From contig NZ_CAJYEB010000001.1 of NCBI RefSeq assembly GCF_913773735.1, forward strand, positions 1 through 64,000: DNA of 64,000 nucleotides. Reading direction: 5' to 3'. Shown here piece by piece: positions 1-64,000 of the stretch. A program made the translations under genes and the position numbers. Below the pieces are notes generated by a model. That model saw only the letters and a list, made by a program, of their open reading frames with translations, was not told the origin of the DNA and did not search any database. The stretch comes from an uncultured Massilia sp. GTDB taxonomy: Bacteria; Pseudomonadota; Gammaproteobacteria; Burkholderiales; Burkholderiaceae_D. Position 1 is the first letter of the stretch, and each line of letters begins with the position of its first letter.

Positions 1-66
1 ACCGCGCTCCGCCACCTGCTTGACCGCCGCGATCTTGAATTCCTCTGTGTACCGCTTTCCGCTCAT
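1..66 (-). CDS. IS3-family transposase OrfA, N-terminal fragment
   Basis: The first 22 codons of a transposase OrfA are visible on the minus strand, reading MSGKRYTEEFKIAAVKQVAE and then running off the left edge. This is the usual opening of the helix-turn-helix Tnp_1 subunit of IS3/IS911-type elements, which is normally joined to OrfB by programmed frameshifting. An AAGGAGAAGGT stretch just before the ATG makes a good ribosome binding site. It is too short to identify the exact IS. It is not in the ORF track because it is cut by the window edge. Confidence 0.8.
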   Translation of the reverse strand, partial: MSGKRYTEEFKIAAVKQVAERG

Positions 67-126
67 ACCTTCTCCTTGTGCCCAACATTATGGCTCAGGA
101 GTGTCTACGGTAGTCGTGGCGATTCA
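1..126 (-). mobile_element. IS3-family insertion sequence, one end only
   Basis: This is the 5' end of an IS3-family element read on the minus strand; the rest lies left of the window. It carries the start of the orfA transposase at 66. About 60 bases beyond the start codon is a terminal-repeat-like sequence that on the minus strand begins TGAATCGCCACGACTACCGT and continues with AGACACTCC, the style seen in IS3-subgroup ends. VgrG homology begins directly after base 126, so I place the element boundary there. The other end and the target duplication cannot be seen. Family assignment is strong; the exact terminal base is inferred. Confidence 0.8.
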
Positions 127-2359
127 CTTACGCGAACAGACGGAAGTCATTTTTCGGGACTACGGTACTTATTCTCAATGGGACTGGCGCGTGACGGGCG
201 ACGATCCTTTCATGACCGATGCCTGTCAGTTTGACGAAACCGACTTCAATTACCTGAGCCGCCGCTGGGAGGCGGCAGGCTGGTATTACTGGTACGAACA
301 CGACGCCACTGGGCACAAGCTCATCGTCAGCAGTGATTCCACGCGGGCTCCGGCGCTCGATGGTGGCGCGGAAGTGCGTTTTCATGGCGAAGGTGGCGCT
401 CTGGAAGAGGATGCAATTGATCGCTGGTCGCCAGTGCGACAGACGATGCCCTCCAGCTTTGCTTTGAACGGTTTCAACTTCAAGGATCCACGACCGTCCA
501 GTATCACCATTCCCACCTTGAACCAGCAGGGCAAGGTCCCAGAGATCGAATCCTATGAATACGCCGGCGCTTACGGTTTCAAAAACTTCCAGGATGGCGA
601 TGCTCAGTGTCGAATCAGGATGGAAGAAATCGAAGCCATTGCCAAGCACATCGAGGCGGAAGGTAATAACCGTTTCCTGATGCCGGGCCGCTGGTTTCAA
701 CTGGTCGAGCACTTCAATCACGGTGTTTATGGCCGAAGCAGCGATGCTCGTAAGGACGACTTCGTAATCTTATCGGTCCGCCACATCGCCACCAACAACT
801 ATTTGCAGGAAGAAGATGAGAAAACGCTCTATCGCAATTGGTTGACGTGCACCCGCAAGAATATTCCTTGGAGACCAGGCCGAAACTTCAACAGCACGGA
901 TACCAAAATCCTCGCACCTCAAACTGCCGTTGTCGTCGGCCCCTCTGGTTCGGATAGCATCCATACCGATGAATACGGTCGGATACGGGTGCAATTCCAT
1001 TGGGACCGGGAAGGCGACAACGACGACCGCAGCTCTGCCTGGATACGGGTATCTAGTTCCTGGGCTGGAGCCGAGCTTGGCGCCGCTGCGATTCCAAGAG
1101 TGGGAACTGAAGTCATCGTCCAATGGCTGGGCGGATGCCCCGACCGTCCGATTATCACAGGAGCGGTATTCAATGAGCACAACATGCCGCCGTGGACTGT
1201 GCCAACACAACAGGCGTTGACTGGCTTTCGAAGCCGCGAGTTAACGCCAAATGGCGGCAATGCTCCCGCTGGGCGGAGCAATCACTTGGTCCTCGACGAC
1301 ACTAATGGACAGATCCAGGCGCAGCTCAAGAGCGATCATTTGTACAGCCAGCTCTCGCTCGGGTATATCACACGAATCGAAGATAACCGTGGCCGAAAGG
1401 ATGCACGAGGAGAAGGCTGGGAACTGCGAACCGACGGGCATGGGGTACTGCGCTCGGCAGACGGAATGCTCGTTACTACCGAGCGGCGCGATCGTGGCCA
1501 ATCTCACATTACCGATATGGGGGAGACCCTCCAGCGCTTAGCAGATGCTCACCATCTGCATGAAAGACAAGCTAAGGAGGCTATCGGGCAGGAAGCCCAA
1601 GAATGGGGACATCAGGATGAAGTAGCCGATATTTTGCATAGCCAGAATAAAGCCGTAGCTGGGACCGTAGGACAATTTCCAGAACTGTCTACTCCTCATC
1701 TTGTTCTCGCAAGTGCGGCCGGACTTGTTACCTCAACGGTACAGTCCACTCACCTATCGAGCGAGGAGCAAATCGCTCTCATTGCCAAGAGAGATGTATC
1801 AATTGCCGCTGGCGACAGCCTCTTTGCAAGTGTGACGCAAACCTTGAGATTATTCGTGAGAAACGCAGGGATGAAGTTTCTTGCAGCAGCAGGAAAAATT
1901 TCTGTCGTAGCAAAGCAGGATGATATTGAGCTCATCGCAGCAAAAGTCCTTACACTCATCAGCCAAACGGAGTGGATTGATTTGAAAGGAAAAAAAGGCA
2001 TCCGCCTGCATGGGGCAGGTTCTATGGTGGAAATCAGTGATAAAGTTCAGTTCTTCACTGCATCGCCAACATTATTCCATGGCAACCTTGAAACCTTGGG
2101 GGCATCCCCGCGTCCACATACCCGTGCTGCAACTCATACTACTTCCTCTCCATCACCTTTACCTCACGACAACCAGACATTTGACGAGCAATTTCAACTG
2201 ATTGGATCTGATGGGCACACTCCAATCGTCAATCGTCGATACCGCATTACCGCTGACAACGGACAAACGTGGGAAGGAAGAAGTGACGACCGTGGCTTGA
2301 CGCAGCGTGTTGTTACACGTTCTTCCGCAAAGCTTTCCCTTCTACTGCTTCCAGACTAA
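127..2359 (+). pseudogene. vgrG: Type VI secretion tip protein VgrG, 5' end removed by IS3
   Basis: VgrG trimers form the puncturing tip of the T6SS needle and carry effectors. The visible part starts inside the gp27-like region (CQFDETDFNYLSRRWEAAGW, YYWYEH) and continues through the gp5/OB-fold Vgr core (DEYGRIRVQFHWDREG, WAGAELGAAAIPRVGTEV, DRPIITGAVFNEHN). A DUF2345-type beta-helix with many alternating A/V/I segments follows, and then a C-terminal transthyretin-like extension (NRRYRITADNGQTW, SDDRGLT) of the type that docks cargo. Roughly the first 130-150 residues of a normal VgrG are missing, replaced by IS sequence. The ORF-track start at 20 lies inside the IS, so a chimeric product is possible but probably not functional. 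The effector gene starts 19 bases downstream. Confidence 0.88.
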
Positions 2360-2378
2360 CAATCCTTTAGAGGTTCAC

Positions 2379-3305
2379 ATGTCCGAAGTAATTGTCGGTC
2401 AAGCTAATACAAATCTTACCCCTGGCTCAGTCGCTGCGGTAAAAATTGATGACTACATTTGCACTCTCGGTTTAGAGGAAAATGAATTTGGGGACACTCT
2501 TCCAATAATCCCTACTACTGCCCGGACGGAGCGGAATAAGATTCTTTACCACCTCCGCATTAAGGCCACGCTAACCCGTCAAACTGACGGGAGCCCGGTA
2601 CCAAGCTATAAGTTTTCCATTAGATCTAACCGGGCGAGCGATCGAATAGAGTCAAAAGGACAGACAAACGCGCAGGGAGAAGTGACATTCACCTTAGTTA
2701 CGCGAGAACCTGGCGAATTAGAGCTAACAACCCCAACTGTCGGGATTTCACTACTCCCCTTCTCAATCAAACTCCAGCAAGCGTGGTATGAGTCACCCTT
2801 CCTCATCACTGGCTATAACGTTTGCGATGAAAGCGATTTTTCCGGACAGCTAGTTGAGGGAAAAGGTCTCGATGAGAAGCACAAAGATGATTTCCTGTAT
2901 GGTGCCGCAGGGGTGGCCATGCAGGGAACAGGCAAGACCACTCAAGGAAGATACGTTCGACTAAATAACAAGCCCGGGGGTTGGCAAACGAACAAGAAAG
3001 GAAGTCCTGAACGCTTGGCAAATCCGTCTGCAGCAGAATTTGCTTACGCAAGTGGGGTTCATGGGAAGTACGATGATCTCAAAGAAAATTATTCGATTGC
3101 CGTTGACAAGGCCGTGATTCCCAAAAAAGCAAAGGTCGAGATAGACGGACTCGGAGAACGTGTGGCAGATGACTCCGGTGGCGCGATCGACCTATACCAC
3201 ATAGACAATTTTCTTGGCTCAGGTAAGGCAGTAGTGAAAACCTGGCTAAAAGGTGGAATAAACGGGACAAAACGACGGGTAAAATACCTTGGGAACAGCA
3301 AATGA
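2379..3305 (+). CDS. Candidate T6SS effector with Ig-like and 3D (lytic transglycosylase-like) domains
   Basis: A 308-residue protein directly behind vgrG. I start it at MSEVIVGQ (TTTAGAGG upstream) rather than the earlier in-frame ATG at 2307, which overlaps vgrG. Residues about 50-130 look like a bacterial Ig-like/invasin repeat (DGSPVPSYKF, TNAQGEVTFTLVT, PGELELTTPTVG). Residues about 140-300 resemble the 3D/double-psi barrel domain of MltA and RpfB: TGYN near its start, a VIPKKAKVEIDG strand, then VADDSGGAIDLYHID with the paired aspartates of that family. This suggests cleavage of peptidoglycan in the target periplasm. Position behind vgrG and an ATGA overlap with an exported protein support an effector-immunity pair. 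The domain calls are mine by eye; the effector role is inference. Confidence 0.66.
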   Translation: MSEVIVGQANTNLTPGSVAAVKIDDYICTLGLEENEFGDTLPIIPTTARTERNKILYHLRIKATLTRQTDGSPVPSYKFSIRSNRASDRIESKGQTNAQGEVTFTLVTREPGELELTTPTVGISLLPFSIKLQQAWYESPFLITGYNVCDESDFSGQLVEGKGLDEKHKDDFLYGAAGVAMQGTGKTTQGRYVRLNNKPGGWQTNKKGSPERLANPSAAEFAYASGVHGKYDDLKENYSIAVDKAVIPKKAKVEIDGLGERVADDSGGAIDLYHIDNFLGSGKAVVKTWLKGGINGTKRRVKYLGNSK

Positions 3306-3787
3306 AAACAACATCTCGATCTTTATGCACTCTAATATTAGTATTGCTGGCCAACTACGCTGAAGCAGAAGAGTTAAAAAAGATTTATTTGGACCAGAAG
3401 AATAATGTTCACATACTGACACAAAAAGGCGAGCATCGACAGCTCACTCATAAGGGCAATGCAAGTACGCCGAAGCTTGCGCCAGACAATGAAACCGTTG
3501 CTTGGCTCAAATTAAACATATGGAGAGCGGAAGGTGATGACAAACCTGGATCCGAAGAGCTCGTCATTTACCGCAATGGAAAATCAGCATCAATAAAGTG
3601 CACACCTTTTATCCGTGATTACTGGTTCTGGCAAAATGGCCGCCAAATCGCAATTGACTGTGGAGGAAGACACTTCGCGGGCCGCGAAATTCTTTACGAC
3701 GCCAGAACCTTGAAAGAACTCGCGAACTTCGACCAAGCCGAAGTCCCATTAGAAAAGCGCCCGGATTGGTCGAACAGTGACGACTAA
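3302..3787 (+). CDS. Exported protein, candidate immunity protein for the 3D-domain effector
   Basis: 161 residues with a signal peptide (MKTTSRSLCTLILVLLANYA, cleavage probably after AEA). The mature part has a TolB/WD40-like beta-propeller flavour (RQLTHKGNASTPKLAPDNET, VAWLKLN) and two cysteines (SIKCTPF, AIDCGG) that could form a disulfide. Its ATG overlaps the effector stop codon (ATGA), so the two are translationally coupled. Immunity proteins against peptidoglycan-degrading T6SS effectors are periplasmic and encoded directly downstream, which fits. I do not recognise a named immunity family, so the role rests on gene order and export signal. Confidence 0.6.
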   Translation: MKTTSRSLCTLILVLLANYAEAEELKKIYLDQKNNVHILTQKGEHRQLTHKGNASTPKLAPDNETVAWLKLNIWRAEGDDKPGSEELVIYRNGKSASIKCTPFIRDYWFWQNGRQIAIDCGGRHFAGREILYDARTLKELANFDQAEVPLEKRPDWSNSDD

Positions 3788-3856
3788 TCAGCAACCAAGT
3801 GAAATAAATGTCGCTTACTACGATTGCCTCGCAACAAGTGTACAAAGAGGAACGAT

Positions 3857-4111
3857 ATGATCCATGAAGGGCGTCGTGTTATTCGCTTGAACGACAAAAC
3901 CGATCACGGCGGGCAGGTTGTCTTTGTTTCATCGGGGACCGTTGTCCTAGGCATCGAAGCAGCGCTTGCGGACGATATGACCTATTGTCCAAAATGCAAA
4001 GGAAACTTTCCCATCAAACCAGACGGTGCCGGAGCCAAGCATATCGGACGCCCCTATGCATATGATAGTGATCAGACTGCATGTGGTGCGAAACTGATCT
4101 CTTCGCTTTGA
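3857..4111 (+). CDS. PAAR-domain T6SS spike protein
   Basis: An 84-residue PAAR-like protein. PAAR proteins cap the VgrG trimer and sharpen the tip. The order of motifs is typical: an N-terminal RVIRLNDKTDHGGQV, a central cysteine pair (YCPKCKG), and a terminal TACGAKLISSL. The second PAAR in this window, at 6283, has the same layout. I choose the ATG at 3857 because GAGGAACG sits just before it; the longer ORF at 3824 adds 11 residues without a binding site. The gene closes the vgrG-effector-immunity-PAAR module and is the last gene before the tRNA-Lys scar. Confidence 0.85.
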   Translation: MIHEGRRVIRLNDKTDHGGQVVFVSSGTVVLGIEAALADDMTYCPKCKGNFPIKPDGAGAKHIGRPYAYDSDQTACGAKLISSL

Positions 4112-4322
4112 TTGTTGCTAGCCTACCTATCGGCGGCATTCCTTGATATAGATCACCGTCATTACGCTGGGCATATGAGACGTGGTCGAGCACAACCTAT
4201 GTGATGCATTGGTGACGTGAAATCGGTCAACTACCGGCCGCTACCCTTGGGTAAGATTGAATGATCAGTTTGGCAAGCGCTGCAAGTCATTGATTAATAA
4301 ATTTTCCCTAACCCGACCCAGC
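4112..4322. other. AT-rich island edge, no gene seen
   Basis: About 210 bases between the first PAAR gene and the tRNA-Lys fragment. Composition is markedly more AT-rich than anything to the right (for example CATTGATTAATAAATTTTCC just before the fragment). No integrase gene, no convincing ORF and no clear terminator were found. It is best read as the right margin of an integrated island. Confidence 0.5.
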
Positions 4323-4369
4323 GACTTTTAATCCGTTGGTCGCTGGTTCGAGCCCAGCACGGCCTACCA
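4323..4369 (+). pseudogene. 3' fragment of tRNA-Lys(UUU), probable island attachment site
   Basis: The sequence from GACTTTTAATCCG to the CCA end is identical to the anticodon-arm-to-3' part of the two intact tRNA-Lys genes at 10439 and 11697. Its 5' half (acceptor 5' strand and D arm) is missing. Identity with the first intact gene continues 11 bases past CCA, giving 58 identical bases (4323-4380), and then into a closely similar terminator hairpin. Tyrosine-recombinase islands typically leave this kind of 3' tRNA piece at their far end. The base-composition change at the same point supports this. The intact partner gene would lie left of the window. Confidence 0.72.
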
Positions 4370-4379
4370 AGATTCAGCG

Positions 4380-4412
4380 AAAACGCCAGCCTTCGGGCTG
4401 GCGTTTTTGTTT
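4380..4412 (+). terminator. Rho-independent terminator of the tRNA-Lys fragment
   Basis: A perfect 12-bp stem AAAACGCCAGCC / GGCTGGCGTTTT with a TTCG loop, followed by a T-rich run (TTGTTTTG). It corresponds to the terminator of the intact tRNA-Lys gene at 10523, differing in the loop and outer stem. Confidence 0.8.
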
Positions 4413-4534
4413 TGGGCGTCGGCCGACGCTCTCCATTCTCTCCCTCCCCGTGCTGCCATTGCCGTGATCGGCCGGCTGCGACGAGCTTGCCAGCAAGTTG
4501 CGTCAGCTCAAGTTTCACCTGTACACGTCCTTGA

Positions 4535-4651
4535 ATAATTACAAGGTTCTCAACGACAGGGAGCGTTGCGCGCTCGTTCCACAGCGCGATCTACGGCGGG
4601 CGCAACAATCACAGCCACGTCATGGCCTACGATGTGGCGATGGAGAAAACG
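4535..4651 (+). pseudogene. C-terminal remnant of a Tle3-like T6SS lipase (tentative)
   Basis: In the reading frame that later becomes the Tla3-like gene, the 39 codons upstream are open and read TTGSVARSFHSAIYGGRNNH and then AYDVAM. This resembles the extreme C-terminus of DUF3274/Tle3-type lipases as I remember them (a histidine-rich HSAI segment followed by AYD). A Tle3 gene normally sits just before Tla3. No lipase body with a GxSxG motif is present upstream, since a stop and the tRNA scar intervene. It therefore looks like the tail of a deleted effector gene, fused in frame to the adapter ORF. The family call rests on memory only. Confidence 0.4.
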
Positions 4652-6286
4652 ATGAGCAAACCATGGTGGATCCTCGCGATCACGCTGGGAATTGGGCTGG
4701 TGCTTGGCGGGCGCTGGGTGCTGGCGGCGCGCGAAGCCGATGCGCGCCAGGCGCAAGCCAGGGCCGCGGCATCGAAGGCGAGCGAGCAGCTGGCAGCGGC
4801 ACGTACCGAACAGGGACGACGGGAGTATGTCCTGGAAGTGATCAACCTGGGCGTCACGCTGGACAAATACCGGCAGGGCAAGCTATGGGACGCCCTGCAA
4901 TCCGGCAATCCTTACACGTCGCTGCGCGAGCAGGATCCGAAAAAATACCCTTGGACGAACACGGACAAGCTCGGCATGAGCGGCGGCCGCAGTGGCGCCA
5001 CGCTGGAAAATGGCGCCGCCTATACCGTCCTGGAATGGGGAACGCCGGTCTTCAACGCGAGGCCTCCCGACATGAGCAAATACGCCAACCATCCGCTCAA
5101 ACCGAATATGGGATTTGCTGCGGGGACAGAATCCTCCGGCATGATAGCGAGCCTTTTCGTGGCCGGCCCGGCACGCTTCGCCGAGCGCCCGGACCGCATC
5201 CTCGACGACGTCTTCGACTTCTTCGATGCCAATCCGGACATTCCCTATGTCGTCTTGAACTCGAATGACGGCATGAGCGTGCGAGAGTCCTCTCTCCCTT
5301 CCGGATCGCCACCGCTCGTCAAGGACGGCTACTACGTCCCCGACATGCCCGACGCCTCGGCACTGTTCGTCCTGGCCCGCCGCGAGCGGGTCGATCCGAT
5401 CCGGCCATTCGCCTACGATGATATCGACGACTACCGCACGCCCATGGATGTGCTGAACCGCGACGGCATCGCACGACGCCTTTTCCTGGGCTACCTCGAC
5501 CTGGAACGCTCCGTGCCCCAGCCGGATGAACCCGGTCTGCCGGACCGGCGCAAGGTCACCGTCGCCGAATGGCTGGACTTCGCCGCCAAGTTCAGCGTAC
5601 GCCCGGACATCCGCGGCACCGGCGAAATCAGTTTTCTCGACCGTGAATTCAAGGCCAAGCACCGCCCTCCACGAGACTGGAAGCCCACGCCCTGGTTCCC
5701 CGTCCCATGGAGCAAGAAGCAACTCGGCGAATTCGACCGAATGACCACGCGCGGCTTCGTCCACCGGCCCGTCTTCGTGAAGACCACCGACGAACACGGC
5801 AAGCCATTGTCCCGCCGCGAGGCGCGCCAACAGGCGCTGATGGAAGGGTTGCAGGAAGCGCTGCGCACGCTGCCGGAAGCCGAGCGGGCCAAGGCGCCGG
5901 CACGCGTCATCGTCGCCACCAACAACCAGACCGCGCAGCTGGTTGCGCTCGAAGGCATGCTGCACCAGTATGCCGCGCAGGGTGGCCCCGAGATCGACAG
6001 CGGCAGGCTCGACCAGTTCATCAACATCGACCGGCGCCTCGGCAATACCGGGGCGGCCACGTTGTTCATGGAAATGGCGATCGGCGTGATCGGCAGCTAT
6101 CGCGCCGGCGGACCCAGCCTGGCGATCAACCTGCGCGATCCGCACGAGGCGACCTTCATGTTCATCAGCCCGCCGTCCGACGAACGACGCGAGGCCCAGA
6201 AAAGCCGGGGTGACGTGTTCCGCAGCGTCCGGTCGCCGGCGAGCGACCTGGACAACTATGCCGTACCGACGGCGACACAACCATGA
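4652..6286 (+). CDS. DUF2875 protein, Tla3-like T6SS lipase adapter
   Basis: 544 residues. Type VI lipase adapter proteins of the Tla3/DUF2875 family help load Tle3-type lipases onto VgrG. One N-terminal transmembrane helix (ILAITLGIGLVLGGRWVLA) is followed by a short helical, Ala-rich segment and a large periplasm-facing domain. Characteristic stretches are YTVLEWGTPVFNARPP, PDIPYVVLNSNDG, ATLFMEMAIGVIGSYR and EATFMFISPPSD. I prefer the ATG at 4652, which has GGAGAA seven bases ahead, over the ORF-track start at 4622, which lies in the presumed lipase tail. The stop overlaps the downstream PAAR gene by ATGA. The cognate lipase appears to be missing, so the adapter may be an orphan. Confidence 0.72.
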   Translation: MSKPWWILAITLGIGLVLGGRWVLAAREADARQAQARAAASKASEQLAAARTEQGRREYVLEVINLGVTLDKYRQGKLWDALQSGNPYTSLREQDPKKYPWTNTDKLGMSGGRSGATLENGAAYTVLEWGTPVFNARPPDMSKYANHPLKPNMGFAAGTESSGMIASLFVAGPARFAERPDRILDDVFDFFDANPDIPYVVLNSNDGMSVRESSLPSGSPPLVKDGYYVPDMPDASALFVLARRERVDPIRPFAYDDIDDYRTPMDVLNRDGIARRLFLGYLDLERSVPQPDEPGLPDRRKVTVAEWLDFAAKFSVRPDIRGTGEISFLDREFKAKHRPPRDWKPTPWFPVPWSKKQLGEFDRMTTRGFVHRPVFVKTTDEHGKPLSRREARQQALMEGLQEALRTLPEAERAKAPARVIVATNNQTAQLVALEGMLHQYAAQGGPEIDSGRLDQFINIDRRLGNTGAATLFMEMAIGVIGSYRAGGPSLAINLRDPHEATFMFISPPSDERREAQKSRGDVFRSVRSPASDLDNYAVPTATQP

Positions 6287-6552
6287 AAAACGTCATCCGG
6301 CTCGGCGATGCCACCTCCCACGGCGGCAAGGTGATCGGCGCCGACGCCACCCATTTCAAGGTCCACGGGATTCCGGTGGCGTGCGTGGGCGATGCGTGCA
6401 GTTGCCCTATGCCGGGTCATGCCGGCTGCACGATCGCGACGGGCTCCGCCCACCACCTGATCGGCGGGAAAAGCATCGCTTTCGACGGCGACAGTCTCAG
6501 TTGCGGAGCAAAGCTGATCTCCAGCTTTCCGCACTTCAGTGCGAACAGATGA
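6283..6552 (+). CDS. PAAR-domain T6SS spike protein
   Basis: An 89-residue PAAR protein with the usual motif order: VIRLGDATSHGGKVIGAD, VACVGDACSCP, HAGCTIATGSAHHLIGGKSI and LSCGAKLIS. It would cap a VgrG trimer. The ATG overlaps the Tla3-like stop codon (ATGA), so the two are translated together. The gene ends 15 bases before the stop of the convergent hybrid kinase. It is more GC-rich than the PAAR at 3857 and therefore comes from a different background. Confidence 0.88.
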   Translation: MKNVIRLGDATSHGGKVIGADATHFKVHGIPVACVGDACSCPMPGHAGCTIATGSAHHLIGGKSIAFDGDSLSCGAKLISSFPHFSANR

Positions 6553-6567
6553 CACGGAAACGATGGC

Positions 6568-9711
<3,144 letters not shown>

Positions 9712-9988
9712 CGGAGCGCCATTTTTGACGAAAAGTCTACCTATACCACATCAGGAGGCCGCGCATCGTATTGGACATTGCAGATTTTCATCATTTGAAT
9801 CCATTGCGCAGGAATGATACCGATCAGAACCAAAAGTTGCATGGAGTCAATATTAAAATCCGACCGTTGGCTAGACTGGCTTGCGGTGATACGGAACCGC
9901 CGGCGCCCGCGCCGAGTCCAAAAAGCCGGGTAGCCGCCATGTGCCGGCGCCCATCGACGAGCAGGTTTTTCCAACTCCTGGAGCAATC

Positions 9989-10363
9989 ATGAACCGACCG
10001 ATGCGTTATCTTGCCGCCTTCGTCCTGTCCGGCGCCGCCCATGCGGCGCCCGCCACCCCGCCGCTGCACGCCACGGCCCAGCAGATGGCCGACCTCGAGG
10101 GCAGCTACGTCCTCGACAACGGCCAGCGCGCCGACATCGTCGTGCTGGACGGACGGCTGTACATCGCGCTGCCGCGCCAGCGCAAGGAACTCGTGCTGGT
10201 CGCGCCCGGCCAGTTCGCCTCGCGCGACGGCAGGGTGACGGTGCGGCCCCATTCGGATGGCGGCGAAGACCGGATCCTGCTCGGCTACCAGCCGGCCCGC
10301 CAGGCCGGCACGCCGGTGCAGCTGGCGTCGGGCACGCGGCGCGGCCGGGGCGGCGTCGACTGA
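9989..10363 (+). CDS. Small exported protein of unknown function
   Basis: 124 residues with a signal peptide (MNRPMRYLAAFVLSGAAHA, cleavage after the AHA motif). The mature part, LEGSYVLDNGQRADIVVLDG and LYIALPRQRKELVLV, looks like a small beta-rich domain. I use the ATG at 9989, preceded by CTGGAGCAATC, instead of the ORF-track start 48 bases earlier. It stands alone, 75 bases before a tRNA gene, and is divergent from the hybrid kinase. I do not recognise a family. Confidence 0.7.
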   Translation: MNRPMRYLAAFVLSGAAHAAPATPPLHATAQQMADLEGSYVLDNGQRADIVVLDGRLYIALPRQRKELVLVAPGQFASRDGRVTVRPHSDGGEDRILLGYQPARQAGTPVQLASGTRRGRGGVD

Positions 10364-10397
10364 CCGCGGAAAATTGCACGCGATCGCAATAAAGTAC

Positions 10398-10425
10398 TTG
10401 GCAGGACGCGCCGACCCGCTATAAT
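10398..10425 (+). promoter_or_regulatory. Promoter of the first tRNA-Lys gene
   Basis: TTGGCA (10398-10403), a 16-base spacer, and a perfect TATAAT (10420-10425), 13 bases before the tRNA. The second tRNA-Lys has the same arrangement, ACTTGGC then GCTATAATGC, at the same spacing. Confidence 0.8.
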
Positions 10426-10438
10426 GCACGCCTTCTCA

Positions 10439-10514
10439 GGGTCGTTAGCTCAGTTGGTAGAGCAGCGGACTTTTAATCCGTTGGTCGCTGGTTCGAGCCC
10501 AGCACGGCCTACCA
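10439..10514 (+). tRNA. tRNA-Lys(UUU)
   Basis: A 76-base tRNA with a 7-bp acceptor stem (GGGTCGT / ACGGCCT, with wobbles), an AGCTC D arm, anticodon loop CTTTTAA (TTT, lysine), a GGTTCGAGCC T arm and an encoded CCA end. It is identical in sequence to the gene at 11697. Its 3' part and downstream flank are duplicated at 4323. Confidence 0.97.
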
Positions 10515-10522
10515 AGATTCAG

Positions 10523-10558
10523 CGACAACGCCAGCCTCCGGGCTGGCGTTGTCGTTTC
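10523..10558 (+). terminator. Terminator after tRNA-Lys
   Basis: A perfect 14-bp stem, CGACAACGCCAGCC / GGCTGGCGTTGTCG, with a TCCG loop followed by TTTCC. It lies 8 bases after the CCA end, and also faces the convergent GGDEF gene. Confidence 0.85.
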
Positions 10559-10578
10559 CGTCTCCCCTGCCGCCGTCC

Positions 10579-11541
10579 TTAACCGGCATCCACCATCACG
10601 CAGTTGCGCCCGCCCTTCTTGGCCGCATACAGCGCCTTGTCCGCCGCCGCGACCAACAGCGCCGCCTCGTGCAGGCGCTGCGGCTCGAACGCCGCCACGC
10701 CGATGCTGAGCGTGACCATCGGCCAGTGCGCCGCCGGCGCGTGCGCCAGTTGCAACGCCGCCACGTGCTCGCGGATCGCGTTGGCGTGCACGCGCGCCTG
10801 CTCCAGCGTGGTGTCCGGCAGGATCGCCGCGAATTCCTCGCCGCCGTAGCGCGCCGCCACGTCGGCCGGGCGCTTCAGCTTCGCGGCCAGCGCCCTGGCC
10901 ACCGTCGCCAGGCAGGCGTCGCCCTGCTGGTGGCCGAAATGGTCGTTGTAGGCCTTGAAGGAATCGATGTCGATCAGCAGCAGCGCCAGGTTGCCCTGCG
11001 CGCGCTGGGCGCGGCGCAGTTCGCGGTCGAGGGCGACGTCGAAGTAGCGGCGGTTGGCGATGCCGGTCAGGCCGTCCACGTAGGAACGCGCGCGCAGCGA
11101 TTCGGCATGGTCGAGCAGGCGCTTTTCGCGCTCCACCGTGCCGCTGACGTCGCGGATCTCGATCAGGCAGTGGCGCTCGCCATCCTCGTCGAACGGGGTG
11201 ACGGTGATGGCCTGGTCGATGCGCGGGCCGTCGAAGCTGCCGGCCTCGCGCAGCGGGAACGGCGTGCGGCTCTCGGCCGGCGGGATGGGGCCGCCCGCCC
11301 CGCCCGCGAACGCATCCAGCACGGCGGCCTCGACGCGCGAGCCGCGCAGTTCGGGAAACACGTCGAACAGCGAATGCCCGCGCACGCGGGCGGCGGCGCG
11401 GCCGCAGCGGGGCACCATCCAGCCGTTCCACAGGACGATGCGGTGGGCACTGTCGAGCACGACGATACCGCCCTGCACGAGCTGGAGGACGCGCTCGGAC
11501 AGGCCGGCACGGGAGGTGGAGTCGGTGAGGGACACGGGCAT
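10579..11541 (-). CDS. PAS-GGDEF diguanylate cyclase
   Basis: 320 residues; makes cyclic di-GMP from two GTP. Residues about 15-130 form a PAS-like sensor domain (VLDSAHRIVLWNGWMVPRCG). A short coiled linker and a GGDEF domain follow: DGLTGIANRRYFD, LLIDIDSFKAYND and the active-site RYGGEEF. An RPAD inhibitory site sits exactly five residues before the active site, so product inhibition is expected. No transmembrane helix. The start is set at MPVSLTDS; the ORF stays open to 11649 and MVDFRYDQ at 11586 is another option. The gene lies between two tRNA-Lys genes and is convergent with the first. Confidence 0.9.
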   Translation of the reverse strand: MPVSLTDSTSRAGLSERVLQLVQGGIVVLDSAHRIVLWNGWMVPRCGRAAARVRGHSLFDVFPELRGSRVEAAVLDAFAGGAGGPIPPAESRTPFPLREAGSFDGPRIDQAITVTPFDEDGERHCLIEIRDVSGTVEREKRLLDHAESLRARSYVDGLTGIANRRYFDVALDRELRRAQRAQGNLALLLIDIDSFKAYNDHFGHQQGDACLATVARALAAKLKRPADVAARYGGEEFAAILPDTTLEQARVHANAIREHVAALQLAHAPAAHWPMVTLSIGVAAFEPQRLHEAALLVAAADKALYAAKKGGRNCVMVDAG

Positions 11542-11658
11542 GGTTTGATATCTTGCGATCAACTGATCATACCGGAAATCCACCATGCTGCGGCCAGCCC
11601 GGCCATGCAACAATTGCTGCATCCAACAAACAATTGTTGTTAATTTCACGCAGGCACT

Positions 11659-11686
11659 TGGCCGGGCGGCGGCGAGCGGCTATAAT
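11659..11686 (+). promoter_or_regulatory. Promoter of the second tRNA-Lys gene
   Basis: TTGGCC (11659-11664), a 16-base spacer, and TATAAT (11681-11686), 10 bases before the tRNA. It mirrors the promoter of the first copy. Confidence 0.78.
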
Positions 11687-11696
11687 GCCGTCCGTC

Positions 11697-11772
11697 GGGT
11701 CGTTAGCTCAGTTGGTAGAGCAGCGGACTTTTAATCCGTTGGTCGCTGGTTCGAGCCCAGCACGGCCTACCA
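11697..11772 (+). tRNA. tRNA-Lys(UUU)
   Basis: A 76-base tRNA with anticodon TTT, identical to the copy at 10439, with an encoded CCA. The flank after CCA differs from that of the first copy, so the two genes have independent terminators. Confidence 0.97.
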
Positions 11773-11791
11773 TGAATTTGCAGTGCCGAAG

Positions 11792-11823
11792 AAGGCGTCA
11801 TGAGCGATCATGACGCCTTTTTT
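11792..11823 (+). terminator. Terminator after the second tRNA-Lys
   Basis: A perfect 12-bp stem, AAGGCGTCATGA / TCATGACGCCTT, with a GCGA loop followed by TTTT. The A residues on the left arm could also let it serve the minus-strand LuxR gene ending at 11879. Confidence 0.85.
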
Positions 11824-11878
11824 CGTTGCCCGGCATATTCGTCAGCCACGGGCACGCGCCATTGCACCGCCTTCTCGT

Positions 11879-12478
11879 TCAGCCGGACAGCCCCGGGCCG
11901 GCCGTGTCGAAGCCCACCAGCCCGCGCTGGGCCGCCACCACCACCGCCTGCGTGCGCGCATTGGCGCCGAGCTTGCCCATCAGGCTGCGGACATGCCACT
12001 TCACGGTGCCGACCTCGATGCCCAGGTCGCGCGCGATGCGCTTGTTGCACAGGCCCCTGGCCAGCAGGTGCAGCACGTCGCTCTCGCGGCCGGTCAGGCG
12101 CTGGGCCGGCAGGCCGAGGCGCGCGGCCGCGACGGGACACAGGTGGCGCGCTCCCGCCAGCAGCTGGCGCACCGCTTCGCGCAGCTGCGCCGCGCCGGTG
12201 TCGGCCAGCAAATAGCCGGCCACGCCGCATTCCAGCGCGCGCCGCACGTCCCATTCCTTGTCGCGGCCGGTCACGACCAGCACCGGCCTGGCCGCGCCGG
12301 CGCGCGCCAGCGCAATGCCCGCCGCGTAGTCGGCGACGACGATGTCCGCCCGTGCCAGCACGTCCGGCCGCTCGTCATGCGTCGTGACCTGCCACCGGTC
12401 CGAGCGCAGCAGGGCCGCGAGGCCGGCGCGCACCACCGGCCGGGCGTGCACGACGTGGATGGCGGCGCCGTCTTCCAT
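11879..12478 (-). CDS. LuxR/NarL-type regulator with degenerate receiver
   Basis: 199 residues. The C-terminal LuxR helix-turn-helix is clear (LTGRESDVLHLLARGLCNKR, IARDLGIEVGTVKWHVRSLM). The N-terminal receiver-like domain (HVVHARPVVRAGLAALL, VVADYAAG, GVAGYLLAD) has lost the acidic pair, replaced by HA, and the conserved lysine, where GYLLAD stands for GYLLKD. Normal aspartate phosphorylation is therefore unlikely, and it may bind a ligand or be constitutively active. It starts 2 bases after the stop of the upstream gene at 12481, so they form one transcription unit. No partner kinase is adjacent. Confidence 0.87.
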   Translation of the reverse strand: MEDGAAIHVVHARPVVRAGLAALLRSDRWQVTTHDERPDVLARADIVVADYAAGIALARAGAARPVLVVTGRDKEWDVRRALECGVAGYLLADTGAAQLREAVRQLLAGARHLCPVAAARLGLPAQRLTGRESDVLHLLARGLCNKRIARDLGIEVGTVKWHVRSLMGKLGANARTQAVVVAAQRGLVGFDTAGPGLSG

Positions 12479-12480
12479 CG

Positions 12481-13200
12481 TCAGCCGAAGCGGATGTCGC
12501 TGGCGACGATCGACACCACCAGCGGTTCCGGGGCATGGCCGCCGTCGGCGTCGCGCAGGTAGATGTGGTGGCGGGTCGGCAGCGCGATGCCCTCGACCGT
12601 CGTGTAGTCGGAAAAATAGTGGACGGCCGGCGTGCCGCCGTTGACGTCGACGTCGTAGTCGTGGCGGCGCAGCCGGCCGTCGGCGGCAACGTAAAACGTC
12701 TGCACGCGGCTGTGGGTGGCGATGGCGTCGGGATACGTCACGCGCAGGCGGTGCCAGGTCTCGCTGTCTTCATCCCAGTCGGGCAGCTGCTCGACGCCGA
12801 AGCCCGGTTCGGCAAAGACGAACGGCACCGTCAGGTAGTTCCAGATCGCGTAGCCGACGAAGTAGGCCAGGTGCAGGTCGTCCCAGGGCGTCTCCAGGCC
12901 GAAGCCGGCGAAGGCGGCGCGCGGGTCGTCCAGCGCCGCCACGACCGTGCCGTCGGCATCCTCGATGGCGGCGCGCTGCGGCGTGACGGCGGTGCGGCGT
13001 CCGGGGGCGCCGAACGGCGCGTGCGAGGTCCACTGGCGCCGCAGGTCGACGGTGACGTCGACCTCGTCGAGCATCCCGCCCTTGCCCTTCATGGGCCACA
13101 GGACGCCGCCCTGGCTCAGGTGGGCCGACAGCGTGTCGTGCGACTTCCAGCGCGCCAGGCCGCCGTGGGCTTCCAGGATGTGTTCGAGCAGTGCGTTCAT
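12481..13200 (-). CDS. Conserved hypothetical protein, no signal peptide
   Basis: 239 residues; I do not recognise a named family. It begins MNALLEHILEAHGGLARWKS, a helix-plus-strand opening that resembles LolA/LppX-like lipid-binding folds but without an export signal. Later stretches such as WHRLRVTYPDAIATHS, RLRRHDYDVDVNGG and HHIYLRDADGG are typical of a curved beta-sheet. The ATG at 13200 has GGAG upstream (CGGAGAACGTCCC); the longer ORF start is not supported. It is co-transcribed with the LuxR regulator 2 bases downstream, so it may supply a signal to it or be its target; this is a guess. Confidence 0.75.
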   Translation of the reverse strand: MNALLEHILEAHGGLARWKSHDTLSAHLSQGGVLWPMKGKGGMLDEVDVTVDLRRQWTSHAPFGAPGRRTAVTPQRAAIEDADGTVVAALDDPRAAFAGFGLETPWDDLHLAYFVGYAIWNYLTVPFVFAEPGFGVEQLPDWDEDSETWHRLRVTYPDAIATHSRVQTFYVAADGRLRRHDYDVDVNGGTPAVHYFSDYTTVEGIALPTRHHIYLRDADGGHAPEPLVVSIVASDIRFG

Positions 13201-13388
13201 GGGACGTTCTCCGTGGTGGAATGAGGGTGTCGGCCGGCAACCCTGCCGGAACTGCGGTAAGCTGTGCGCCGCCCCGTCGTCGGGTTCGTCCAGCGCGTCC
13301 TGTACCCGTGCATGATAAATTCCCGGCAACGCGCCGCGCTGGACGAATATCCCTCGAATCCGGCCTTTCGCCCCTGTTTTCGCCCGCC

Positions 13389-13997
13389 ATGCCCCAGACC
13401 ATCCTCGCCCCCGTCCACCACGAACTGATCATCAAGAAGAGCCGTTTCCTCGCCTGCGTCCAGCCGATGCCGGACCGCGCCGGCGCGCAGAAGGTCGTCG
13501 CCGCGCTGCGCGCCGCGCATCCGGGCGCGGCCCACGTGTGCTGGTCGCTGCTGGCCGGCGGGCAGTCGGCCGCGGTCGACGACGGCGAGCCGAGCGGCAC
13601 CGCCGGCCGGCCGATGCTGGACGTGCTGCGCCACCAGGACCTGGAAGGCGTGCTGGCCACCGTGGTGCGGTATTTCGGCGGCATCAAGCTGGGCGCGGGC
13701 GGCCTCGTGCGCGCCTACACGGACAGCGTCGCCCAGGCGCTGCTGGTGGCGCAGAAGGTGCCGATCGTGCGCCAGCGCCACCTGGCCTGCGGCGCGCCCT
13801 ACCCGCTCGAGGGCCTGATCCGGCGCGAGCTGGACGGCGCCGGGGCGACGCTCGACGAGGTCGCGCATGCCGACAGCGTCACGTTCCTGTTCCACCTGCC
13901 GGACGACCGCGCCGGCGCCCTCGTCGCGCGGCTGAACGAGGCCGGCAACGGGCGCATCGCGTGGATCGAGGCCCAGGAAGCGTCCGGGAGCGCGTGA
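13389..13997 (+). CDS. yigZ: YigZ/IMPACT family protein
   Basis: 202 residues. The family is conserved from bacteria to the eukaryotic IMPACT translation regulator; the bacterial biochemical role is not firmly established. The N-terminal UPF0029 domain shows the signature DDGEPSGTAGRPMLDVLR and VVRYFGGIKLGAGGLVRAY. A ferredoxin-like C-terminal domain (DUF1949) ends near IAWIEAQE. The ATG at 13389 gives the usual length of about 200; the ORF-track start at 13191 adds a 66-residue low-complexity extension overlapping the divergent gene and is rejected. Confidence 0.93.
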   Translation: MPQTILAPVHHELIIKKSRFLACVQPMPDRAGAQKVVAALRAAHPGAAHVCWSLLAGGQSAAVDDGEPSGTAGRPMLDVLRHQDLEGVLATVVRYFGGIKLGAGGLVRAYTDSVAQALLVAQKVPIVRQRHLACGAPYPLEGLIRRELDGAGATLDEVAHADSVTFLFHLPDDRAGALVARLNEAGNGRIAWIEAQEASGSA

Positions 13998-14147
13998 GCT
14001 GATAACGCTATCATCGCGCCGAATACCGGACATCACGACTCAAAAGCGGACTCGCGCGCGTGCAGCCGCCATAATCGCCGGTTCCCTGTCGCCCGCGCGC
14101 ATTCGCTCCCCCGCCCGGGCCTCGTCAATACACTGAAGACACACACC

Positions 14148-15323
14148 ATGATCAAGAAGAGCCTGGCCCCCCTGGCACTCGGCGGTTTCGGCATCGGCAT
14201 GACCGAATTCGTCATGATGGGCATCCTGCCCGACATCGCCGGCGGCCTGTCGATCTCCATCCCCCAGGCGGGCTACCTGATCTCGGCCTATGCGGTCGGC
14301 GTCGTGGTCGGCGCGCCGACCCTGGTGAGCATGATGTCGCACCGGCCGCCGCGCAGCGTGCTGGTCTGGTTCATGCTGATGTTCACGGTATTCAATGCGC
14401 TGTCGGCGTTCGCGCCGAACTTCGGTTCGCTGCTGCTGCTGCGCTTCCTGGCCGGCCTGCCGCACGGCGCCTTCTTCGGCGTCGGCGCGGTGGTCGCCAC
14501 GCGCCTGGCCGACAAGGGCAAGGCCGCGGCGGCCGTCGCCAGCATGTTCACCGGCCTGACGCTCGCCAATGTGATCGGCGTTCCCGCCGGCACCTGGCTC
14601 GGCCACAACATGAGCTGGCGCATCGTGTTCGCCATCGTCGCCGCCATCGGCCTGGCCACGATGGTCATGCTGCACCGGGTCGTGCCCTACATCGCCGCGA
14701 CCAAGGGTCCGGGCCTGGCGCAGGACCTGCGCATCTTCCGCAATCCGAGCCTGTGGCTGGCGCTGGCCATCACGTCGATCGGTACCGGCGGCCTGTTCGC
14801 CTGGCTGAGCTATATCGCGCCGCTGCTGACCGAGGTCACCCGCTTCCACGCCAACACCATCCCGCTGATCATGACCATCGTCGGCGTCGGCATGACGGTG
14901 GGCGTGACGCTGGGCGGCAGGCTGGCCGACAGCGTGGCGCCGCTGCGCGCCATCATCATCCTCTTGATCACGCTGGTGGCGCTGCTGTGCCTGAACGGGC
15001 TGCTGGCCCATTCGCAGCCGGCGATGTTCGTGCTGTCGTTCGCGATCGGCGCCAATGCGATGGCGCTGGGCCCCTCGATCCAGATGCTGCTGATCGAGCA
15101 CTCGCGCGAGGCGGAGATGCTGGGCTCGTCGCTGGGCCAGTCGGGCTTCAACATCGGCAACGCCACCGGCGCCTTCCTCGGCGGCATCCCGCTGACGCTG
15201 GGCTACTCCTATGCATCCCCGCAATGGGTGGCGGCCGCGCTGGCGCTGTGCGGCGTCGGCCTGGCGCTGGCGATGCTGCTGCACAACCGCCGCGCCGTGG
15301 GCATGCTGGCCCCGGGCGCCTGA
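14148..15323 (+). CDS. MFS transporter, AraJ-like DHA1 family
   Basis: 391 residues with 12 predicted membrane helices. This is an inner-membrane proton-coupled exporter of the arabinose-efflux-permease (AraJ/YdhP) type. The opening LALGGFGIGMTEFVMMGILP is characteristic of that subgroup. Between helices 2 and 3 the usual acidic/arginine loop is replaced by SHRPPRSV. Substrate cannot be told from sequence. The gene stands alone and is convergent with the PEP-CTERM gene; a REP-like hairpin just after the stop probably ends both transcripts. Confidence 0.9.
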   Translation: MIKKSLAPLALGGFGIGMTEFVMMGILPDIAGGLSISIPQAGYLISAYAVGVVVGAPTLVSMMSHRPPRSVLVWFMLMFTVFNALSAFAPNFGSLLLLRFLAGLPHGAFFGVGAVVATRLADKGKAAAAVASMFTGLTLANVIGVPAGTWLGHNMSWRIVFAIVAAIGLATMVMLHRVVPYIAATKGPGLAQDLRIFRNPSLWLALAITSIGTGGLFAWLSYIAPLLTEVTRFHANTIPLIMTIVGVGMTVGVTLGGRLADSVAPLRAIIILLITLVALLCLNGLLAHSQPAMFVLSFAIGANAMALGPSIQMLLIEHSREAEMLGSSLGQSGFNIGNATGAFLGGIPLTLGYSYASPQWVAAALALCGVGLALAMLLHNRRAVGMLAPGA

Positions 15324-15340
15324 ACCAAAAACAATGACCC

Positions 15341-15403
15341 AAAACCGGGCTCTGACCCCGGCTCTGACCCCGGTTTGAGGGGGGTCAAACCGGGGTCAGA
15401 GCC
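15341..15403. repeat. REP-like CTCTGACCCCGG repeat, copy 1
   Basis: Two tandem copies of GGCTCTGACCCCG followed by an inverted copy. GCTCTGACCCCGGTTT (15361-15376) and AAACCGGGGTCAGAGC (15387-15402) form a 16-bp hairpin with a 10-base loop. It sits between the convergent MFS and PEP-CTERM genes. The same 33-base core occurs at 23886 and 63157. Confidence 0.88.
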
Positions 15404-15419
15404 TGAATTGTCGAGTGAA

Positions 15420-16361
15420 TCAGGGCTTGCGGCGGCGGGCGAGGCCGAAGGCGGCCAGGCCGCCCAGTACCAGGGCGATGCTGGCGGGTTCGGGGACGGC
15501 GGTCGAGGGCGGCGTGGACGTGCCCAGGTTCAGGCCCGCGACTTCGACCGCCTTGAAGCCATTGGTATTGATCTGGACCGTCGAGTTCCAGGTATCGACG
15601 ATGACGGTGCCGTTGACGTTGCCCGAGTTCTTCGACACCGTCGCATACGGCGCCAGGATGCTGCCGATCACGCTGCGCACGTCGACGCTCGTCGCTTCGT
15701 AGAAGTTGAACAGCACGTTGTAGCCGCTCAGCGACGCGAATTCGATATTGTTGTCGGCAAAGCTGCCGCTGCTGCCGCTGACGTTGAAGATCAGCGTCTG
15801 GCCCGGCACCAGGTTCGACAGCTTCCATTCTTTCGATGTCTGGAAGATATTGCCCGACACATCGAAGATATCGACGCCCCCCTTGCCGCTGCCACTCACG
15901 TAGGACGTACCCGCGCCGCCCGTCACGGTGCCGGTGTTGGCCAGCTTGTCCAGCGCCGACGACAGCGTCTTGTAGTAGCTCTCCGTCGCCTTGAAGTCGA
16001 TCGGCTTGACCGTCGAGACGCCGTCCAGCGCCCAGTTCGGCGCCGTGATCGTGCCGCCCGCATACGTCAGTCCGTTGACGATGTTGCCATTGCTCATGTT
16101 GACATTGCCGCCGGCCACGACCGAATAGTTCGAGAACGCATCCTTGTTCTTGTCGTTGACACGGTAGCCCGACAGCGTGACGTTGCCGCCGGCGACGATG
16201 GCGCCTTCGGTATCGCTGCCGCTGGACGTGAAGTTCTTGATCGCATACACGTTCGCCCCGCCGATCGGCGCGGCCAGGTCCAGCAGCGCCGCATGGGCGG
16301 CGGGACCCGCGCACAGGGCGGTCACGGCGGCGGCGAAGGCGAGATGGCGGGAGGCAGGCAT
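15420..16361 (-). CDS. Choice-of-anchor A family PEP-CTERM protein
   Basis: 313 residues. A signal peptide (RHLAFAAAVTALCAGPAAHA) is followed by a choice-of-anchor A domain (GAIVAGGNVTLSGYRVND, VVAGGNVNMSNG) and a PEP-CTERM tail (VPEPASIALVLGGLAAFGLA then RRRKP). The tail directs the protein to exosortase EpsH-type processing, linked to exopolysaccharide or biofilm matrix in these bacteria. The exosortase is not in this window. The ATG at 16361 has AAGGAAATCCC before it. The ORF track extends this frame to 19112 through unrelated genes; that is an artefact of high GC. Confidence 0.92.
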   Translation of the reverse strand: MPASRHLAFAAAVTALCAGPAAHAALLDLAAPIGGANVYAIKNFTSSGSDTEGAIVAGGNVTLSGYRVNDKNKDAFSNYSVVAGGNVNMSNGNIVNGLTYAGGTITAPNWALDGVSTVKPIDFKATESYYKTLSSALDKLANTGTVTGGAGTSYVSGSGKGGVDIFDVSGNIFQTSKEWKLSNLVPGQTLIFNVSGSSGSFADNNIEFASLSGYNVLFNFYEATSVDVRSVIGSILAPYATVSKNSGNVNGTVIVDTWNSTVQINTNGFKAVEVAGLNLGTSTPPSTAVPEPASIALVLGGLAAFGLARRRKP

Positions 16362-16459
16362 GGGATTTCCTTGCGCAAATTGATTAACCGCAAGATTATC
16401 ACCAATCCGACGAATTTCCGAGCGACGCGAAGTCGGTTGCGCCGCCAACGCCACAGGCG

Positions 16460-17296
16460 TCAGACGAGCAGCGCCTGCTCCATCGAAGCCGCCACATCGA
16501 GGGCATCGTCGATCATGGCCTGGAAATCGTCCTCGTCCACCAGGTAGTCCAGCACGCTGTCGGCATGCGCCGGCAGCGGTGCCGGCGGCGGCCCCAAGGG
16601 CGACGGCACGGCCGCATGGGTATTGGCCAGCAGCAAGGTATCGAGCAGCGTGGCCGGGGGCATCGCCATCAGCCTGCCGCGCAGCCCGAAGATCGCCTCG
16701 GCGATCGGTTCCGGCAGCATCAGCTTGCGGGCCACCTCGCGCGTGACGACATCCTCGCACAGTTCGGCCCATTTTTCCGGATCGTCGTCGAGCAGGCCCG
16801 GGAAACCGTCGGCGCGCGACAGCAGGTAGAAGGCGCCGACCTCGTGCACGATGCCGGCGAACATGGCGGTGTCGGGATTGACGAAGGTGAGACAGCGCGC
16901 GAACACGTGGGCCAGCGCCGCCACCTGCACCGTGTGCTCCCACAGCTGGGCGGCCTTGGCGCGCAGGTCCGGGTCGGCGATGCGCGCGCCGAACTGGCGC
17001 ACGGCCAGGCCGGTGGCCAGCATCTGCAGGTTGCGGTAGCCGATCCGCTCCACCGCCGTGCGCACGTTCGTGACCGGACGCCCGCCGCCGTTGAAGATCG
17101 CCGTGTTGGCCAGCGCCACCGTGCGCGCGGCCAGCTGCGGCTCGCCCAGCACCAGGCGGATCGCCTCCTCCAGGTGGCAATCCGGATCGTTCAGCGCCTG
17201 CTGCAGGCGCAGCACGGCGTTCACGCTGGTGGGAAAGGAAATCTCGCCACGTTCGGCCTGGGCGACGATCGTTCCGAAGGCTTCTAGTCTGTTCAC
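16460..17296 (-). CDS. HDOD domain protein
   Basis: 278 residues with an HDOD domain across most of the length (FPTSVNAVLRLQQALND, EAIRLVLGEPQLAARTVALA, GRPVTNVRTAVERIGYRNLQ, AGIVHEVGAFYLLS). HDOD proteins are HD-GYP relatives that lack phosphodiesterase activity and act in signalling scaffolds for motility, biofilm or c-di-GMP networks. Here the metal-binding HD pair is replaced (IVHEVG), as is usual for the family. No other effector domain is fused. It stands alone between the PEP-CTERM and BON genes, all on the minus strand. Confidence 0.88.
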   Translation of the reverse strand: MNRLEAFGTIVAQAERGEISFPTSVNAVLRLQQALNDPDCHLEEAIRLVLGEPQLAARTVALANTAIFNGGGRPVTNVRTAVERIGYRNLQMLATGLAVRQFGARIADPDLRAKAAQLWEHTVQVAALAHVFARCLTFVNPDTAMFAGIVHEVGAFYLLSRADGFPGLLDDDPEKWAELCEDVVTREVARKLMLPEPIAEAIFGLRGRLMAMPPATLLDTLLLANTHAAVPSPLGPPPAPLPAHADSVLDYLVDEDDFQAMIDDALDVAASMEQALLV

Positions 17297-17374
17297 GGCG
17301 GCGATTATACGCCCGCCCTAGATAGCCTTGGAGCAATTTTCGTACATACGTTCGCAACCTGTGGTAGATACGCG

Positions 17375-17406
17375 AAAAAAACGGCCGGCTACAGGCCGCC
17401 GGCCGT
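17375..17406 (-). terminator. Terminator of the BON-domain gene
   Basis: Stem ACGGCCGGC / GCCGGCCGT (9 bp) with an 8-base loop. On the minus strand it is followed by a run of seven T (A run at 17375-17381). It lies 44 bases past the BON gene stop. Confidence 0.88.
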
Positions 17407-17449
17407 GGAAGGGCAAACCGGAAGACGCCGGCGGCGGCCGGCGCCGGAC

Positions 17450-18571
17450 TTACTTGACCTTGATCGCGCTCTCGACCTTGGTGACGCCGTCGACGCCCCT
17501 GGCGACCTTGACGGCCTTGTCCGCCTCGGTCTTCGAGTTGACGAAGCCGCTCAGCATCACGACGCCCTGCTCGGTCTCGACGTGGATGCCCAGCGACTTC
17601 AGGTCCGGTTCCTTGACGAGGCCGGCCTTGACCTTGGTCGTGATGGCGGTATCGGCGGCGGCCACGCGGGTCCTGGCCGCCGCGTCGCGGGTACCCTCGC
17701 CGGCGCGGTCCATCGCCTTGTCGCTCTTCTGCGCGGCGCTGGCCGTGGCGTCGCGGGTGTTGTCGCCGGCGCGGTCCAGGGCGTTCTCGGTCTTCTGGGT
17801 GGCGCTGGACGCGACCTGCTTCGTCTTGTCGGCGACGGCCTGGGCGACTTCCCTGGTCTTCTCGACGGCGGTGGCGGCCACGGCCTTCGTCTTCTCGGCT
17901 GCGGTGGCGGCGGCTGCGCGGGTCTTGTCGGCGGCCGCTTCGGTGGCCGACTGGGCGGCGTCGCCGGTGCGGGCCGCGGCGGCGGCGGTGTTCTCGCGCA
18001 GCGGCGACGGCTTGGTCTCGACCAGGCAGCCGGTGCGGGCGTCGGCGCCCATCTGCGCGCACTTGTCGACGGCTGCCGCCTTGGCCGGCTCGCGGGTATC
18101 GGTGTTGCTCACCAGGCCGCCGGCGGTGGTCGTGCCGGCGCCGCTGGCGCCGGTGGCCGCGCTGCGGTCGGACTTGGCGTCGGCGATGGCGGCCGTGTGC
18201 ACCGACTTGGCATTGTCCATGCAGCTGTCCTTGTCGGCGCCGTCCCTGGCGTCGCACTTCTGCTTGGCCAGCGCGTACTCGGCGTCGGCCAGGTTGGTGC
18301 GCGCCTTCTGGCGGCTGGCCGGCGAGGTGCTGTACTGGGCCAGTGCGGCGTTCTCGGCGCGCACGCGGACCACCTTGGCCTCGGCCATGCAGATGTCCTT
18401 GTCGTTGCCGCTCATTGCGTCGCACTTCGCGGTGGCCGCCTGGTAGTCCGCCGTGGCCTTCTGGGTGATGTTGCGGTAGGCGGCCGCGTCGTGGTTCAGC
18501 GCCGCCGTCGGGGCCTGGGCGAAGCTGGCGCCCGCGGCCGTCGCGAGCAGGGTCGCAATCAGCGTTTTCAT
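17450..18571 (-). CDS. Exported BON-domain protein with Ala-rich helical middle
   Basis: 373 residues. Signal peptide MKTLIATLLATAAGASFA, then two segments each with a spaced cysteine pair (AKCDAMSGNDKDICMAEAK and KQKCDARDGADKDSCMDNAK). This looks like an internal duplication, and DUF-type proteins with this motif are common in Burkholderiales. Residues about 200-300 are a long Ala/Lys/Thr-rich helix with repeating TKAVAAT / KTREVA / TRDA units resembling LEA-type or YtxH-like sequences. Residues 305-373 are a BON domain (ITTKVKAGLVKEPDLKSLGI, GVVMLSGFV), as in OsmY, suggesting an envelope stress or phospholipid-binding role. A strong terminator follows. Confidence 0.87.
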   Translation of the reverse strand: MKTLIATLLATAAGASFAQAPTAALNHDAAAYRNITQKATADYQAATAKCDAMSGNDKDICMAEAKVVRVRAENAALAQYSTSPASRQKARTNLADAEYALAKQKCDARDGADKDSCMDNAKSVHTAAIADAKSDRSAATGASGAGTTTAGGLVSNTDTREPAKAAAVDKCAQMGADARTGCLVETKPSPLRENTAAAAARTGDAAQSATEAAADKTRAAAATAAEKTKAVAATAVEKTREVAQAVADKTKQVASSATQKTENALDRAGDNTRDATASAAQKSDKAMDRAGEGTRDAAARTRVAAADTAITTKVKAGLVKEPDLKSLGIHVETEQGVVMLSGFVNSKTEADKAVKVARGVDGVTKVESAIKVK

Positions 18572-18747
18572 GGTCGATGTCCCTTTGTCTATGGTTGTTG
18601 TGACAAGGCAGATTCAACACCCGCGCACGGTTGTTCTCTGTGCGGCACCGAACGCTTGGGACGAAACCGCCCAAGAGGCTGCCCCGCACTTGCCTCATAC
18701 CTGCCGCGCACCCGCCGCGCGCCCGCATTACGTCGGTGCGCGAGCGC

Positions 18748-19458
18748 TCACTCGTCGCCGAGCAGGCCTTCGCGCCACAGCGGCAGGGCGTCCTCGAACG
18801 GCTTGCCGGCGGCGCCGAAGCGGCCGCCGTCGCGCGCCAGGCGCACCCAGGCACGGGTATCGTGACCGCCCCGGTGGCCGCCGCGCGTGGCCGGCTGGTC
18901 GCTGCGCACCTTGTCCAGCCAGGCATGGATGCGCGCATAGTCGTGCGGATGGGTACGCTGCGTCCAGGCCAGCGCGACGAGGTCGGCATAGCCCTCCTCG
19001 CGCCGCATCTCGCGCAATTCCTTCGACACGGCCAGCAGCGCCGGATCGGCCGCTGTTTCCTCGCCCACCTCGACGAAGCCGGCCGGCAGCGCATGCCACG
19101 AGCCCTGCGCATAGCGCCAGCAGTGGCCGATCTCGTGCGCGGCCATCGCCTCGATCAGTTCGTCCTGCCCGGCCTCGGGCATGCCGTCGAACACGCGTCC
19201 GGCATCCGGATTGCCGCGCAGCGACAGCACCAGCTTGCAACGCCCGTCCGCGAAGCCCATCGCCATCGCGACGTCGTTGGGGCCGGCCTTCGGCTGCACC
19301 ACGACGTCGATCGGCAGGTCGATCGCGCGCGCGTACTCGAGCACCGGATAGGCGGCGCCCAGCCAGCGTTGTTCCATGGGGGTCAGTTCGGCGGCGCCGG
19401 CGCTCGCGGCGGCGATGAGGGATGCCACGCCCAGCGCGGCGAGAAGACACTTGGACAT
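18748..19458 (-). CDS. Exported putative zinc metallopeptidase (HEIGH)
   Basis: 236 residues with a signal peptide (SKCLLAALGVASLIAAASAG). A zinc-binding HEIGH motif sits in IEAMAAHEIGHCWRYAQG, with a downstream acidic region (EEGYADLVALAWTQRTHP) that could supply the third metal ligand. The family is not clear to me; it resembles small uncharacterised secreted metallopeptidases of Burkholderiales rather than a classic thermolysin. It stands alone, with a 176-base gap to the BON gene in which I see nothing. Confidence 0.75.
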   Translation of the reverse strand: MSKCLLAALGVASLIAAASAGAAELTPMEQRWLGAAYPVLEYARAIDLPIDVVVQPKAGPNDVAMAMGFADGRCKLVLSLRGNPDAGRVFDGMPEAGQDELIEAMAAHEIGHCWRYAQGSWHALPAGFVEVGEETAADPALLAVSKELREMRREEGYADLVALAWTQRTHPHDYARIHAWLDKVRSDQPATRGGHRGGHDTRAWVRLARDGGRFGAAGKPFEDALPLWREGLLGDE

Positions 19459-19581
19459 CGGAGGGTTCCCGTCGGAAAAATCAGAATGCTGTAAAGCAAT
19501 TCTAGCTCCGCGTTAACCCTCCGTTACAACAATAATTTACTGCCTGTCAAAAAGCGTAATAGTGGCTGGAAGACAAGCCGC

Positions 19582-21291
19582 TCAATACGTCTCGAACTCG
19601 GCCTCGTCCTGCGGCGCGGCCGCCGGGCGCTGCGGCGGGGCGGTCCGTGCCGGCGTGGCGACGGGCACCAGCGCCGAGCCGGCGGCGCGCGCGGGCGCGG
19701 CCGGACGGGCCGTGCGCGCCTGCTGTTCGATCTTGAAGATACCGACCAGGCGCTCCAGGTGCTCGGCCTCGTCCTGCAGCGCGCCGGCGACGCTGCCGGC
19801 CTGCTCGACCAGCGCGGCGTTCTGCTGGGTCGCCTCGTCCATGTGGCCGATCGCGCGGTTGACCTGCTCGATGCCGGTGCTCTGTTCCTGGCTGGCCAGG
19901 CTGATCTCGGCCATGATGTCGGTCACGCGCTTGACGCTGGTGACGATCTCTTCCATGGTGCTGCCGGCCGCGTCGACCAGCTTGGCGCCGTCGTCGACCT
20001 TGGCGACGGAATCGCTGATCAGCGACGCGATTTCCTTGGCCGCCGCGGCCGAGCGCTGGGCCAGCGAACGCACCTCGCCGGCCACGACCGCGAAGCCGCG
20101 GCCCTGCTCGCCGGCGCGCGCCGCCTCGACGGCGGCGTTCAGCGCCAGGATATTGGTCTGGAAGGCGATGCCGTCGATCACGCCGATGATCTCGGCGATC
20201 TGCTTGGAGGACGCATTGATCGAGGCCATGGTCTGCACGACCTGGGCCACGACGGCGCCGCCGCGCTGGGCCACGTTCGAGGCCGATTCGGCCAGCGCAT
20301 TGGCCTGGCGCGCATTGTCGGCGTTCTGGCGCACGGTGCTGGTCAGTTCTTCCATCGACGAGGCGGTTTCTTCCAGCGTGCTGGCCTGGCGCTCGCTGCG
20401 CTCGGCCAGGTCCTGGTTGCCGGCCGTGATCTCGGCCGACGAGCGGGCGATGATCAGGGTGCCCTGATGTACCTGGCTGACGATGTCGACGAGGCTGTCG
20501 CGCATGCCCTTCATCGCGTACAGCAGGCTGGAGCGGTCGTCCGGGCGCGTCTCGATCGCCACAGACAGGTTGCCGGCGGCGATCTCTTCGGCGATCTGCG
20601 ACGCATAGTCGGGCTGGCCGCCGAGCTTGCGCAGCAGGCGGTTGCTGATGTAGGTTGCGGCGGCGACGCCGGCGGCGATGGCGAACGCCAGGATCACCAG
20701 CATCCAGGTAAAGAAGCTGCCGGACAGCTTGCGCGCCTGGTCGGCGGCGTCGTTGTTGAGTTTTTCCTCGAGGTCGATCAGGCGGTTGACGCTGGCGAGC
20801 CAGTCGACGAAGGCCTGTCCGGCCTGCTTTTCCAGCAGCGCCGCGGCGTCGGCCGTGTTGTCGGCCTGGCGCAGTGCGATCACCTTGGCGATCAGCGGCT
20901 GGGTGCGCGCCTCGATCTCCTTGATCGAGGCCAGGGCCTGCCGCTCTTCCGGCAGGATGTCCTTGCTCTCGGCAAACAGCCGGTCCAGCGGCGCGGCCGA
21001 GGCCTGGTAGGCGGCGTCGAGCTTGCGGATCAGGTCGATGTGCGGGCGGGCGGCGTCGGGCGTGCTCGCCAGCGTCACGTCGCGCACGGCGATGGCGCGG
21101 TCGTGCACGCTGCCACGGAAATTGATCGCGTAGCGCTGCTTGACGCTATTGACGTCGTTGATGTGGATCAGGATGGCATCGATCTGGCCGACGCGGTGGA
21201 TCGCCAGCCCGGCCAGTACGGCCATGAGGACCAGCACGCTGCCGAAGCCGAGCGCCAGGCGCTTGCCGATGGTAAGTCCAGAAGTGTTCAT
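19582..21291 (-). CDS. Methyl-accepting chemotaxis protein
   Basis: 569 residues. TM1 ([20 protein letters not shown]) is followed by a periplasmic four-helix-bundle ligand domain (residues about 35-190), TM2 ([18 protein letters not shown]), a HAMP domain and a long cytoplasmic coiled coil. The highly conserved hairpin tip [20 protein letters not shown] is intact. The C-terminus is an Ala/Pro-rich tether ending DEAEFETY. Its last five residues line up with the NWETF pentapeptide that recruits CheR/CheB, but with aromatic substitutions. No che genes are nearby, so this is an orphan receptor feeding a distant array. Confidence 0.94.
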
Positions 21292-21441
21292 TGTCTCCGC
21301 TCGCAGGGTGGATCCGGAATGGGCGATCCGGGCGCTATGTCAAATGCGAATAGTATTGATATTTCCAATCGGAAATCCAACAAAATATAGCATATAAATA
21401 CTGGAAGCTGCTTGCGGGCAAATTTATTGCTTACTATCAAT

Positions 21442-21476
21442 ATCGGCCATCCCCCGCGGCGACGGGGATGGCCGAT
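21442..21476 (-). terminator. Hairpin after the M49-like peptidase gene
   Basis: A perfect 13-bp stem ATCGGCCATCCCC / GGGGATGGCCGAT with a 9-base loop, 20 bases past the stop of the peptidase gene on the minus strand. It lacks a strong T run, so it may be a weak terminator or an mRNA-protecting stem-loop. Confidence 0.6.
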
Positions 21477-21495
21477 CGGGTCGCCGCGAACCGGC

Positions 21496-23229
21496 TCAGT
21501 GCGCCAGCAACTGCGCCGCCGTCGCGAAGTTCGGCCGGATGTCGTTCGGCACCGCCTTCATCTTGTCCAGCGCCTTGCGCACGTCCGGGCGGATGACGAC
21601 GTAGCGCTTCATCATGTCCTGGGCGCGCGCATAGTCGCCGGTCGCTTCGATGGTGAGGAACTCGCGGTCGAGGTCGGCCACGGCCTGGCGGATCTTGCGG
21701 AAGTCGACCGAGAAGGTGCCGTCGCCGTGCGAGACGAAGCCGCCCTTGTCGAGCAGGTAGTTGACCTGGATGGCCATGCCGCGCGCGTGCGAGTCGGTCA
21801 GGCCGAAGTGCAGCGTGCGGAAGGCCGACGCCAGGAACGTGTTGTACAGTTTGCGCTCCGCCGCCGCGCCCTGCCCCAGCGAATCCTTCAGCTGGCCCTT
21901 GTCCATCATGTACGCCAGCGCCCACAGGCCGGTGACGTCGGCCTTGGCTTCCTCGATGGTCGAATAGGCGTCCTTCAGGTCCTGGCGCGGCGTCGATGCC
22001 TGGCCGTCCCTGGTGGTCGCGTGCGGGCCCAGGCCGTGCATGATCTCGTGCGCGAGGATGTGGGTGAAGAAGGCATCGAAGTCCAGGTCGTTGCGGTCGG
22101 CCGGACGCAGCACGATCTTCGAGATCGGCGTGAGCGTCGCCGCGAACTTCGCTTCCTGCACGTTCTTGAGCATCACGCGCTTGGAGCCGCGCTGGCGGAT
22201 CACGCGCTCGTCGTTGGGCAGGTTGTAGGCAGCCGTCTGCACGCCCATGTTGCCGTCGCCGGCGCCGTAGACCTGGTTCACGACCACCATCGGCGCGATC
22301 GCCCCGACCTTCGGGTTGCGGTACCTGGGATCGAGCGGCAGGTTGTCTTCCAGTTCCTGCAGGTGCTTGCCGAAGAAGTCCAGCTTGGCCGTTTCCACCT
22401 GGTCGCGCACGTTGACGTAGGCCTCGAACGCGGCCTTGTAGCCGAACAGCTCGTCGTTATAGGTCTCGTAGGGGCCGATCGTCACGTCCACCGGCGCATC
22501 GAGGTCCATCCAGGCGAAATCCGATTCCAGGTAGTCGTTGGACAGGAAGGCGGCGGCGCGCAGTTCCAGGAATTTTTTGAGCGAGGCATTGTCGGTGGCG
22601 GCCGCCGCCTCCTTCAGCAGCGCGGACAGCTTCTGCAGGTCGGCGCGGTAGGCTTGCGCATACTCGACGATGCTGAAGCCGTTGTCGGACAGGTTGTCCT
22701 CGCCGCCGCGGATCACGGTGAAGAACCACTGCGCCTGCTCCTTGTCGGCGGCCGGCAGCGCGTTCATCCAGCTTTCCAGCTGTTCCTTGCTGGCGTTCTC
22801 GGGATAGAAATTGCCGCCCGGCGGCTTGTGCGCGGGGATGCGGATGCCCGCGTACTCGGCCGGCATGAACGAGCGGTGCTCGTCCAGGATCGACCAGGGT
22901 CCCTTGTTTAGCCAGAAGTAGTCGCGGCGCGCCTGGCCCAGCGGCGTCGTGTCCTTCTGCAGCGCGGCCCACAGGGCCTCGTTGCCGGACCAGCGCTGGC
23001 GCAGCTGCAGCACGTCGACGATCCTGGCCGCCTCGATCAGCTTGGCGATGGCGATGCGGTCGCCGGCGGACAGTGCCGAGGTATCGGCCTTCAGGTCGAC
23101 CGGGGCGTAGCGTTTGGCCATCGCCTGCAACTGGGCGGCGCTGGCGGGGACTGGCGTGGCCGGCTTGTCGGCGGCGTTGGCCATGCCGGCGGCTGCCAGC
23201 AGGACCAGGGGGGCGAGGAAGTGCTTCAT
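21496..23229 (-). CDS. Exported dipeptidyl-peptidase III-like metallopeptidase (M49-like)
   Basis: 577 residues with a signal peptide (KHFLAPLVLLAAAGMANA). The zinc site reads ILAHEIMHGLGPH, with a downstream EEAKADVTGLW that would supply the third ligand, as in M49 peptidases. Classical DPP III uses HELLGH (HExxxH), whereas here the motif is HEIMH (HExxH), so the helix turn differs. Stretches such as PYETYNDELFGYKAAFEA and VNQVYGAGDGN match the large DPP III-like family of exported bacterial proteins. It probably trims peptides in the periplasm. It stands alone between the MCP and MgtC genes. Confidence 0.82.
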   Translation of the reverse strand: MKHFLAPLVLLAAAGMANAADKPATPVPASAAQLQAMAKRYAPVDLKADTSALSAGDRIAIAKLIEAARIVDVLQLRQRWSGNEALWAALQKDTTPLGQARRDYFWLNKGPWSILDEHRSFMPAEYAGIRIPAHKPPGGNFYPENASKEQLESWMNALPAADKEQAQWFFTVIRGGEDNLSDNGFSIVEYAQAYRADLQKLSALLKEAAAATDNASLKKFLELRAAAFLSNDYLESDFAWMDLDAPVDVTIGPYETYNDELFGYKAAFEAYVNVRDQVETAKLDFFGKHLQELEDNLPLDPRYRNPKVGAIAPMVVVNQVYGAGDGNMGVQTAAYNLPNDERVIRQRGSKRVMLKNVQEAKFAATLTPISKIVLRPADRNDLDFDAFFTHILAHEIMHGLGPHATTRDGQASTPRQDLKDAYSTIEEAKADVTGLWALAYMMDKGQLKDSLGQGAAAERKLYNTFLASAFRTLHFGLTDSHARGMAIQVNYLLDKGGFVSHGDGTFSVDFRKIRQAVADLDREFLTIEATGDYARAQDMMKRYVVIRPDVRKALDKMKAVPNDIRPNFATAAQLLAH

Positions 23230-23281
23230 GGGACCTTCGAACGGGTTGCAATCGGACGATTGTAATCCTGTTCGGAAAGAA

Positions 23282-23776
23282 TCAGGAAGCCGGCGGCCCG
23301 GGTTCGCGATGCCCGCGCCCCGGCAGGCGCAGCAGCCCCAGGATCGCCAGCGCGAACAGCGTGCTGAGCACGGCCGTGGTCTCGCGCCCCATGCCGGCCG
23401 CGACGCCGACGGCGGCCGTCAACCATACGCTGGCGGCCGTGGTCAGGCCCTTGATGTCGTTCTCGTCCTTGAGCTTGAGGATGGCGCCGGCGCCGAGGAA
23501 GCCGATGCCGGCCGTGACGCCCTGCAGCACGCGCGACAGGTCGGGGATGGTCATGCCGGCCTGCAGCGGGATCAGCACGAACAGCGCCGAGCCGAGCGAG
23601 ACCAGCATATGGGTGCGCAGGCCGGCCGCGGCGCCCGCCGTCTCGCGCTCGTAGCCGAGCAGGCCGCCCAGCAGGATCGCCACCAGCATGCGCACCACCA
23701 GGCGCGTGATGCCCTCGGGGTCACCCAGGTCGGAAAATTCCTGCTGTATCGTCAGCCAGCTGCGTTGCCACCACAC
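23282..23776 (-). CDS. MgtC/SapB family membrane protein
   Basis: 164 residues. MgtC proteins are inner-membrane modulators of magnesium homeostasis and, in pathogens, of intracellular survival. Several helices are visible: VVRMLVAILLGGLLGYERET, LRTHMLVSLGSALFVLIPL, GVTAGIGFLGAGAILK and GLTTAASVWLTAAVGVAAGM, with the family signature GxGFLGAG. I choose the GTG at 23776 because GGAGGA lies 8 bases before it; the ORF-track ATG at 23863 adds a basic stretch without a binding site and runs toward a REP repeat. Confidence 0.86.
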   Translation of the reverse strand: MWWQRSWLTIQQEFSDLGDPEGITRLVVRMLVAILLGGLLGYERETAGAAAGLRTHMLVSLGSALFVLIPLQAGMTIPDLSRVLQGVTAGIGFLGAGAILKLKDENDIKGLTTAASVWLTAAVGVAAGMGRETTAVLSTLFALAILGLLRLPGRGHREPGPPAS

Positions 23777-23883
23777 GGCGCGGGTCCTCCCGGTATGCCT
23801 CACATGGCGCCATGATGCCAGCCCGCCAAAAATCATGGCGCACCGCGGCCTTACCCAAAGCAACTACCCCAAAACAATAACCC

Positions 23884-23919
23884 AAAACCGGGCTCTGACC
23901 CCGGCTCTGACCCCGGTTT
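23884..23919. repeat. REP-like CTCTGACCCCGG repeat, copy 2
   Basis: Two tandem GGCTCTGACCCCG units flanked by AAAACC and GGTTT, identical over 33 bases to the copies at 15341 and 63155. It lies just past the 3' end of the outer-membrane factor gene. The inverted third arm is reduced to GGTTTGTCAGAGGC. Confidence 0.85.
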
Positions 23920-23944
23920 GCGGTTTGTCAGAGGCGCGGGGCGG

Positions 23945-25417
23945 TTACCGGGGGTCGGCGATCGTCGCCAGGGGCGCGTCCTGGCGCCAGCCGCCGCCGA
24001 GCGCGCGTGCCACCGATACGGCCGCCAGCAGGCGCTGGGTGCGGATCTGGGCCGCGGCGCGGTCGGCCTGCAGCGTGCTGCGCTGGGCGTCGGTGACGTC
24101 GAGGTAGGTCGAGACGCCGCGCTCGTAGCGCGCCTGCGCCACCAGCAGCGCGCGCGCCGCGGCCTGCTGCGCCTGCGCCTGCACGTCGCCCTGCTGCTGG
24201 CGCTGCTGCACGTCCGACAGCGCATCCTCCACTTCGCGCAGCGCCGTCAGCAGGCGCGCCTCGTGGTTGGCGACGGCTTCGTCGTAGCGCGCCTGCGCCA
24301 GCTTCAGGTTGGCGCGGTTGCGGCCGGCGTCGAAGATCGGCAGCGACAGGGCCAGCGGCCCCGCCGAGAACTGGCGCGCGCTGCCCTTGCCGATGTCGCT
24401 CAGGCTCTCCGACGCGAAGCCGAAGTTCCCGGTCAGCGATACCGACGGATAGAACGCGCCCTCGGCCACGCCCACCTGGGCATTGAAGGCCTTCAGCGTG
24501 GCGACGCTGGACGCGAGGTCCGGACGCTGGCCCAGCAGGCTGGCCGGCAGGCCGACCGGAATGCTCGGCGGCAGCGGCAGCGCGGCCGCCTGGCCCGCCG
24601 CCGCCAGCAGCGGCTGGCTCGGCGAGGCGCCGACCAGCACCGCCAGCGCGTGTTCGAGGTTGTTGCGCTGGCGCTGGACTTCCTGCAGGTCCGATTCGGC
24701 ATTGGCGCGCTCGATGCGCGCGCGCGCCACGTCCAGTTCGTTCGACAGGCCGGCGTTGAAGCGCGCCTCGATCAGTTGCTGCGATTCGCGGCGCGTGGCC
24801 AGCGCATCGTTCAGGATGGCGATCTCGGCATCCAGGCCGCGCAGCTGCCAGTACGCCGTCGCGACCTGGCTGGACAGCATCAGCAGCACGCCGTCGCGGT
24901 CGTCCTGGGCGGCCAGCGCCTGGGCGTCGGACGCTTCGACGATGCGGCGCACGCGGCCCCACAGGTCCAGCTCCCACGAAAAGTTGGCGCCGACCGCGTA
25001 GTTGTTGCCCTCGATCGAGCGATGGCCCAGCGCCAGGCCCTGCGACGTCTCGGCGGACGTGCGCGCGTTCGAGATGCCGGCCGAGACGCCGACCGACGGC
25101 AGCTGGCCGGCGCGCGTCACGCCCAGCTGGGCCTGCGCCTGCACCAGGCGCTGCGCGGCGGCGCGCACGTTCGGGTTGTCGCGCAGCGCGCGCTCTTCCA
25201 GCTGCGCCAGCGTGGCGTCGCCGAAGACGGTCCACCAGGCGGCCGGCAGGCGCGCAGTGTCGGACTGCGACGCGGCGCCGGCATGGCGGTAAGCGGGGGC
25301 ATCGACGCTTTGCGGAGCCTTGAAGTCGGGGCCGATGGTGCCGCAGGCGCCGAGGGCGGCGGCGATGGCGACGGCCAGGGTGGTGCGGATGACAGGCTTG
25401 AACATAGTGTTTCTCAT
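23945..25417 (-). CDS. Outer-membrane efflux lipoprotein (NodT/OprM family)
   Basis: 490 residues. The TolC-like outer membrane channel of a tripartite efflux pump. A lipoprotein signal is present (AVAIAAALGACG, with the lipobox LGAC), followed by IGPDFKAP typical of OprM/NodT proteins. Two outer-membrane-factor repeats are recognisable (SWELDLWGRVRRIVEASDAQ, LSLPIFDAGRNRANLKLAQA, RYERGVSTYLDVTDAQRS). It is the last gene of the minus-strand emrA-emrB-OMF set. Start MRNTMFKP at 25417; the second ATG at 25405 is also possible. A 31-bp inverted repeat separates it from emrB. Confidence 0.92.
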   Translation of the reverse strand: MRNTMFKPVIRTTLAVAIAAALGACGTIGPDFKAPQSVDAPAYRHAGAASQSDTARLPAAWWTVFGDATLAQLEERALRDNPNVRAAAQRLVQAQAQLGVTRAGQLPSVGVSAGISNARTSAETSQGLALGHRSIEGNNYAVGANFSWELDLWGRVRRIVEASDAQALAAQDDRDGVLLMLSSQVATAYWQLRGLDAEIAILNDALATRRESQQLIEARFNAGLSNELDVARARIERANAESDLQEVQRQRNNLEHALAVLVGASPSQPLLAAAGQAAALPLPPSIPVGLPASLLGQRPDLASSVATLKAFNAQVGVAEGAFYPSVSLTGNFGFASESLSDIGKGSARQFSAGPLALSLPIFDAGRNRANLKLAQARYDEAVANHEARLLTALREVEDALSDVQQRQQQGDVQAQAQQAAARALLVAQARYERGVSTYLDVTDAQRSTLQADRAAAQIRTQRLLAAVSVARALGGGWRQDAPLATIADPR

Positions 25418-25430
25418 CGAAAGATTGATC

Positions 25431-25510
25431 CGTCGCCCCGGCGAAGGCCGGGGCCCGATGTCGCATGCGGTCCGCTCGAGACATCGGGCCCCGGCCTGCG
25501 CCGGGACGAC
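25431..25510. repeat. Long intergenic inverted repeat (GTCGTCCCGGCGCAGGCC type)
   Basis: Two 31-base arms, 25432-25462 and 25480-25510, match as an inverted repeat with 2 mismatches (GGCCGGGGCCCGATGTC opposite GACATCGGGCCCCGGCC) around a 17-base loop. It sits between emrB and the outer-membrane factor gene in the same operon. A related but imperfect copy is at 54758-54838. Its form suggests a mobile palindromic element that is also a strong mRNA stem-loop. Confidence 0.85.
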
Positions 25511-25539
25511 ATGCGAACGGTACAGGTAATGAATCGGCT

Positions 25540-27147
25540 TCAGTGGCCGCCGCCTCCGGCCCCGCCGGGCGACTTGACCTTGTCCGCGAACCACAGCGGA
25601 ATGCAGGCCGCGAGCAGGATCACGCCGACGATCAGGAAGGCGTCGTTGTAGGCCATCACGAACGACTCCCTGCGCACGATGCGGTCGATCGCGGCGAGCG
25701 CGCGGTTCGCCGCCGTGGCCGGGTCGATGCCGCTGGCGATGAAGCCCTGCGTCAGCTGGTCCAGGCGGGCCTGCGTGGCCGGCGCGCCCAGCGACACGGC
25801 CTCGCCCACGCGCGCGGAGTGGAAGTGCTCGCGGTTGGTCAGCGTCGTCGCCAGCAGCGCGATGCCGATCGAGCCGCCCAGGTTGCGGGTCATGTTGAAC
25901 AGGCTCGAGGCCGACGGCATGTCCTTCGGCATCACGCCGTTCATCGCGAAGTTCGACAGCGTCAGCATCACGAAGGGCTGGCCGATCGCGCGGATGATCT
26001 GCGACAGCATCAGCTGGTCGTAGCCGGTCGACGCGTCCATGTAGGCGTTCATCACGCAGGAGATGCCGAACAGCGCCAGGCCGAACATGCACATCAGGCG
26101 GTTGTCGATACGCTGCGACATGCGCGCCACGAACGGCATCACGAACAGCTGCGGCAGGCCCATCCAGGCGATCACCTCGCCGATCTGCATCGGCGAATAG
26201 CCGGCGATCTGGCCCAGGAACAGCGGCAGCAGGTAGGACGAGCCGTACAGGCCCATGCCGATCACCGCCGACAGCACGGTCGCGACCAGGAAGTTGCGGG
26301 TGCCGTACAGGCGCAGGTTGACGAAGGGGTCGGGCCGCGTGAAGCCGATCACGATCCAGCCCAGGATGCCCGTCAGCGCCAGCGCCGCGAAGGTGATGAT
26401 GAAGCTCGAGTCGAACCAGTCCTTGGTATTGCCTTCTTCCAGGAAGATGGTCAGGCTGGCCAGGCCGGTCGCCATGAAGGCGATGCCGAGCCAGTCGGCC
26501 TTGAGCAGCGCCTTCAGGTTCTGCGGCTCGCGGTCCAGGCCCCAGTACATGCCGGCGATCAGCAGCACGCCCGGCACCCAGTTGATGTAGAAGATCCAGG
26601 GCCAGCCGTACAACTCGGTGAGGTAGCCGCCCAGCGTCGGGCCCATCGCCGGCGCCAGCGTCGCGGTCAGGCCGAACATCGCCATGCCGGTCGCGCGCTT
26701 GTTCGGCGGCAGGCGCGTCATCACGAGGGTCATCGCCATCGGGATCAGGGCGCCGCCGGTGAAGCCCTGCAGCATGCGGAACACGATCATGCTGCCCAGG
26801 CTCCAGGCCGAGCCGCACAGGGTCGAGAACAGCAGGAACAGCGCCGTCGTGCCCATCAGGTAGCGGCGCTGGCCGAGGGCCCGGGTAAACAGCGCCGTCA
26901 TCGGGATCACCACGATCTCGGCGCACAGGTAGGCGGTCGAGATCCACGAGCCCTCTTCCTGCGTCGCCGACAGCGTGCCGAGGATGTCGCGCAGCGAGGA
27001 GTTGGTGATCTGGATGTCGAGCACCGCCATGAAGGCGCCGAGCAGGCCGGCCGCCACCGCGATCCAGGTGCGCGCGCTGACGTGCGCGCCCACGGCGGGC
27101 ATGGCCGGCATGCCCGGCGGCGCCATCGGCTTGGTGGAACTCGTCAT
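25540..27147 (-). CDS. emrB: DHA2-family MFS efflux transporter, EmrB-like
   Basis: 535 residues with 14 predicted membrane helices. The inner-membrane proton-driven pump of an EmrAB-type tripartite system exporting hydrophobic toxins. Signatures are LGAFMAVLDIQITNSSLRDI (motif D1), GSWISTAYLCAEIVVIPMTA, FTRALGQRRYLMGTTALFLL (motif A) and APAMGPTLGGYL (motif C, antiporter). It follows emrA by only 9 bases on the minus strand. Specificity cannot be told from sequence. Confidence 0.94.
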   Translation of the reverse strand: MTSSTKPMAPPGMPAMPAVGAHVSARTWIAVAAGLLGAFMAVLDIQITNSSLRDILGTLSATQEEGSWISTAYLCAEIVVIPMTALFTRALGQRRYLMGTTALFLLFSTLCGSAWSLGSMIVFRMLQGFTGGALIPMAMTLVMTRLPPNKRATGMAMFGLTATLAPAMGPTLGGYLTELYGWPWIFYINWVPGVLLIAGMYWGLDREPQNLKALLKADWLGIAFMATGLASLTIFLEEGNTKDWFDSSFIITFAALALTGILGWIVIGFTRPDPFVNLRLYGTRNFLVATVLSAVIGMGLYGSSYLLPLFLGQIAGYSPMQIGEVIAWMGLPQLFVMPFVARMSQRIDNRLMCMFGLALFGISCVMNAYMDASTGYDQLMLSQIIRAIGQPFVMLTLSNFAMNGVMPKDMPSASSLFNMTRNLGGSIGIALLATTLTNREHFHSARVGEAVSLGAPATQARLDQLTQGFIASGIDPATAANRALAAIDRIVRRESFVMAYNDAFLIVGVILLAACIPLWFADKVKSPGGAGGGGH

Positions 27148-27156
27148 GGCCTGTCC

Positions 27157-28329
27157 TCAGTTGGCGGCGGCGGCGGTACGCACCTGGGCCGGGGCTTGCG
27201 CGACCTTCTGGCGCAGGTCGATCTCGACCACGGTCGACATGCCCGGGGCCAGGCGGCCGGCGTATTTCTTGAGGTCTTCCGGCCTGAAGGTGATCTTGAC
27301 CGGCACGCGCTGGACGATCTTGGTGAAGTTGCCGGTGGCGTTATCGGCCGGCAGCAGCGCGAACTGGTTGCCCGAGGCCGGCGAGAAGCTGTCGACGCGG
27401 CCGACCAGTTCGTGGTCCGGCAGCGCGTCCACCTCGACCTTCACTTCCTGGCCGACGACGATGCCCGGCAGCTGCGTTTCCTTGAAGTTGGCGGTCACCC
27501 ACACGTCGTCCTGGACGATGGCGGCCAGCTGCTGGCCCGGCTGGACGCGCGCGCCGACCTCGATGCTCTTCTTGCCGATGCGGCCGGTGACCGGCGCCAG
27601 GATGCGGTTGTAGCCGAGCTGCTGCCGGGCGTCCTTCAACTGCGCCTGCAGTACCTTCACCTGCGCCTCGAGCACGCCGCGCGCCGAGGTGGCGGCGGCG
27701 ATCTGGGCCTGGGCGGCGCTGGCGTTGTCGCGGCGCGCCGTGACGTCGGCGCTGGCGGCGGCGCGCGCGGCGGTGGCGGCATCCACTTCCGCCTTCGACA
27801 CGGCCTTCATCTGGGTGTTGTACAGCTGGCCGAATCGCTCGGCGTCCTGGTTGGCGCGCACCAGGTTGGCCTGCGACTGCGCCACCTGGGCCTTGGCGGC
27901 CGAGGCCTGCGCCTTGGCCTGCTGGATGGCGGCGTCGGCCTGGACGATCTGTTGCTGGGCGCTGGCGATCTGGGCCTGGATCTGCTCGATGCGCACGCCC
28001 TGGTCGGCCGGGTCCAGCTCGGCCAGCACGCTGCCGGCCTGCACCAGCTGGTTGTCGTCGAACAGCACCTTGGTGACGACGCCCGGAATGCGCGACGAGA
28101 TCGGGTGCACGTGGCCGGTCACGTAGGCATTTTCGGTGTCGACGAAGTTATGGCTGCGGTACCACATGCGGCCGCCGGCGAACAGCGCGGCGGCGGCGAT
28201 GACGCCCACCACGATCAGCACGCGCTTGGGCGGCGCCTTGCCGGCGGGGGCGGAAGCCGACGGTGCGCCCGCACCGGGCGCAGCGGCGCCGGCAGGCTGT
28301 TGCGGGGCCGCGGTTTGCGTATCTGCCAT
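27157..28329 (-). CDS. emrA: HlyD-family membrane fusion protein, EmrA-like
   Basis: 390 residues. The periplasmic adapter between EmrB and the outer membrane channel. After an Ala/Pro-rich cytoplasmic start come one membrane helix (RVLIVVGVIAAAALFAGG), a biotinyl-lipoyl-like half-motif (NAYVTGHVHPISSRIPGVVT), a long Ala/Gln-rich coiled-coil hairpin and the second lipoyl half with a beta-barrel (GYNRILAPVTGRIGKKSIEV, PGMSTVVEIDLRQ). I start at MADTQTAA (28329) with GGAG ahead; the ORF-track start at 28380 overlaps the operator region. First gene of the efflux operon, divergent from tetR. Confidence 0.93.
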   Translation of the reverse strand: MADTQTAAPQQPAGAAAPGAGAPSASAPAGKAPPKRVLIVVGVIAAAALFAGGRMWYRSHNFVDTENAYVTGHVHPISSRIPGVVTKVLFDDNQLVQAGSVLAELDPADQGVRIEQIQAQIASAQQQIVQADAAIQQAKAQASAAKAQVAQSQANLVRANQDAERFGQLYNTQMKAVSKAEVDAATAARAAASADVTARRDNASAAQAQIAAATSARGVLEAQVKVLQAQLKDARQQLGYNRILAPVTGRIGKKSIEVGARVQPGQQLAAIVQDDVWVTANFKETQLPGIVVGQEVKVEVDALPDHELVGRVDSFSPASGNQFALLPADNATGNFTKIVQRVPVKITFRPEDLKKYAGRLAPGMSTVVEIDLRQKVAQAPAQVRTAAAAN

Positions 28330-28372
28330 GAGATGACTCCGAAAAAGAAAATGAAATTGGTTCAGCGCATTA

Positions 28373-28392
28373 TTCGCCAAGTTCCTGGCGAA
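28373..28392. promoter_or_regulatory. Perfect palindrome in the emrA-tetR gap (candidate operator 1)
   Basis: TTCGCCA-agttcc-TGGCGAA, 7-bp arms with a 6-base spacer, midway between the divergent emrA and tetR genes. Candidate TetR-family binding site; no experimental support. Confidence 0.55.
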
Positions 28393-28398
28393 GTCAAG

Positions 28399-28422
28399 AA
28401 ATGAAACGGTTGCATTTCATTT
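28399..28422. promoter_or_regulatory. Perfect palindrome in the emrA-tetR gap (candidate operator 2)
   Basis: AAATGAAA-cggttgca-TTTCATTT, 8-bp arms with an 8-base spacer, ending 22 bases before the tetR start codon. A half-site AAATGAAA also occurs at 28349-28356 near emrA. Size and symmetry suit a TetR dimer repressing both directions. Confidence 0.6.
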
Positions 28423-28444
28423 GGAACTGCACTACATTACGCCC

Positions 28445-29122
28445 ATGGATAAACACCCCGCCCCCACGGAGACCACCCCGCAGGACGCCGCCGGCTGCCC
28501 CGGCAAGTCCGCCGGCCGGCCGAAAGCGGCAGACGTCGAGGCCCGCACCCAGGAATTGCTGCACACCGCGGCGTCGCTGTTCCTCAAGAACGGGTACACG
28601 AAGACGAGCCTGGAATCGATCGCCCGCGCGGCCCACGTGGCCGTGCGCACCATCTACGTCAAGTTCGGCGGCAAGGCCGGCCTGCTGCACGCCGTGCTGG
28701 CCGCCAAGCGCGACCGCTTCTTCCGCAGCCAGCCGATGTCCACCGACATGCGCCCGCTGCGCGAGGTGATCGGCGACTTCGCGCGCCAGATGCATGAACT
28801 GATCAATTCCCAGGAAGCGGTCGACATGCAGCGCATCGTGCTGGCCGAGGCGCCCACCAATCCGGAACTGGGCGACGCCTTCTGGAACGGCGGTCCGCGC
28901 CAGACCCGCGAGATGCTGTCGCGTTATTTCGCCCGCCCGGACGTGCGCGCCCAGATGCGCCCGGACGTGCCGGTCGACCTGCTGCCCGGCTACCTGATGT
29001 CCATCATCTGCGGCGAGCAGGTGCTGCGCTTCATGCGGCCGTCGGGCACCACGCGCGCCGAGGAAACCAGGGAGGCGCTGGAGCGGCGCCTGGAGTTGTT
29101 CTACCTTGGCATCTTGCCGTAG
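28445..29122 (+). CDS. TetR/AcrR-family repressor of the efflux operon
   Basis: 225 residues. The N-terminal helix-turn-helix is clear (AASLFLKNGYTKTSLESIAR, AAHVAVRTIYVKFGGKAGLL). The C-terminal ligand domain is of the TetR_C type and ends YLGILP. It is divergent from emrA, with two perfect palindromes in between. The simplest reading is autoregulation and repression of emrAB-OMF, relieved by a pump substrate. The start at MDKHPAP (28445) is chosen because the earlier ORF start at 28421 lies inside the palindrome zone. A Pro-rich tail precedes the DNA-binding domain. Confidence 0.92.
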   Translation: MDKHPAPTETTPQDAAGCPGKSAGRPKAADVEARTQELLHTAASLFLKNGYTKTSLESIARAAHVAVRTIYVKFGGKAGLLHAVLAAKRDRFFRSQPMSTDMRPLREVIGDFARQMHELINSQEAVDMQRIVLAEAPTNPELGDAFWNGGPRQTREMLSRYFARPDVRAQMRPDVPVDLLPGYLMSIICGEQVLRFMRPSGTTRAEETREALERRLELFYLGILP

Positions 29123-29206
29123 AGCTAACACAGCAGTGAATGTGCGGCATCGCACGGAAGGGTTGCGTATCCATGGGGCATCCTGCAGTCTTTGAAGGAG
29201 GATGTC

Positions 29207-29260
29207 ATGAACAATTACAACATGGATAACGCGGCAGCGTGCCGCCGGGAGGATGCATGA
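29207..29260 (+). CDS. Possible 17-codon leader ORF
   Basis: A 17-residue ORF (MNNYNMDNAAACRREDA) with a very strong ribosome binding site (AAGGAGGATGTC). Its stop overlaps the next ATG as ATGA. It is too short for the ORF track. It looks like a translated leader that couples ribosomes into the 61-aa gene at 29257. Whether the peptide itself has a role cannot be told. Confidence 0.45.
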   Translation: MNNYNMDNAAACRREDA

Positions 29261-29442
29261 GCAAGTCGTCCCGTTACGAATGGCGCGACCAGCAGGCCGC
29301 GCTGCAGGACCGCATGAAGGGTTTCCTGTCGAATCCGAGCGACGAGCAGTTGCAGGCCGTCGTCGCCGAGATGCGCGCCTACGCGGATGCCGCCCGCGCC
29401 GGGCACATCGACATCCCGCAGCGCTGGACCAGCTACAGCTGA
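29257..29442 (+). CDS. Small hypothetical protein
   Basis: 61 residues (MSKSSRYEWRDQQAALQDRM and onwards), charged and helical, with no signal or membrane segment. The ATG at 29257 is preceded by GGGAGGATGC, and overlaps the stop of a 17-codon leader. The in-frame ORF-track start at 29239 lacks a binding site. Helical content (DEQLQAVVAEMRAYADAARA) suggests a small cytoplasmic bundle. I do not recognise the family. It is followed directly by a 60-bp tandem repeat array. Confidence 0.65.
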   Translation: MSKSSRYEWRDQQAALQDRMKGFLSNPSDEQLQAVVAEMRAYADAARAGHIDIPQRWTSYS

Positions 29443-29452
29443 CTTCCCCCAG

Positions 29453-29714
29453 CCGCACGACAACCCGTCGCGGCGTCCGTAGGGTGGACGGCTCCGCCGT
29501 CCACGCGTTCCACCACACGACAATCCGTCGCGGCGCCCGTAGGGTGGACGGCTCCGCTGTCCACGCGTTCAACCACACGATATTCCGTCGCGGCGCCCGT
29601 AGGGTGGACGGCTCCGCCGTCCACGCGTTCAACCACACGACAATCCGTCGCGACGTCCGTAGGGTGGACGGCTCCGCCGTCCACGCGTTCAACCACACGA
29701 TCATCCGTCGCGAC
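29453..29714. repeat. Tandem array of a 60-bp unit, about 4.4 copies
   Basis: Units starting at 29461, 29521, 29581 and 29641 are exactly 60 bases long and nearly identical, with a partial unit at either side. Each contains GTAGGGTGGACGGCTCCGCC followed by GTCCACGCGTTCAACC, so GTGGACGGC / GCCGTCCAC forms a hairpin per unit. This is a variant of the GTAGGGTGGGCAC repeat found at 33787 and 51763. The array is open in one frame on both strands, giving false ORFs. Confidence 0.95.
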
Positions 29715-29882
29715 AGGTTCAAGACCTGTTGAACGCGTGGGCAGCAGCGCTGCCCACCCTCCGCATTTCACGCCGCACCGCTGCATTTCGCGCCGCCTGG
29801 CGCCGTTTCGTCGCAGCGCCCCCAGCCCCGTTCGGCTCCTGGCTACAGTGTGTCCATCGACCACCACGCACTGGAGCCCATC
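29715..29882. other. Gap before the DUF2141 gene, no gene seen
   Basis: Together with the repeat array it makes a 440-base gap. It contains GGGCAGC-agc-GCTGCCC hairpin sequence related to the array and then GC-rich sequence. TGGCTACAGTGTG shortly before the DUF2141 gene could include a promoter, but no clear -35/-10 pair was found. Confidence 0.35.
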
Positions 29883-30299
29883 ATGCACAAGACCATCCTC
29901 GCCGTCCTGCTGGCCCTTGCCGGCGCCTGCCACGCCGCCCACGCCGGCGACCTCGTCATCCATGTCGACAACGTCAAGAGCGCCGGCGGCCAGGTCAAGG
30001 TCGCGCTGTTCGACGGCGCCGGCAACTTCCTGAAAAAGACCGCGCGCGTGGCCGAGGCCCCGGCGGCGGCCGGCGCCGTCACCGTGACCTTCAAGGACGT
30101 GGCGGCCGGCGACTACGGGTTCTCGGTCTACCACGACGCCAACGATAATGGCAAACTGGACCGTAATATGATGGGCATCCCGGTCGAGCCCTTCGCCTTC
30201 AGCAACGACGCCCAGGGCCACATGGGTCCGCCGGCCTTCGATGCCGCGAAGATCGCCGTGCCGGCCGCCGGCCTGGACACCACCGTGACCCTGCGCTGA
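29883..30299 (+). CDS. Exported DUF2141 protein
   Basis: 138 residues. Signal peptide MHKTILAVLLALAGACHAAH ending AHA, then a compact beta-sandwich of the DUF2141 family (GDLVIHVDNVKSAGGQVKVA, FDGAGNFLKK, DYGFSVYHDANDNGKLDRNM). The DANDNGKLD stretch resembles a calcium-binding loop, typical of this family. Function unknown. In other bacteria these proteins are often encoded next to carotenoid-linked genes, and here the next gene, 11 bases downstream, is a carotenoid oxygenase. First gene of an apparent four-gene operon. Confidence 0.88.
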   Translation: MHKTILAVLLALAGACHAAHAGDLVIHVDNVKSAGGQVKVALFDGAGNFLKKTARVAEAPAAAGAVTVTFKDVAAGDYGFSVYHDANDNGKLDRNMMGIPVEPFAFSNDAQGHMGPPAFDAAKIAVPAAGLDTTVTLR

Positions 30300-30310
30300 A
30301 GGAGTCGACC

Positions 30311-31825
30311 ATGCAACGCCGCCGCTTCCTGCAACTGGGCCTGCACGCCGGCCTGGGCCTCGGCCTGGCCGGCATCGTGGGCGCCGCCCGCGCCGATGCC
30401 CGCACCACCTGCGAACGCTTCCACGCCGCCCTGGCGCGCGACGCCGGCCTGTCCGTGTACGCCAACCTCGAGGGCAACCAGCAGGGCGAGGCCGTCGTCG
30501 AAGGCCGCCTGCCCGACGAGCTGCAGGGCACTTTCTACCGCAACGGGCCGGGCCGCTTCGAGCTGGGCGGCGAGCGCTACCACCACTGGTTCGACGGCGA
30601 CGGCTATGCCCAGGCCTGGCGCATCGAAGGCGGCAAGGTCAGCCACCGGGGCCGCTTCGTCGAGACCCGCAAGTTCGTCGACGAATCCGCCGCCGGCCAG
30701 TTCCTGTATCCGGCCTTCGGCACCCACGTCGCCCGCCGGGGCTTTCGCGACAACGACACGATGAACACGGCCAACACCAACCTGCTGCCGTTCGCCGGCC
30801 GCCTGTACGCGCTGTGGGAAGGCGGCTCGGCCACCGAGGTCGATCCGGCCACGCTGGAGACGGTCGGCATCAAGACCTGGCGCGACGACCTGAAGGCGAT
30901 GCCGTTCTCGGCCCACCCGAAGGTCGACCCGTCCGGTACCCTGTGGAACTTCGGCGCCCTGCCCGGCACCGACCGCATCGCGCTGTACCGCATTGGCCCC
31001 GCCGGCGACGTGCTGCAGGCCGGCGTGGTGGAGGTGCCGCAACTGGCGCTGCTGCACGACTTCGTGGTCAGCGAGCGCCACCTGGTATTCGTGATTCCGC
31101 CCTACGACATCCGGCAGGGTCCCGACCTGAGCCTGGCCGAGCGCCACGTCTGGGCCGGCAGCGGCGCCCGGGCGCGCGCGACCCGCGTGGTGGTGGTGGC
31201 CAAGGACACCCTCACGGTGCGGCGCGTGTTCGAACTGCCGCCGCGCATGGTGTTCCACTTCGGGAATGCCTGGGACGAGGCCGGCGGGCGCGTCACCCAC
31301 TTCGACCTCGTGCTGCACGACGGCGACCAGCTCGCGGCGCTGTCGCACGTGATGGAAGGGGAACGCGAGCCGAACCGTCCCGCCGCCCACCAGGCCGTGC
31401 GCATCAGCCTCGACCTGGTGCACGGCCGCGTGACGACCACGCGCCTGCTCGACGGCGCCGAGTTCCCGCGCGTGATGCCGCAGGTCGTGGGCCTGCGCCA
31501 CCGCCGCCTGGCGGCGCTGTCCAGCGACGCCCGCAATCCCTTCCTGGCGCTGGATACCGTGAACGTCGTCGACACCGACGGCGGCCGCGCCGACGCCTGG
31601 CGCTTCGGCCCCGGCTGGCGCACCGAGGAGCACGTGCTGGTGCCGCGCAAGAACGCCCGCAGCGAGACCGACGGCTGGCTGGTCGGCGTGGCCCAGGACA
31701 CGCGGGCCGGCAACAGCGTCCTCACGGTGTTCGACGCGGCGCGCGTCCAGGCGGGACCGGTGGCGACGGCGCGCTTGCCCTATCGCACTCCGCATTGTTT
31801 CCATGGTAATTTCTTGCTTACATGA
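30311..31825 (+). CDS. Carotenoid oxygenase family protein, probably Tat-exported
   Basis: 504 residues. Carotenoid cleavage oxygenases use Fe(II) held by four histidines to split polyene or stilbene double bonds. All four histidines appear in family contexts: FSAHPKVDP, LLHDFVVSERH, MVFHFGNAWDE and the C-terminal CFHGNFLLT. The N-terminus MQRRRFLQLGLHAGLGLGLA carries a twin-arginine-like signal, so the folded enzyme is probably exported, which is less usual for this family. The stop codon overlaps the LytS kinase start by ATGA, so enzyme and sensor are translationally coupled. Substrate (carotenoid, apocarotenoid or lignostilbene type) cannot be decided. Confidence 0.9.
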   Translation: MQRRRFLQLGLHAGLGLGLAGIVGAARADARTTCERFHAALARDAGLSVYANLEGNQQGEAVVEGRLPDELQGTFYRNGPGRFELGGERYHHWFDGDGYAQAWRIEGGKVSHRGRFVETRKFVDESAAGQFLYPAFGTHVARRGFRDNDTMNTANTNLLPFAGRLYALWEGGSATEVDPATLETVGIKTWRDDLKAMPFSAHPKVDPSGTLWNFGALPGTDRIALYRIGPAGDVLQAGVVEVPQLALLHDFVVSERHLVFVIPPYDIRQGPDLSLAERHVWAGSGARARATRVVVVAKDTLTVRRVFELPPRMVFHFGNAWDEAGGRVTHFDLVLHDGDQLAALSHVMEGEREPNRPAAHQAVRISLDLVHGRVTTTRLLDGAEFPRVMPQVVGLRHRRLAALSSDARNPFLALDTVNVVDTDGGRADAWRFGPGWRTEEHVLVPRKNARSETDGWLVGVAQDTRAGNSVLTVFDAARVQAGPVATARLPYRTPHCFHGNFLLT

Positions 31826-32961
31826 ACAAGAACGATACCCTGCCGCTGCCGGCCACCTCGCACCCGCTGGAACTGTTCGCCCCGTTCCGGCGCTGGCCGG
31901 CCTCGCCGGCGCGCGACCTGCTCTACACGCTGCTGTGGAACAGCCTGATCGGCCTCGTGCTGGCGCTGTTCCTGTGGACCTTCCTCGGCGTGCCGCCGCT
32001 CCGGATCCTGGGCGGCTGCCTGCTGACCTCGAACATCATCGGCTTCCTGATCCACGGCGCGCTGGCCCTGCTGCGCAGCGTGGTGCCGTCCAGCCGCCCG
32101 GGCCGGCGCTCGCTGGCGATGCGCGCCTGCCGCCTGCTGCTGACGCTGTGCTGCGCCGCGTTCGGCCTGGCGCTGGCGGACGCCATCCTGGGCGGGCGCG
32201 ACCCGTTCCAGGCGCTGCTGCACGGCAGCCGGCTGGCGCGGACGCTGCCCTGGGCGGTGGCGATCGCCCTCCTGATCGCGGCGATCCTGGCGGCCGGCGA
32301 GCGGCGCCTGGCGCGCGAGATGCAGGCGGCGCGCCAGCAGGAACAGATGGCCGAGGCGGCGCGCCTGCTGGCCGAGGCGCGCCTGCGCACGCTGCAGGCG
32401 CAGATCGAGCCGCACTTCCTGTACAACACACTGGCCAACGTGGTGAGCCTGATCGGCGCCGACCCGGCCCGCGCGCGCCACATGCTGGAACGCCTGATCG
32501 ACTTCCTGCGCGCCAGCCTGGCCGCCAGCCGCGCCGAGCACGCGACGGTCGGCGCCGAACTGGACCTCGCGCACGCCTACCTCGACCTGCTGGGCGTGCG
32601 CATGGGCGCGCGCCTGCGCCACCGCATCGACGCCGATGCCGCCTGCCGCGCGCTGCCGATGGCGCCGATGCTGGTGCAGCCGCTGGTGGAAAACGCCATC
32701 ATGCACGGCCTCGAACCGAAGGTCGCCGGCGGCACCGTCGCCGTGCGCGCGCGCGTCGCCGACGGCATGCTGTGCATCGAGGTGGAGGACAACGGCGTCG
32801 GCCTGGTGAACACGGCGCCGCGCCCCGGCGGCGGCGTCGGCATGGCCAACCTGCGCGAACGGCTGCGCAGCCTGCACGGCCCGTCCGCCCGCCTGCAACT
32901 GATCGAAAACCCGAACGGCGGCGTGACCTCGCGCCTGCTGCTGCCCCTGGAGCCCACGTGA
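31822..32961 (+). CDS. LytS/AlgZ-family membrane histidine kinase
   Basis: 379 residues. Four membrane helices (LWNSLIGLVLALFLWTF, CLLTSNIIGFLIHGALALL, RLLLTLCCAAFGLALADAIL, VAIALLIAAILAAG) are followed by a short coiled coil, the His_kinase domain (LQAQIEPHFLYNTLANVVSL) and an HATPase domain (VQPLVENAIMHGLEP, VEDNGVGL, GVGMANLRERL). No separate ligand domain is present, so the signal is sensed within or at the membrane. The start overlaps the carotenoid oxygenase stop and the stop overlaps the regulator's GTG start (GTGA). It phosphorylates the downstream LytTR regulator. Confidence 0.93.
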   Translation: MNKNDTLPLPATSHPLELFAPFRRWPASPARDLLYTLLWNSLIGLVLALFLWTFLGVPPLRILGGCLLTSNIIGFLIHGALALLRSVVPSSRPGRRSLAMRACRLLLTLCCAAFGLALADAILGGRDPFQALLHGSRLARTLPWAVAIALLIAAILAAGERRLAREMQAARQQEQMAEAARLLAEARLRTLQAQIEPHFLYNTLANVVSLIGADPARARHMLERLIDFLRASLAASRAEHATVGAELDLAHAYLDLLGVRMGARLRHRIDADAACRALPMAPMLVQPLVENAIMHGLEPKVAGGTVAVRARVADGMLCIEVEDNGVGLVNTAPRPGGGVGMANLRERLRSLHGPSARLQLIENPNGGVTSRLLLPLEPT

Positions 32962-33764
32962 CCACCGCCCTGCTCGCCGACGACGAACCGCACCTCCTGT
33001 CCTACCTCGAAGAACAGCTCGCGCAAGCCTGGCCGGCGCTGCGCATCGTTGCGCGCGCCGGCAACGGCATCGAGGCGCTGCGCCTGGTCGACGAGCTGGC
33101 GCCCGACGTGGTCTTCCTCGACATCCAGATGCCCGGCTTGAGCGGCCTGCAGCTGGCGGAAACGCTGTGCGCGGGAGACCACCCGCCGCGCGTCGTGTTC
33201 ACCACCGCGCACGAGCACTATGCGCTGCAGGCGTTCGAGCAGGCCGCCTTCGACTACCTGCTCAAGCCGATCCGCCTGGACCGCCTGCAGCGCACCGTGG
33301 CGCGCCTGCAGGAAGCGCTGGCCGCGCCGCCCGCCGCCGTCGATCCGGCCGCGGCGGGCATGCTGTCGCAGCTGCTGCGCCAGCTCGGCGTGGCGGCGCC
33401 GGCGGCCCCCGGCGCGCTGGCCGCCGCCGGCGAGGCGGGGCCGCTGCAGTGGATCCGCGCGGCGCAGGGACAGGAGACGCGCCTGATCGCCGTCGACGAG
33501 GTCATCTACTTCCAGAGCAACGACAAGTACACGAGCGTGTTCACGGCCGACGGCGAACACCTGATCCGCACGCCGCTGCGCCAGTTGCGCGAACAGCTCG
33601 ACCCGCAGCAGTTCTGGCAGATCCACCGCGGCGCGATCGTCGCGGCGCGCCACGTGGCGGGCACGCGCACCGATTTCCGCGGGCGCCTGCTGGTGCGGCT
33701 GAAGGGGCGCGAGGAGCAACTGGTCGTCAGCCGTAACTACGTGGACCTGTTCCGGCAGATGTGA
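32958..33764 (+). CDS. LytTR-family response regulator (AlgR-like)
   Basis: 268 residues. An N-terminal receiver has the acidic pair (LLADDEP), the phospho-acceptor (VVFLDIQMPG) and the lysine (YLLKPIR). An Ala-rich linker and a C-terminal LytTR DNA-binding domain follow (DEVIYFQSNDKYTSVFTADG, EQLDPQQFWQIHRGAIVA, VSRNYVDLFRQM). The start is GTG at 32958, overlapping the kinase stop; the ORF track shows a longer in-frame ORF from 31803 that only shadows the kinase gene. Last gene of the DUF2141-oxygenase-kinase-regulator set. Confidence 0.93.
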   Translation: MTTALLADDEPHLLSYLEEQLAQAWPALRIVARAGNGIEALRLVDELAPDVVFLDIQMPGLSGLQLAETLCAGDHPPRVVFTTAHEHYALQAFEQAAFDYLLKPIRLDRLQRTVARLQEALAAPPAAVDPAAAGMLSQLLRQLGVAAPAAPGALAAAGEAGPLQWIRAAQGQETRLIAVDEVIYFQSNDKYTSVFTADGEHLIRTPLRQLREQLDPQQFWQIHRGAIVAARHVAGTRTDFRGRLLVRLKGREEQLVVSRNYVDLFRQM

Positions 33765-33786
33765 GGGCCGCGCAGCGATGCGCGAT

Positions 33787-33807
33787 GGTGGGCACGGGGT
33801 GCCCACC
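33787..33807. repeat. GGTGGGCAC hairpin repeat
   Basis: GGTGGGCAC-ggg-GTGCCCACC, 23 bases past the LytTR regulator stop. It is the same element type as at 51763 and, in variant form, in the 60-bp array at 29453. It lies between the convergent regulator and LysR genes. Confidence 0.75.
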
Positions 33808-33900
33808 CTGCGCAAGCCACATCCATACGGCCGACATCCAGCAGGGTCGGCATTGGCGGCCGCGGACCACGAATGAAACGTGCCCGCCATGCCAGCGGAT

Positions 33901-34794
33901 TCACAGCGCCAGCAGATCCTTGCCACGCTCGCGCAGGATCGCGGCCACGCGCGCCGCCACCGGGGACAGGTAGCCGTTGCGCCGGTACGCCAGGCCCAGC
34001 CGCCGCTTCATCTGCGCCTCCGGCAATACCACCTCGCGCACGCGCGCGCGCCGCGCCACCAGGTTGACGCGCGTGACGAAACCCAGCAGTGGCGTGGTCT
34101 CGAGGATCGGCACGATCATGTTCAATACGTTCGATTCGAGTTGCACACGCGGCCGCGCCAGGCCGTGGCGCTCGAAGGTCTGGTCCAGCCACTGGCGCGA
34201 CGCCACCGTGCGCGCGGGCAGCATCCACTGGTAGTCGAGCAGGCTGGCCAGCGTGCGCGGGCCGTCGAACACCGGATGGTTTTCGCTGGCCATCACGACC
34301 ACCGTGTCTTCCGCGATCTGCTCGCAGGCGATGTCCGGATCGTCTTCGGGCATCGGTCCCGCCACCAGGTCGAGTTCGCCCTCGCGCAGGCCGGCCAGCA
34401 GGTTGTCGTTCATCGCCACCGTCAGGCCGATCCCGATGCCCGGCGCCTGCGCCAGCAACTGGCCGAACACGGCCGGCAGCAGGTGCTCGGCCAGCGTCGG
34501 CAGGCAGCCGATGCGCACGTTGCCGCGCAGGCCGCCGGCGTGGTCCTGCATCTCGCGCGCCGTCTCCTCGACCATGATCGCCATCTGGCGCGTGCGCCCC
34601 GCCAGCACGTGGCCGGCGGCCGTCAGGCGCATGCCGCGGCCGTCCTTCTCGAACAGTTTCGCGCCCAGCGATTCCTCCAGGCGGTCGATGCACTTGGTCA
34701 GCGCGGGCTGGGTGCGGTGCAGGCGCTCGGCGGCGCGCGCCAGGTTGCCCTCGGCCGCGATGACTTCGAAATACCGCAGGTCACGGAAGTCCAT
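33901..34794 (-). CDS. LysR-family transcriptional regulator
   Basis: 297 residues. The N-terminal winged helix-turn-helix begins DFRDLRYFEVIAAEGNLARA and includes LHRTQPALTKCIDRLEESLG. The C-terminal periplasmic-binding-like effector domain includes RIGCLPTLAEHLLPAVFGQL. It is divergent from the RraA-like gene, so it probably controls the downstream catabolic cluster (aldolase, dehydrogenase, transporter, porin) in response to the pathway substrate. The start agrees with family length. Confidence 0.92.
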   Translation of the reverse strand: MDFRDLRYFEVIAAEGNLARAAERLHRTQPALTKCIDRLEESLGAKLFEKDGRGMRLTAAGHVLAGRTRQMAIMVEETAREMQDHAGGLRGNVRIGCLPTLAEHLLPAVFGQLLAQAPGIGIGLTVAMNDNLLAGLREGELDLVAGPMPEDDPDIACEQIAEDTVVVMASENHPVFDGPRTLASLLDYQWMLPARTVASRQWLDQTFERHGLARPRVQLESNVLNMIVPILETTPLLGFVTRVNLVARRARVREVVLPEAQMKRRLGLAYRRNGYLSPVAARVAAILRERGKDLLAL

Positions 34795-34816
34795 GATTCA
34801 TTCCCGAAAGTTTGGA

Positions 34817-34836
34817 ATTCATGAAATTAATTGAAT
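34817..34836. promoter_or_regulatory. Candidate LysR binding site
   Basis: ATTCA-tgaaattaat-TGAAT, an AT-rich inverted repeat just upstream of the lysR start codon and within the divergent gap, close to the T-N11-A layout of LysR sites. A TACATTATAG stretch right after it could be a -10 for the plus-strand genes. Confidence 0.45.
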
Positions 34837-34933
34837 ATACATTATAGATGGGGCTTCCTATACTCGATTCATGACAAAGCTTCCCCGATCCAGCCGGACG
34901 GAGGCGGCAGAACCGACGCAGCGAGGAGACACC

Positions 34934-35035
34934 ATGACCGCCGCACCACACGCCCATCCGGCGCCTCCTCGTCGCGCCATCGCGCCATGCCGGCCCCCCG
35001 CCGGCGGTAACATCGACACCGAGGACAATCCATGA
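34934..35035 (+). CDS. Possible 33-codon leader ORF ahead of the RraA-like gene
   Basis: A 33-residue Pro/Ala/Arg-rich ORF (MTAAPHAHPAPPRRAIAPCR, ending NIDTEDNP) with a GAGGAGACACC binding site. Its stop overlaps the RraA-like ATG exactly (ATGA). Composition is low-complexity, so it may be coincidence in GC-rich DNA; the binding site and exact overlap argue for a translated leader. Confidence 0.3.
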   Translation: MTAAPHAHPAPPRRAIAPCRPPAGGNIDTEDNP

Positions 35036-35727
35036 GCCATTCCACTTCCCCCGACGTGATCCGCGCCATCGAGCGCGTCGATCCGGACCTGGTCGCGCAG
35101 GCGGCCGCGTATCCCTCCTCCATCCTGGCCGACGTCGCCGGCCGCCGCGGCGCCCTGTCCAGCCGCATCGCGCCGCTGGCGCCGACGATGCGCCTGGCCG
35201 GCCCCGCGCTGACGGTCGAGGTGCGCCCCGGCGACAACCTGATGATCCACGCCGCCATGGCGATCGCCAAGCCCGGCGACGTGCTGGTCATCGACGGCAA
35301 GGGCGACGAATCCTCGGCCCTGATGGGCGAGATCATGGTCTCGCAGTGCATGGCGGTCGGCATCGCCGGCGTGGTCATCTACGGCGCCGTGCGCGACACC
35401 GAGGCGATCCGCGAACTGGGCTTCCCGATGTACGCCATCGGCGCGAATCCGAACGGCCCGACCAAGCTGGTGCCGGGCCGCATCAACTGGCCGGTGTCGC
35501 TGGGCGGCACCGCCGTGCAGCCGGGCGACCTGGTGGTGGCCGACGCCGACGGCGTCGTCGTGGTCGAGAAGGACAAGGTGCCGGCCGTGCTGGCCGAGGC
35601 GGGCAAGAAGCTGGACTACGAGGCGAAGCGCCTGGCCGACATCCGCGGCGGCGGCGCGCTGCGTCCGGCCTGGCTGGACGGCGCCCTGCGCCAGGCCGGC
35701 GTGCTGGCCGAAGGAGAGACGCTGTGA
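35032..35727 (+). CDS. RraA-like aldolase family protein (HMG/CHA aldolase type)
   Basis: 231 residues. The family covers 4-hydroxy-4-methyl-2-oxoglutarate / 4-carboxy-4-hydroxy-2-oxoadipate aldolases (divalent-metal, pyruvate-releasing) and the RNase E inhibitor RraA. The motif VVIYGAVRDTEAIRELGFPM keeps the arginine-aspartate pair that defines the aldolase branch, and ILADVAGRRGAL is the usual N-terminal signature. Catabolic context (LysR, hydroxyacid dehydrogenase, MFS importer, porin) supports an enzyme rather than RraA. GAGGACAATCC precedes the ATG. The stop overlaps the next gene's GTG start. Confidence 0.85.
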   Translation: MSHSTSPDVIRAIERVDPDLVAQAAAYPSSILADVAGRRGALSSRIAPLAPTMRLAGPALTVEVRPGDNLMIHAAMAIAKPGDVLVIDGKGDESSALMGEIMVSQCMAVGIAGVVIYGAVRDTEAIRELGFPMYAIGANPNGPTKLVPGRINWPVSLGGTAVQPGDLVVADADGVVVVEKDKVPAVLAEAGKKLDYEAKRLADIRGGGALRPAWLDGALRQAGVLAEGETL

Positions 35728-36671
35728 GCGCCGTCCTCGAGCAGGTCGCGGCCCGCGACGCCGTGCTGGTGACCGGCGCCGACCTGGCCGAGCAGGCGCT
35801 GGCCCTGCTGGCCGGTTACGATGTGGTCTACGCCGGCAAGACGCCGGACGAGGAGGCGCTGGTCGCGCTGGCGCGCCAGCACCAGCCGGTGGCGATCATC
35901 GCGCGCTACGGCCGCATCACCGAACGCGTGCTGGCCGCCAGCGGCAAGCTGCGCGTGGTGTCCAAGCACGGCACCGGCATCGACACCATCGACGTCGACG
36001 CGGCCAAAGCGCGCGGCATCGCGGTCAGGGCGGCGGCCGGCGCCAACGCCCCGGCCGTGGCCGAACACACCTGGGCGCTGATCCTGGCCTGCGCCAAGGC
36101 CGTGCCCCAGCTCGACCGCCGCATGCACGACGGCCACTGGGACAAGGCCACCCACAAGAGCCTGGAACTGCGCGGGCGCACGCTGGGCCTGGTCGGCCTG
36201 GGCGCGATCGGGGCGCGCGTCGCCGCGGTCGGCCAGGCGCTGGGCATGCGCGTGATCGCCCACGACCCGTTCGCGCGCGCCACCCCGGAGGGCATCGACC
36301 TGCTGCCGCTGGCCGACGTGATCGCCGGCGCCGACGTGCTCTCGCTGCACTGCCCGCTGACGAAGGACAATGCCAACATGCTGAACGCGGACACGCTGGC
36401 CACCATGCGTCCCGGCGCCATCGTGGTGAACACGGCGCGCGGCGGCCTGATCGACGAGGCGGCACTGGCCGCCGCGCTGCGCAGCGGCGCGCTGCGCGCG
36501 GCGGGCCTGGACAGCTTCCAGGTCGAGCCGTTCGCCCCCGGCCACCCGTTCACCGGCATCGCCAACGCGATCCTGTCGCCGCACATCGGCGGCGTGACGG
36601 ACGACGCCTACGTCGGCATGGGCACGGCCGCCGCGCAGAACGTGCTGGCGGTACTGGAGCAGCAAGCCTGA
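35724..36671 (+). CDS. D-2-hydroxyacid dehydrogenase (NAD-dependent)
   Basis: 315 residues. Reduces 2-keto acids or oxidises D-2-hydroxyacids with NAD(P). The Rossmann motif is LGLVGLGAIGARVAAVGQAL. The catalytic arginine lies in VVNTARGGLIDE, a glutamate in DSFQVEP, and the histidine in ILSPHIGGVT. An N-terminal substrate half (VLVTGADLAEQALALL) is normal. The start is GTG at 35724, with AAGGAGAG just before it, overlapping the aldolase stop (GTGA). The ORF-track start at 35346 is only the open frame inside the aldolase gene. It probably acts with the aldolase on the same hydroxy/oxo acid. Confidence 0.9.
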   Translation: MSAVLEQVAARDAVLVTGADLAEQALALLAGYDVVYAGKTPDEEALVALARQHQPVAIIARYGRITERVLAASGKLRVVSKHGTGIDTIDVDAAKARGIAVRAAAGANAPAVAEHTWALILACAKAVPQLDRRMHDGHWDKATHKSLELRGRTLGLVGLGAIGARVAAVGQALGMRVIAHDPFARATPEGIDLLPLADVIAGADVLSLHCPLTKDNANMLNADTLATMRPGAIVVNTARGGLIDEAALAAALRSGALRAAGLDSFQVEPFAPGHPFTGIANAILSPHIGGVTDDAYVGMGTAAAQNVLAVLEQQA

Positions 36672-36735
36672 CAACAACGACCCGGCAAAGCGCGCACCAA
36701 GACGCGCGCCAACGATTACAGTATCGGAGACGACC

Positions 36736-38070
36736 ATGAACGACATCGACAAACAAGGCCCGGAGTACCAGCAGCGCCTGGAAGCGGACACCATCCGCAA
36801 GGTGACCTGGCGCCTGATTCCCTTCCTGATGGTGTGCTACCTGCTGGCACTCATCGACCGCGGCAACATCGGCATGGCCTCGCTGCAGATGAACCACGAC
36901 CTCGGCCTCACGCCGAAGATGTTCGGTTTCGCCGGCAGCCTGTTCTTCATCGCCTATTTCATTTTCGAGGTGCCGAGCAACCTGGCGCTGCAGAAGTTCG
37001 GCGCGCGCAAGTGGATCGCCCGGATCATGATCACGTGGGGCCTGGCCTCGGCCGCCACCGCCATGGTGCAGGGCCAGAACTCGCTGTTCGTGATGCGCTT
37101 CATCCTGGGCGCGGCCGAAGCGGGCTTCTTCCCGGGCGTGCTGCTGTACCTCACCTTCTGGATCCCGTCCGCCTACCGCGCCCGCTTCGTGGCCATCTTC
37201 ATGGTCGCGGTGCCGATGGCCAGCTTCGTCGGCTCGCCCCTGTCGGCCCTGCTGCTGCAGATCGACGGCTTCCTCGGCCTGCGCGGCTGGCACTGGCTGT
37301 TCATCCTGGAAGGCCTGCCCACCGCCGTCCTCGGCGTGGTCTGCCTGTTCTTCCTGACCGACCGCCCGGAACAGGCGCACTGGCTCAGCGCCGAACAGCG
37401 CGACTGGCTGGTCAAGCGCATGGCCAGCGAGCGCCAGGAACGCAAGGCCGCCCCCCACGTCTCGATCTGGAAGCTGTTCCGCAGTAAAGAGGTGCTGGGG
37501 ATGGCCCTGGTCTGCGCCACCGCCTCGTCGGCCGGCACCGTGCTGGGCGTATGGCAGCCGCAGCTGATCAAGTCCTTCGGCCTCACCATCATGGAAACCG
37601 GCCTGGTCAATTCCGTGCCCTACGTGATCGCCGCGATCCTGATGGTGTGGTGGGGCCGCCATTCGGACCAGAAGCGCGAGCGCCGCTGGCATACCGTGAT
37701 CCCGCTGGCGCTGATCTGCGGCGGCATGCTGGGCACCTTCGGCACCGCATCGCTGGCGCCGACCATCGTCATGCTGACCTGCGTGCTGGTGGGCGCCTAT
37801 GCGTTCAAGGGACCGTTCTGGGCGCTGAGCTCGAGCTGGCTGTCGCCGGCTTCCGCGGCGGCCGGCCTGGCCGGCATCAACGCGGCGTCCAACCTGGTCG
37901 GCGGCGGCCTGATGGTCAATGCCTACGGCTGGATCAAGGCCGAGACGGGCAGCCATTCGCTGGCCCTGCTGCCGGTCGCCGTGCTGGCGCTGGCCAGCAT
38001 CACCACCCTGCTGTCGCTGTCCAGCGACGCCCGCCAGGCGGCGCGCAACGCCGCCGCCAAGGCGGTCTAA
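36736..38070 (+). CDS. MFS transporter, anion:cation symporter (ACS) family
   Basis: 444 residues with 12 membrane helices. The ACS family (hexuronate, phthalate, tartrate and 4-hydroxyphenylacetate importers) takes up organic anions with protons or sodium. Signatures: WRLIPFLMVCYLLALIDRGN, MASLQMNHDLGLTPKMFGFA and AYFIFEVPSNLALQKFGARK. In this cluster it probably imports the substrate of the aldolase/dehydrogenase pair. The gene is 64 bases after the dehydrogenase and has GGAGACGACC before the ATG. A GC-rich hairpin follows. Confidence 0.92.
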   Translation: MNDIDKQGPEYQQRLEADTIRKVTWRLIPFLMVCYLLALIDRGNIGMASLQMNHDLGLTPKMFGFAGSLFFIAYFIFEVPSNLALQKFGARKWIARIMITWGLASAATAMVQGQNSLFVMRFILGAAEAGFFPGVLLYLTFWIPSAYRARFVAIFMVAVPMASFVGSPLSALLLQIDGFLGLRGWHWLFILEGLPTAVLGVVCLFFLTDRPEQAHWLSAEQRDWLVKRMASERQERKAAPHVSIWKLFRSKEVLGMALVCATASSAGTVLGVWQPQLIKSFGLTIMETGLVNSVPYVIAAILMVWWGRHSDQKRERRWHTVIPLALICGGMLGTFGTASLAPTIVMLTCVLVGAYAFKGPFWALSSSWLSPASAAAGLAGINAASNLVGGGLMVNAYGWIKAETGSHSLALLPVAVLALASITTLLSLSSDARQAARNAAAKAV

Positions 38071-38076
38071 GCGCCG

Positions 38077-38111
38077 GGGCGGCCCCGCCCGGGGCCGCCC
38101 TCTCCCGTTTT
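38077..38111 (+). terminator. Hairpin after the ACS transporter gene
   Basis: A perfect 10-bp stem GGGCGGCCCC / GGGGCCGCCC with a 4-base loop, then TCTCCCGTTTT. It may partly terminate the catabolic operon before the porin gene. Confidence 0.6.
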
Positions 38112-38168
38112 CACCGGCGCCACGCGGCGCAAGACCGCGCACGCCGATACCACACTATAAACGAGACA

Positions 38169-39224
38169 ATGAAGACATCCTCCCTGCGGATGCTGGCGAT
38201 CGCCGCCATGCTTCCCGCCAGCGCCTGCGCGCAATCCAACGTCACGATCTACGGCGCCATCGACGCCGGCCTGCGCTACCAGACCGACGTCGACGCGGCC
38301 GGCCGCAACCAGCTGACGGCCACCTCGGGCAACTCGTATTCGAACCGGCTGGGCTTTCGCGGCGAGGAAAGCCTCGGCAACGGCCTGACGGCGCGCTTCC
38401 GCCTCGAAAGCGGCTTCAACAGCAAGACCGGCGCGCTGGACAATACCAAGAACATGCTGTTCAACCGCACCGCGTCGGCCGGCATCGGCGGCAAGTGGGG
38501 CTACATCGACCTGGGCCGCCAGTACACGATCGGCTTTCGCACCGAACTGTTCCTCGACCCGTTCGACCACCACTTCACGCCCATCGTGCCCATCTCCTCG
38601 GGCGCCGGCACGTCCCTGCCCGCGGCGGCGACGGCGGCGGGCCTGGGCGCGTCCGCCTCGACCGGCACCCGCTTCAACAACGACGTCCAGTACACGGGCA
38701 CCTTCGGCGCTCTGACGCTGCGCGCCGAACGCGCGCTGGGCGAGGATCCGGCGGATGCCGACCGGGGCTCGGCCAGCGCGGCCGGCTTCAGCTACGCCGG
38801 CACGCACCTGCTGGCGGCGGGCGCCTACACGCGCAAGGAAACCGCCGCCGGCTTCGCGAATCGCGCCTTCATCGTCGGCGGCGGCGTCAAGTGGAACGGC
38901 ATCGTCGCCAAGGCGGGCCTGTCGCGCGAGCGCCAGGACACGGCCACGCAGGGCGTGCTGCAGCATGAGCTGCGCTTCGCCGGCGTGCGCCTGCCGGTGG
39001 CGCCGGCCCTCGCGCTCACCACCGGCATCTACCGCGCCGACTACGACAGCGCGGCGGGCGGCGGCCGGCGCAAGCTGTATATCGCCAGCCTCACCTATGC
39101 ATTCTCGAAGCGCACCAACGTCTACGCCGAATTCGACGTCAACCGCTACGACGGGTTGCTGGTGCCGGCTTCGCAGCAGCACGGCCAGCGCGGCGTGTCG
39201 CTGGGCGTGATGCAGGCGTTCTGA
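38169..39224 (+). CDS. Gram-negative porin
   Basis: 351 residues. Signal peptide MLAIAAMLPASACAQ, then the standard betaproteobacterial Porin_4 opening SNVTIYGAIDAGLRYQTDVD and GNSYSNRLGFRGEESLGNGL. The chain ends with the terminal phenylalanine (LGVMQAF) used in outer-membrane insertion. It would be a trimeric 16-strand channel. Position after the importer suggests it admits the same substrate. Start at MKTSSLRM (38169); the ORF-track frame from 37551 is a shadow of the transporter gene. Confidence 0.9.
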   Translation: MKTSSLRMLAIAAMLPASACAQSNVTIYGAIDAGLRYQTDVDAAGRNQLTATSGNSYSNRLGFRGEESLGNGLTARFRLESGFNSKTGALDNTKNMLFNRTASAGIGGKWGYIDLGRQYTIGFRTELFLDPFDHHFTPIVPISSGAGTSLPAAATAAGLGASASTGTRFNNDVQYTGTFGALTLRAERALGEDPADADRGSASAAGFSYAGTHLLAAGAYTRKETAAGFANRAFIVGGGVKWNGIVAKAGLSRERQDTATQGVLQHELRFAGVRLPVAPALALTTGIYRADYDSAAGGGRRKLYIASLTYAFSKRTNVYAEFDVNRYDGLLVPASQQHGQRGVSLGVMQAF

Positions 39225-39242
39225 TCCTCCATGCGGGTGGCG

Positions 39243-39259
39243 TTTCGCATTATGGGAAA
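39243..39259. promoter_or_regulatory. Imperfect palindrome upstream of icd
   Basis: TTTCGCAT-t-ATGGGAAA, 8-base arms with one mismatch, 18 bases past the porin stop. Its shape resembles IclR- or GntR-type operators; no further support. Confidence 0.35.
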
Positions 39260-39311
39260 TCGTTGCACTATCCGATTGCCAAAGGTCGTGCAATAATATA
39301 GCCCGTCCTAT

Positions 39312-39325
39312 GTCTTATATAAGAC
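39312..39325. promoter_or_regulatory. Perfect palindrome GTCTTATATAAGAC upstream of icd
   Basis: A 14-base perfect palindrome 152 bases before the icd start and just after a CAATAATATA stretch that could be the -10. Placement over the presumed transcription start suggests a repressor site. I recall similar TCTTATATAAGA boxes ahead of central-carbon genes in Betaproteobacteria, but I cannot name the regulator. Confidence 0.55.
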
Positions 39326-39477
39326 TTAGTCGCAAGGCAACCTGGAACCGGGCGCCTTGGCGACCGCCACATCGGCGTCCGGGAGAGTATGATTTCGCGA
39401 TCCGAGCGAACCGCGACCGGACAGTCGATGTTTTTGTTGAGTAACCGAACCCTTCCCGCACATCGAGGAACAAGCGT

Positions 39478-41712
<2,235 letters not shown>

Positions 41713-41742
41713 TCACGCTCGACTGGCCCGATGGTCGTGAAC

Positions 41743-41781
41743 CCCGGTACCACGCAGGTGTGGTACCGGGTTTTTCTTTTT
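41743..41781 (+). terminator. Terminator of icd
   Basis: A 10-bp stem CCCGGTACCA / TGGTACCGGG with an 8-base loop, followed by TTTTTCTTTTT. A textbook rho-independent terminator 31 bases past the stop. Confidence 0.95.
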
Positions 41782-42045
41782 GGAGTAGAAGAAAACGCGA
41801 TGGACAGTGGTACTGCCAAAAATCTGGTGGATATCTAAGCCTCCTATTGAAAGAGGCTGATCGCTGATCCGCATGCTCCCGAAAGAAGAACGGTCACGCC
41901 ACCTGCGCAAACCAGGCGGCATGATGGGCGACCTCGATGATTAGTCTGTCGTTAGCCGACCATTTACCAGATCAGCATGTCGTATTGCTGACTTGGCAAT
42001 AGGCGATGGAGCGAGTAGTAGCGATAAGAAACTGCTAATCACCGT
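41782..42045. other. AT-rich spacer after icd, no gene seen
   Basis: A stretch of 264 bases with lower GC than its neighbours. No ORF with coding character and no RNA gene were found. It is the first part of a roughly 765-base AT-rich interval that ends at the MscS gene. Confidence 0.4.
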
Positions 42046-42222
42046 TTAAAATTGAAAACTCATATGCGCAATCGCGACGGACACCCCTGCAGCCAAGGTA
42101 ATAACAACAACCACACTAATTGCCAATACTGTACCGATCCGATACTTATGGCAGGTCTTGATCAGTTGGTTAAACTCTTTGAGGAACGCTGGAGAAAGCG
42201 ACGACTTCTCGAATGAATTCAT
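42046..42222 (-). CDS. Possible small single-pass membrane protein
   Basis: 58 residues from the ATG at 42222. A polar N-terminus (MNSFEKSSLSPAFLKEFNQL) is followed by one hydrophobic helix (GTVLAISVVVVITLAAGVSV) and a short tail. CGAGAG lies before the ATG. The ORF-track frame extends to 42435, but that upper part reads through short direct repeats and has no coding look. The base composition is foreign to the region. Function unknown; it could be a spurious ORF in horizontally acquired DNA. Confidence 0.4.
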   Translation of the reverse strand: MNSFEKSSLSPAFLKEFNQLIKTCHKYRIGTVLAISVVVVITLAAGVSVAIAHMSFQF

Positions 42223-42546
42223 ATGCAACTCTCGAATAGGAATGTATGAGTAACAGCTCCGATATTCGGTCGTCACGATGAAGCAGTGTGTTCTTGATAG
42301 ACGGAGCTGTCGCGTTACTACAAGCTCGCGTGTAACCCCGGCGGAAGGGCGTCGAAAGAAACACTCGCTTAACCCAGCGGAAGGGCATCGACGTTGCGGG
42401 AATAATTTTACATCAATTAATTCTATTGAAAACAAAAAATCTATAGAAGAATTTAAAATTTATAGAAACATTGAATCCCGTGTCAGGCACACATCTATAT
42501 TAAGATCTGCGCCACTACGCTGTGAACATGCTGAATCCGGATAGCG
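42223..42546. other. AT-rich gap with a short direct repeat
   Basis: 324 bases before the MscS gene end. Two similar 20-base blocks occur: CCCCGGCGGAAGGGCGTCGA near 42334 and ACCCAGCGGAAGGGCATCGA near 42372. A very AT-rich block (AATTTAAAATTTATAG and similar) lies near 42450. No gene, tRNA or CRISPR-like spacing was found. Composition suggests foreign or degraded DNA. Confidence 0.4.
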
Positions 42547-44256
42547 TCAGCCCGGCGTGCGTCCATCGGCGCCGGCGGCATCGCCGACGATGATCCCGGC
42601 ATCGGCGTCGTCCGGCGCGGCGGCGGGCGCCGCGTCGGCAGCCGCCATCACGATCCGCTGGCTCGGGAACGCCAGCGCGATCCCGGCGGCCTCCAGCCGC
42701 TCGTAGATTCCCAGCAGCAGCGCCTCGCGGATCACGACCTGGGTGTCGAAGTCGCGCACGTCGATGTACGCGAACACCTCGATGTTGAAGGAACGCTCGC
42801 CGATGCGTCCGAGCCGCGCGCGATGGCCCTGCGCCAGCTGCGGTTCCTGCGCCAGCACCTGCTGGACGATGGCGATGGCCTCCTTCAGCCGGGCGGACGG
42901 CGTGGCGTAATCCACCGCGATCACGGGATTGAACAGGAAGCGGTCGCGGTCGGCGAAATTCTCGATCTGGCGCGCCGACAGGTCGCCGTTGGGAATCGTG
43001 ACCACGGTGCGCTCGCCGGTACGGATGCGGGTCGAACGGATGCCGACGTCCTCCACCGTGCCGACCACGTCGCCGACCTTGATGAAGTCGCCCACCTGCA
43101 GCGGCCGGTCGGCGATCACGGTGACGCTGCCGACCAGGTTCTCCACGGTCTTTTGCGCGCCGAGCGCCAGCGCGATACCGCCGATGCCCAGCGCCGCGAT
43201 GCCGGTCGTGACGTCGATGCCGAAGGTGTCGAGGATGCCGATGCCGGAAAACACCAGCAGCAGCGCCTTGGCGGTGCGCCGCAGCAGCGTGATGACCGAC
43301 ACGATCTGGCGCCGCTGGCGCCGCTGCATGCGCGCGACGGCCAGGTCGGCGATGGCGTCGACCAGGCGCAGGCCGAACCAGACGAGCGCGACGACCGTGA
43401 CGATGCCGGTGTAGCGCAGCAGGGTCTGGCGCGCGACGATCGCCACCGGCAGCCGGTCCGCCCAGGCATAGAACACGCCGACGGCGATCAGGAGGCTGAC
43501 CGGCGGCAGCGCGGCTTCGAAGAAACGGTACAAACCGTTTTCAGCCGGGTTCGCGGCCAGCTTGCGCATGACGGCCACCAGCAGCGTCGACACGATCCAC
43601 AGGCCGCCGAAGACCACGATCCCGACGCCCAGCAGGATGCCCCAGTCCCTGAGGGGCGCCCCGGCGACGATGTACTGTTCCTGTTCCGGCTCCTGCATCG
43701 CCGGCGTGCGCCTGGCGGCCGCCGCGACCTGGGCCAGCGTGTCGCTCGAGACGCGCCATACCTGCAGGTCGCCGTCCTTGCCGCGCTCGAGCAGGATCGG
43801 CACCTTCTTGCCCTGCATGACGATGTCGCCGACGTCTTCCTGGTCGAGCGGAAGATCGTCGTCCAGCCGGCCGCCCGGCTCGTTCGACAGCGCCGCGAAC
43901 GGCTTGAACGAGCCGCCCTCGTCCAGCAGCGCATGGAAGGCACGCGCCTGGCCGATCGCGTTCAGGCGCTGGCGGCTGCTGGCCGCGGCGGGCAGGTCGA
44001 GGAACTGGACCACGCGGTCGTAGTCGAGCTCCCCCAGCGCCGCGATCAGGCCGGACACCATCGCGCGCGGCGTCTCGCGCTTGAGCGGATCGGACTGGAC
44101 GGGCGCGGCGGGCGGGGCGGCGCCCCCCAGCAGGGCGGGAGCGGCGACGCCCGCGGGCGCCGGCGCGGCCAGCAACAGCAGTAGCAACAGCGGCAGCAAC
44201 AGCGGCAGCAGGACCGGCAACGGGATCAGGAAGCGGTAGGAAAAACGCACGCGCAC
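42547..44256 (-). CDS. MscS-family mechanosensitive ion channel
   Basis: About 569 residues. After a signal-like Leu/Pro-rich start (LLPLLLPLLLLLLLAAPAPA) comes a periplasmic domain of about 170 residues, then several membrane helices. The MscS pore helix and beta domain follow: GIAALGIGGIALALGAQKTV, ENLVGSVTVIADRPLQVGDF, RSTRIRTGERTVVTIPNGDL. These channels open under membrane tension and release solutes during hypo-osmotic shock. The start is uncertain: I take the GTG at 44256, with GAAAGAG upstream; the ORF is open to an ATG at 44334. Confidence 0.9.
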   Translation of the reverse strand: MRVRFSYRFLIPLPVLLPLLLPLLLLLLLAAPAPAGVAAPALLGGAAPPAAPVQSDPLKRETPRAMVSGLIAALGELDYDRVVQFLDLPAAASSRQRLNAIGQARAFHALLDEGGSFKPFAALSNEPGGRLDDDLPLDQEDVGDIVMQGKKVPILLERGKDGDLQVWRVSSDTLAQVAAAARRTPAMQEPEQEQYIVAGAPLRDWGILLGVGIVVFGGLWIVSTLLVAVMRKLAANPAENGLYRFFEAALPPVSLLIAVGVFYAWADRLPVAIVARQTLLRYTGIVTVVALVWFGLRLVDAIADLAVARMQRRQRRQIVSVITLLRRTAKALLLVFSGIGILDTFGIDVTTGIAALGIGGIALALGAQKTVENLVGSVTVIADRPLQVGDFIKVGDVVGTVEDVGIRSTRIRTGERTVVTIPNGDLSARQIENFADRDRFLFNPVIAVDYATPSARLKEAIAIVQQVLAQEPQLAQGHRARLGRIGERSFNIEVFAYIDVRDFDTQVVIREALLLGIYERLEAAGIALAFPSQRIVMAAADAAPAAAPDDADAGIIVGDAAGADGRTPG

Positions 44257-44340
44257 ATCGACTCTTTCGGCTCTGGATACGAAAAGTCTAGCATCCGGGC
44301 GCGCCGGCGCCCGCACCGTTGACGCCGGCGGCACCCGGCG

Positions 44341-45213
44341 TCAGGAGGCGCGGCGCACTGCGTGCCGGCCCAGCGCGGCGAGGTCCAGCTCGCCGCTGCC
44401 CTGCGCCACCGCGTCCTGCAGCGTGGCCTGCAGCGTCGTGCCGAAGGCCAGCGGCAGGCCCTGGTCGCGGCCCGCCTCCACCGCCAGGCGCACGTCCTTC
44501 AGGCCCAGCGCCAGCTTGAAGCCCGCCGGGCTGTAGCGCTCCTCGGCGATCATGCCGCCATAGCCCTTGTAGACCGGCGAGCCGGCGAACAGCGTGCTGG
44601 TGACCAGGTCGATGAAGTCGGGCGCGGCGATGCCATGCGCGCCCGCCAGCGCGGCGCCTTCCCCGGTCGCCTCGACCGCGCACGCGAGCATCAGGTTGCA
44701 CGCCAGCTTGACGGCATTGGCCTGTTCCGGCGCGCTGCCGAAGCGCCAGGTCTTCTGTCCGACCAGGTCGAGCAGCGGCTGCACGCGCGCCACCAGCTCG
44801 TCGCTGCCGCCGGCCAGGACGTTCAGCTTGCCGGCCGCGGCGACGTCGACGCGGCCCAGCACCGGCGCGGCCACGTAGCCGATGCCGCGTTCGACGTGCA
44901 GCGCCGCCATCTCGCGCGCGAACGCGACCGACACGGTGGCCATGTTGACGTGGATGCTGCCGGGCGCCATGGCGTCCAGCACGCCGCCGTCGAGCAATAC
45001 GGCGCGCGTGGCGGCGTCGTCGGCGAGCATGGTGAACACGACGTCGGCGATGCCGCACTCGGCGGGCGTGGCGGCCGCCCTGGCGCCCTGGGCGACGAGC
45101 GCCCGCACGGGTTCCTGGCCGCGGTTCCAGACGTGGACGGGCTGGCCCGAACGCAGCAGGTGGGCGGCCATGTGCCGGCCCATGGCGCCCAGGCCGAGGA
45201 ATGCGATGGTCAT
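44341..45213 (-). CDS. NAD(P)-dependent beta-hydroxyacid dehydrogenase (3-hydroxyisobutyrate dehydrogenase-like)
   Basis: 290 residues, matching the family. The N-terminal Rossmann domain begins TIAFLGLGAMGRHMAAHLLR and contains VFTMLADDAATRAVLL. The substrate loop is GSIHVNMATVSVAFAREMAA, and the catalytic lysine is in QANAVKLACNLMLA. Substrates could be 3-hydroxyisobutyrate, tartronate semialdehyde or similar; context does not decide. The start at 45213 (GAAAGGAACCACC ahead) is far better than the ORF-track start at 45435. It follows the K-channel region divergently and precedes mscS on the same strand. Confidence 0.9.
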   Translation of the reverse strand: MTIAFLGLGAMGRHMAAHLLRSGQPVHVWNRGQEPVRALVAQGARAAATPAECGIADVVFTMLADDAATRAVLLDGGVLDAMAPGSIHVNMATVSVAFAREMAALHVERGIGYVAAPVLGRVDVAAAGKLNVLAGGSDELVARVQPLLDLVGQKTWRFGSAPEQANAVKLACNLMLACAVEATGEGAALAGAHGIAAPDFIDLVTSTLFAGSPVYKGYGGMIAEERYSPAGFKLALGLKDVRLAVEAGRDQGLPLAFGTTLQATLQDAVAQGSGELDLAALGRHAVRRAS

Positions 45214-45524
45214 GGTGGTTCCTTTCGGGGTTGCGCAAGAAACGTCCATTAGACCAGCGATTCCGGATGCTTGCTTGCTGACGGCGAGCCGAGAAAATCC
45301 CCGCGCGCGATGCCGGGTGCCGGGGTGGACGCATCGCCCATACGCTGCGCCCATGACCGGTCGGCCACGGCAAGCCGCCCACGCGCACGCGTATTCCGGC
45401 GGGCGGACGCCGGCGCCGCGGCACGTGCCGCGCACGCCCCTGCTCCGGCGGGCCGGCTTGCTGTATGCTTGCGGGCCGGGCGGCGCCTTCCAGCCGCCCG
45501 GCTTTTCGTCCGGAGTCCCTGGCC

Positions 45525-45971
45525 ATGCTGCTGGTCGCCCTTGCCTGCCTGATCCTGCTGGTCCTCACGACCGTCATCCACTACGAAGTGCTGCGCCTGG
45601 TCTCGGCCGGCCTGCCGCGCCTGCGCGTCGACCGGCGCGCGCGCCTCGTCTTCGTCATCTTCGGCGCCTTCGCGGCGCACGCGCTCGAGATCCTGCTGTA
45701 CGGCGCCGCCTACTACATCCTGGCCAACCGCTTCGACGTCGGCGCCATGAACACCTGGTCCAAGCTGCCCTTTTCCGGCTGCGTCTACTTCTCGGCCGAG
45801 ACCTACACCTCGCTCGGCTACGGCGACGTGGTGCCGCACGGCGACCTGCGCCTGCTGGCCGGCATGGAAGCGCTCAACGGCCTGCTGCTGATCGGGTGGA
45901 CGACCTCGTACACCTTCCTGGCCATGCAGCGCCTGTGGGACGACGGGCGCGAGCCGCCGGCCCGGCCCTGA
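45525..45971 (+). CDS. Two-helix potassium channel-like protein
   Basis: 148 residues with an Ion_trans_2-type pore. Three hydrophobic segments (LLVALACLILLVLTTVIHYE, VFVIFGAFAAHALEILLYGA, GMEALNGLLLIGWTTSYTFL) flank a pore loop with the selectivity filter YTSLGYGDVVP. No RCK/TrkA_N regulatory domain is attached, so gating is unclear. I start at MLLVAL (45525, CCGGAGTCCCTGGCC ahead) rather than 45465. It is convergent with the SGNH hydrolase; stops are separated by 4 bases. Confidence 0.87.
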   Translation: MLLVALACLILLVLTTVIHYEVLRLVSAGLPRLRVDRRARLVFVIFGAFAAHALEILLYGAAYYILANRFDVGAMNTWSKLPFSGCVYFSAETYTSLGYGDVVPHGDLRLLAGMEALNGLLLIGWTTSYTFLAMQRLWDDGREPPARP

Positions 45972-45975
45972 ATCG

Positions 45976-46818
45976 TCACCGTTCCAGGATCGCGTCGAAC
46001 GCCGCCGCCACCCGGTCCATGCCGGCCTGGGTGGGGTGGTAGGCGACCGGCTCCGGCCAGCCCGGCACCTGCGCCGGCTGGCGGCCCGTCACGTAGGCAT
46101 CCGCCGAACAGGCATCGTGCCCGGCCGCGAGCGCGGCGGCGCGCACCAGGTCGATACCGTTGCGCCGCGCGGTGTCCTCGAACACCCGCGCCAGGCGCGC
46201 CGACGTGTCGCGCATGCGGCGCGCGTCGGCGTCCGTCATGGCCAGCGCCGCGCAGGTGGCGCCGCCGGCCGGCTCCGCCGGCAGGTAGCCGACCAGCACG
46301 ATGCGCGCCGCAGGCGCGCGCCGGCGCACCTCGGCCACGACGCGGTCGAGCTTCTCCGGCAGGGCCGCCAGGCGCCGCTCGACGTCGGCCTCGCCGGTGA
46401 TCTTGCAGGCGGCCTTCCCCGCCGCGCGGCACGACAGGCCGAACAGGTTGCCGACGTATTCGATGTCGTTGCCGCCGATGAGGACCGACACCAGCCGCGT
46501 GTCGCGCGTCACCGCCTCGACCTGCGCGGGAAAGCCGTGCTGGCCCTGCTCCAGGATGTTGTCGGTGGTGGCGCCGGAACAGGCGACGTCCACCAGGTCG
46601 AAGCCGTGGCGTTGCGCGACCGTGCGCGCATAATTGCTCATCGAGCGGCCGCAGCCGCCACTGGCCTTGTCGGGGACGCCGACGCCGGGGCCGGCGGCGT
46701 AGGAACTGCCCATCGATACGTAGCGCCCACCCTGGGCCTGGGCACCGTGCGCCACGCACGCCAGCGCCAGCGCCAGCAAGGCGGCGGCGATCCCATTCAT
46801 GCTGCGGTTTCTCGTCAT
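45976..46818 (-). CDS. Exported SGNH/GDSL-family hydrolase
   Basis: 280 residues. Signal peptide NGIAAALLALALACVAHGA, then the four SGNH blocks: GSSYAAGPGV (nucleophile serine), a glycine in VACSGATTDN, IGGNDIEYVGN (asparagine), and YHPTQAGMDRV (histidine). These enzymes hydrolyse esters; this subtype (GSSxAAGPG) resembles secreted lipases/esterases of actinobacterial and Burkholderiales origin. Several cysteines suggest disulfides, as expected for an extracytoplasmic enzyme. Two adjacent possible starts exist; MNGIAAAL at 46800 would also keep the signal peptide. Confidence 0.9.
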   Translation of the reverse strand: MTRNRSMNGIAAALLALALACVAHGAQAQGGRYVSMGSSYAAGPGVGVPDKASGGCGRSMSNYARTVAQRHGFDLVDVACSGATTDNILEQGQHGFPAQVEAVTRDTRLVSVLIGGNDIEYVGNLFGLSCRAAGKAACKITGEADVERRLAALPEKLDRVVAEVRRRAPAARIVLVGYLPAEPAGGATCAALAMTDADARRMRDTSARLARVFEDTARRNGIDLVRAAALAAGHDACSADAYVTGRQPAQVPGWPEPVAYHPTQAGMDRVAAAFDAILER

Positions 46819-46923
46819 TGGTCGACTCGTTCGTTGTTCGGCGCCCCATCATAGCGCAAGGCCGGTCGCGCATCGCGGCGATGGCACCCCTCATCTTTGC
46901 GCGATCGTTGCCGATAAGGCAGC

Positions 46924-48444
46924 ATGACTTCCCTTTCCTCCCTGTCGAACTGGTCGATCCCGCTGCGCCAGGCCGCGCCGCCGCCCGCCGTGTATCGCGC
47001 GGCCGCCGCCGCTGGCGGTGTCGCCGGCAATGTCGCCGGCAATGCCGCGCCGTCGGCCATCGTCAGCCTGAGCGCCGCCGGCCTGGCGGCCGCCCGCCAG
47101 GCCGGCGACGATGCCGTGGCGCCCGCGCCCCTGCCGATGACCACGGCGCAGCGCTTCCATGGCCTGGGCGCGGCCATGCTCGACAAGTTCGCGACCGGCG
47201 CGGCCATCGCGGTCGACCAGCAGGCCCTGCCAGGCGCGGTCGACGACAAGTTCACGCTGAGCGTCGTCACCGCGGCCGGCACGAAGGTCGACCTGGTGCT
47301 GGCCGACGTGGACGACGAGATGATCGTCCAGGCCAGCGCCGACGGCGCGCTCGGCGACGAGGAGCGCGCCGCCCTGGCCGGCCTGGCCAGGGGCTTCCAG
47401 GCCGCGATCGACGGCATGGCGTCGGGCGGATCGCAGGTGCGCCTGGACGGCCTGGCGGGCATCGACACGCGCCTGCTGCAATCGGTCGACTTCCACGCCG
47501 ACGTGACGCTGCCGCTGGTCGCGGGCGGCGGCACGCAGTCGCTCGACTTCCATGCCGACGGCGAAAAGCGCAAGCTGGGCATCGCGGGGCCGTCCGGCAC
47601 CGTCGACTTGTCCATCGACGCCGGCCAGCTGGAAAGCCTGGGAACCAAACGCCAGCAGCAAAAGGCGATCGACGGCTACCTGAAGCAGTTCGACGACGCC
47701 GCGGCGCGCGGCCATGCCGACGCCGGCCTGATGACGATGTTCCGCGACGCCTTCTCGAGCCTGAGCCACACGGCCACAGGCGACCGCCTGGACACGGCCG
47801 TGGCGCCGCCGGGCCGGCCCTGGTCGCTGTCGAAGGAAGACCATGCCGTGCTGACCGGGCTGGCCGATTTCAGCGCCACCGTGCGCCAGCCGCCGCGGTC
47901 GAGCAACCCCTTGCGCCCCGGCGAGGTGGACGGCTTTCGCTACGAGGTGGCGCAGCAGACGCGCAGCGACGGCGCGCGGCGCACCGACCGCACCGTCGCC
48001 CAGGTGCAGACAGCGCGCCTCGTCGCGCAATACCATGAACCGCTCGGGAAGGACGGGGCGCTCAGGCTCACGCCCGAGCCGGACGAGCAGAACTACGAAT
48101 ACCACGAGATCGACGACAGCGCGCGCAGCAGCGTGGAACTGGGCTACCGCGACGGCCGGCTGCGCACGGCCACGCTGGAACAGTCGGTGTCGCAGTCGGA
48201 GCGCACGCGCAAGTACGTGATGGGGCGGATGCTCTCCGATCACACCGTCCCGGCGGCGCACCGGCTGGAGCGCGACCTGGTGCGCGCGCTGGCGCCGTAC
48301 CAGGCCAGCGACGGGCGCAGCATGGAGGAAGACAGCCGGGAAGACCGCGAAACGCGGCGCCAGGTGTCGCTCGATGCGCTCGGGGAGAATATGTTCCTGC
48401 TGGGGACGCGGCTGGCGCTGGCGGAGCGGGACAGGCAGTTGTAA
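46924..48444 (+). CDS. Hypothetical protein, 506 residues
   Basis: I do not recognise this protein. It opens MTSLSSLSNWSIPLRQAAPP and an Ala-rich stretch without a signal peptide. The N-terminal layout (SIVSLSAAGLAAARQAGDDA-like) resembles proteins of Oxalobacteraceae that begin with a short polar/Ala-rich leader and are sometimes flagellum- or secretion-linked, but that is weak. Residues about 110-300 are beta-rich (KFTLSVVTAAGTKVDLVLAD, LLQSVDFHADVTLPLVAGGG). The C-terminal part is helical and charged. No repeats, membrane helices or catalytic motif are visible. Codon use fits the genome. A CGTTGCCGATAAGGCAGC stretch precedes the ATG. Confidence 0.75.
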   Translation: MTSLSSLSNWSIPLRQAAPPPAVYRAAAAAGGVAGNVAGNAAPSAIVSLSAAGLAAARQAGDDAVAPAPLPMTTAQRFHGLGAAMLDKFATGAAIAVDQQALPGAVDDKFTLSVVTAAGTKVDLVLADVDDEMIVQASADGALGDEERAALAGLARGFQAAIDGMASGGSQVRLDGLAGIDTRLLQSVDFHADVTLPLVAGGGTQSLDFHADGEKRKLGIAGPSGTVDLSIDAGQLESLGTKRQQQKAIDGYLKQFDDAAARGHADAGLMTMFRDAFSSLSHTATGDRLDTAVAPPGRPWSLSKEDHAVLTGLADFSATVRQPPRSSNPLRPGEVDGFRYEVAQQTRSDGARRTDRTVAQVQTARLVAQYHEPLGKDGALRLTPEPDEQNYEYHEIDDSARSSVELGYRDGRLRTATLEQSVSQSERTRKYVMGRMLSDHTVPAAHRLERDLVRALAPYQASDGRSMEEDSREDRETRRQVSLDALGENMFLLGTRLALAERDRQL

Positions 48445-48491
48445 CGCGACGGCATGCCGGGCACCCCGTGCCCGCCGCAGCGCACGCCGGC

Positions 48492-48520
48492 AAAAAAAAC
48501 CGGGACACAAGGTCCCGGTT
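48492..48520 (-). terminator. Terminator of the pyruvate dehydrogenase operon
   Basis: Stem AACCGGGAC / GTCCCGGTT (9 bp) with a 5-base loop, followed on the minus strand by a run of eight T. It lies 22 bases after the lpdA stop and may also serve the convergent hypothetical gene. Confidence 0.92.
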
Positions 48521-48542
48521 CGTCATCCAGCGCGGCAGCCGA

Positions 48543-50387
48543 TCAACGCTTGCGCGGCGGCGGCAGGTCGGTGCAGACGCCTTCGTAGGCTTCCGCGGCC
48601 ATGCCGATCGACTCGCCCAGGGTCGGGTGCGGGTGGATGGTCTTGCCGATGTCCACGCCGTCCGCGCCCATCTCGATCGCCAGCGCGATCTCGCCGATCA
48701 TGTCGCCGGCGCTGGTGCCGACGATGGTGCCGCCGACGATGCGGTGGGTCTCGGCGTCGAACAGCAGCTTGGTGAAGCCTTCCGAGCGGCCGTTGGCCAC
48801 GGCGCGGCCCGAGGCGGCCCACGGGAAGTGGCCCTTCTCGACCTTGATGCCCTTGGCCTTGGCTTCGTCCTCGGTCAGGCCGACCCATGCCACTTCCGGA
48901 TCGGTGTAGGCCACCGACGGGATCACCTTGGCATCGAAGAAGGCCTTCTCGCCGTGCGCGGCTTCGGCGGCGACGTGGGCTTCATGCACGGCCTTGTGCG
49001 CCAGCATCGGCTGGCCCACCAGGTCGCCGATGGCGAAGATGTGCGGCACGTTGGTGCGCATCTGGCCGTCGACCGGGATGAAGCCGCGGTCGGTGACCGC
49101 CACGCCGGCCGCTTCCGCGCCGATCTTCTTGCCGTTCGGGCTGCGGCCCACGGCCACCAGCACCAGGTCGTAGACCTGGGCTTGCGGCGCCGGCTGGCCC
49201 GCTTCCGCGGCCTCGAACGTGACCTTGATCCCTTCCGGCAGCGCTTCCACGCCGACGGTCTTGGTCTTCAACATGATGTTGTCGAAGCGCTGGGCGTTGT
49301 ACTTCTGCCAGACCTTGACGGCCTCGCGGTCGGCGCCCTGCATCAGGCCGTCCATCATCTCGACCACGTCGATGCGCGCGCCGAGCGTGGAGTACACGGT
49401 CGCCATTTCCAGGCCGATGATGCCGCCGCCGATGACCAGCATGCGCTTCGGCACCTGGCGCAGTTCCAGCGCGCCGGTCGAATCGACGATGCGCGGGTCT
49501 TCCGGCACGAACGGCAGCTTCACCACCGACGAGCCGGCGGCGATGATCGCCTTCTGGAACGCGACGACCTTCTTGCTGCCGTCCGGACCGGTCACCTCGA
49601 TGTGGTTCGGGCTCAGGAACTTGCCCACACCCTGCACCACGTTGACCTTGCGCGACTTGGCCATGCCGGCCAGGCCGCCGGTCATCGTCTTGATGACCTT
49701 GTCCTTGTAGGCGCGCAGCTTGTCGATGTCGACGTCCGGCTTGGCGAACGACACGCCGATGTCGGCCATGTGCGCCGTCTCGTCCATGATGTGCGCCACG
49801 TGCAGCAGCGCCTTGGACGGGATGCAGCCCACGTTCAGGCAGACGCCGCCCAGCGTGGCGTACTTCTCGACCAGCACGGTGTTCATGCCGAGGTCCGCCG
49901 AGCGGAACGCGGCCGAGTAGCCGCCGGGACCGGCGCCCAGCACCATCATCTCGCATTCGACGTCGACCTGGCCGGCGTAGCTCGAGGCGTTCGGGGCCGG
50001 CACGGCGTTCGGCGCGGCCGCGTCGGCCTTGTGCGCCGGCGCGTACGAGTCGGTCGGGGCGGCGGCGGCGGTCGGGGCGACGGCCTGCGCGCCGATCTGG
50101 GCGGCCGGCTTGTCCGACGCGGCGGGAGCCGGTGCCGAGGCGCCCGCGCCGGCCTCGTCGAGGGTCAGCAGCAGCGAGCCTTCGCTCACCTTGTCGCCGA
50201 CCTTGACCTTCAGTTCCTGCACGACGCCGGCATGGGTCGACGGGATCTCCATCGAGGCCTTGTCGGATTCGACGGTGACCAGCGACTGGTCGACCTTGAT
50301 CGTGTCGCCGGGCTTGACCATCAGCTCGATGATCTCGACTTCCTTGAAATCGCCGATATTCGGGACTTTGACTTCCACGGTGCTCAT
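48543..50387 (-). CDS. lpdA: Dihydrolipoyl dehydrogenase (E3) with N-terminal lipoyl domain
   Basis: 614 residues. Reoxidises the dihydrolipoyl groups of the pyruvate dehydrogenase complex with NAD. Residues 1-80 form a lipoyl domain (TVESDKASMEIP, with the lipoylated lysine), then a Pro/Ala linker. The E3 body follows: FAD site VLGAGPGGYSAAFRSADLG, redox disulfide GGVCLNVGCIPSK, NAD site VIGGGIIGLEMATVYSTLG and the active-site histidine in HPHPTLGESIG. An E3 of about 470 residues is usual; the extra lipoyl domain is typical of Neisseria and Burkholderiales. Last gene of the aceE-aceF-lpdA operon, 12 bases after aceF. Confidence 0.96.
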   Translation of the reverse strand: MSTVEVKVPNIGDFKEVEIIELMVKPGDTIKVDQSLVTVESDKASMEIPSTHAGVVQELKVKVGDKVSEGSLLLTLDEAGAGASAPAPAASDKPAAQIGAQAVAPTAAAAPTDSYAPAHKADAAAPNAVPAPNASSYAGQVDVECEMMVLGAGPGGYSAAFRSADLGMNTVLVEKYATLGGVCLNVGCIPSKALLHVAHIMDETAHMADIGVSFAKPDVDIDKLRAYKDKVIKTMTGGLAGMAKSRKVNVVQGVGKFLSPNHIEVTGPDGSKKVVAFQKAIIAAGSSVVKLPFVPEDPRIVDSTGALELRQVPKRMLVIGGGIIGLEMATVYSTLGARIDVVEMMDGLMQGADREAVKVWQKYNAQRFDNIMLKTKTVGVEALPEGIKVTFEAAEAGQPAPQAQVYDLVLVAVGRSPNGKKIGAEAAGVAVTDRGFIPVDGQMRTNVPHIFAIGDLVGQPMLAHKAVHEAHVAAEAAHGEKAFFDAKVIPSVAYTDPEVAWVGLTEDEAKAKGIKVEKGHFPWAASGRAVANGRSEGFTKLLFDAETHRIVGGTIVGTSAGDMIGEIALAIEMGADGVDIGKTIHPHPTLGESIGMAAEAYEGVCTDLPPPRKR

Positions 50388-50399
50388 CTGGTCGGCTCC

Positions 50400-51740
50400 T
50401 TACAGCAGCGTCTTGCGCAGGTCGGCCAGGACGTCGGCCAGGTAGGCGGCGAAGCGGGCGGCGCCGGCGCCGTCGATCACGCGGTGATCGTACGACAGGG
50501 CCAGCGGCTGCATCAGGCGCGGCTGGAAGGTCGAACCGTCCCACACCGGCTTCATCGCCGACTTGGACAGGCCCAGGATCGCGACTTCCGGCGCGTTGAT
50601 GATCGGCGTGAAGTTGGTGCCGCCGATGCCGCCCAGCGACGAGATCGTGAAGGTCGCGCCCTGCATGTTGGCCGGCGACAGCTTGCCTTCGCGCGCCTGC
50701 GCGGACAGCTCGCCCATCTCGGTGGCGATCTGCGACACCGACTTCTTGTCGGCGTCCTTGATGACCGGGACCACCAGGCCGTTCGGGGTGTCGGCCGCGA
50801 AGCCGATGTTGTAGTACTGCTTCAGGATCAGCGTGCCGTTCGGCTCGTCCAGCGACGCGTTAAACGCCGGGAATTTCTTCAGCGCGGCGACCGAGGCCTT
50901 GATGACGAAGGCCAGCATGGTCAGCTTGGTCGGCGACTTGGCCTTGGCGTAGGCGGCGTTCGAATCGACGCGGAACTGTTCCAGGTCGGTGACGTCGGCT
51001 TCCTCGAAGTGCGTCACGTGCGGGATCATGACCCAGTTGCGGTGCAGGTTCGGGCCGCTGATCTTCTTGATGCGCGACAGCGGCTGCGTCTCGGTCGGAC
51101 CGAACTTGCTGAAGTCGAGCGACGGCCACGGCAGCAGGTTCATGCCTGCGCCGCCGCCGGCGCCTGCCGGCGCCGCGGTCGGACCGGCCGCCAGCGCGCT
51201 CTTGACGAAGCCCTGCACGTCCTGCTGGGTGATGCGGCCCTTCTGGCCCGAACCCTTGACCTTGTTCAGGTCGACGCCCAGCTCGCGCGCGAACTTGCGC
51301 ACGGACGGCGAGGCGTGGGCGGTGGCGAAGCTCGCGGCCGGCGCGGACGCGGCGGCGGCCGGTGCCGGTGCTGCCGCGGGTGCCGGAGCCGGTGCCGCAG
51401 CCGGGGCGGGAGCGGCGGCCGGAGCCGGGGCTGCCGCGGGTGCCGGCGCTGCGGCAGCCGGTGCCGGTGCGGACTCGGCGGCTGCAGGCGCGGCGGCGCC
51501 GGCGGCTTCCTCGACGGTCAGCACGAGCGAACCTTCGGCGACCTTGTCGCCGACCTTGACCTTGATTTCCTTGACGACGCCGGCGTGGCTGGAGGGGATC
51601 TCCATGCTGGCCTTGTCCGATTCCACCGTGATCAAGGACTGGTCGACCTTGATGGTGTCGCCCGGCTTGACCATCAGCTCGATGACTTCCACTTCCTTGA
51701 AGTCGCCGATATCGGGGACTTTGACTTCCACAATGCTCAT
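50400..51740 (-). CDS. aceF: Pyruvate dehydrogenase E2, dihydrolipoamide acetyltransferase
   Basis: 446 residues. The core of the complex; transfers acetyl from lipoyl to CoA. One lipoyl domain (residues 1-80, TVESDKASMEIP), a long Ala/Pro linker (about 85-145), a peripheral-subunit-binding domain (ASPSVRKFARELGVDLNKVK) and the catalytic domain ending with YDHRVIDGAGAARF, which holds the catalytic histidine and aspartate. Many relatives carry two or three lipoyl domains; here there is one, with another on E3. Start at MSIVEVKV (51740) with GGAG ahead; the ORF-track start at 51830 reads through a palindromic repeat. Confidence 0.96.
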   Translation of the reverse strand: MSIVEVKVPDIGDFKEVEVIELMVKPGDTIKVDQSLITVESDKASMEIPSSHAGVVKEIKVKVGDKVAEGSLVLTVEEAAGAAAPAAAESAPAPAAAAPAPAAAPAPAAAPAPAAAPAPAPAAAPAPAAAASAPAASFATAHASPSVRKFARELGVDLNKVKGSGQKGRITQQDVQGFVKSALAAGPTAAPAGAGGGAGMNLLPWPSLDFSKFGPTETQPLSRIKKISGPNLHRNWVMIPHVTHFEEADVTDLEQFRVDSNAAYAKAKSPTKLTMLAFVIKASVAALKKFPAFNASLDEPNGTLILKQYYNIGFAADTPNGLVVPVIKDADKKSVSQIATEMGELSAQAREGKLSPANMQGATFTISSLGGIGGTNFTPIINAPEVAILGLSKSAMKPVWDGSTFQPRLMQPLALSYDHRVIDGAGAARFAAYLADVLADLRKTLL

Positions 51741-51762
51741 AGTGTGTTGGCTCCGTATTCTT

Positions 51763-51835
51763 GTAGGGTGGGCACCCCGTGCCCACCGTTGCCGCCGATG
51801 ACGCATGCATGGTGGGCACGGCGTGCCCACCCTAC
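51763..51835. repeat. GTAGGGTGGGCAC palindromic repeat between aceE and aceF
   Basis: A 73-bp element bounded by perfect 13-bp inverted ends, GTAGGGTGGGCAC and GTGCCCACCCTAC, each forming its own inner hairpin (GGTGGGCAC / GTGCCCACC). It is located in the intercistronic gap of an operon. Related elements lie at 29453, 33787 and, more diverged, 48456-48472. Confidence 0.88.
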
Positions 51836-51857
51836 GTCGACGCGGTGGTCTATCGCA

Positions 51858-54554
<2,697 letters not shown>

Positions 54555-54690
54555 TGCTACGTCTCCTTGAGTTTGGTGCCCCACCCGATTCCAGAAATCG
54601 TCCGGACGTATGGTGGCGAAAAGACTATCCCTAAATAAAGCCTGTCGATTCTACCAGTGGAGCGGCCGTTTTTCAAAATACGATATTCGA

Positions 54691-54705
54691 TTTCATAATA
54701 TGAAA
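54691..54705. promoter_or_regulatory. Perfect palindrome TTTCATA-a-TATGAAA upstream of aceE
   Basis: 7-bp arms with a one-base centre inside an AT-rich block in the aceE-folD gap, about 137 bases before aceE. Candidate operator for a dimeric regulator of pyruvate dehydrogenase; it differs from the enteric PdhR site. The minus strand also offers CATATTATG as a -10. Confidence 0.5.
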
Positions 54706-54757
54706 AATGCGCATCCGAGGCGCATGGTTGTGCGGTTCTTGCCCCTTCGACGGCATC

Positions 54758-54838
54758 GTCCCCGCGCGGGCGGGGACCCGCTGTCGCACGCGCTATCGCG
54801 GCGCATGCGACCCGGATCCCCGTCTTCGCGGGGACGAC
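54758..54838. repeat. Imperfect palindromic repeat (GTCCCCGCGCGGGCGGGGAC type)
   Basis: Left arm GTCCCCGCGCGGGCGGGGACCC and right arm beginning GATCCCCGTCTTCGCGGGGA then CGAC pair with some mismatches over a central region containing CGCACGCGCTATCGCGGCGC. It is a relative of the inverted repeat at 25431. Confidence 0.65.
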
Positions 54839-54944
54839 GGCGTAGCGACTCATCCATAAGCATACCTGCACCTTGCCCTGAACAAGCACGTCCATCAATA
54901 TGCCGTCGCCCGCCCGGAAACGGCGCGCGATATCCCGGGGCGCT

Positions 54945-54950
54945 TATAAT
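54945..54950 (+). promoter_or_regulatory. -10 box of folD
   Basis: TATAAT 31 bases before the folD start codon. No good -35 is visible at 16-18 bases upstream, so the promoter may rely on an extended element. Confidence 0.45.
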
Positions 54951-54981
54951 TTCGTTTTTGTCCAGCCCACGAGTTCCCGCC

Positions 54982-55839
54982 ATGACCGCCCAACTGATCG
55001 ACGGAGTCAAACTTTCCCAGCAACTGCGCACCGACATCGCCGCGCGCGCCGCCGCCCTCACCGCACGCGGCATCCAGCCCGGCCTGGCCGTGATCATCGT
55101 CGGCGACGACCCGGCCAGCCACGTCTACGTGCGCAACAAGGTCAAGGCCTGCGGCGACGTCGGCTTTCATTCGGTGCTGGAAAAGTACGAGGCCGCGCTC
55201 CCGGAAGCCGCCCTGCTCGAGCGCATCGCCGCGCTGAACGCCGACCCGGCGATCCACGGCATCCTGGTGCAGATGCCGCTGCCGAAGCACATCGATTCGT
55301 CGAAGGTGATCGAGGCGATCGCCACCACCAAGGACGTGGACGGCTATTCGGTGCTGTCGGCCGGCGAACTGATGAGCGGCCTGGAAGGCTTCCGTCCCTG
55401 CACCCCGTACGGCTGCATGAAGCTGATCGAGACCACCGGCGTCGACCTGCGCGGCAAGCATGCCGTCGTCATCGGCCGCAGCAATACCGTCGGCAAGCCG
55501 ATGGCGCTGCTGCTCTTGCAACAGAACGCCACCGTGACCATATGCCATAGCGGTACCGCCGACCTGGGCTACCACACCCGCCAGGCCGACATCGTCGTGG
55601 CCGCCGTCGGCCGCCGCAACACGCTGACCGGCGACATGGTCAAGCCGGGCGCCATCGTGATCGACGTGGGCATCAACCGCAACGACGAGGGCAAGCTGTG
55701 CGGCGACGTCGACTTCGACAGCGTCAAGGACGTCGCGTCCCACATCACCCCGGTGCCGGGCGGCGTGGGGCCGATGACCATCACGATGCTCCTGATGAAC
55801 ACGCTGGAAGCCGCCGAGCGCGTCGCCAGGCGCGCCTGA
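54982..55839 (+). CDS. folD: Bifunctional methylenetetrahydrofolate dehydrogenase/cyclohydrolase
   Basis: 285 residues, the standard length. Interconverts 5,10-methylene-, 5,10-methenyl- and 10-formyl-tetrahydrofolate with NADP in one-carbon metabolism. Signatures: [16 protein letters not shown] (catalytic lysine), [26 protein letters not shown], the Rossmann motif [18 protein letters not shown] and [15 protein letters not shown]. The ATG at 54982 is chosen because the ORF-track start at 54610 would add 124 residues read from the regulatory gap. It is divergent from aceE. Confidence 0.97.
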
Positions 55840-55925
55840 GCGGGCCGCGGGGCCCGCAGCGTGACCCGAAACGGGCCGGCCCGGGTAAGATGGCGGTGAG
55901 ATCGCATTTACAAGGAACGAGACCC

Positions 55926-58010
55926 ATGACTACTATCGACGCCGGCAATCCCCTCCTCGACTTTTCGGGCCTGCCCCGTTTCGACCTGATCCGCCCCGAA
56001 CACGTGACGCCCGCGATCGAGCAATTGATCGCCGAGGCGCGCAGCGTGGTGCAGGCGCTGGAAGCGCCCGCCGACGGCGTCACCTGGGACAATTTCGTGG
56101 TCCCCCTCGAGGAAGCGACCGAACGCCTCGGCCGCGCCTGGGGCGTGGTGAACCACCTGAACCACGTGATGGACACGCCCGCGCTGCGCGCCACCTACAA
56201 CGAGAACCAGCCGAAGGTGACCGAGTTCTGGACCGAGCTCGGCCAGAACGAGGCACTGTTCGACAAGTACAAGCAGCTGCGCGCCAATCCCGACTTCGTG
56301 CACCTGTCGCCGGCGCGCAAGCGCATCGTCGAGAACGCCCTGCGCGACTTCCGCCTGGGCGGCGCCGAGCTGCCGGAAAAGCAGAAGGAACGCTTCGCCG
56401 AGATCCAGGAACAGCAGGCCGCCCTGTCGACCCGCTTTTCGGAGAACGTGCTGGACGCCACTAACGACTACAAGCTGCTGGTCGAGGACGAGGCCGAACT
56501 GGCCGGCCTGCCGGACGACGCCAGGGCCGCCGCCCGCGCCGCGGCCGAGCGCGACGGCAAGACCGGCTGGCAGTTCTCGCTGCACTTCCCGTCCTACTTC
56601 CCGGTGCTGCAGTTCGCCGACAGCCGCGCCCTGCGCGAGACGATCTACCGCGCCAACGCCACCAAGGCCTCCGAGATGGGCGCCGTGTTCTCGCAGGTCG
56701 AGAAGTGGGACAACACCTCGAACATCGCGCAACTGCTGCGACTGCGCGACGAGGAAGCCAAGCTGCTCGATTTCAAGAGCTTCGCCAACGTCTCGCTCGA
56801 GCCGAAGATGGCCGAGAGCCCCGAGCACGTGATCGAATTCCTGGAAGACCTGGCGCGCCGCGCCCGCCCGTACGCCGAGAAGGACCTGGCCGAGCTGCGC
56901 GCCTTCGCGAAGGACGAGCTGGGCCTGGACGAGATGCAGGCCTGGGACGTCGCCTACGCCTCGGAAAAGCTGCGCGAGAAGCGCTACGCCTTCTCGGCCC
57001 AGGAAGTGAAGGAATACTTCCCCGAGCACAAGGTCGTGGCCGGCCTGTTCGGCGTCATTGCGAAACTGTTCGACGTGACCATCGCCCCGGACGAGGCGCC
57101 GGTCTGGCATCCGGACGTGCGCTTCTTCCGCATCGAGAAACAGGGCCAGCTCATCGGCCAGTTCTACCTCGACCTGTATGCCCGCGCCGGCAAGGGCCAG
57201 GGCGCCTGGATGGACGACGCGCGCGGCCGCAGGCTGACCACGGGCGGCATCGTGCAGACGCCGATCGCCTACCTGACCTGCAACTTCACGCCGCCGGCCG
57301 AGGTCGACGGCAAGCTCCAGCCGTCGCTGTTCACGCACGACGAAGTGACCACGCTGTTCCACGAATTCGGCCACGGCCTGCACCACATGCTGACCGAGGT
57401 CGACGAGCTGTCGGTGTCCGGCATTTCCGGCGTCGAGTGGGACGCCGTGGAACTGCCGTCGCAGTTCATGGAAAACTTCTGCTGGGAGTGGGACGTCCTG
57501 CAGGGCATGACGGCGCACGTGAAGACGGGCGCGCCGCTGCCGCGCGCGCTGTACGACAAGATGCTGGCCGCGAAGAACTTCCAGTCCGGCATGCAGACGC
57601 TGCGCCAGGTCGAGTTCTCGCTGATCGACATGCACCTGCACTACGACTTCGACCCGAACAGCCAGCAGACCGTGCAGCAGCTGGTCGACGACGTGCGCAG
57701 CAAGTTCGCGGTGCTGGTCCCGCCCTCGTTCAACCGCTTCCAGCATTCGTTCGGCCACATCTTCGCCGGCGGCTACGCGGCGGGCTACTACAGCTACAAG
57801 TGGGCGGAAGTGCTGTCGGCCGACGCCTATGCGGCGTTCGAGGAAGCGGTCGAAGCCGGCGGCGGCGCGCTGGACGAGACGGGCAAGCGCTTCCACCGCG
57901 AGATCCTGTCGGTGGGCGGCTCGCGCCCGGCCCTAGAATCGTTCAGGGCCTTCCGCGGCCGCGAACCGCAGATCGACGCGCTGCTGCGCCACAACGGCAT
58001 GCAGGCCTGA
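55926..58010 (+). CDS. prlC: Oligopeptidase A (M3 family metallopeptidase)
   Basis: 694 residues. A cytoplasmic zinc endopeptidase that degrades short peptides, including cleaved signal peptides. The zinc motif is TTLFHEFGHGLHHML, with the downstream glutamate in SGVEWDAVELPSQF. An N-terminal helical domain (residues 1-250) closes over the site, as in thimet-type enzymes. Start at MTTIDAGN (55926), preceded by AAGGAACGAGACCC; the ORF-track start at 55698 overlaps folD and is rejected. It lies 86 bases after folD and probably in the same transcript. Confidence 0.95.
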   Translation: MTTIDAGNPLLDFSGLPRFDLIRPEHVTPAIEQLIAEARSVVQALEAPADGVTWDNFVVPLEEATERLGRAWGVVNHLNHVMDTPALRATYNENQPKVTEFWTELGQNEALFDKYKQLRANPDFVHLSPARKRIVENALRDFRLGGAELPEKQKERFAEIQEQQAALSTRFSENVLDATNDYKLLVEDEAELAGLPDDARAAARAAAERDGKTGWQFSLHFPSYFPVLQFADSRALRETIYRANATKASEMGAVFSQVEKWDNTSNIAQLLRLRDEEAKLLDFKSFANVSLEPKMAESPEHVIEFLEDLARRARPYAEKDLAELRAFAKDELGLDEMQAWDVAYASEKLREKRYAFSAQEVKEYFPEHKVVAGLFGVIAKLFDVTIAPDEAPVWHPDVRFFRIEKQGQLIGQFYLDLYARAGKGQGAWMDDARGRRLTTGGIVQTPIAYLTCNFTPPAEVDGKLQPSLFTHDEVTTLFHEFGHGLHHMLTEVDELSVSGISGVEWDAVELPSQFMENFCWEWDVLQGMTAHVKTGAPLPRALYDKMLAAKNFQSGMQTLRQVEFSLIDMHLHYDFDPNSQQTVQQLVDDVRSKFAVLVPPSFNRFQHSFGHIFAGGYAAGYYSYKWAEVLSADAYAAFEEAVEAGGGALDETGKRFHREILSVGGSRPALESFRAFRGREPQIDALLRHNGMQA

Positions 58011-58024
58011 TACCAGCCAGACAA

Positions 58025-58058
58025 GGCCCCGGGCCGGCCGCGCGGCCGGCCCGGGGCC
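58025..58058. repeat. 34-bp perfect GC palindrome between prlC and holC
   Basis: GGCCCCGGGCCGGCCGC followed by its exact reverse complement, 14 bases past the prlC stop and 16 bases before the holC start. It is entirely G+C with no loop and no T run. It may act as an attenuating or mRNA-stabilising hairpin, since it would sit right before the holC ribosome site. Confidence 0.9.
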
Positions 58059-58074
58059 CGACGATGGACCCGCC

Positions 58075-58500
58075 ATGACCCGCATCGATTTCCATACCAA
58101 TATCCCCGACAAGCTCGGCTACGCCTGCCGTCTGGCGCGCAAGGCCTATGCGGCGCGCGCCAAGGTGGTGCTGCTGGCCGACGGCCCGGCCCAGGCCGCG
58201 CAGCTGAACGAGGCGCTGTGGACGCTGTCCGGCACCGACTTCATCCCGCACGTGATGGCCGGCGACCCGCTGGCGCCGGAAACGCCGGTGATCGTCACCT
58301 TCGACGAGGCCGCCGCACTGCCGCACCGCGACATGCTGGTCAACCTGACGCGCCGCACGCCGGCCGGCTTCGACAGCTTCGCGCGCGTGTTCGAGATCAT
58401 CTCCACCGACGAGGAGGACGCCGCCGCCGGGCGCGCGCGCTACGTCGCCTACAAGCGCCAGCAGTATCCGCTGACGCACTTCGTGGCGGGGCAATCGTGA
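58075..58500 (+). CDS. holC: DNA polymerase III chi subunit
   Basis: 141 residues, the usual length. Chi links the clamp-loader psi subunit to single-stranded DNA-binding protein in the replisome. The family pattern is clear: RIDFHTNIPDKLGYACRLAR, ALWTLSGTDFIPHVMAGDP, PVIVTFDEAA and a C-terminal RYVAYKRQQYPLTHF. No psi gene is nearby. The stop overlaps the next gene's GTG start. Confidence 0.94.
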   Translation: MTRIDFHTNIPDKLGYACRLARKAYAARAKVVLLADGPAQAAQLNEALWTLSGTDFIPHVMAGDPLAPETPVIVTFDEAAALPHRDMLVNLTRRTPAGFDSFARVFEIISTDEEDAAAGRARYVAYKRQQYPLTHFVAGQS

Positions 58501-58970
58501 GCGACGCGCGCGCCTTCGACGAAAGCATCCCGGTCCTGACCGAGGTGGTGCAGGACCCGGCGCCGGTGCAAGCGATTCCGTCGGTCGCCGCGGTCGCGGC
58601 GTCCCTGCAGGCCGACGATATTCCGGTGCTGGCGCCGGAGGATGCGATCGTGGTGGGGGCGCCGCAGCCCGAGCCGCTGCGCGAGCCGGCGCCCGAGCCG
58701 GCACCGACGCCGGCCGCCCGCATCGGCGCCCTCGACGACGACGCCTGGCGCGCGCTGGAGGAGCGCCTGGTCGCGCGCGTGCTCGACCGCCTGCAGGACC
58801 GCGTGGAACTGGTGCTGGAAGACCAGGTACGCAGCAGCATGGCGCCGGTGATCGACCACGTGGTCGCGCGCCTGGCCGCCGACCTGCGCGACGGGCTGCG
58901 CCAGACCGTCGAACAGGTGGTCGAACGCGCCGTCGCGCAGGAACTGGCGCACTTGAAATCGCGTACCTGA
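58497..58970 (+). CDS. Hypothetical protein coupled to holC
   Basis: 157 residues starting at GTG 58497, which overlaps the holC stop (GTGA). The N-terminal half is acidic and Pro/Glu/Ala-rich (PQPEPLREPAPEPAPTPA), probably disordered. The C-terminal half is an amphipathic helical segment (LEERLVARVLDRLQDRVELV, LRDGLRQTVEQVVERAVAQE) that could form a coiled coil. Proteins of this layout follow holC in related Burkholderiales, but I know of no assigned function. An accessory role next to a replisome subunit is a guess. The ORF-track start at 58218 only shadows holC. Confidence 0.78.
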   Translation: MSDARAFDESIPVLTEVVQDPAPVQAIPSVAAVAASLQADDIPVLAPEDAIVVGAPQPEPLREPAPEPAPTPAARIGALDDDAWRALEERLVARVLDRLQDRVELVLEDQVRSSMAPVIDHVVARLAADLRDGLRQTVEQVVERAVAQELAHLKSRT

Positions 58971-58990
58971 ATTGCGTATCCGAGGTGACC

Positions 58991-59039
58991 TCCCTGAAGT
59001 CACTTCCCTGAAGTCACTTCCCTGAAGTGACGTCCCTGG
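58991..59039. repeat. Tandem 14-bp repeat TCCCTGAAGTCACT
   Basis: Three units at 58991, 59005 and 59019 (the last as TCCCTGAAGTGACG), plus a partial TCCCTGG. It lies in the gap before the branched-chain binding-protein gene. The flanking GAGGTGACC and CACTTCC parts make overlapping short hairpins (AAGTCACTT is nearly symmetric). Confidence 0.9.
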
Positions 59040-59245
59040 ATGCGCGCACCGGCCGGCGTCATGCCGGTCCCGCGCGCGGGCCATTGCGGGGCGGCGGCGC
59101 ACCCCGTCCGTGCAGCGCGACGCCGCCCGCAGCTTTCTCTTTCCCGAGGCTTTGCCAAGCCGGCAAATTGCTGTAACTTTGCCTTGCGCAACTACGTTAC
59201 GGCCGCAGCCAGCACGCCGTGTCCACCATCCTTGGAGAGAATTCG

Positions 59246-60382
59246 ATGCAGCTCACCACCAGACTCGTTCCCATCGCCGTCGCCCTCGCCTGCGCCCTCC
59301 CGGCCGGCGCGCAGCAGGTCGTCAAGATCGGCCACGTGGCGCCGATCTCCGGCCCCAGCGCCCACCTCGGCAAGGACATGGAAAACGCCGCGCGCATGGC
59401 GATCGACGAACTGAGCGCCAAGGGTTTTGCGATCAACGGCCAGAAGGTCACGCTGCAGCTGGTGGCCGAGGACGACGGCGCCGATCCCAAGCAGGGCACG
59501 GCGGTGGCGCAGAAGCTGGTCGACGCCCACGTCAACGGCGTGATCGGCCACCTGAACTCGGGCACCTCGGTGCCGGCGTCGAAGATCTACCACGACGCCG
59601 GCATCGTGCAGATCTCGCCGGCGACGACGTCGCCCCGCTACACGCGCCAGGGCTTCCCCGGCGCCTTCCGCACCGTCGCCAGCGACGCCAAGCTGGGCGG
59701 CACGCTGAGCAAGTACGCGATCGAGACGCTCAAGGTCAGGAACATCGCCGTCATCGACGACCGCAGCACCTACGGCCAGGGCGTGGCCGACGAATTCGTG
59801 AAAGGCACGAAGAAGCCCGGCATCAAGGTCGTCGCGCGCGAATTCACCAGCCCCACCGCGACCGACTACACCGCCATCCTTACCGCGATCAAGGCCAGGA
59901 AGCCGGACCTGATCTTCTTCGGCGGCATGGATTCCGTGGCCGGCCCCATGCTCAAGCAGATCAAGGCGCTGGGCATCAACGTGTTCTTCATGGGCGGCGA
60001 CGGCATGTGCACGAATTCGCTGGCACGCCTGGCCGGCGACGGCCTGGTCGACGGCAAGGTGGTCTGCGCCGAAGCCGGCGGCGTGCAGGGTCCGCAGGAA
60101 AAGGGGATGGACGACTTCCGCGCCCGCTACAAGAAGAAGTTCAACATGGACGTGCAGCTGTACGCGCCCTACGTCTACGACTCGGTGATGGTGATGGCCA
60201 CCGCCATGCAGAACGCGAAATCCGCCGATCCGGCCAGGTACCTGCCGGCGCTGAAGGCCATCAAGTACGAGGGCGTGACCGGCACCATCCAGTTCGATCA
60301 GTACGGCGACATCAAGGACGGCGCGCTGACGCTGTTCACCTACAAGGGCGGCCAGCGGAACAAGCTGGACGTGATCCGCTGA
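59246..60382 (+). CDS. LivJ-type ABC transporter substrate-binding protein
   Basis: 378 residues. Signal peptide QLTTRLVPIAVALACALPAG ending AQQ, then a type I periplasmic binding fold: VVKIGHVAPISGPSAHLGKD, VIGHLNSGTSVPASKIYHDA and AVIDDRSTYGQGVADEFVKG. These proteins bind branched-chain or other hydrophobic amino acids, or small aromatic or amide ligands. The livHMGF partner genes are absent from the window, so it is an orphan binding protein. I start at MQLTTR (59246, GGAGAGAATTCG ahead), which keeps a normal signal peptide. Confidence 0.93.
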   Translation: MQLTTRLVPIAVALACALPAGAQQVVKIGHVAPISGPSAHLGKDMENAARMAIDELSAKGFAINGQKVTLQLVAEDDGADPKQGTAVAQKLVDAHVNGVIGHLNSGTSVPASKIYHDAGIVQISPATTSPRYTRQGFPGAFRTVASDAKLGGTLSKYAIETLKVRNIAVIDDRSTYGQGVADEFVKGTKKPGIKVVAREFTSPTATDYTAILTAIKARKPDLIFFGGMDSVAGPMLKQIKALGINVFFMGGDGMCTNSLARLAGDGLVDGKVVCAEAGGVQGPQEKGMDDFRARYKKKFNMDVQLYAPYVYDSVMVMATAMQNAKSADPARYLPALKAIKYEGVTGTIQFDQYGDIKDGALTLFTYKGGQRNKLDVIR

Positions 60383-60409
60383 CCGGCGTTGCCATTGGCA
60401 GGGGCGCCG

Positions 60410-61588
60410 TCAGGCCGTCCCGCGCTGGAATTCCCCGTGCAGCCGGCGTGCGGCCGGCGAATCGAACAGGGCGGCGAGCCGCGCCCGCGCCGTCATCCGG
60501 CGGAACGCCCCGCGCTGCGCCGGATCGCCGGCGTCGTGCATCGTCTCCGTCATCCATGCGCTGAACTCCTGGTAGCGCCAGATGCGCGGCAGGACCGTCT
60601 CCGAGTAGGCGTCCAGCGCACGCGTATCCCCCTCGCGCACGGCCGCCACCAGGGCCTGCCCCAGCACATCGACGTCGTACAGCGCCAGGTTCATTCCCTT
60701 GGCGCCCGTCGGCGGAACGAGGTGGGCGGCGTCGCCGGCAAGGAACAGCCGGCGGTGCTGCATCGGCGCATGCACGACACTGCGCAGGGGGATGACCTCC
60801 TTGTCGTGGACCACGACATTGGCGATCGCCGCATCGCCCATGCGCAGGCGGATCTCGTCCCACAGGCGTTGGTCCGGCCAGTCCTGCGCCGTGTCGCTGA
60901 GCGCGCACTGCAGGTAGTAGCGGCTGCGCTGCAGACCGCGCGGGAGCTGCGCCACGAAGCCGCGGTCGCTGACGCCCATGACCGGATGACCGGCGACGGG
61001 CGCCTCGACCAGGGCGGCGAGCCAGGCGTAGCCGAATTCGTGGCTGGTCTTCGCCAGCACGCCGTGCGGGATCGCGGCGCGGCTGACGCCGCGGTTACCG
61101 TCGCAGCCGACCACGTAGTCGCAATCGAGCGCATGCGCGCCGCCGGCGTCGGTGTAGAGGACCTGCGCCCGGCCCTCGCCGTCGTTGCGGATGACGACGT
61201 CCGCGACACCGAAGCGGACGTCGCCCGCGCGCGCGTCGACCAGTTCGCGCAACAGGTTGTTGACGAGCATCTGCTGGGTGCAGAAGCGGCCCGGGCTGCC
61301 GTCCTCGGCGGCCATCTCGAGGATGTGGCTGGCGCCGTCGATGCGGTAGTCGATCGACTGCGCGACCGGGCCGCCCAGCAGCCGTTCGGCCAGCCCCCAG
61401 CGTTCGAACATGCGCACGCCGCGTGCCTCGACGACGCCGGCGCGCTGGCGCATCTCGACGTAGGCGCGTTCGCGCCGTTCCAGCACGACGCAGGCCACGC
61501 CGGACAGGTGCAGGAAGGTGGCGAGCGCCAGTCCCGACACGCCGCCGCCGACGATCGCGACGCGCGTGTCTTCGCGGGATGGATTCAT
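60410..61588 (-). CDS. FAD-dependent aromatic monooxygenase, 4-hydroxybenzoate 3-monooxygenase-like
   Basis: 392 residues, the length of PobA. FAD site VAIVGGGVSGLALATFLHLS, the DG-type motif YVVGCDGNRGVSRA, and the second FAD motif FLAGDAAHLVPPTGAKGMNL. The opening loop RQRAGVVEARGVRMFERWGL and the C-terminal WRYQEFSAWMTETMHDAG are very PobA-like. It would hydroxylate 4-hydroxybenzoate to protocatechuate with NAD(P)H. Other substrates in the family (such as aminobenzoates) cannot be excluded. It is divergent from a TetR regulator, not the AraC-type PobR usually found beside pobA. Confidence 0.87.
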   Translation of the reverse strand: MNPSREDTRVAIVGGGVSGLALATFLHLSGVACVVLERRERAYVEMRQRAGVVEARGVRMFERWGLAERLLGGPVAQSIDYRIDGASHILEMAAEDGSPGRFCTQQMLVNNLLRELVDARAGDVRFGVADVVIRNDGEGRAQVLYTDAGGAHALDCDYVVGCDGNRGVSRAAIPHGVLAKTSHEFGYAWLAALVEAPVAGHPVMGVSDRGFVAQLPRGLQRSRYYLQCALSDTAQDWPDQRLWDEIRLRMGDAAIANVVVHDKEVIPLRSVVHAPMQHRRLFLAGDAAHLVPPTGAKGMNLALYDVDVLGQALVAAVREGDTRALDAYSETVLPRIWRYQEFSAWMTETMHDAGDPAQRGAFRRMTARARLAALFDSPAARRLHGEFQRGTA

Positions 61589-61597
61589 GGTGTTTCC

Positions 61598-61628
61598 TTT
61601 CGCTTCAGGTTGATTTCCAGGAGCGAAA
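61598..61628. promoter_or_regulatory. Inverted repeat in the monooxygenase-tetR gap
   Basis: TTTCGCT and AGCGAAA, perfect 7-bp arms separated by 17 bases, just ahead of the monooxygenase start. An AT-rich promoter-like block (ATATAAGTATTTATTTAC) follows. Candidate operator for the divergent TetR protein. Confidence 0.4.
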
Positions 61629-61684
61629 AGAATATAAGTATTTATTTACATTCGATAGTCACATTCCGGACCGGAGGCCGACGG

Positions 61685-62302
61685 ATGCCGCGCAAGCTCG
61701 ATATCTCCTTGAAAAAGCAGCCGAAACAGGCACGCGCGATCGCCACGGTCGATGCCATCGTCGAAGCGGCCACTTACATTCTGAAGCGGCACGGGGCCGC
61801 GGGATTCACCGCCAACAAGGTGGCGGACAAGGCGGGCGTGAACATCGCGTCCTTCTACCAGTACTTTCCGAACAAGGAGGCGCTGCTGTTCCACGTCGCC
61901 ACGCTGACCTGGGACCGGCAGCTCGCGCAACTGGCGCCCGTCCTCGCGCGCGGCGGCCAGGACCACGCGGCCAAGCTCAGGGAGTTCATCCGCATGTTCT
62001 TCGCGGTCGAGGCGGCCGAGGCCGACCTGCGCCGGGCGCTAAGGATCGCCGCCGTCGAACTGAAGGATACGGCGCAATTCCGGGAACTGATGGACGAGGG
62101 CGCGGCGCTCACCCGGACGTTCATCGAAGACGCGCTGCGGGAACGCGCGCCGGGCGATCTCTCCTTCGACGTCCGCTTCATCGTGCTGCTGACGACGAGT
62201 TTTGCGGAGAGGACGACGGACGAGGGTACGTCGGACGCCGAGTTGATGCGCCAGGCCGACCTGCTGGCGGACATGCTGATCGGTCATTACGGCATTGCGT
62301 AG
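61685..62302 (+). CDS. TetR-family regulator divergent from the monooxygenase
   Basis: 205 residues. The DNA-binding domain reads QARAIATVDAIVEAATYILK and FTANKVADKAGVNIASFYQY, then FPNKEALLFHVA. The C-terminal domain is helical and ends MLIGHYGIA. GGAGGCCGACGG precedes the ATG at 61685, so the long ORF-track start at 60389 is rejected. Position suggests control of the PobA-like gene, with the aromatic acid as possible inducer. Confidence 0.92.
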   Translation: MPRKLDISLKKQPKQARAIATVDAIVEAATYILKRHGAAGFTANKVADKAGVNIASFYQYFPNKEALLFHVATLTWDRQLAQLAPVLARGGQDHAAKLREFIRMFFAVEAAEADLRRALRIAAVELKDTAQFRELMDEGAALTRTFIEDALRERAPGDLSFDVRFIVLLTTSFAERTTDEGTSDAELMRQADLLADMLIGHYGIA

Positions 62303-62398
62303 AGCGCGTCCCGCCCGCGCAAACGAACAGCGCGCCTCGCGATCGCGACGGCGCGCCGTTTCAGGGACTGCCGGCCGGCCGCTTGGACGCGGCCATCT

Positions 62399-62707
62399 TC
62401 ATTTCTGCGCCAGCACCCACTTGACCAGGCTGCGGGCCTCGGCTTCGCTCACCTGCGGGTTGGCCGGCATCGGCACCGGACCCCAGGTGCCCGAACCGCC
62501 CTTCATGACCTTCTGGACCAGCTTGTCCTCGGCGCCCTTCTGGCCCGCGTACTTCGCCGCCACGTCCTTGTAGGCCGGACCGACCACCTTGTTGGCGACA
62601 GCGTGGCAAGCCATGCAGTTCTTCGACTTGGCGAGATCGGCTTGCGCGAATGCGCTGCCCGAGACCAGGGCGGAAGCTGCGACGAACAACATCAGGGACC
62701 GTTTCAT
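62399..62707 (-). CDS. Class I cytochrome c (c551/c552 type)
   Basis: 102-residue precursor with signal peptide MKRSLMLFVAASALVSGSAF, cleaved after AFA. One haem-binding site (NCMACHAV) lies near the mature N-terminus; the distal methionine is in WGPVPMPANPQVS. The size and motif order match small periplasmic electron carriers for terminal oxidases or denitrification. Two adjacent ATGs exist; I use the second (62707) because CTGGAG then sits at good spacing. The longer ORF-track start at 62776 has no binding site. It is convergent with the TetR gene. Confidence 0.92.
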   Translation of the reverse strand: MKRSLMLFVAASALVSGSAFAQADLAKSKNCMACHAVANKVVGPAYKDVAAKYAGQKGAEDKLVQKVMKGGSGTWGPVPMPANPQVSEAEARSLVKWVLAQK

Positions 62708-62824
62708 CATTTTCTCCAGTGAAAGTGTTACGACAGAGATTCTAGCGCCTTTCCGCGCATGAAAGACCCCTGACAATACTCGGTAACGCCTGATACATCT
62801 TTTAGTTGACTCGAGAGTAAATTA

Positions 62825-62841
62825 GTGTTGCCAAGCAACAC
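62825..62841. promoter_or_regulatory. Palindrome GTGTTGC-caa-GCAACAC
   Basis: Perfect 7-bp arms with a 3-base centre, followed by ATTTTC, 49 bases ahead of the small Trp-rich gene. It could be an operator between the divergent cytochrome c and Trp-rich genes or a small terminator; the divergent context favours an operator. Confidence 0.4.
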
Positions 62842-62889
62842 ATTTTCACCGGCAAATGCGCTAAGATGGGCCGCAGACAAGGAAGTCCC

Positions 62890-63114
62890 ATGCCCCTCAT
62901 CCTCCTCATCGCCGCCCTAAGCATCCTGCGCTTCTTCGAAATCTGGCACTTCGCCCTCCTGTCGTGGTGGTGGATCGTCGGCCTGATGGCGGTCGCCTTC
63001 ATCTGGTTCGAATTCATCGAAAAGATGCTGGGCCTCGACAAGCGCAAGGCCCACGACGTCGACGAAAAGCGCCGCCAGGAGCGCGTCAAGCAAAGCTTCA
63101 CCAAACGTAAATAA
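62890..63114 (+). CDS. Small Trp-rich membrane protein (TIGR04438-like)
   Basis: 74 residues. Two short hydrophobic helices with several tryptophans (LILLIAALSILRFFEIWHFA, LSWWWIVGLMAVAFIWFEFI) and a strongly basic tail (KRRQERVKQSFTKRK). This matches the small Trp-rich protein family of Betaproteobacteria, whose function is unknown. The start MPLILLI (62890) has AAGGAAGTCCC ahead; the ORF-track start at 62866 adds 8 residues. It is followed by a REP repeat and the convergent ilvD. Confidence 0.85.
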   Translation: MPLILLIAALSILRFFEIWHFALLSWWWIVGLMAVAFIWFEFIEKMLGLDKRKAHDVDEKRRQERVKQSFTKRK

Positions 63115-63119
63115 CCATC

Positions 63120-63191
63120 AAACCGGGGTCAGAGCCCGATTTCGGGCAATTTCCAAAAACCGGGCTCTGACCCCGGCTCTGACCCCGGTTT
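63120..63191. repeat. REP-like CTCTGACCCCGG repeat, copy 3
   Basis: An inverted copy (AAACCGGGGTCAGAGCCCG, 63120-63138), a short spacer, and the tandem forward copies (ACCGGGCTCTGACCCCGGCT then CTGACCCCGGTTT, 63155-63191). The arms can fold into a long hairpin. It separates the convergent Trp-rich and ilvD genes. Confidence 0.9.
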
Positions 63192-63199
63192 GGGGTTGA

Positions 63200-64000
63200 T
63201 CAACGTTTCAGTTGGGACAGGTCGCGCACTGCGCCGCGGTCGGCGGAGGTCGTCAGGGCGGCGTAGGCCTGCAACGCTTGCGAGACATAGCGTTCGCGGT
63301 CGACCGGTTGCCAGGCCGCGTCGCCGCGGTCTTCCATGGCGGCGCGGCGGTGCGCCAGGTCTTCGGCGCTCACGCGCAGGTTGATCGTGCGCGCCGGGAT
63401 GTCGATGTCGATCATGTCGCCCTCTTCCACCAGGCCGATCGCGCCGCCTTCCGCCGCTTCCGGCGAGGCGTGGCCGATCACCAGGCCCGACGAACCGCCC
63501 GAGAACCTGCCGTCCGTGAACAGCGCGCAGGCCTTGCCCAGCCCCTTCGACTTGATGTACGAGGTCGGGTACAGCATCTCCTGCATGCCCGGCCCGCCCT
63601 TCGGCCCCTCGTAGCGGATGATGACGACGTCGCCCGCGTGCACGGTGTCGCCCAGGATGCCCTCGACGGCCGCGTCCTGGCTCTCGAACACGCGCGCGCG
63701 CCCGGAGAACGTCAGGATGCTCTCGTCGACGCCCGCCGTCTTCACGATGCAGCCCTTCTCGGCGATGTTCCCGTACAGGACCGCCAGGCCGCCGTCCTGC
63801 GAGTAGGCGTGCGCGCGGTCGCGGATGCAGCCGGTCGTGCGATCCAGGTCCGCCGTGGCGTAGCGCTCGGACTGCGAGAACGCCACCTGGGTCGGCACGC
63901 CGCCCGGCGCCGCGCGGAACAGCTGGTGCACCGCCGGGTCGTCGCTCGCGCGGATATCGTATTTCTCGATCGCCTCGGCGATCGAGGCGCTGTGCACCGT
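63200..64000 (-). CDS. ilvD: Dihydroxy-acid dehydratase, C-terminal part
   Basis: About 267 residues of the C-terminal part are visible; the gene continues past the right edge. IlvD dehydrates 2,3-dihydroxy acids in isoleucine and valine synthesis with an iron-sulfur cluster. The sequence matches the long, enteric-type enzyme: [76 protein letters not shown] and [11 protein letters not shown]-type ending. The codon the ORF track treats as a start at 63997 is an internal GTG; upstream codons remain open to the edge. Confidence 0.95.

Follow-up and report, generated by a model that had tools for sequence, protein, structure and literature searches.

A tRNA-Lys fragment in an uncultured Massilia as the probable right end of a small tRNA-Lys-targeted island carrying one T6SS module

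How did the 3' part of a tRNA-Lys gene, together with its terminator, come to lie among T6SS genes near the start of a contig of an uncultured Massilia sp.? The window, which is the whole stretch of 64,000 nucleotides analysed here, is contig C1 from its first base, and the DNA that neighbours it on the left is on a separate contig, C34. The first-pass annotation took the fragment for the scar of an island integrated into a tRNA gene. Our analysis leads to the reading that the fragment is very probably an attR, the right attachment site of a small island that is specific for tRNA-Lys and carries one T6SS auxiliary module. The features on which the argument draws are given below in window coordinates, where element A is the island, module B is a second T6SS module to its right, and G013 is the closest relative.

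1-126, strand not given: end of an IS3-type element inserted in vgrG, at the contig start; its other end is C34:1-126, with the 3-bp target duplication CTT
127-2359, plus strand: vgrG (T6SS spike) except the N-terminal part (Phage_GPD, T6SS_Vgr, DUF2345)
2379-3305, plus strand: candidate T6SS effector with a 3D domain of peptidoglycan-cleaving type (PF06725, E 5e-8)
3302-3787, plus strand: candidate immunity protein with an N-terminal signal-like segment; 65% relative in the G013 sister element
3857-4111, plus strand: PAAR protein of element A (PF05488)
4200-4322, plus strand: right arm of element A; two sister elements, located at other tRNA-Lys genes, keep it beside attR
4323-4369, plus strand: putative attR core, the tRNA-Lys 3' part from anticodon loop to CCA (sequence match)
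4370-4412, plus strand: native terminator of the gspE-linked tRNA-Lys (45/46 match to the gspE-linked tRNA-Lys of G013 and G040)
4507-4551, plus strand: leader of module B, the second vgrG module; it is present on C34 too and, in relatives, ahead of vgrG
4569-4641, plus strand: 73-base stub of a module B gene that has been deleted, probably that of the lipase effector found before Tla3 in relatives
4655-6286, plus strand: Tla3-type lipase adaptor of module B (PF11394, PF20995)
6283-6552, plus strand: PAAR protein of module B (PF05488)
6568-9711, minus strand: chromosomal PAS-histidine kinase, directly after gspE, tRNA-Lys and terminator in G013
10439-10514, plus strand: paralogous intact tRNA-Lys (ARAGORN, terminator comparison)
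11697-11772, plus strand: third tRNA-Lys, with a terminator resembling those beside integrases

As the first-pass annotation had noticed, 4323-4380 shares 58 identical bases with the tRNA-Lys gene at 10439-10514, in a block that starts at the anticodon loop, includes CCA and enters the terminator. An exact match of this length is far beyond what chance could plausibly give, and the likeness to the 10439 gene extends through the terminator to 4412 (95% over 94 bases, E 9e-36). Complete tRNAs were found by ARAGORN only at 10439 and 11697, and none at 4323-4412. The interval first marked as the scar, 4112-4412, was also well chosen, since the last part of 4112-4322 belongs to the element as its right arm and is kept in two further elements. 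We take 4323-4380 to be the attR of an integrated element. The accompanying claim of a change to very GC-rich DNA at this point stands in part. The GC content is about 0.45-0.50 left of the scar and does rise there, to 0.58-0.66 at 4.3-6.5 kb, but the very GC-rich level (about 0.70) is reached only past 6.5 kb.

A search of the genome with the scar fragment led to a tRNA-Lys on C34 with an adjoining tyrosine integrase. Read in the direction of the tRNA, C34 carries gspE, the intact tRNA-Lys (2302-2377), an integrase remnant that points toward the tRNA-Lys (PF00589, E 4e-31), an IS5-like remnant, a leader, an ORF, the start of vgrG and the IS end. The Pfam search gave no name to the IS5-like remnant, and the labels "IS5-like" and "IS3-type" are our reading of the sequence. 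The first 130 codons of vgrG lie on C34 (127-518, minus strand), broken off by the other end of the IS with which the window begins. The C34 flank ends with CTT and the C1 flank starts with CTT, the 3-bp target duplication of the IS, and when the flanks were joined by script with a single CTT copy, vgrG continued in one reading frame. The window's first 126 bases are common to two further contig starts, and a second copy of the IS pairs likewise (C21 with C42, target duplication CGA). In G013, gspE neighbours the kinase of window 6568-9711. Because of the target duplication, the vgrG frame and this synteny with the closest relative, we strongly infer that C34 and C1 adjoin, the IS interior being absent from the contigs. 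An intact tRNA-Lys and an integrase to the left of the window, for which the first-pass annotation had advised looking, are both present on C34, across this join.

The gene that was entered can be recognised by its flanks. Of the 46 bases that follow the fragment's CCA, 45 agree with the gspE-linked tRNA-Lys of G013 and of G040 and 40 with the 10439 gene; on its 5' side, the C34 tRNA has the flank of the relatives' gspE-linked gene. Judged by these comparisons, the gspE-linked tRNA-Lys is the gene split by the insertion and the 10439 gene a paralogue, the latter having been ruled out as integration partner by the terminator comparison. The terminator on the integrase side is not peculiar to the element, as many Massilia tRNA-Lys genes carry that type. 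The site is empty in G013, where gspE, tRNA-Lys, terminator and kinase follow one another with about 0.2 kb from tRNA to kinase, and where the island, the tRNA fragment and module B are all missing. The observations that would count against an island, namely a left side devoid of tRNA-Lys and integrase or the same fragment in island-free relatives, did not turn up. Islands that integrate into tRNA genes have an intact tRNA and a convergent tyrosine integrase at one end and a 3' tRNA fragment at the other. The Massilia element has the same end layout; its cargo is a single T6SS module and its integrase a pseudogene. The intact tRNA and the 3' fragment form a direct repeat (via the inferred join), a truncated integrase adjoins, and an empty site exists. 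The proposed pattern of tRNA-gene integration is thus borne out by the tRNA-Lys and integrase on C34, by the empty site and by the elements of relatives.

The gene order of element A is integrase, (ORF), vgrG, 3D-domain effector, immunity and PAAR, as expected when an element enters a tRNA gene at the 3' end. The element measures about 6.4 kb without its one IS3, with roughly 8 kb as the overall figure. By domain and position, 2379-3305 and 3302-3787 are a candidate effector/immunity pair. As in an Aux3-type module, a T6SS delivery gene, an effector and an immunity gene lie between att sites, with the roles assigned by domain and position. A sister element of 8.0 kb, at another tRNA-Lys gene on C12 of G013, reads tRNA-Lys, integrase remnant, orf, vgrG, immunity, PAAR and tRNA-Lys fragment; against element A, its vgrG stands at 78%, its immunity gene at 65% and its PAAR at 88%, the ORF is the same and the effector region different. 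A third element, of 7.1 kb in G032, has a lipase-type effector. The right arms of the three elements are alike up to the tRNA core, and the flanks beyond CCA all differ. The stop of arm homology at the tRNA 3' end in all three places the end of the element at the tRNA.

The T6SS DNA does not end at the scar, which the first-pass annotation took for the right end of a T6SS-bearing island; a decayed lipase-adaptor-PAAR module stands directly right of 4412. We read 4507-6552 as a second T6SS module that has decayed and had its own origin (GC of 4470-6567 about 0.64). Its 45-base leader, with the near-palindrome CTTGAATAATTACAAG, occurs only twice in this genome, at 4507-4551 and at about 1177-1221 of C34 (minus strand), and it also precedes vgrG in some of the T6SS modules of Massilia (L062:3378; L158-L161), inside and outside tRNA islands. 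It may serve the modules as a common promoter or operator, or be a site at which they are exchanged. As a genus-wide operator the leader was rejected, the palindrome being present in only 3/31 genomes with two mismatches allowed. T6SS genes on both sides of the scar, the leader shared by modules A and B, and the absence from G013 of all DNA between the tRNA and about 6567 would suit a larger island, in which A and B entered together, the right end is at about 6567 where module B meets the kinase, and the scar is internal. A scan, however, found no second tRNA-Lys fragment at the junction of B and the kinase. The GC of the A cargo (0.48) differs from that of B (0.64), B stands right of the native terminator, and close relatives of B have a different vgrG and no tRNA gene in the 19 kb fetched. 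We consider a common entry of the two modules improbable.

Tandem duplication, with the fragment as a dead tRNA-Lys copy in an array and unrelated to the module, is scarcely credible. Several tRNA-Lys genes do occur in this region of Massilia genomes and the 10439 gene has a similar terminator, but the fragment starts at the anticodon loop behind an arm common to sister elements, its terminator is that of the gspE-linked gene, an intact tRNA-Lys and an integrase stand at the opposite end, and G013 has no fragment there. A further account invokes turnover of the cargo. An old element would have left the att sites and the integrase remnant, and T6SS modules would later have been swapped, without integrase, between the conserved flanks (tRNA, integrase 3' end and PAAR-attR arm). 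This agrees with the variation of effectors among otherwise similar elements and with the state of the integrase, which in 7/7 T6SS-bearing copies has lost N-terminal sequence, on the side away from the tRNA, to a varying extent (138 to 291 residues missing), with the end next to the tRNA preserved in all seven. Yet decay after entry accounts equally for the truncations, and an element end that is homologous up to the tRNA core and no further, at three different chromosomal tRNA-Lys genes, fits site-specific entry. Such turnover therefore seems to us unlikely as the origin of the arrangement.

Entry of a tRNA-Lys-specific island, the reading that we prefer, would have proceeded as follows. A tyrosine integrase would have recombined the core of the element, equal to the tRNA-Lys 3' part, with the gspE-linked tRNA-Lys. 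The element core would have made the tRNA whole again at the left end (attL, on C34), and the original tRNA 3' end and terminator would have been displaced to the right end (4323-4412). After entry, the N-terminus of the integrase would have been lost beside the IS5-like remnant, and the IS3-type element would have split vgrG. Both att sites, the integrase remnant, the cargo between them, the empty site and the sister elements are read from the sequence itself; the recombination was presumably the work of the integrase of the element's family, and the module would have served to kill rival bacteria through cleavage of their peptidoglycan. Some of the module's movement could be due to homologous recombination between copies of tRNA-Lys.

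Compared with the full-length copy of Massilia norwichensis LMG 28164 (G083), the integrase lacks residues 1-138, the place of which is occupied by the IS5-like remnant; six other T6SS-bearing copies have lost 142 to 291 N-terminal residues. None of the T6SS modules seen had an intact integrase beside it, the full-length copy of G083 lying near a contig end, before any cargo. That the M. norwichensis integrase is itself broken by one TAG was set aside, since the TAG is near the protein end and probably the normal stop. Because the integrase has lost its N-terminus and vgrG is split by the IS3-type element, the present copy of the island is probably immobile and fixed, and its own spike inactive. 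The effector module had been called mobile, which holds for its past (the att pair, the empty site and the same element family in different tRNA-Lys genes) but not for its present state, with the integrase truncated and vgrG split.

Within the fetched stretch (<=20 kb), 15 of 37 gspE loci have a vgrG, this genome being counted across the inferred join; the count is a description and not a test, as the loci share descent. Genomes have 1-14 T6SS_Vgr matches each, and at that density only a few percent of random 20 kb stretches would contain one. The vgrGs at gspE loci belong to at least two distant families. Tentatively, and with some doubt, we suggest that tRNA-Lys arrays may be genus-wide Massilia ports for single T6SS modules, which would be locked in by loss of the integrase N-terminus and set the arsenal of a strain.

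Other occupants were seen at tRNA-Lys sites. The G013 C12 site has an orthologue in this genome, on C10, where metabolic genes are present and a T6SS module is absent; a block of CoA-transferase-like, lyase-like and TRAP-transporter-like genes (L027, 1264-7706) stands at the tRNA-Lys where G013 has its T6SS island. A tRNA-Lys-integrase site in G047 (L074, 3538-9800) has T6SS core genes beside vgrG (TssF by Pfam, the others by position and sequence), and the port may therefore hold more than auxiliary modules. In eight other Massilia (L068, L070, L071, L076, L097, L102, L104, L106), the gspE-tRNA-Lys interval has a distant vgrG on the opposite strand of the oriented locus, with about 25-30% identity to the G032 VgrG, and in G028 an ORF resembling T6SS lipases is near the distant vgrG. 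More tRNA-Lys 3' fragments, with other left flanks, are at L065:11754, L075:19429 (reverse-oriented coordinates), L060:4565 and L091:904, and would be the traces of one or more further families of tRNA-Lys-targeting islands in the same hotspot. Outside Massilia, related integrases stand at tRNA-Met, -Thr, -Asn, -Arg, -Lys and others, and no vgrG was found beside them with the query proteins.

Aux3 of Vibrio cholerae is a T6SS module that is flanked by att sites and has a tyrosine (P4-type) integrase of its own (Santoriello et al. 2020, PMC7721734). The integrase of Aux3 has been blunted by an IS5 element while the module was kept in the derived lineage, and the word "tRNA" is absent from the text of the paper (PMC7721734). 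Set beside Aux3 by description, the Massilia element is alike in its T6SS module between att sites, its tyrosine integrase and the IS5-linked integrase damage. It differs in its tRNA-Lys target, in its effector and in the N-terminal loss of integrase (a C-terminal tail in Aux3), and also in that no phage genes were seen within it. The GIVchS12 island of V. cholerae is integrase-driven and holds CRISPR-Cas and T6SS modules, including an effector-immunity pair (PMC5109276). Both are integrase-linked genomic islands with T6SS genes that include such a pair; the cargo of GIVchS12 is mixed with CRISPR-Cas, whereas the Massilia element has one vgrG module only. Judged by title or abstract, none of the five open-access papers found to mention Massilia, T6SS and VgrG jointly deals with such islands. 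Mobile T6SS modules with integrase and att sites are already known, and it is the genus-wide tRNA-Lys hotspot that most merits further attention.

For soil Betaproteobacteria, the locus would mean that a T6SS toxin module has travelled as a very small tRNA-targeted island, with both ends, the empty site and sister copies at hand. It would also provide a second lineage for the pattern known from Aux3, in which the integrase decays and the weapon module stays. The hotspot may offer a simple route to new T6SS effectors, through the DNA between gspE and the next tRNA-Lys in Massilia.
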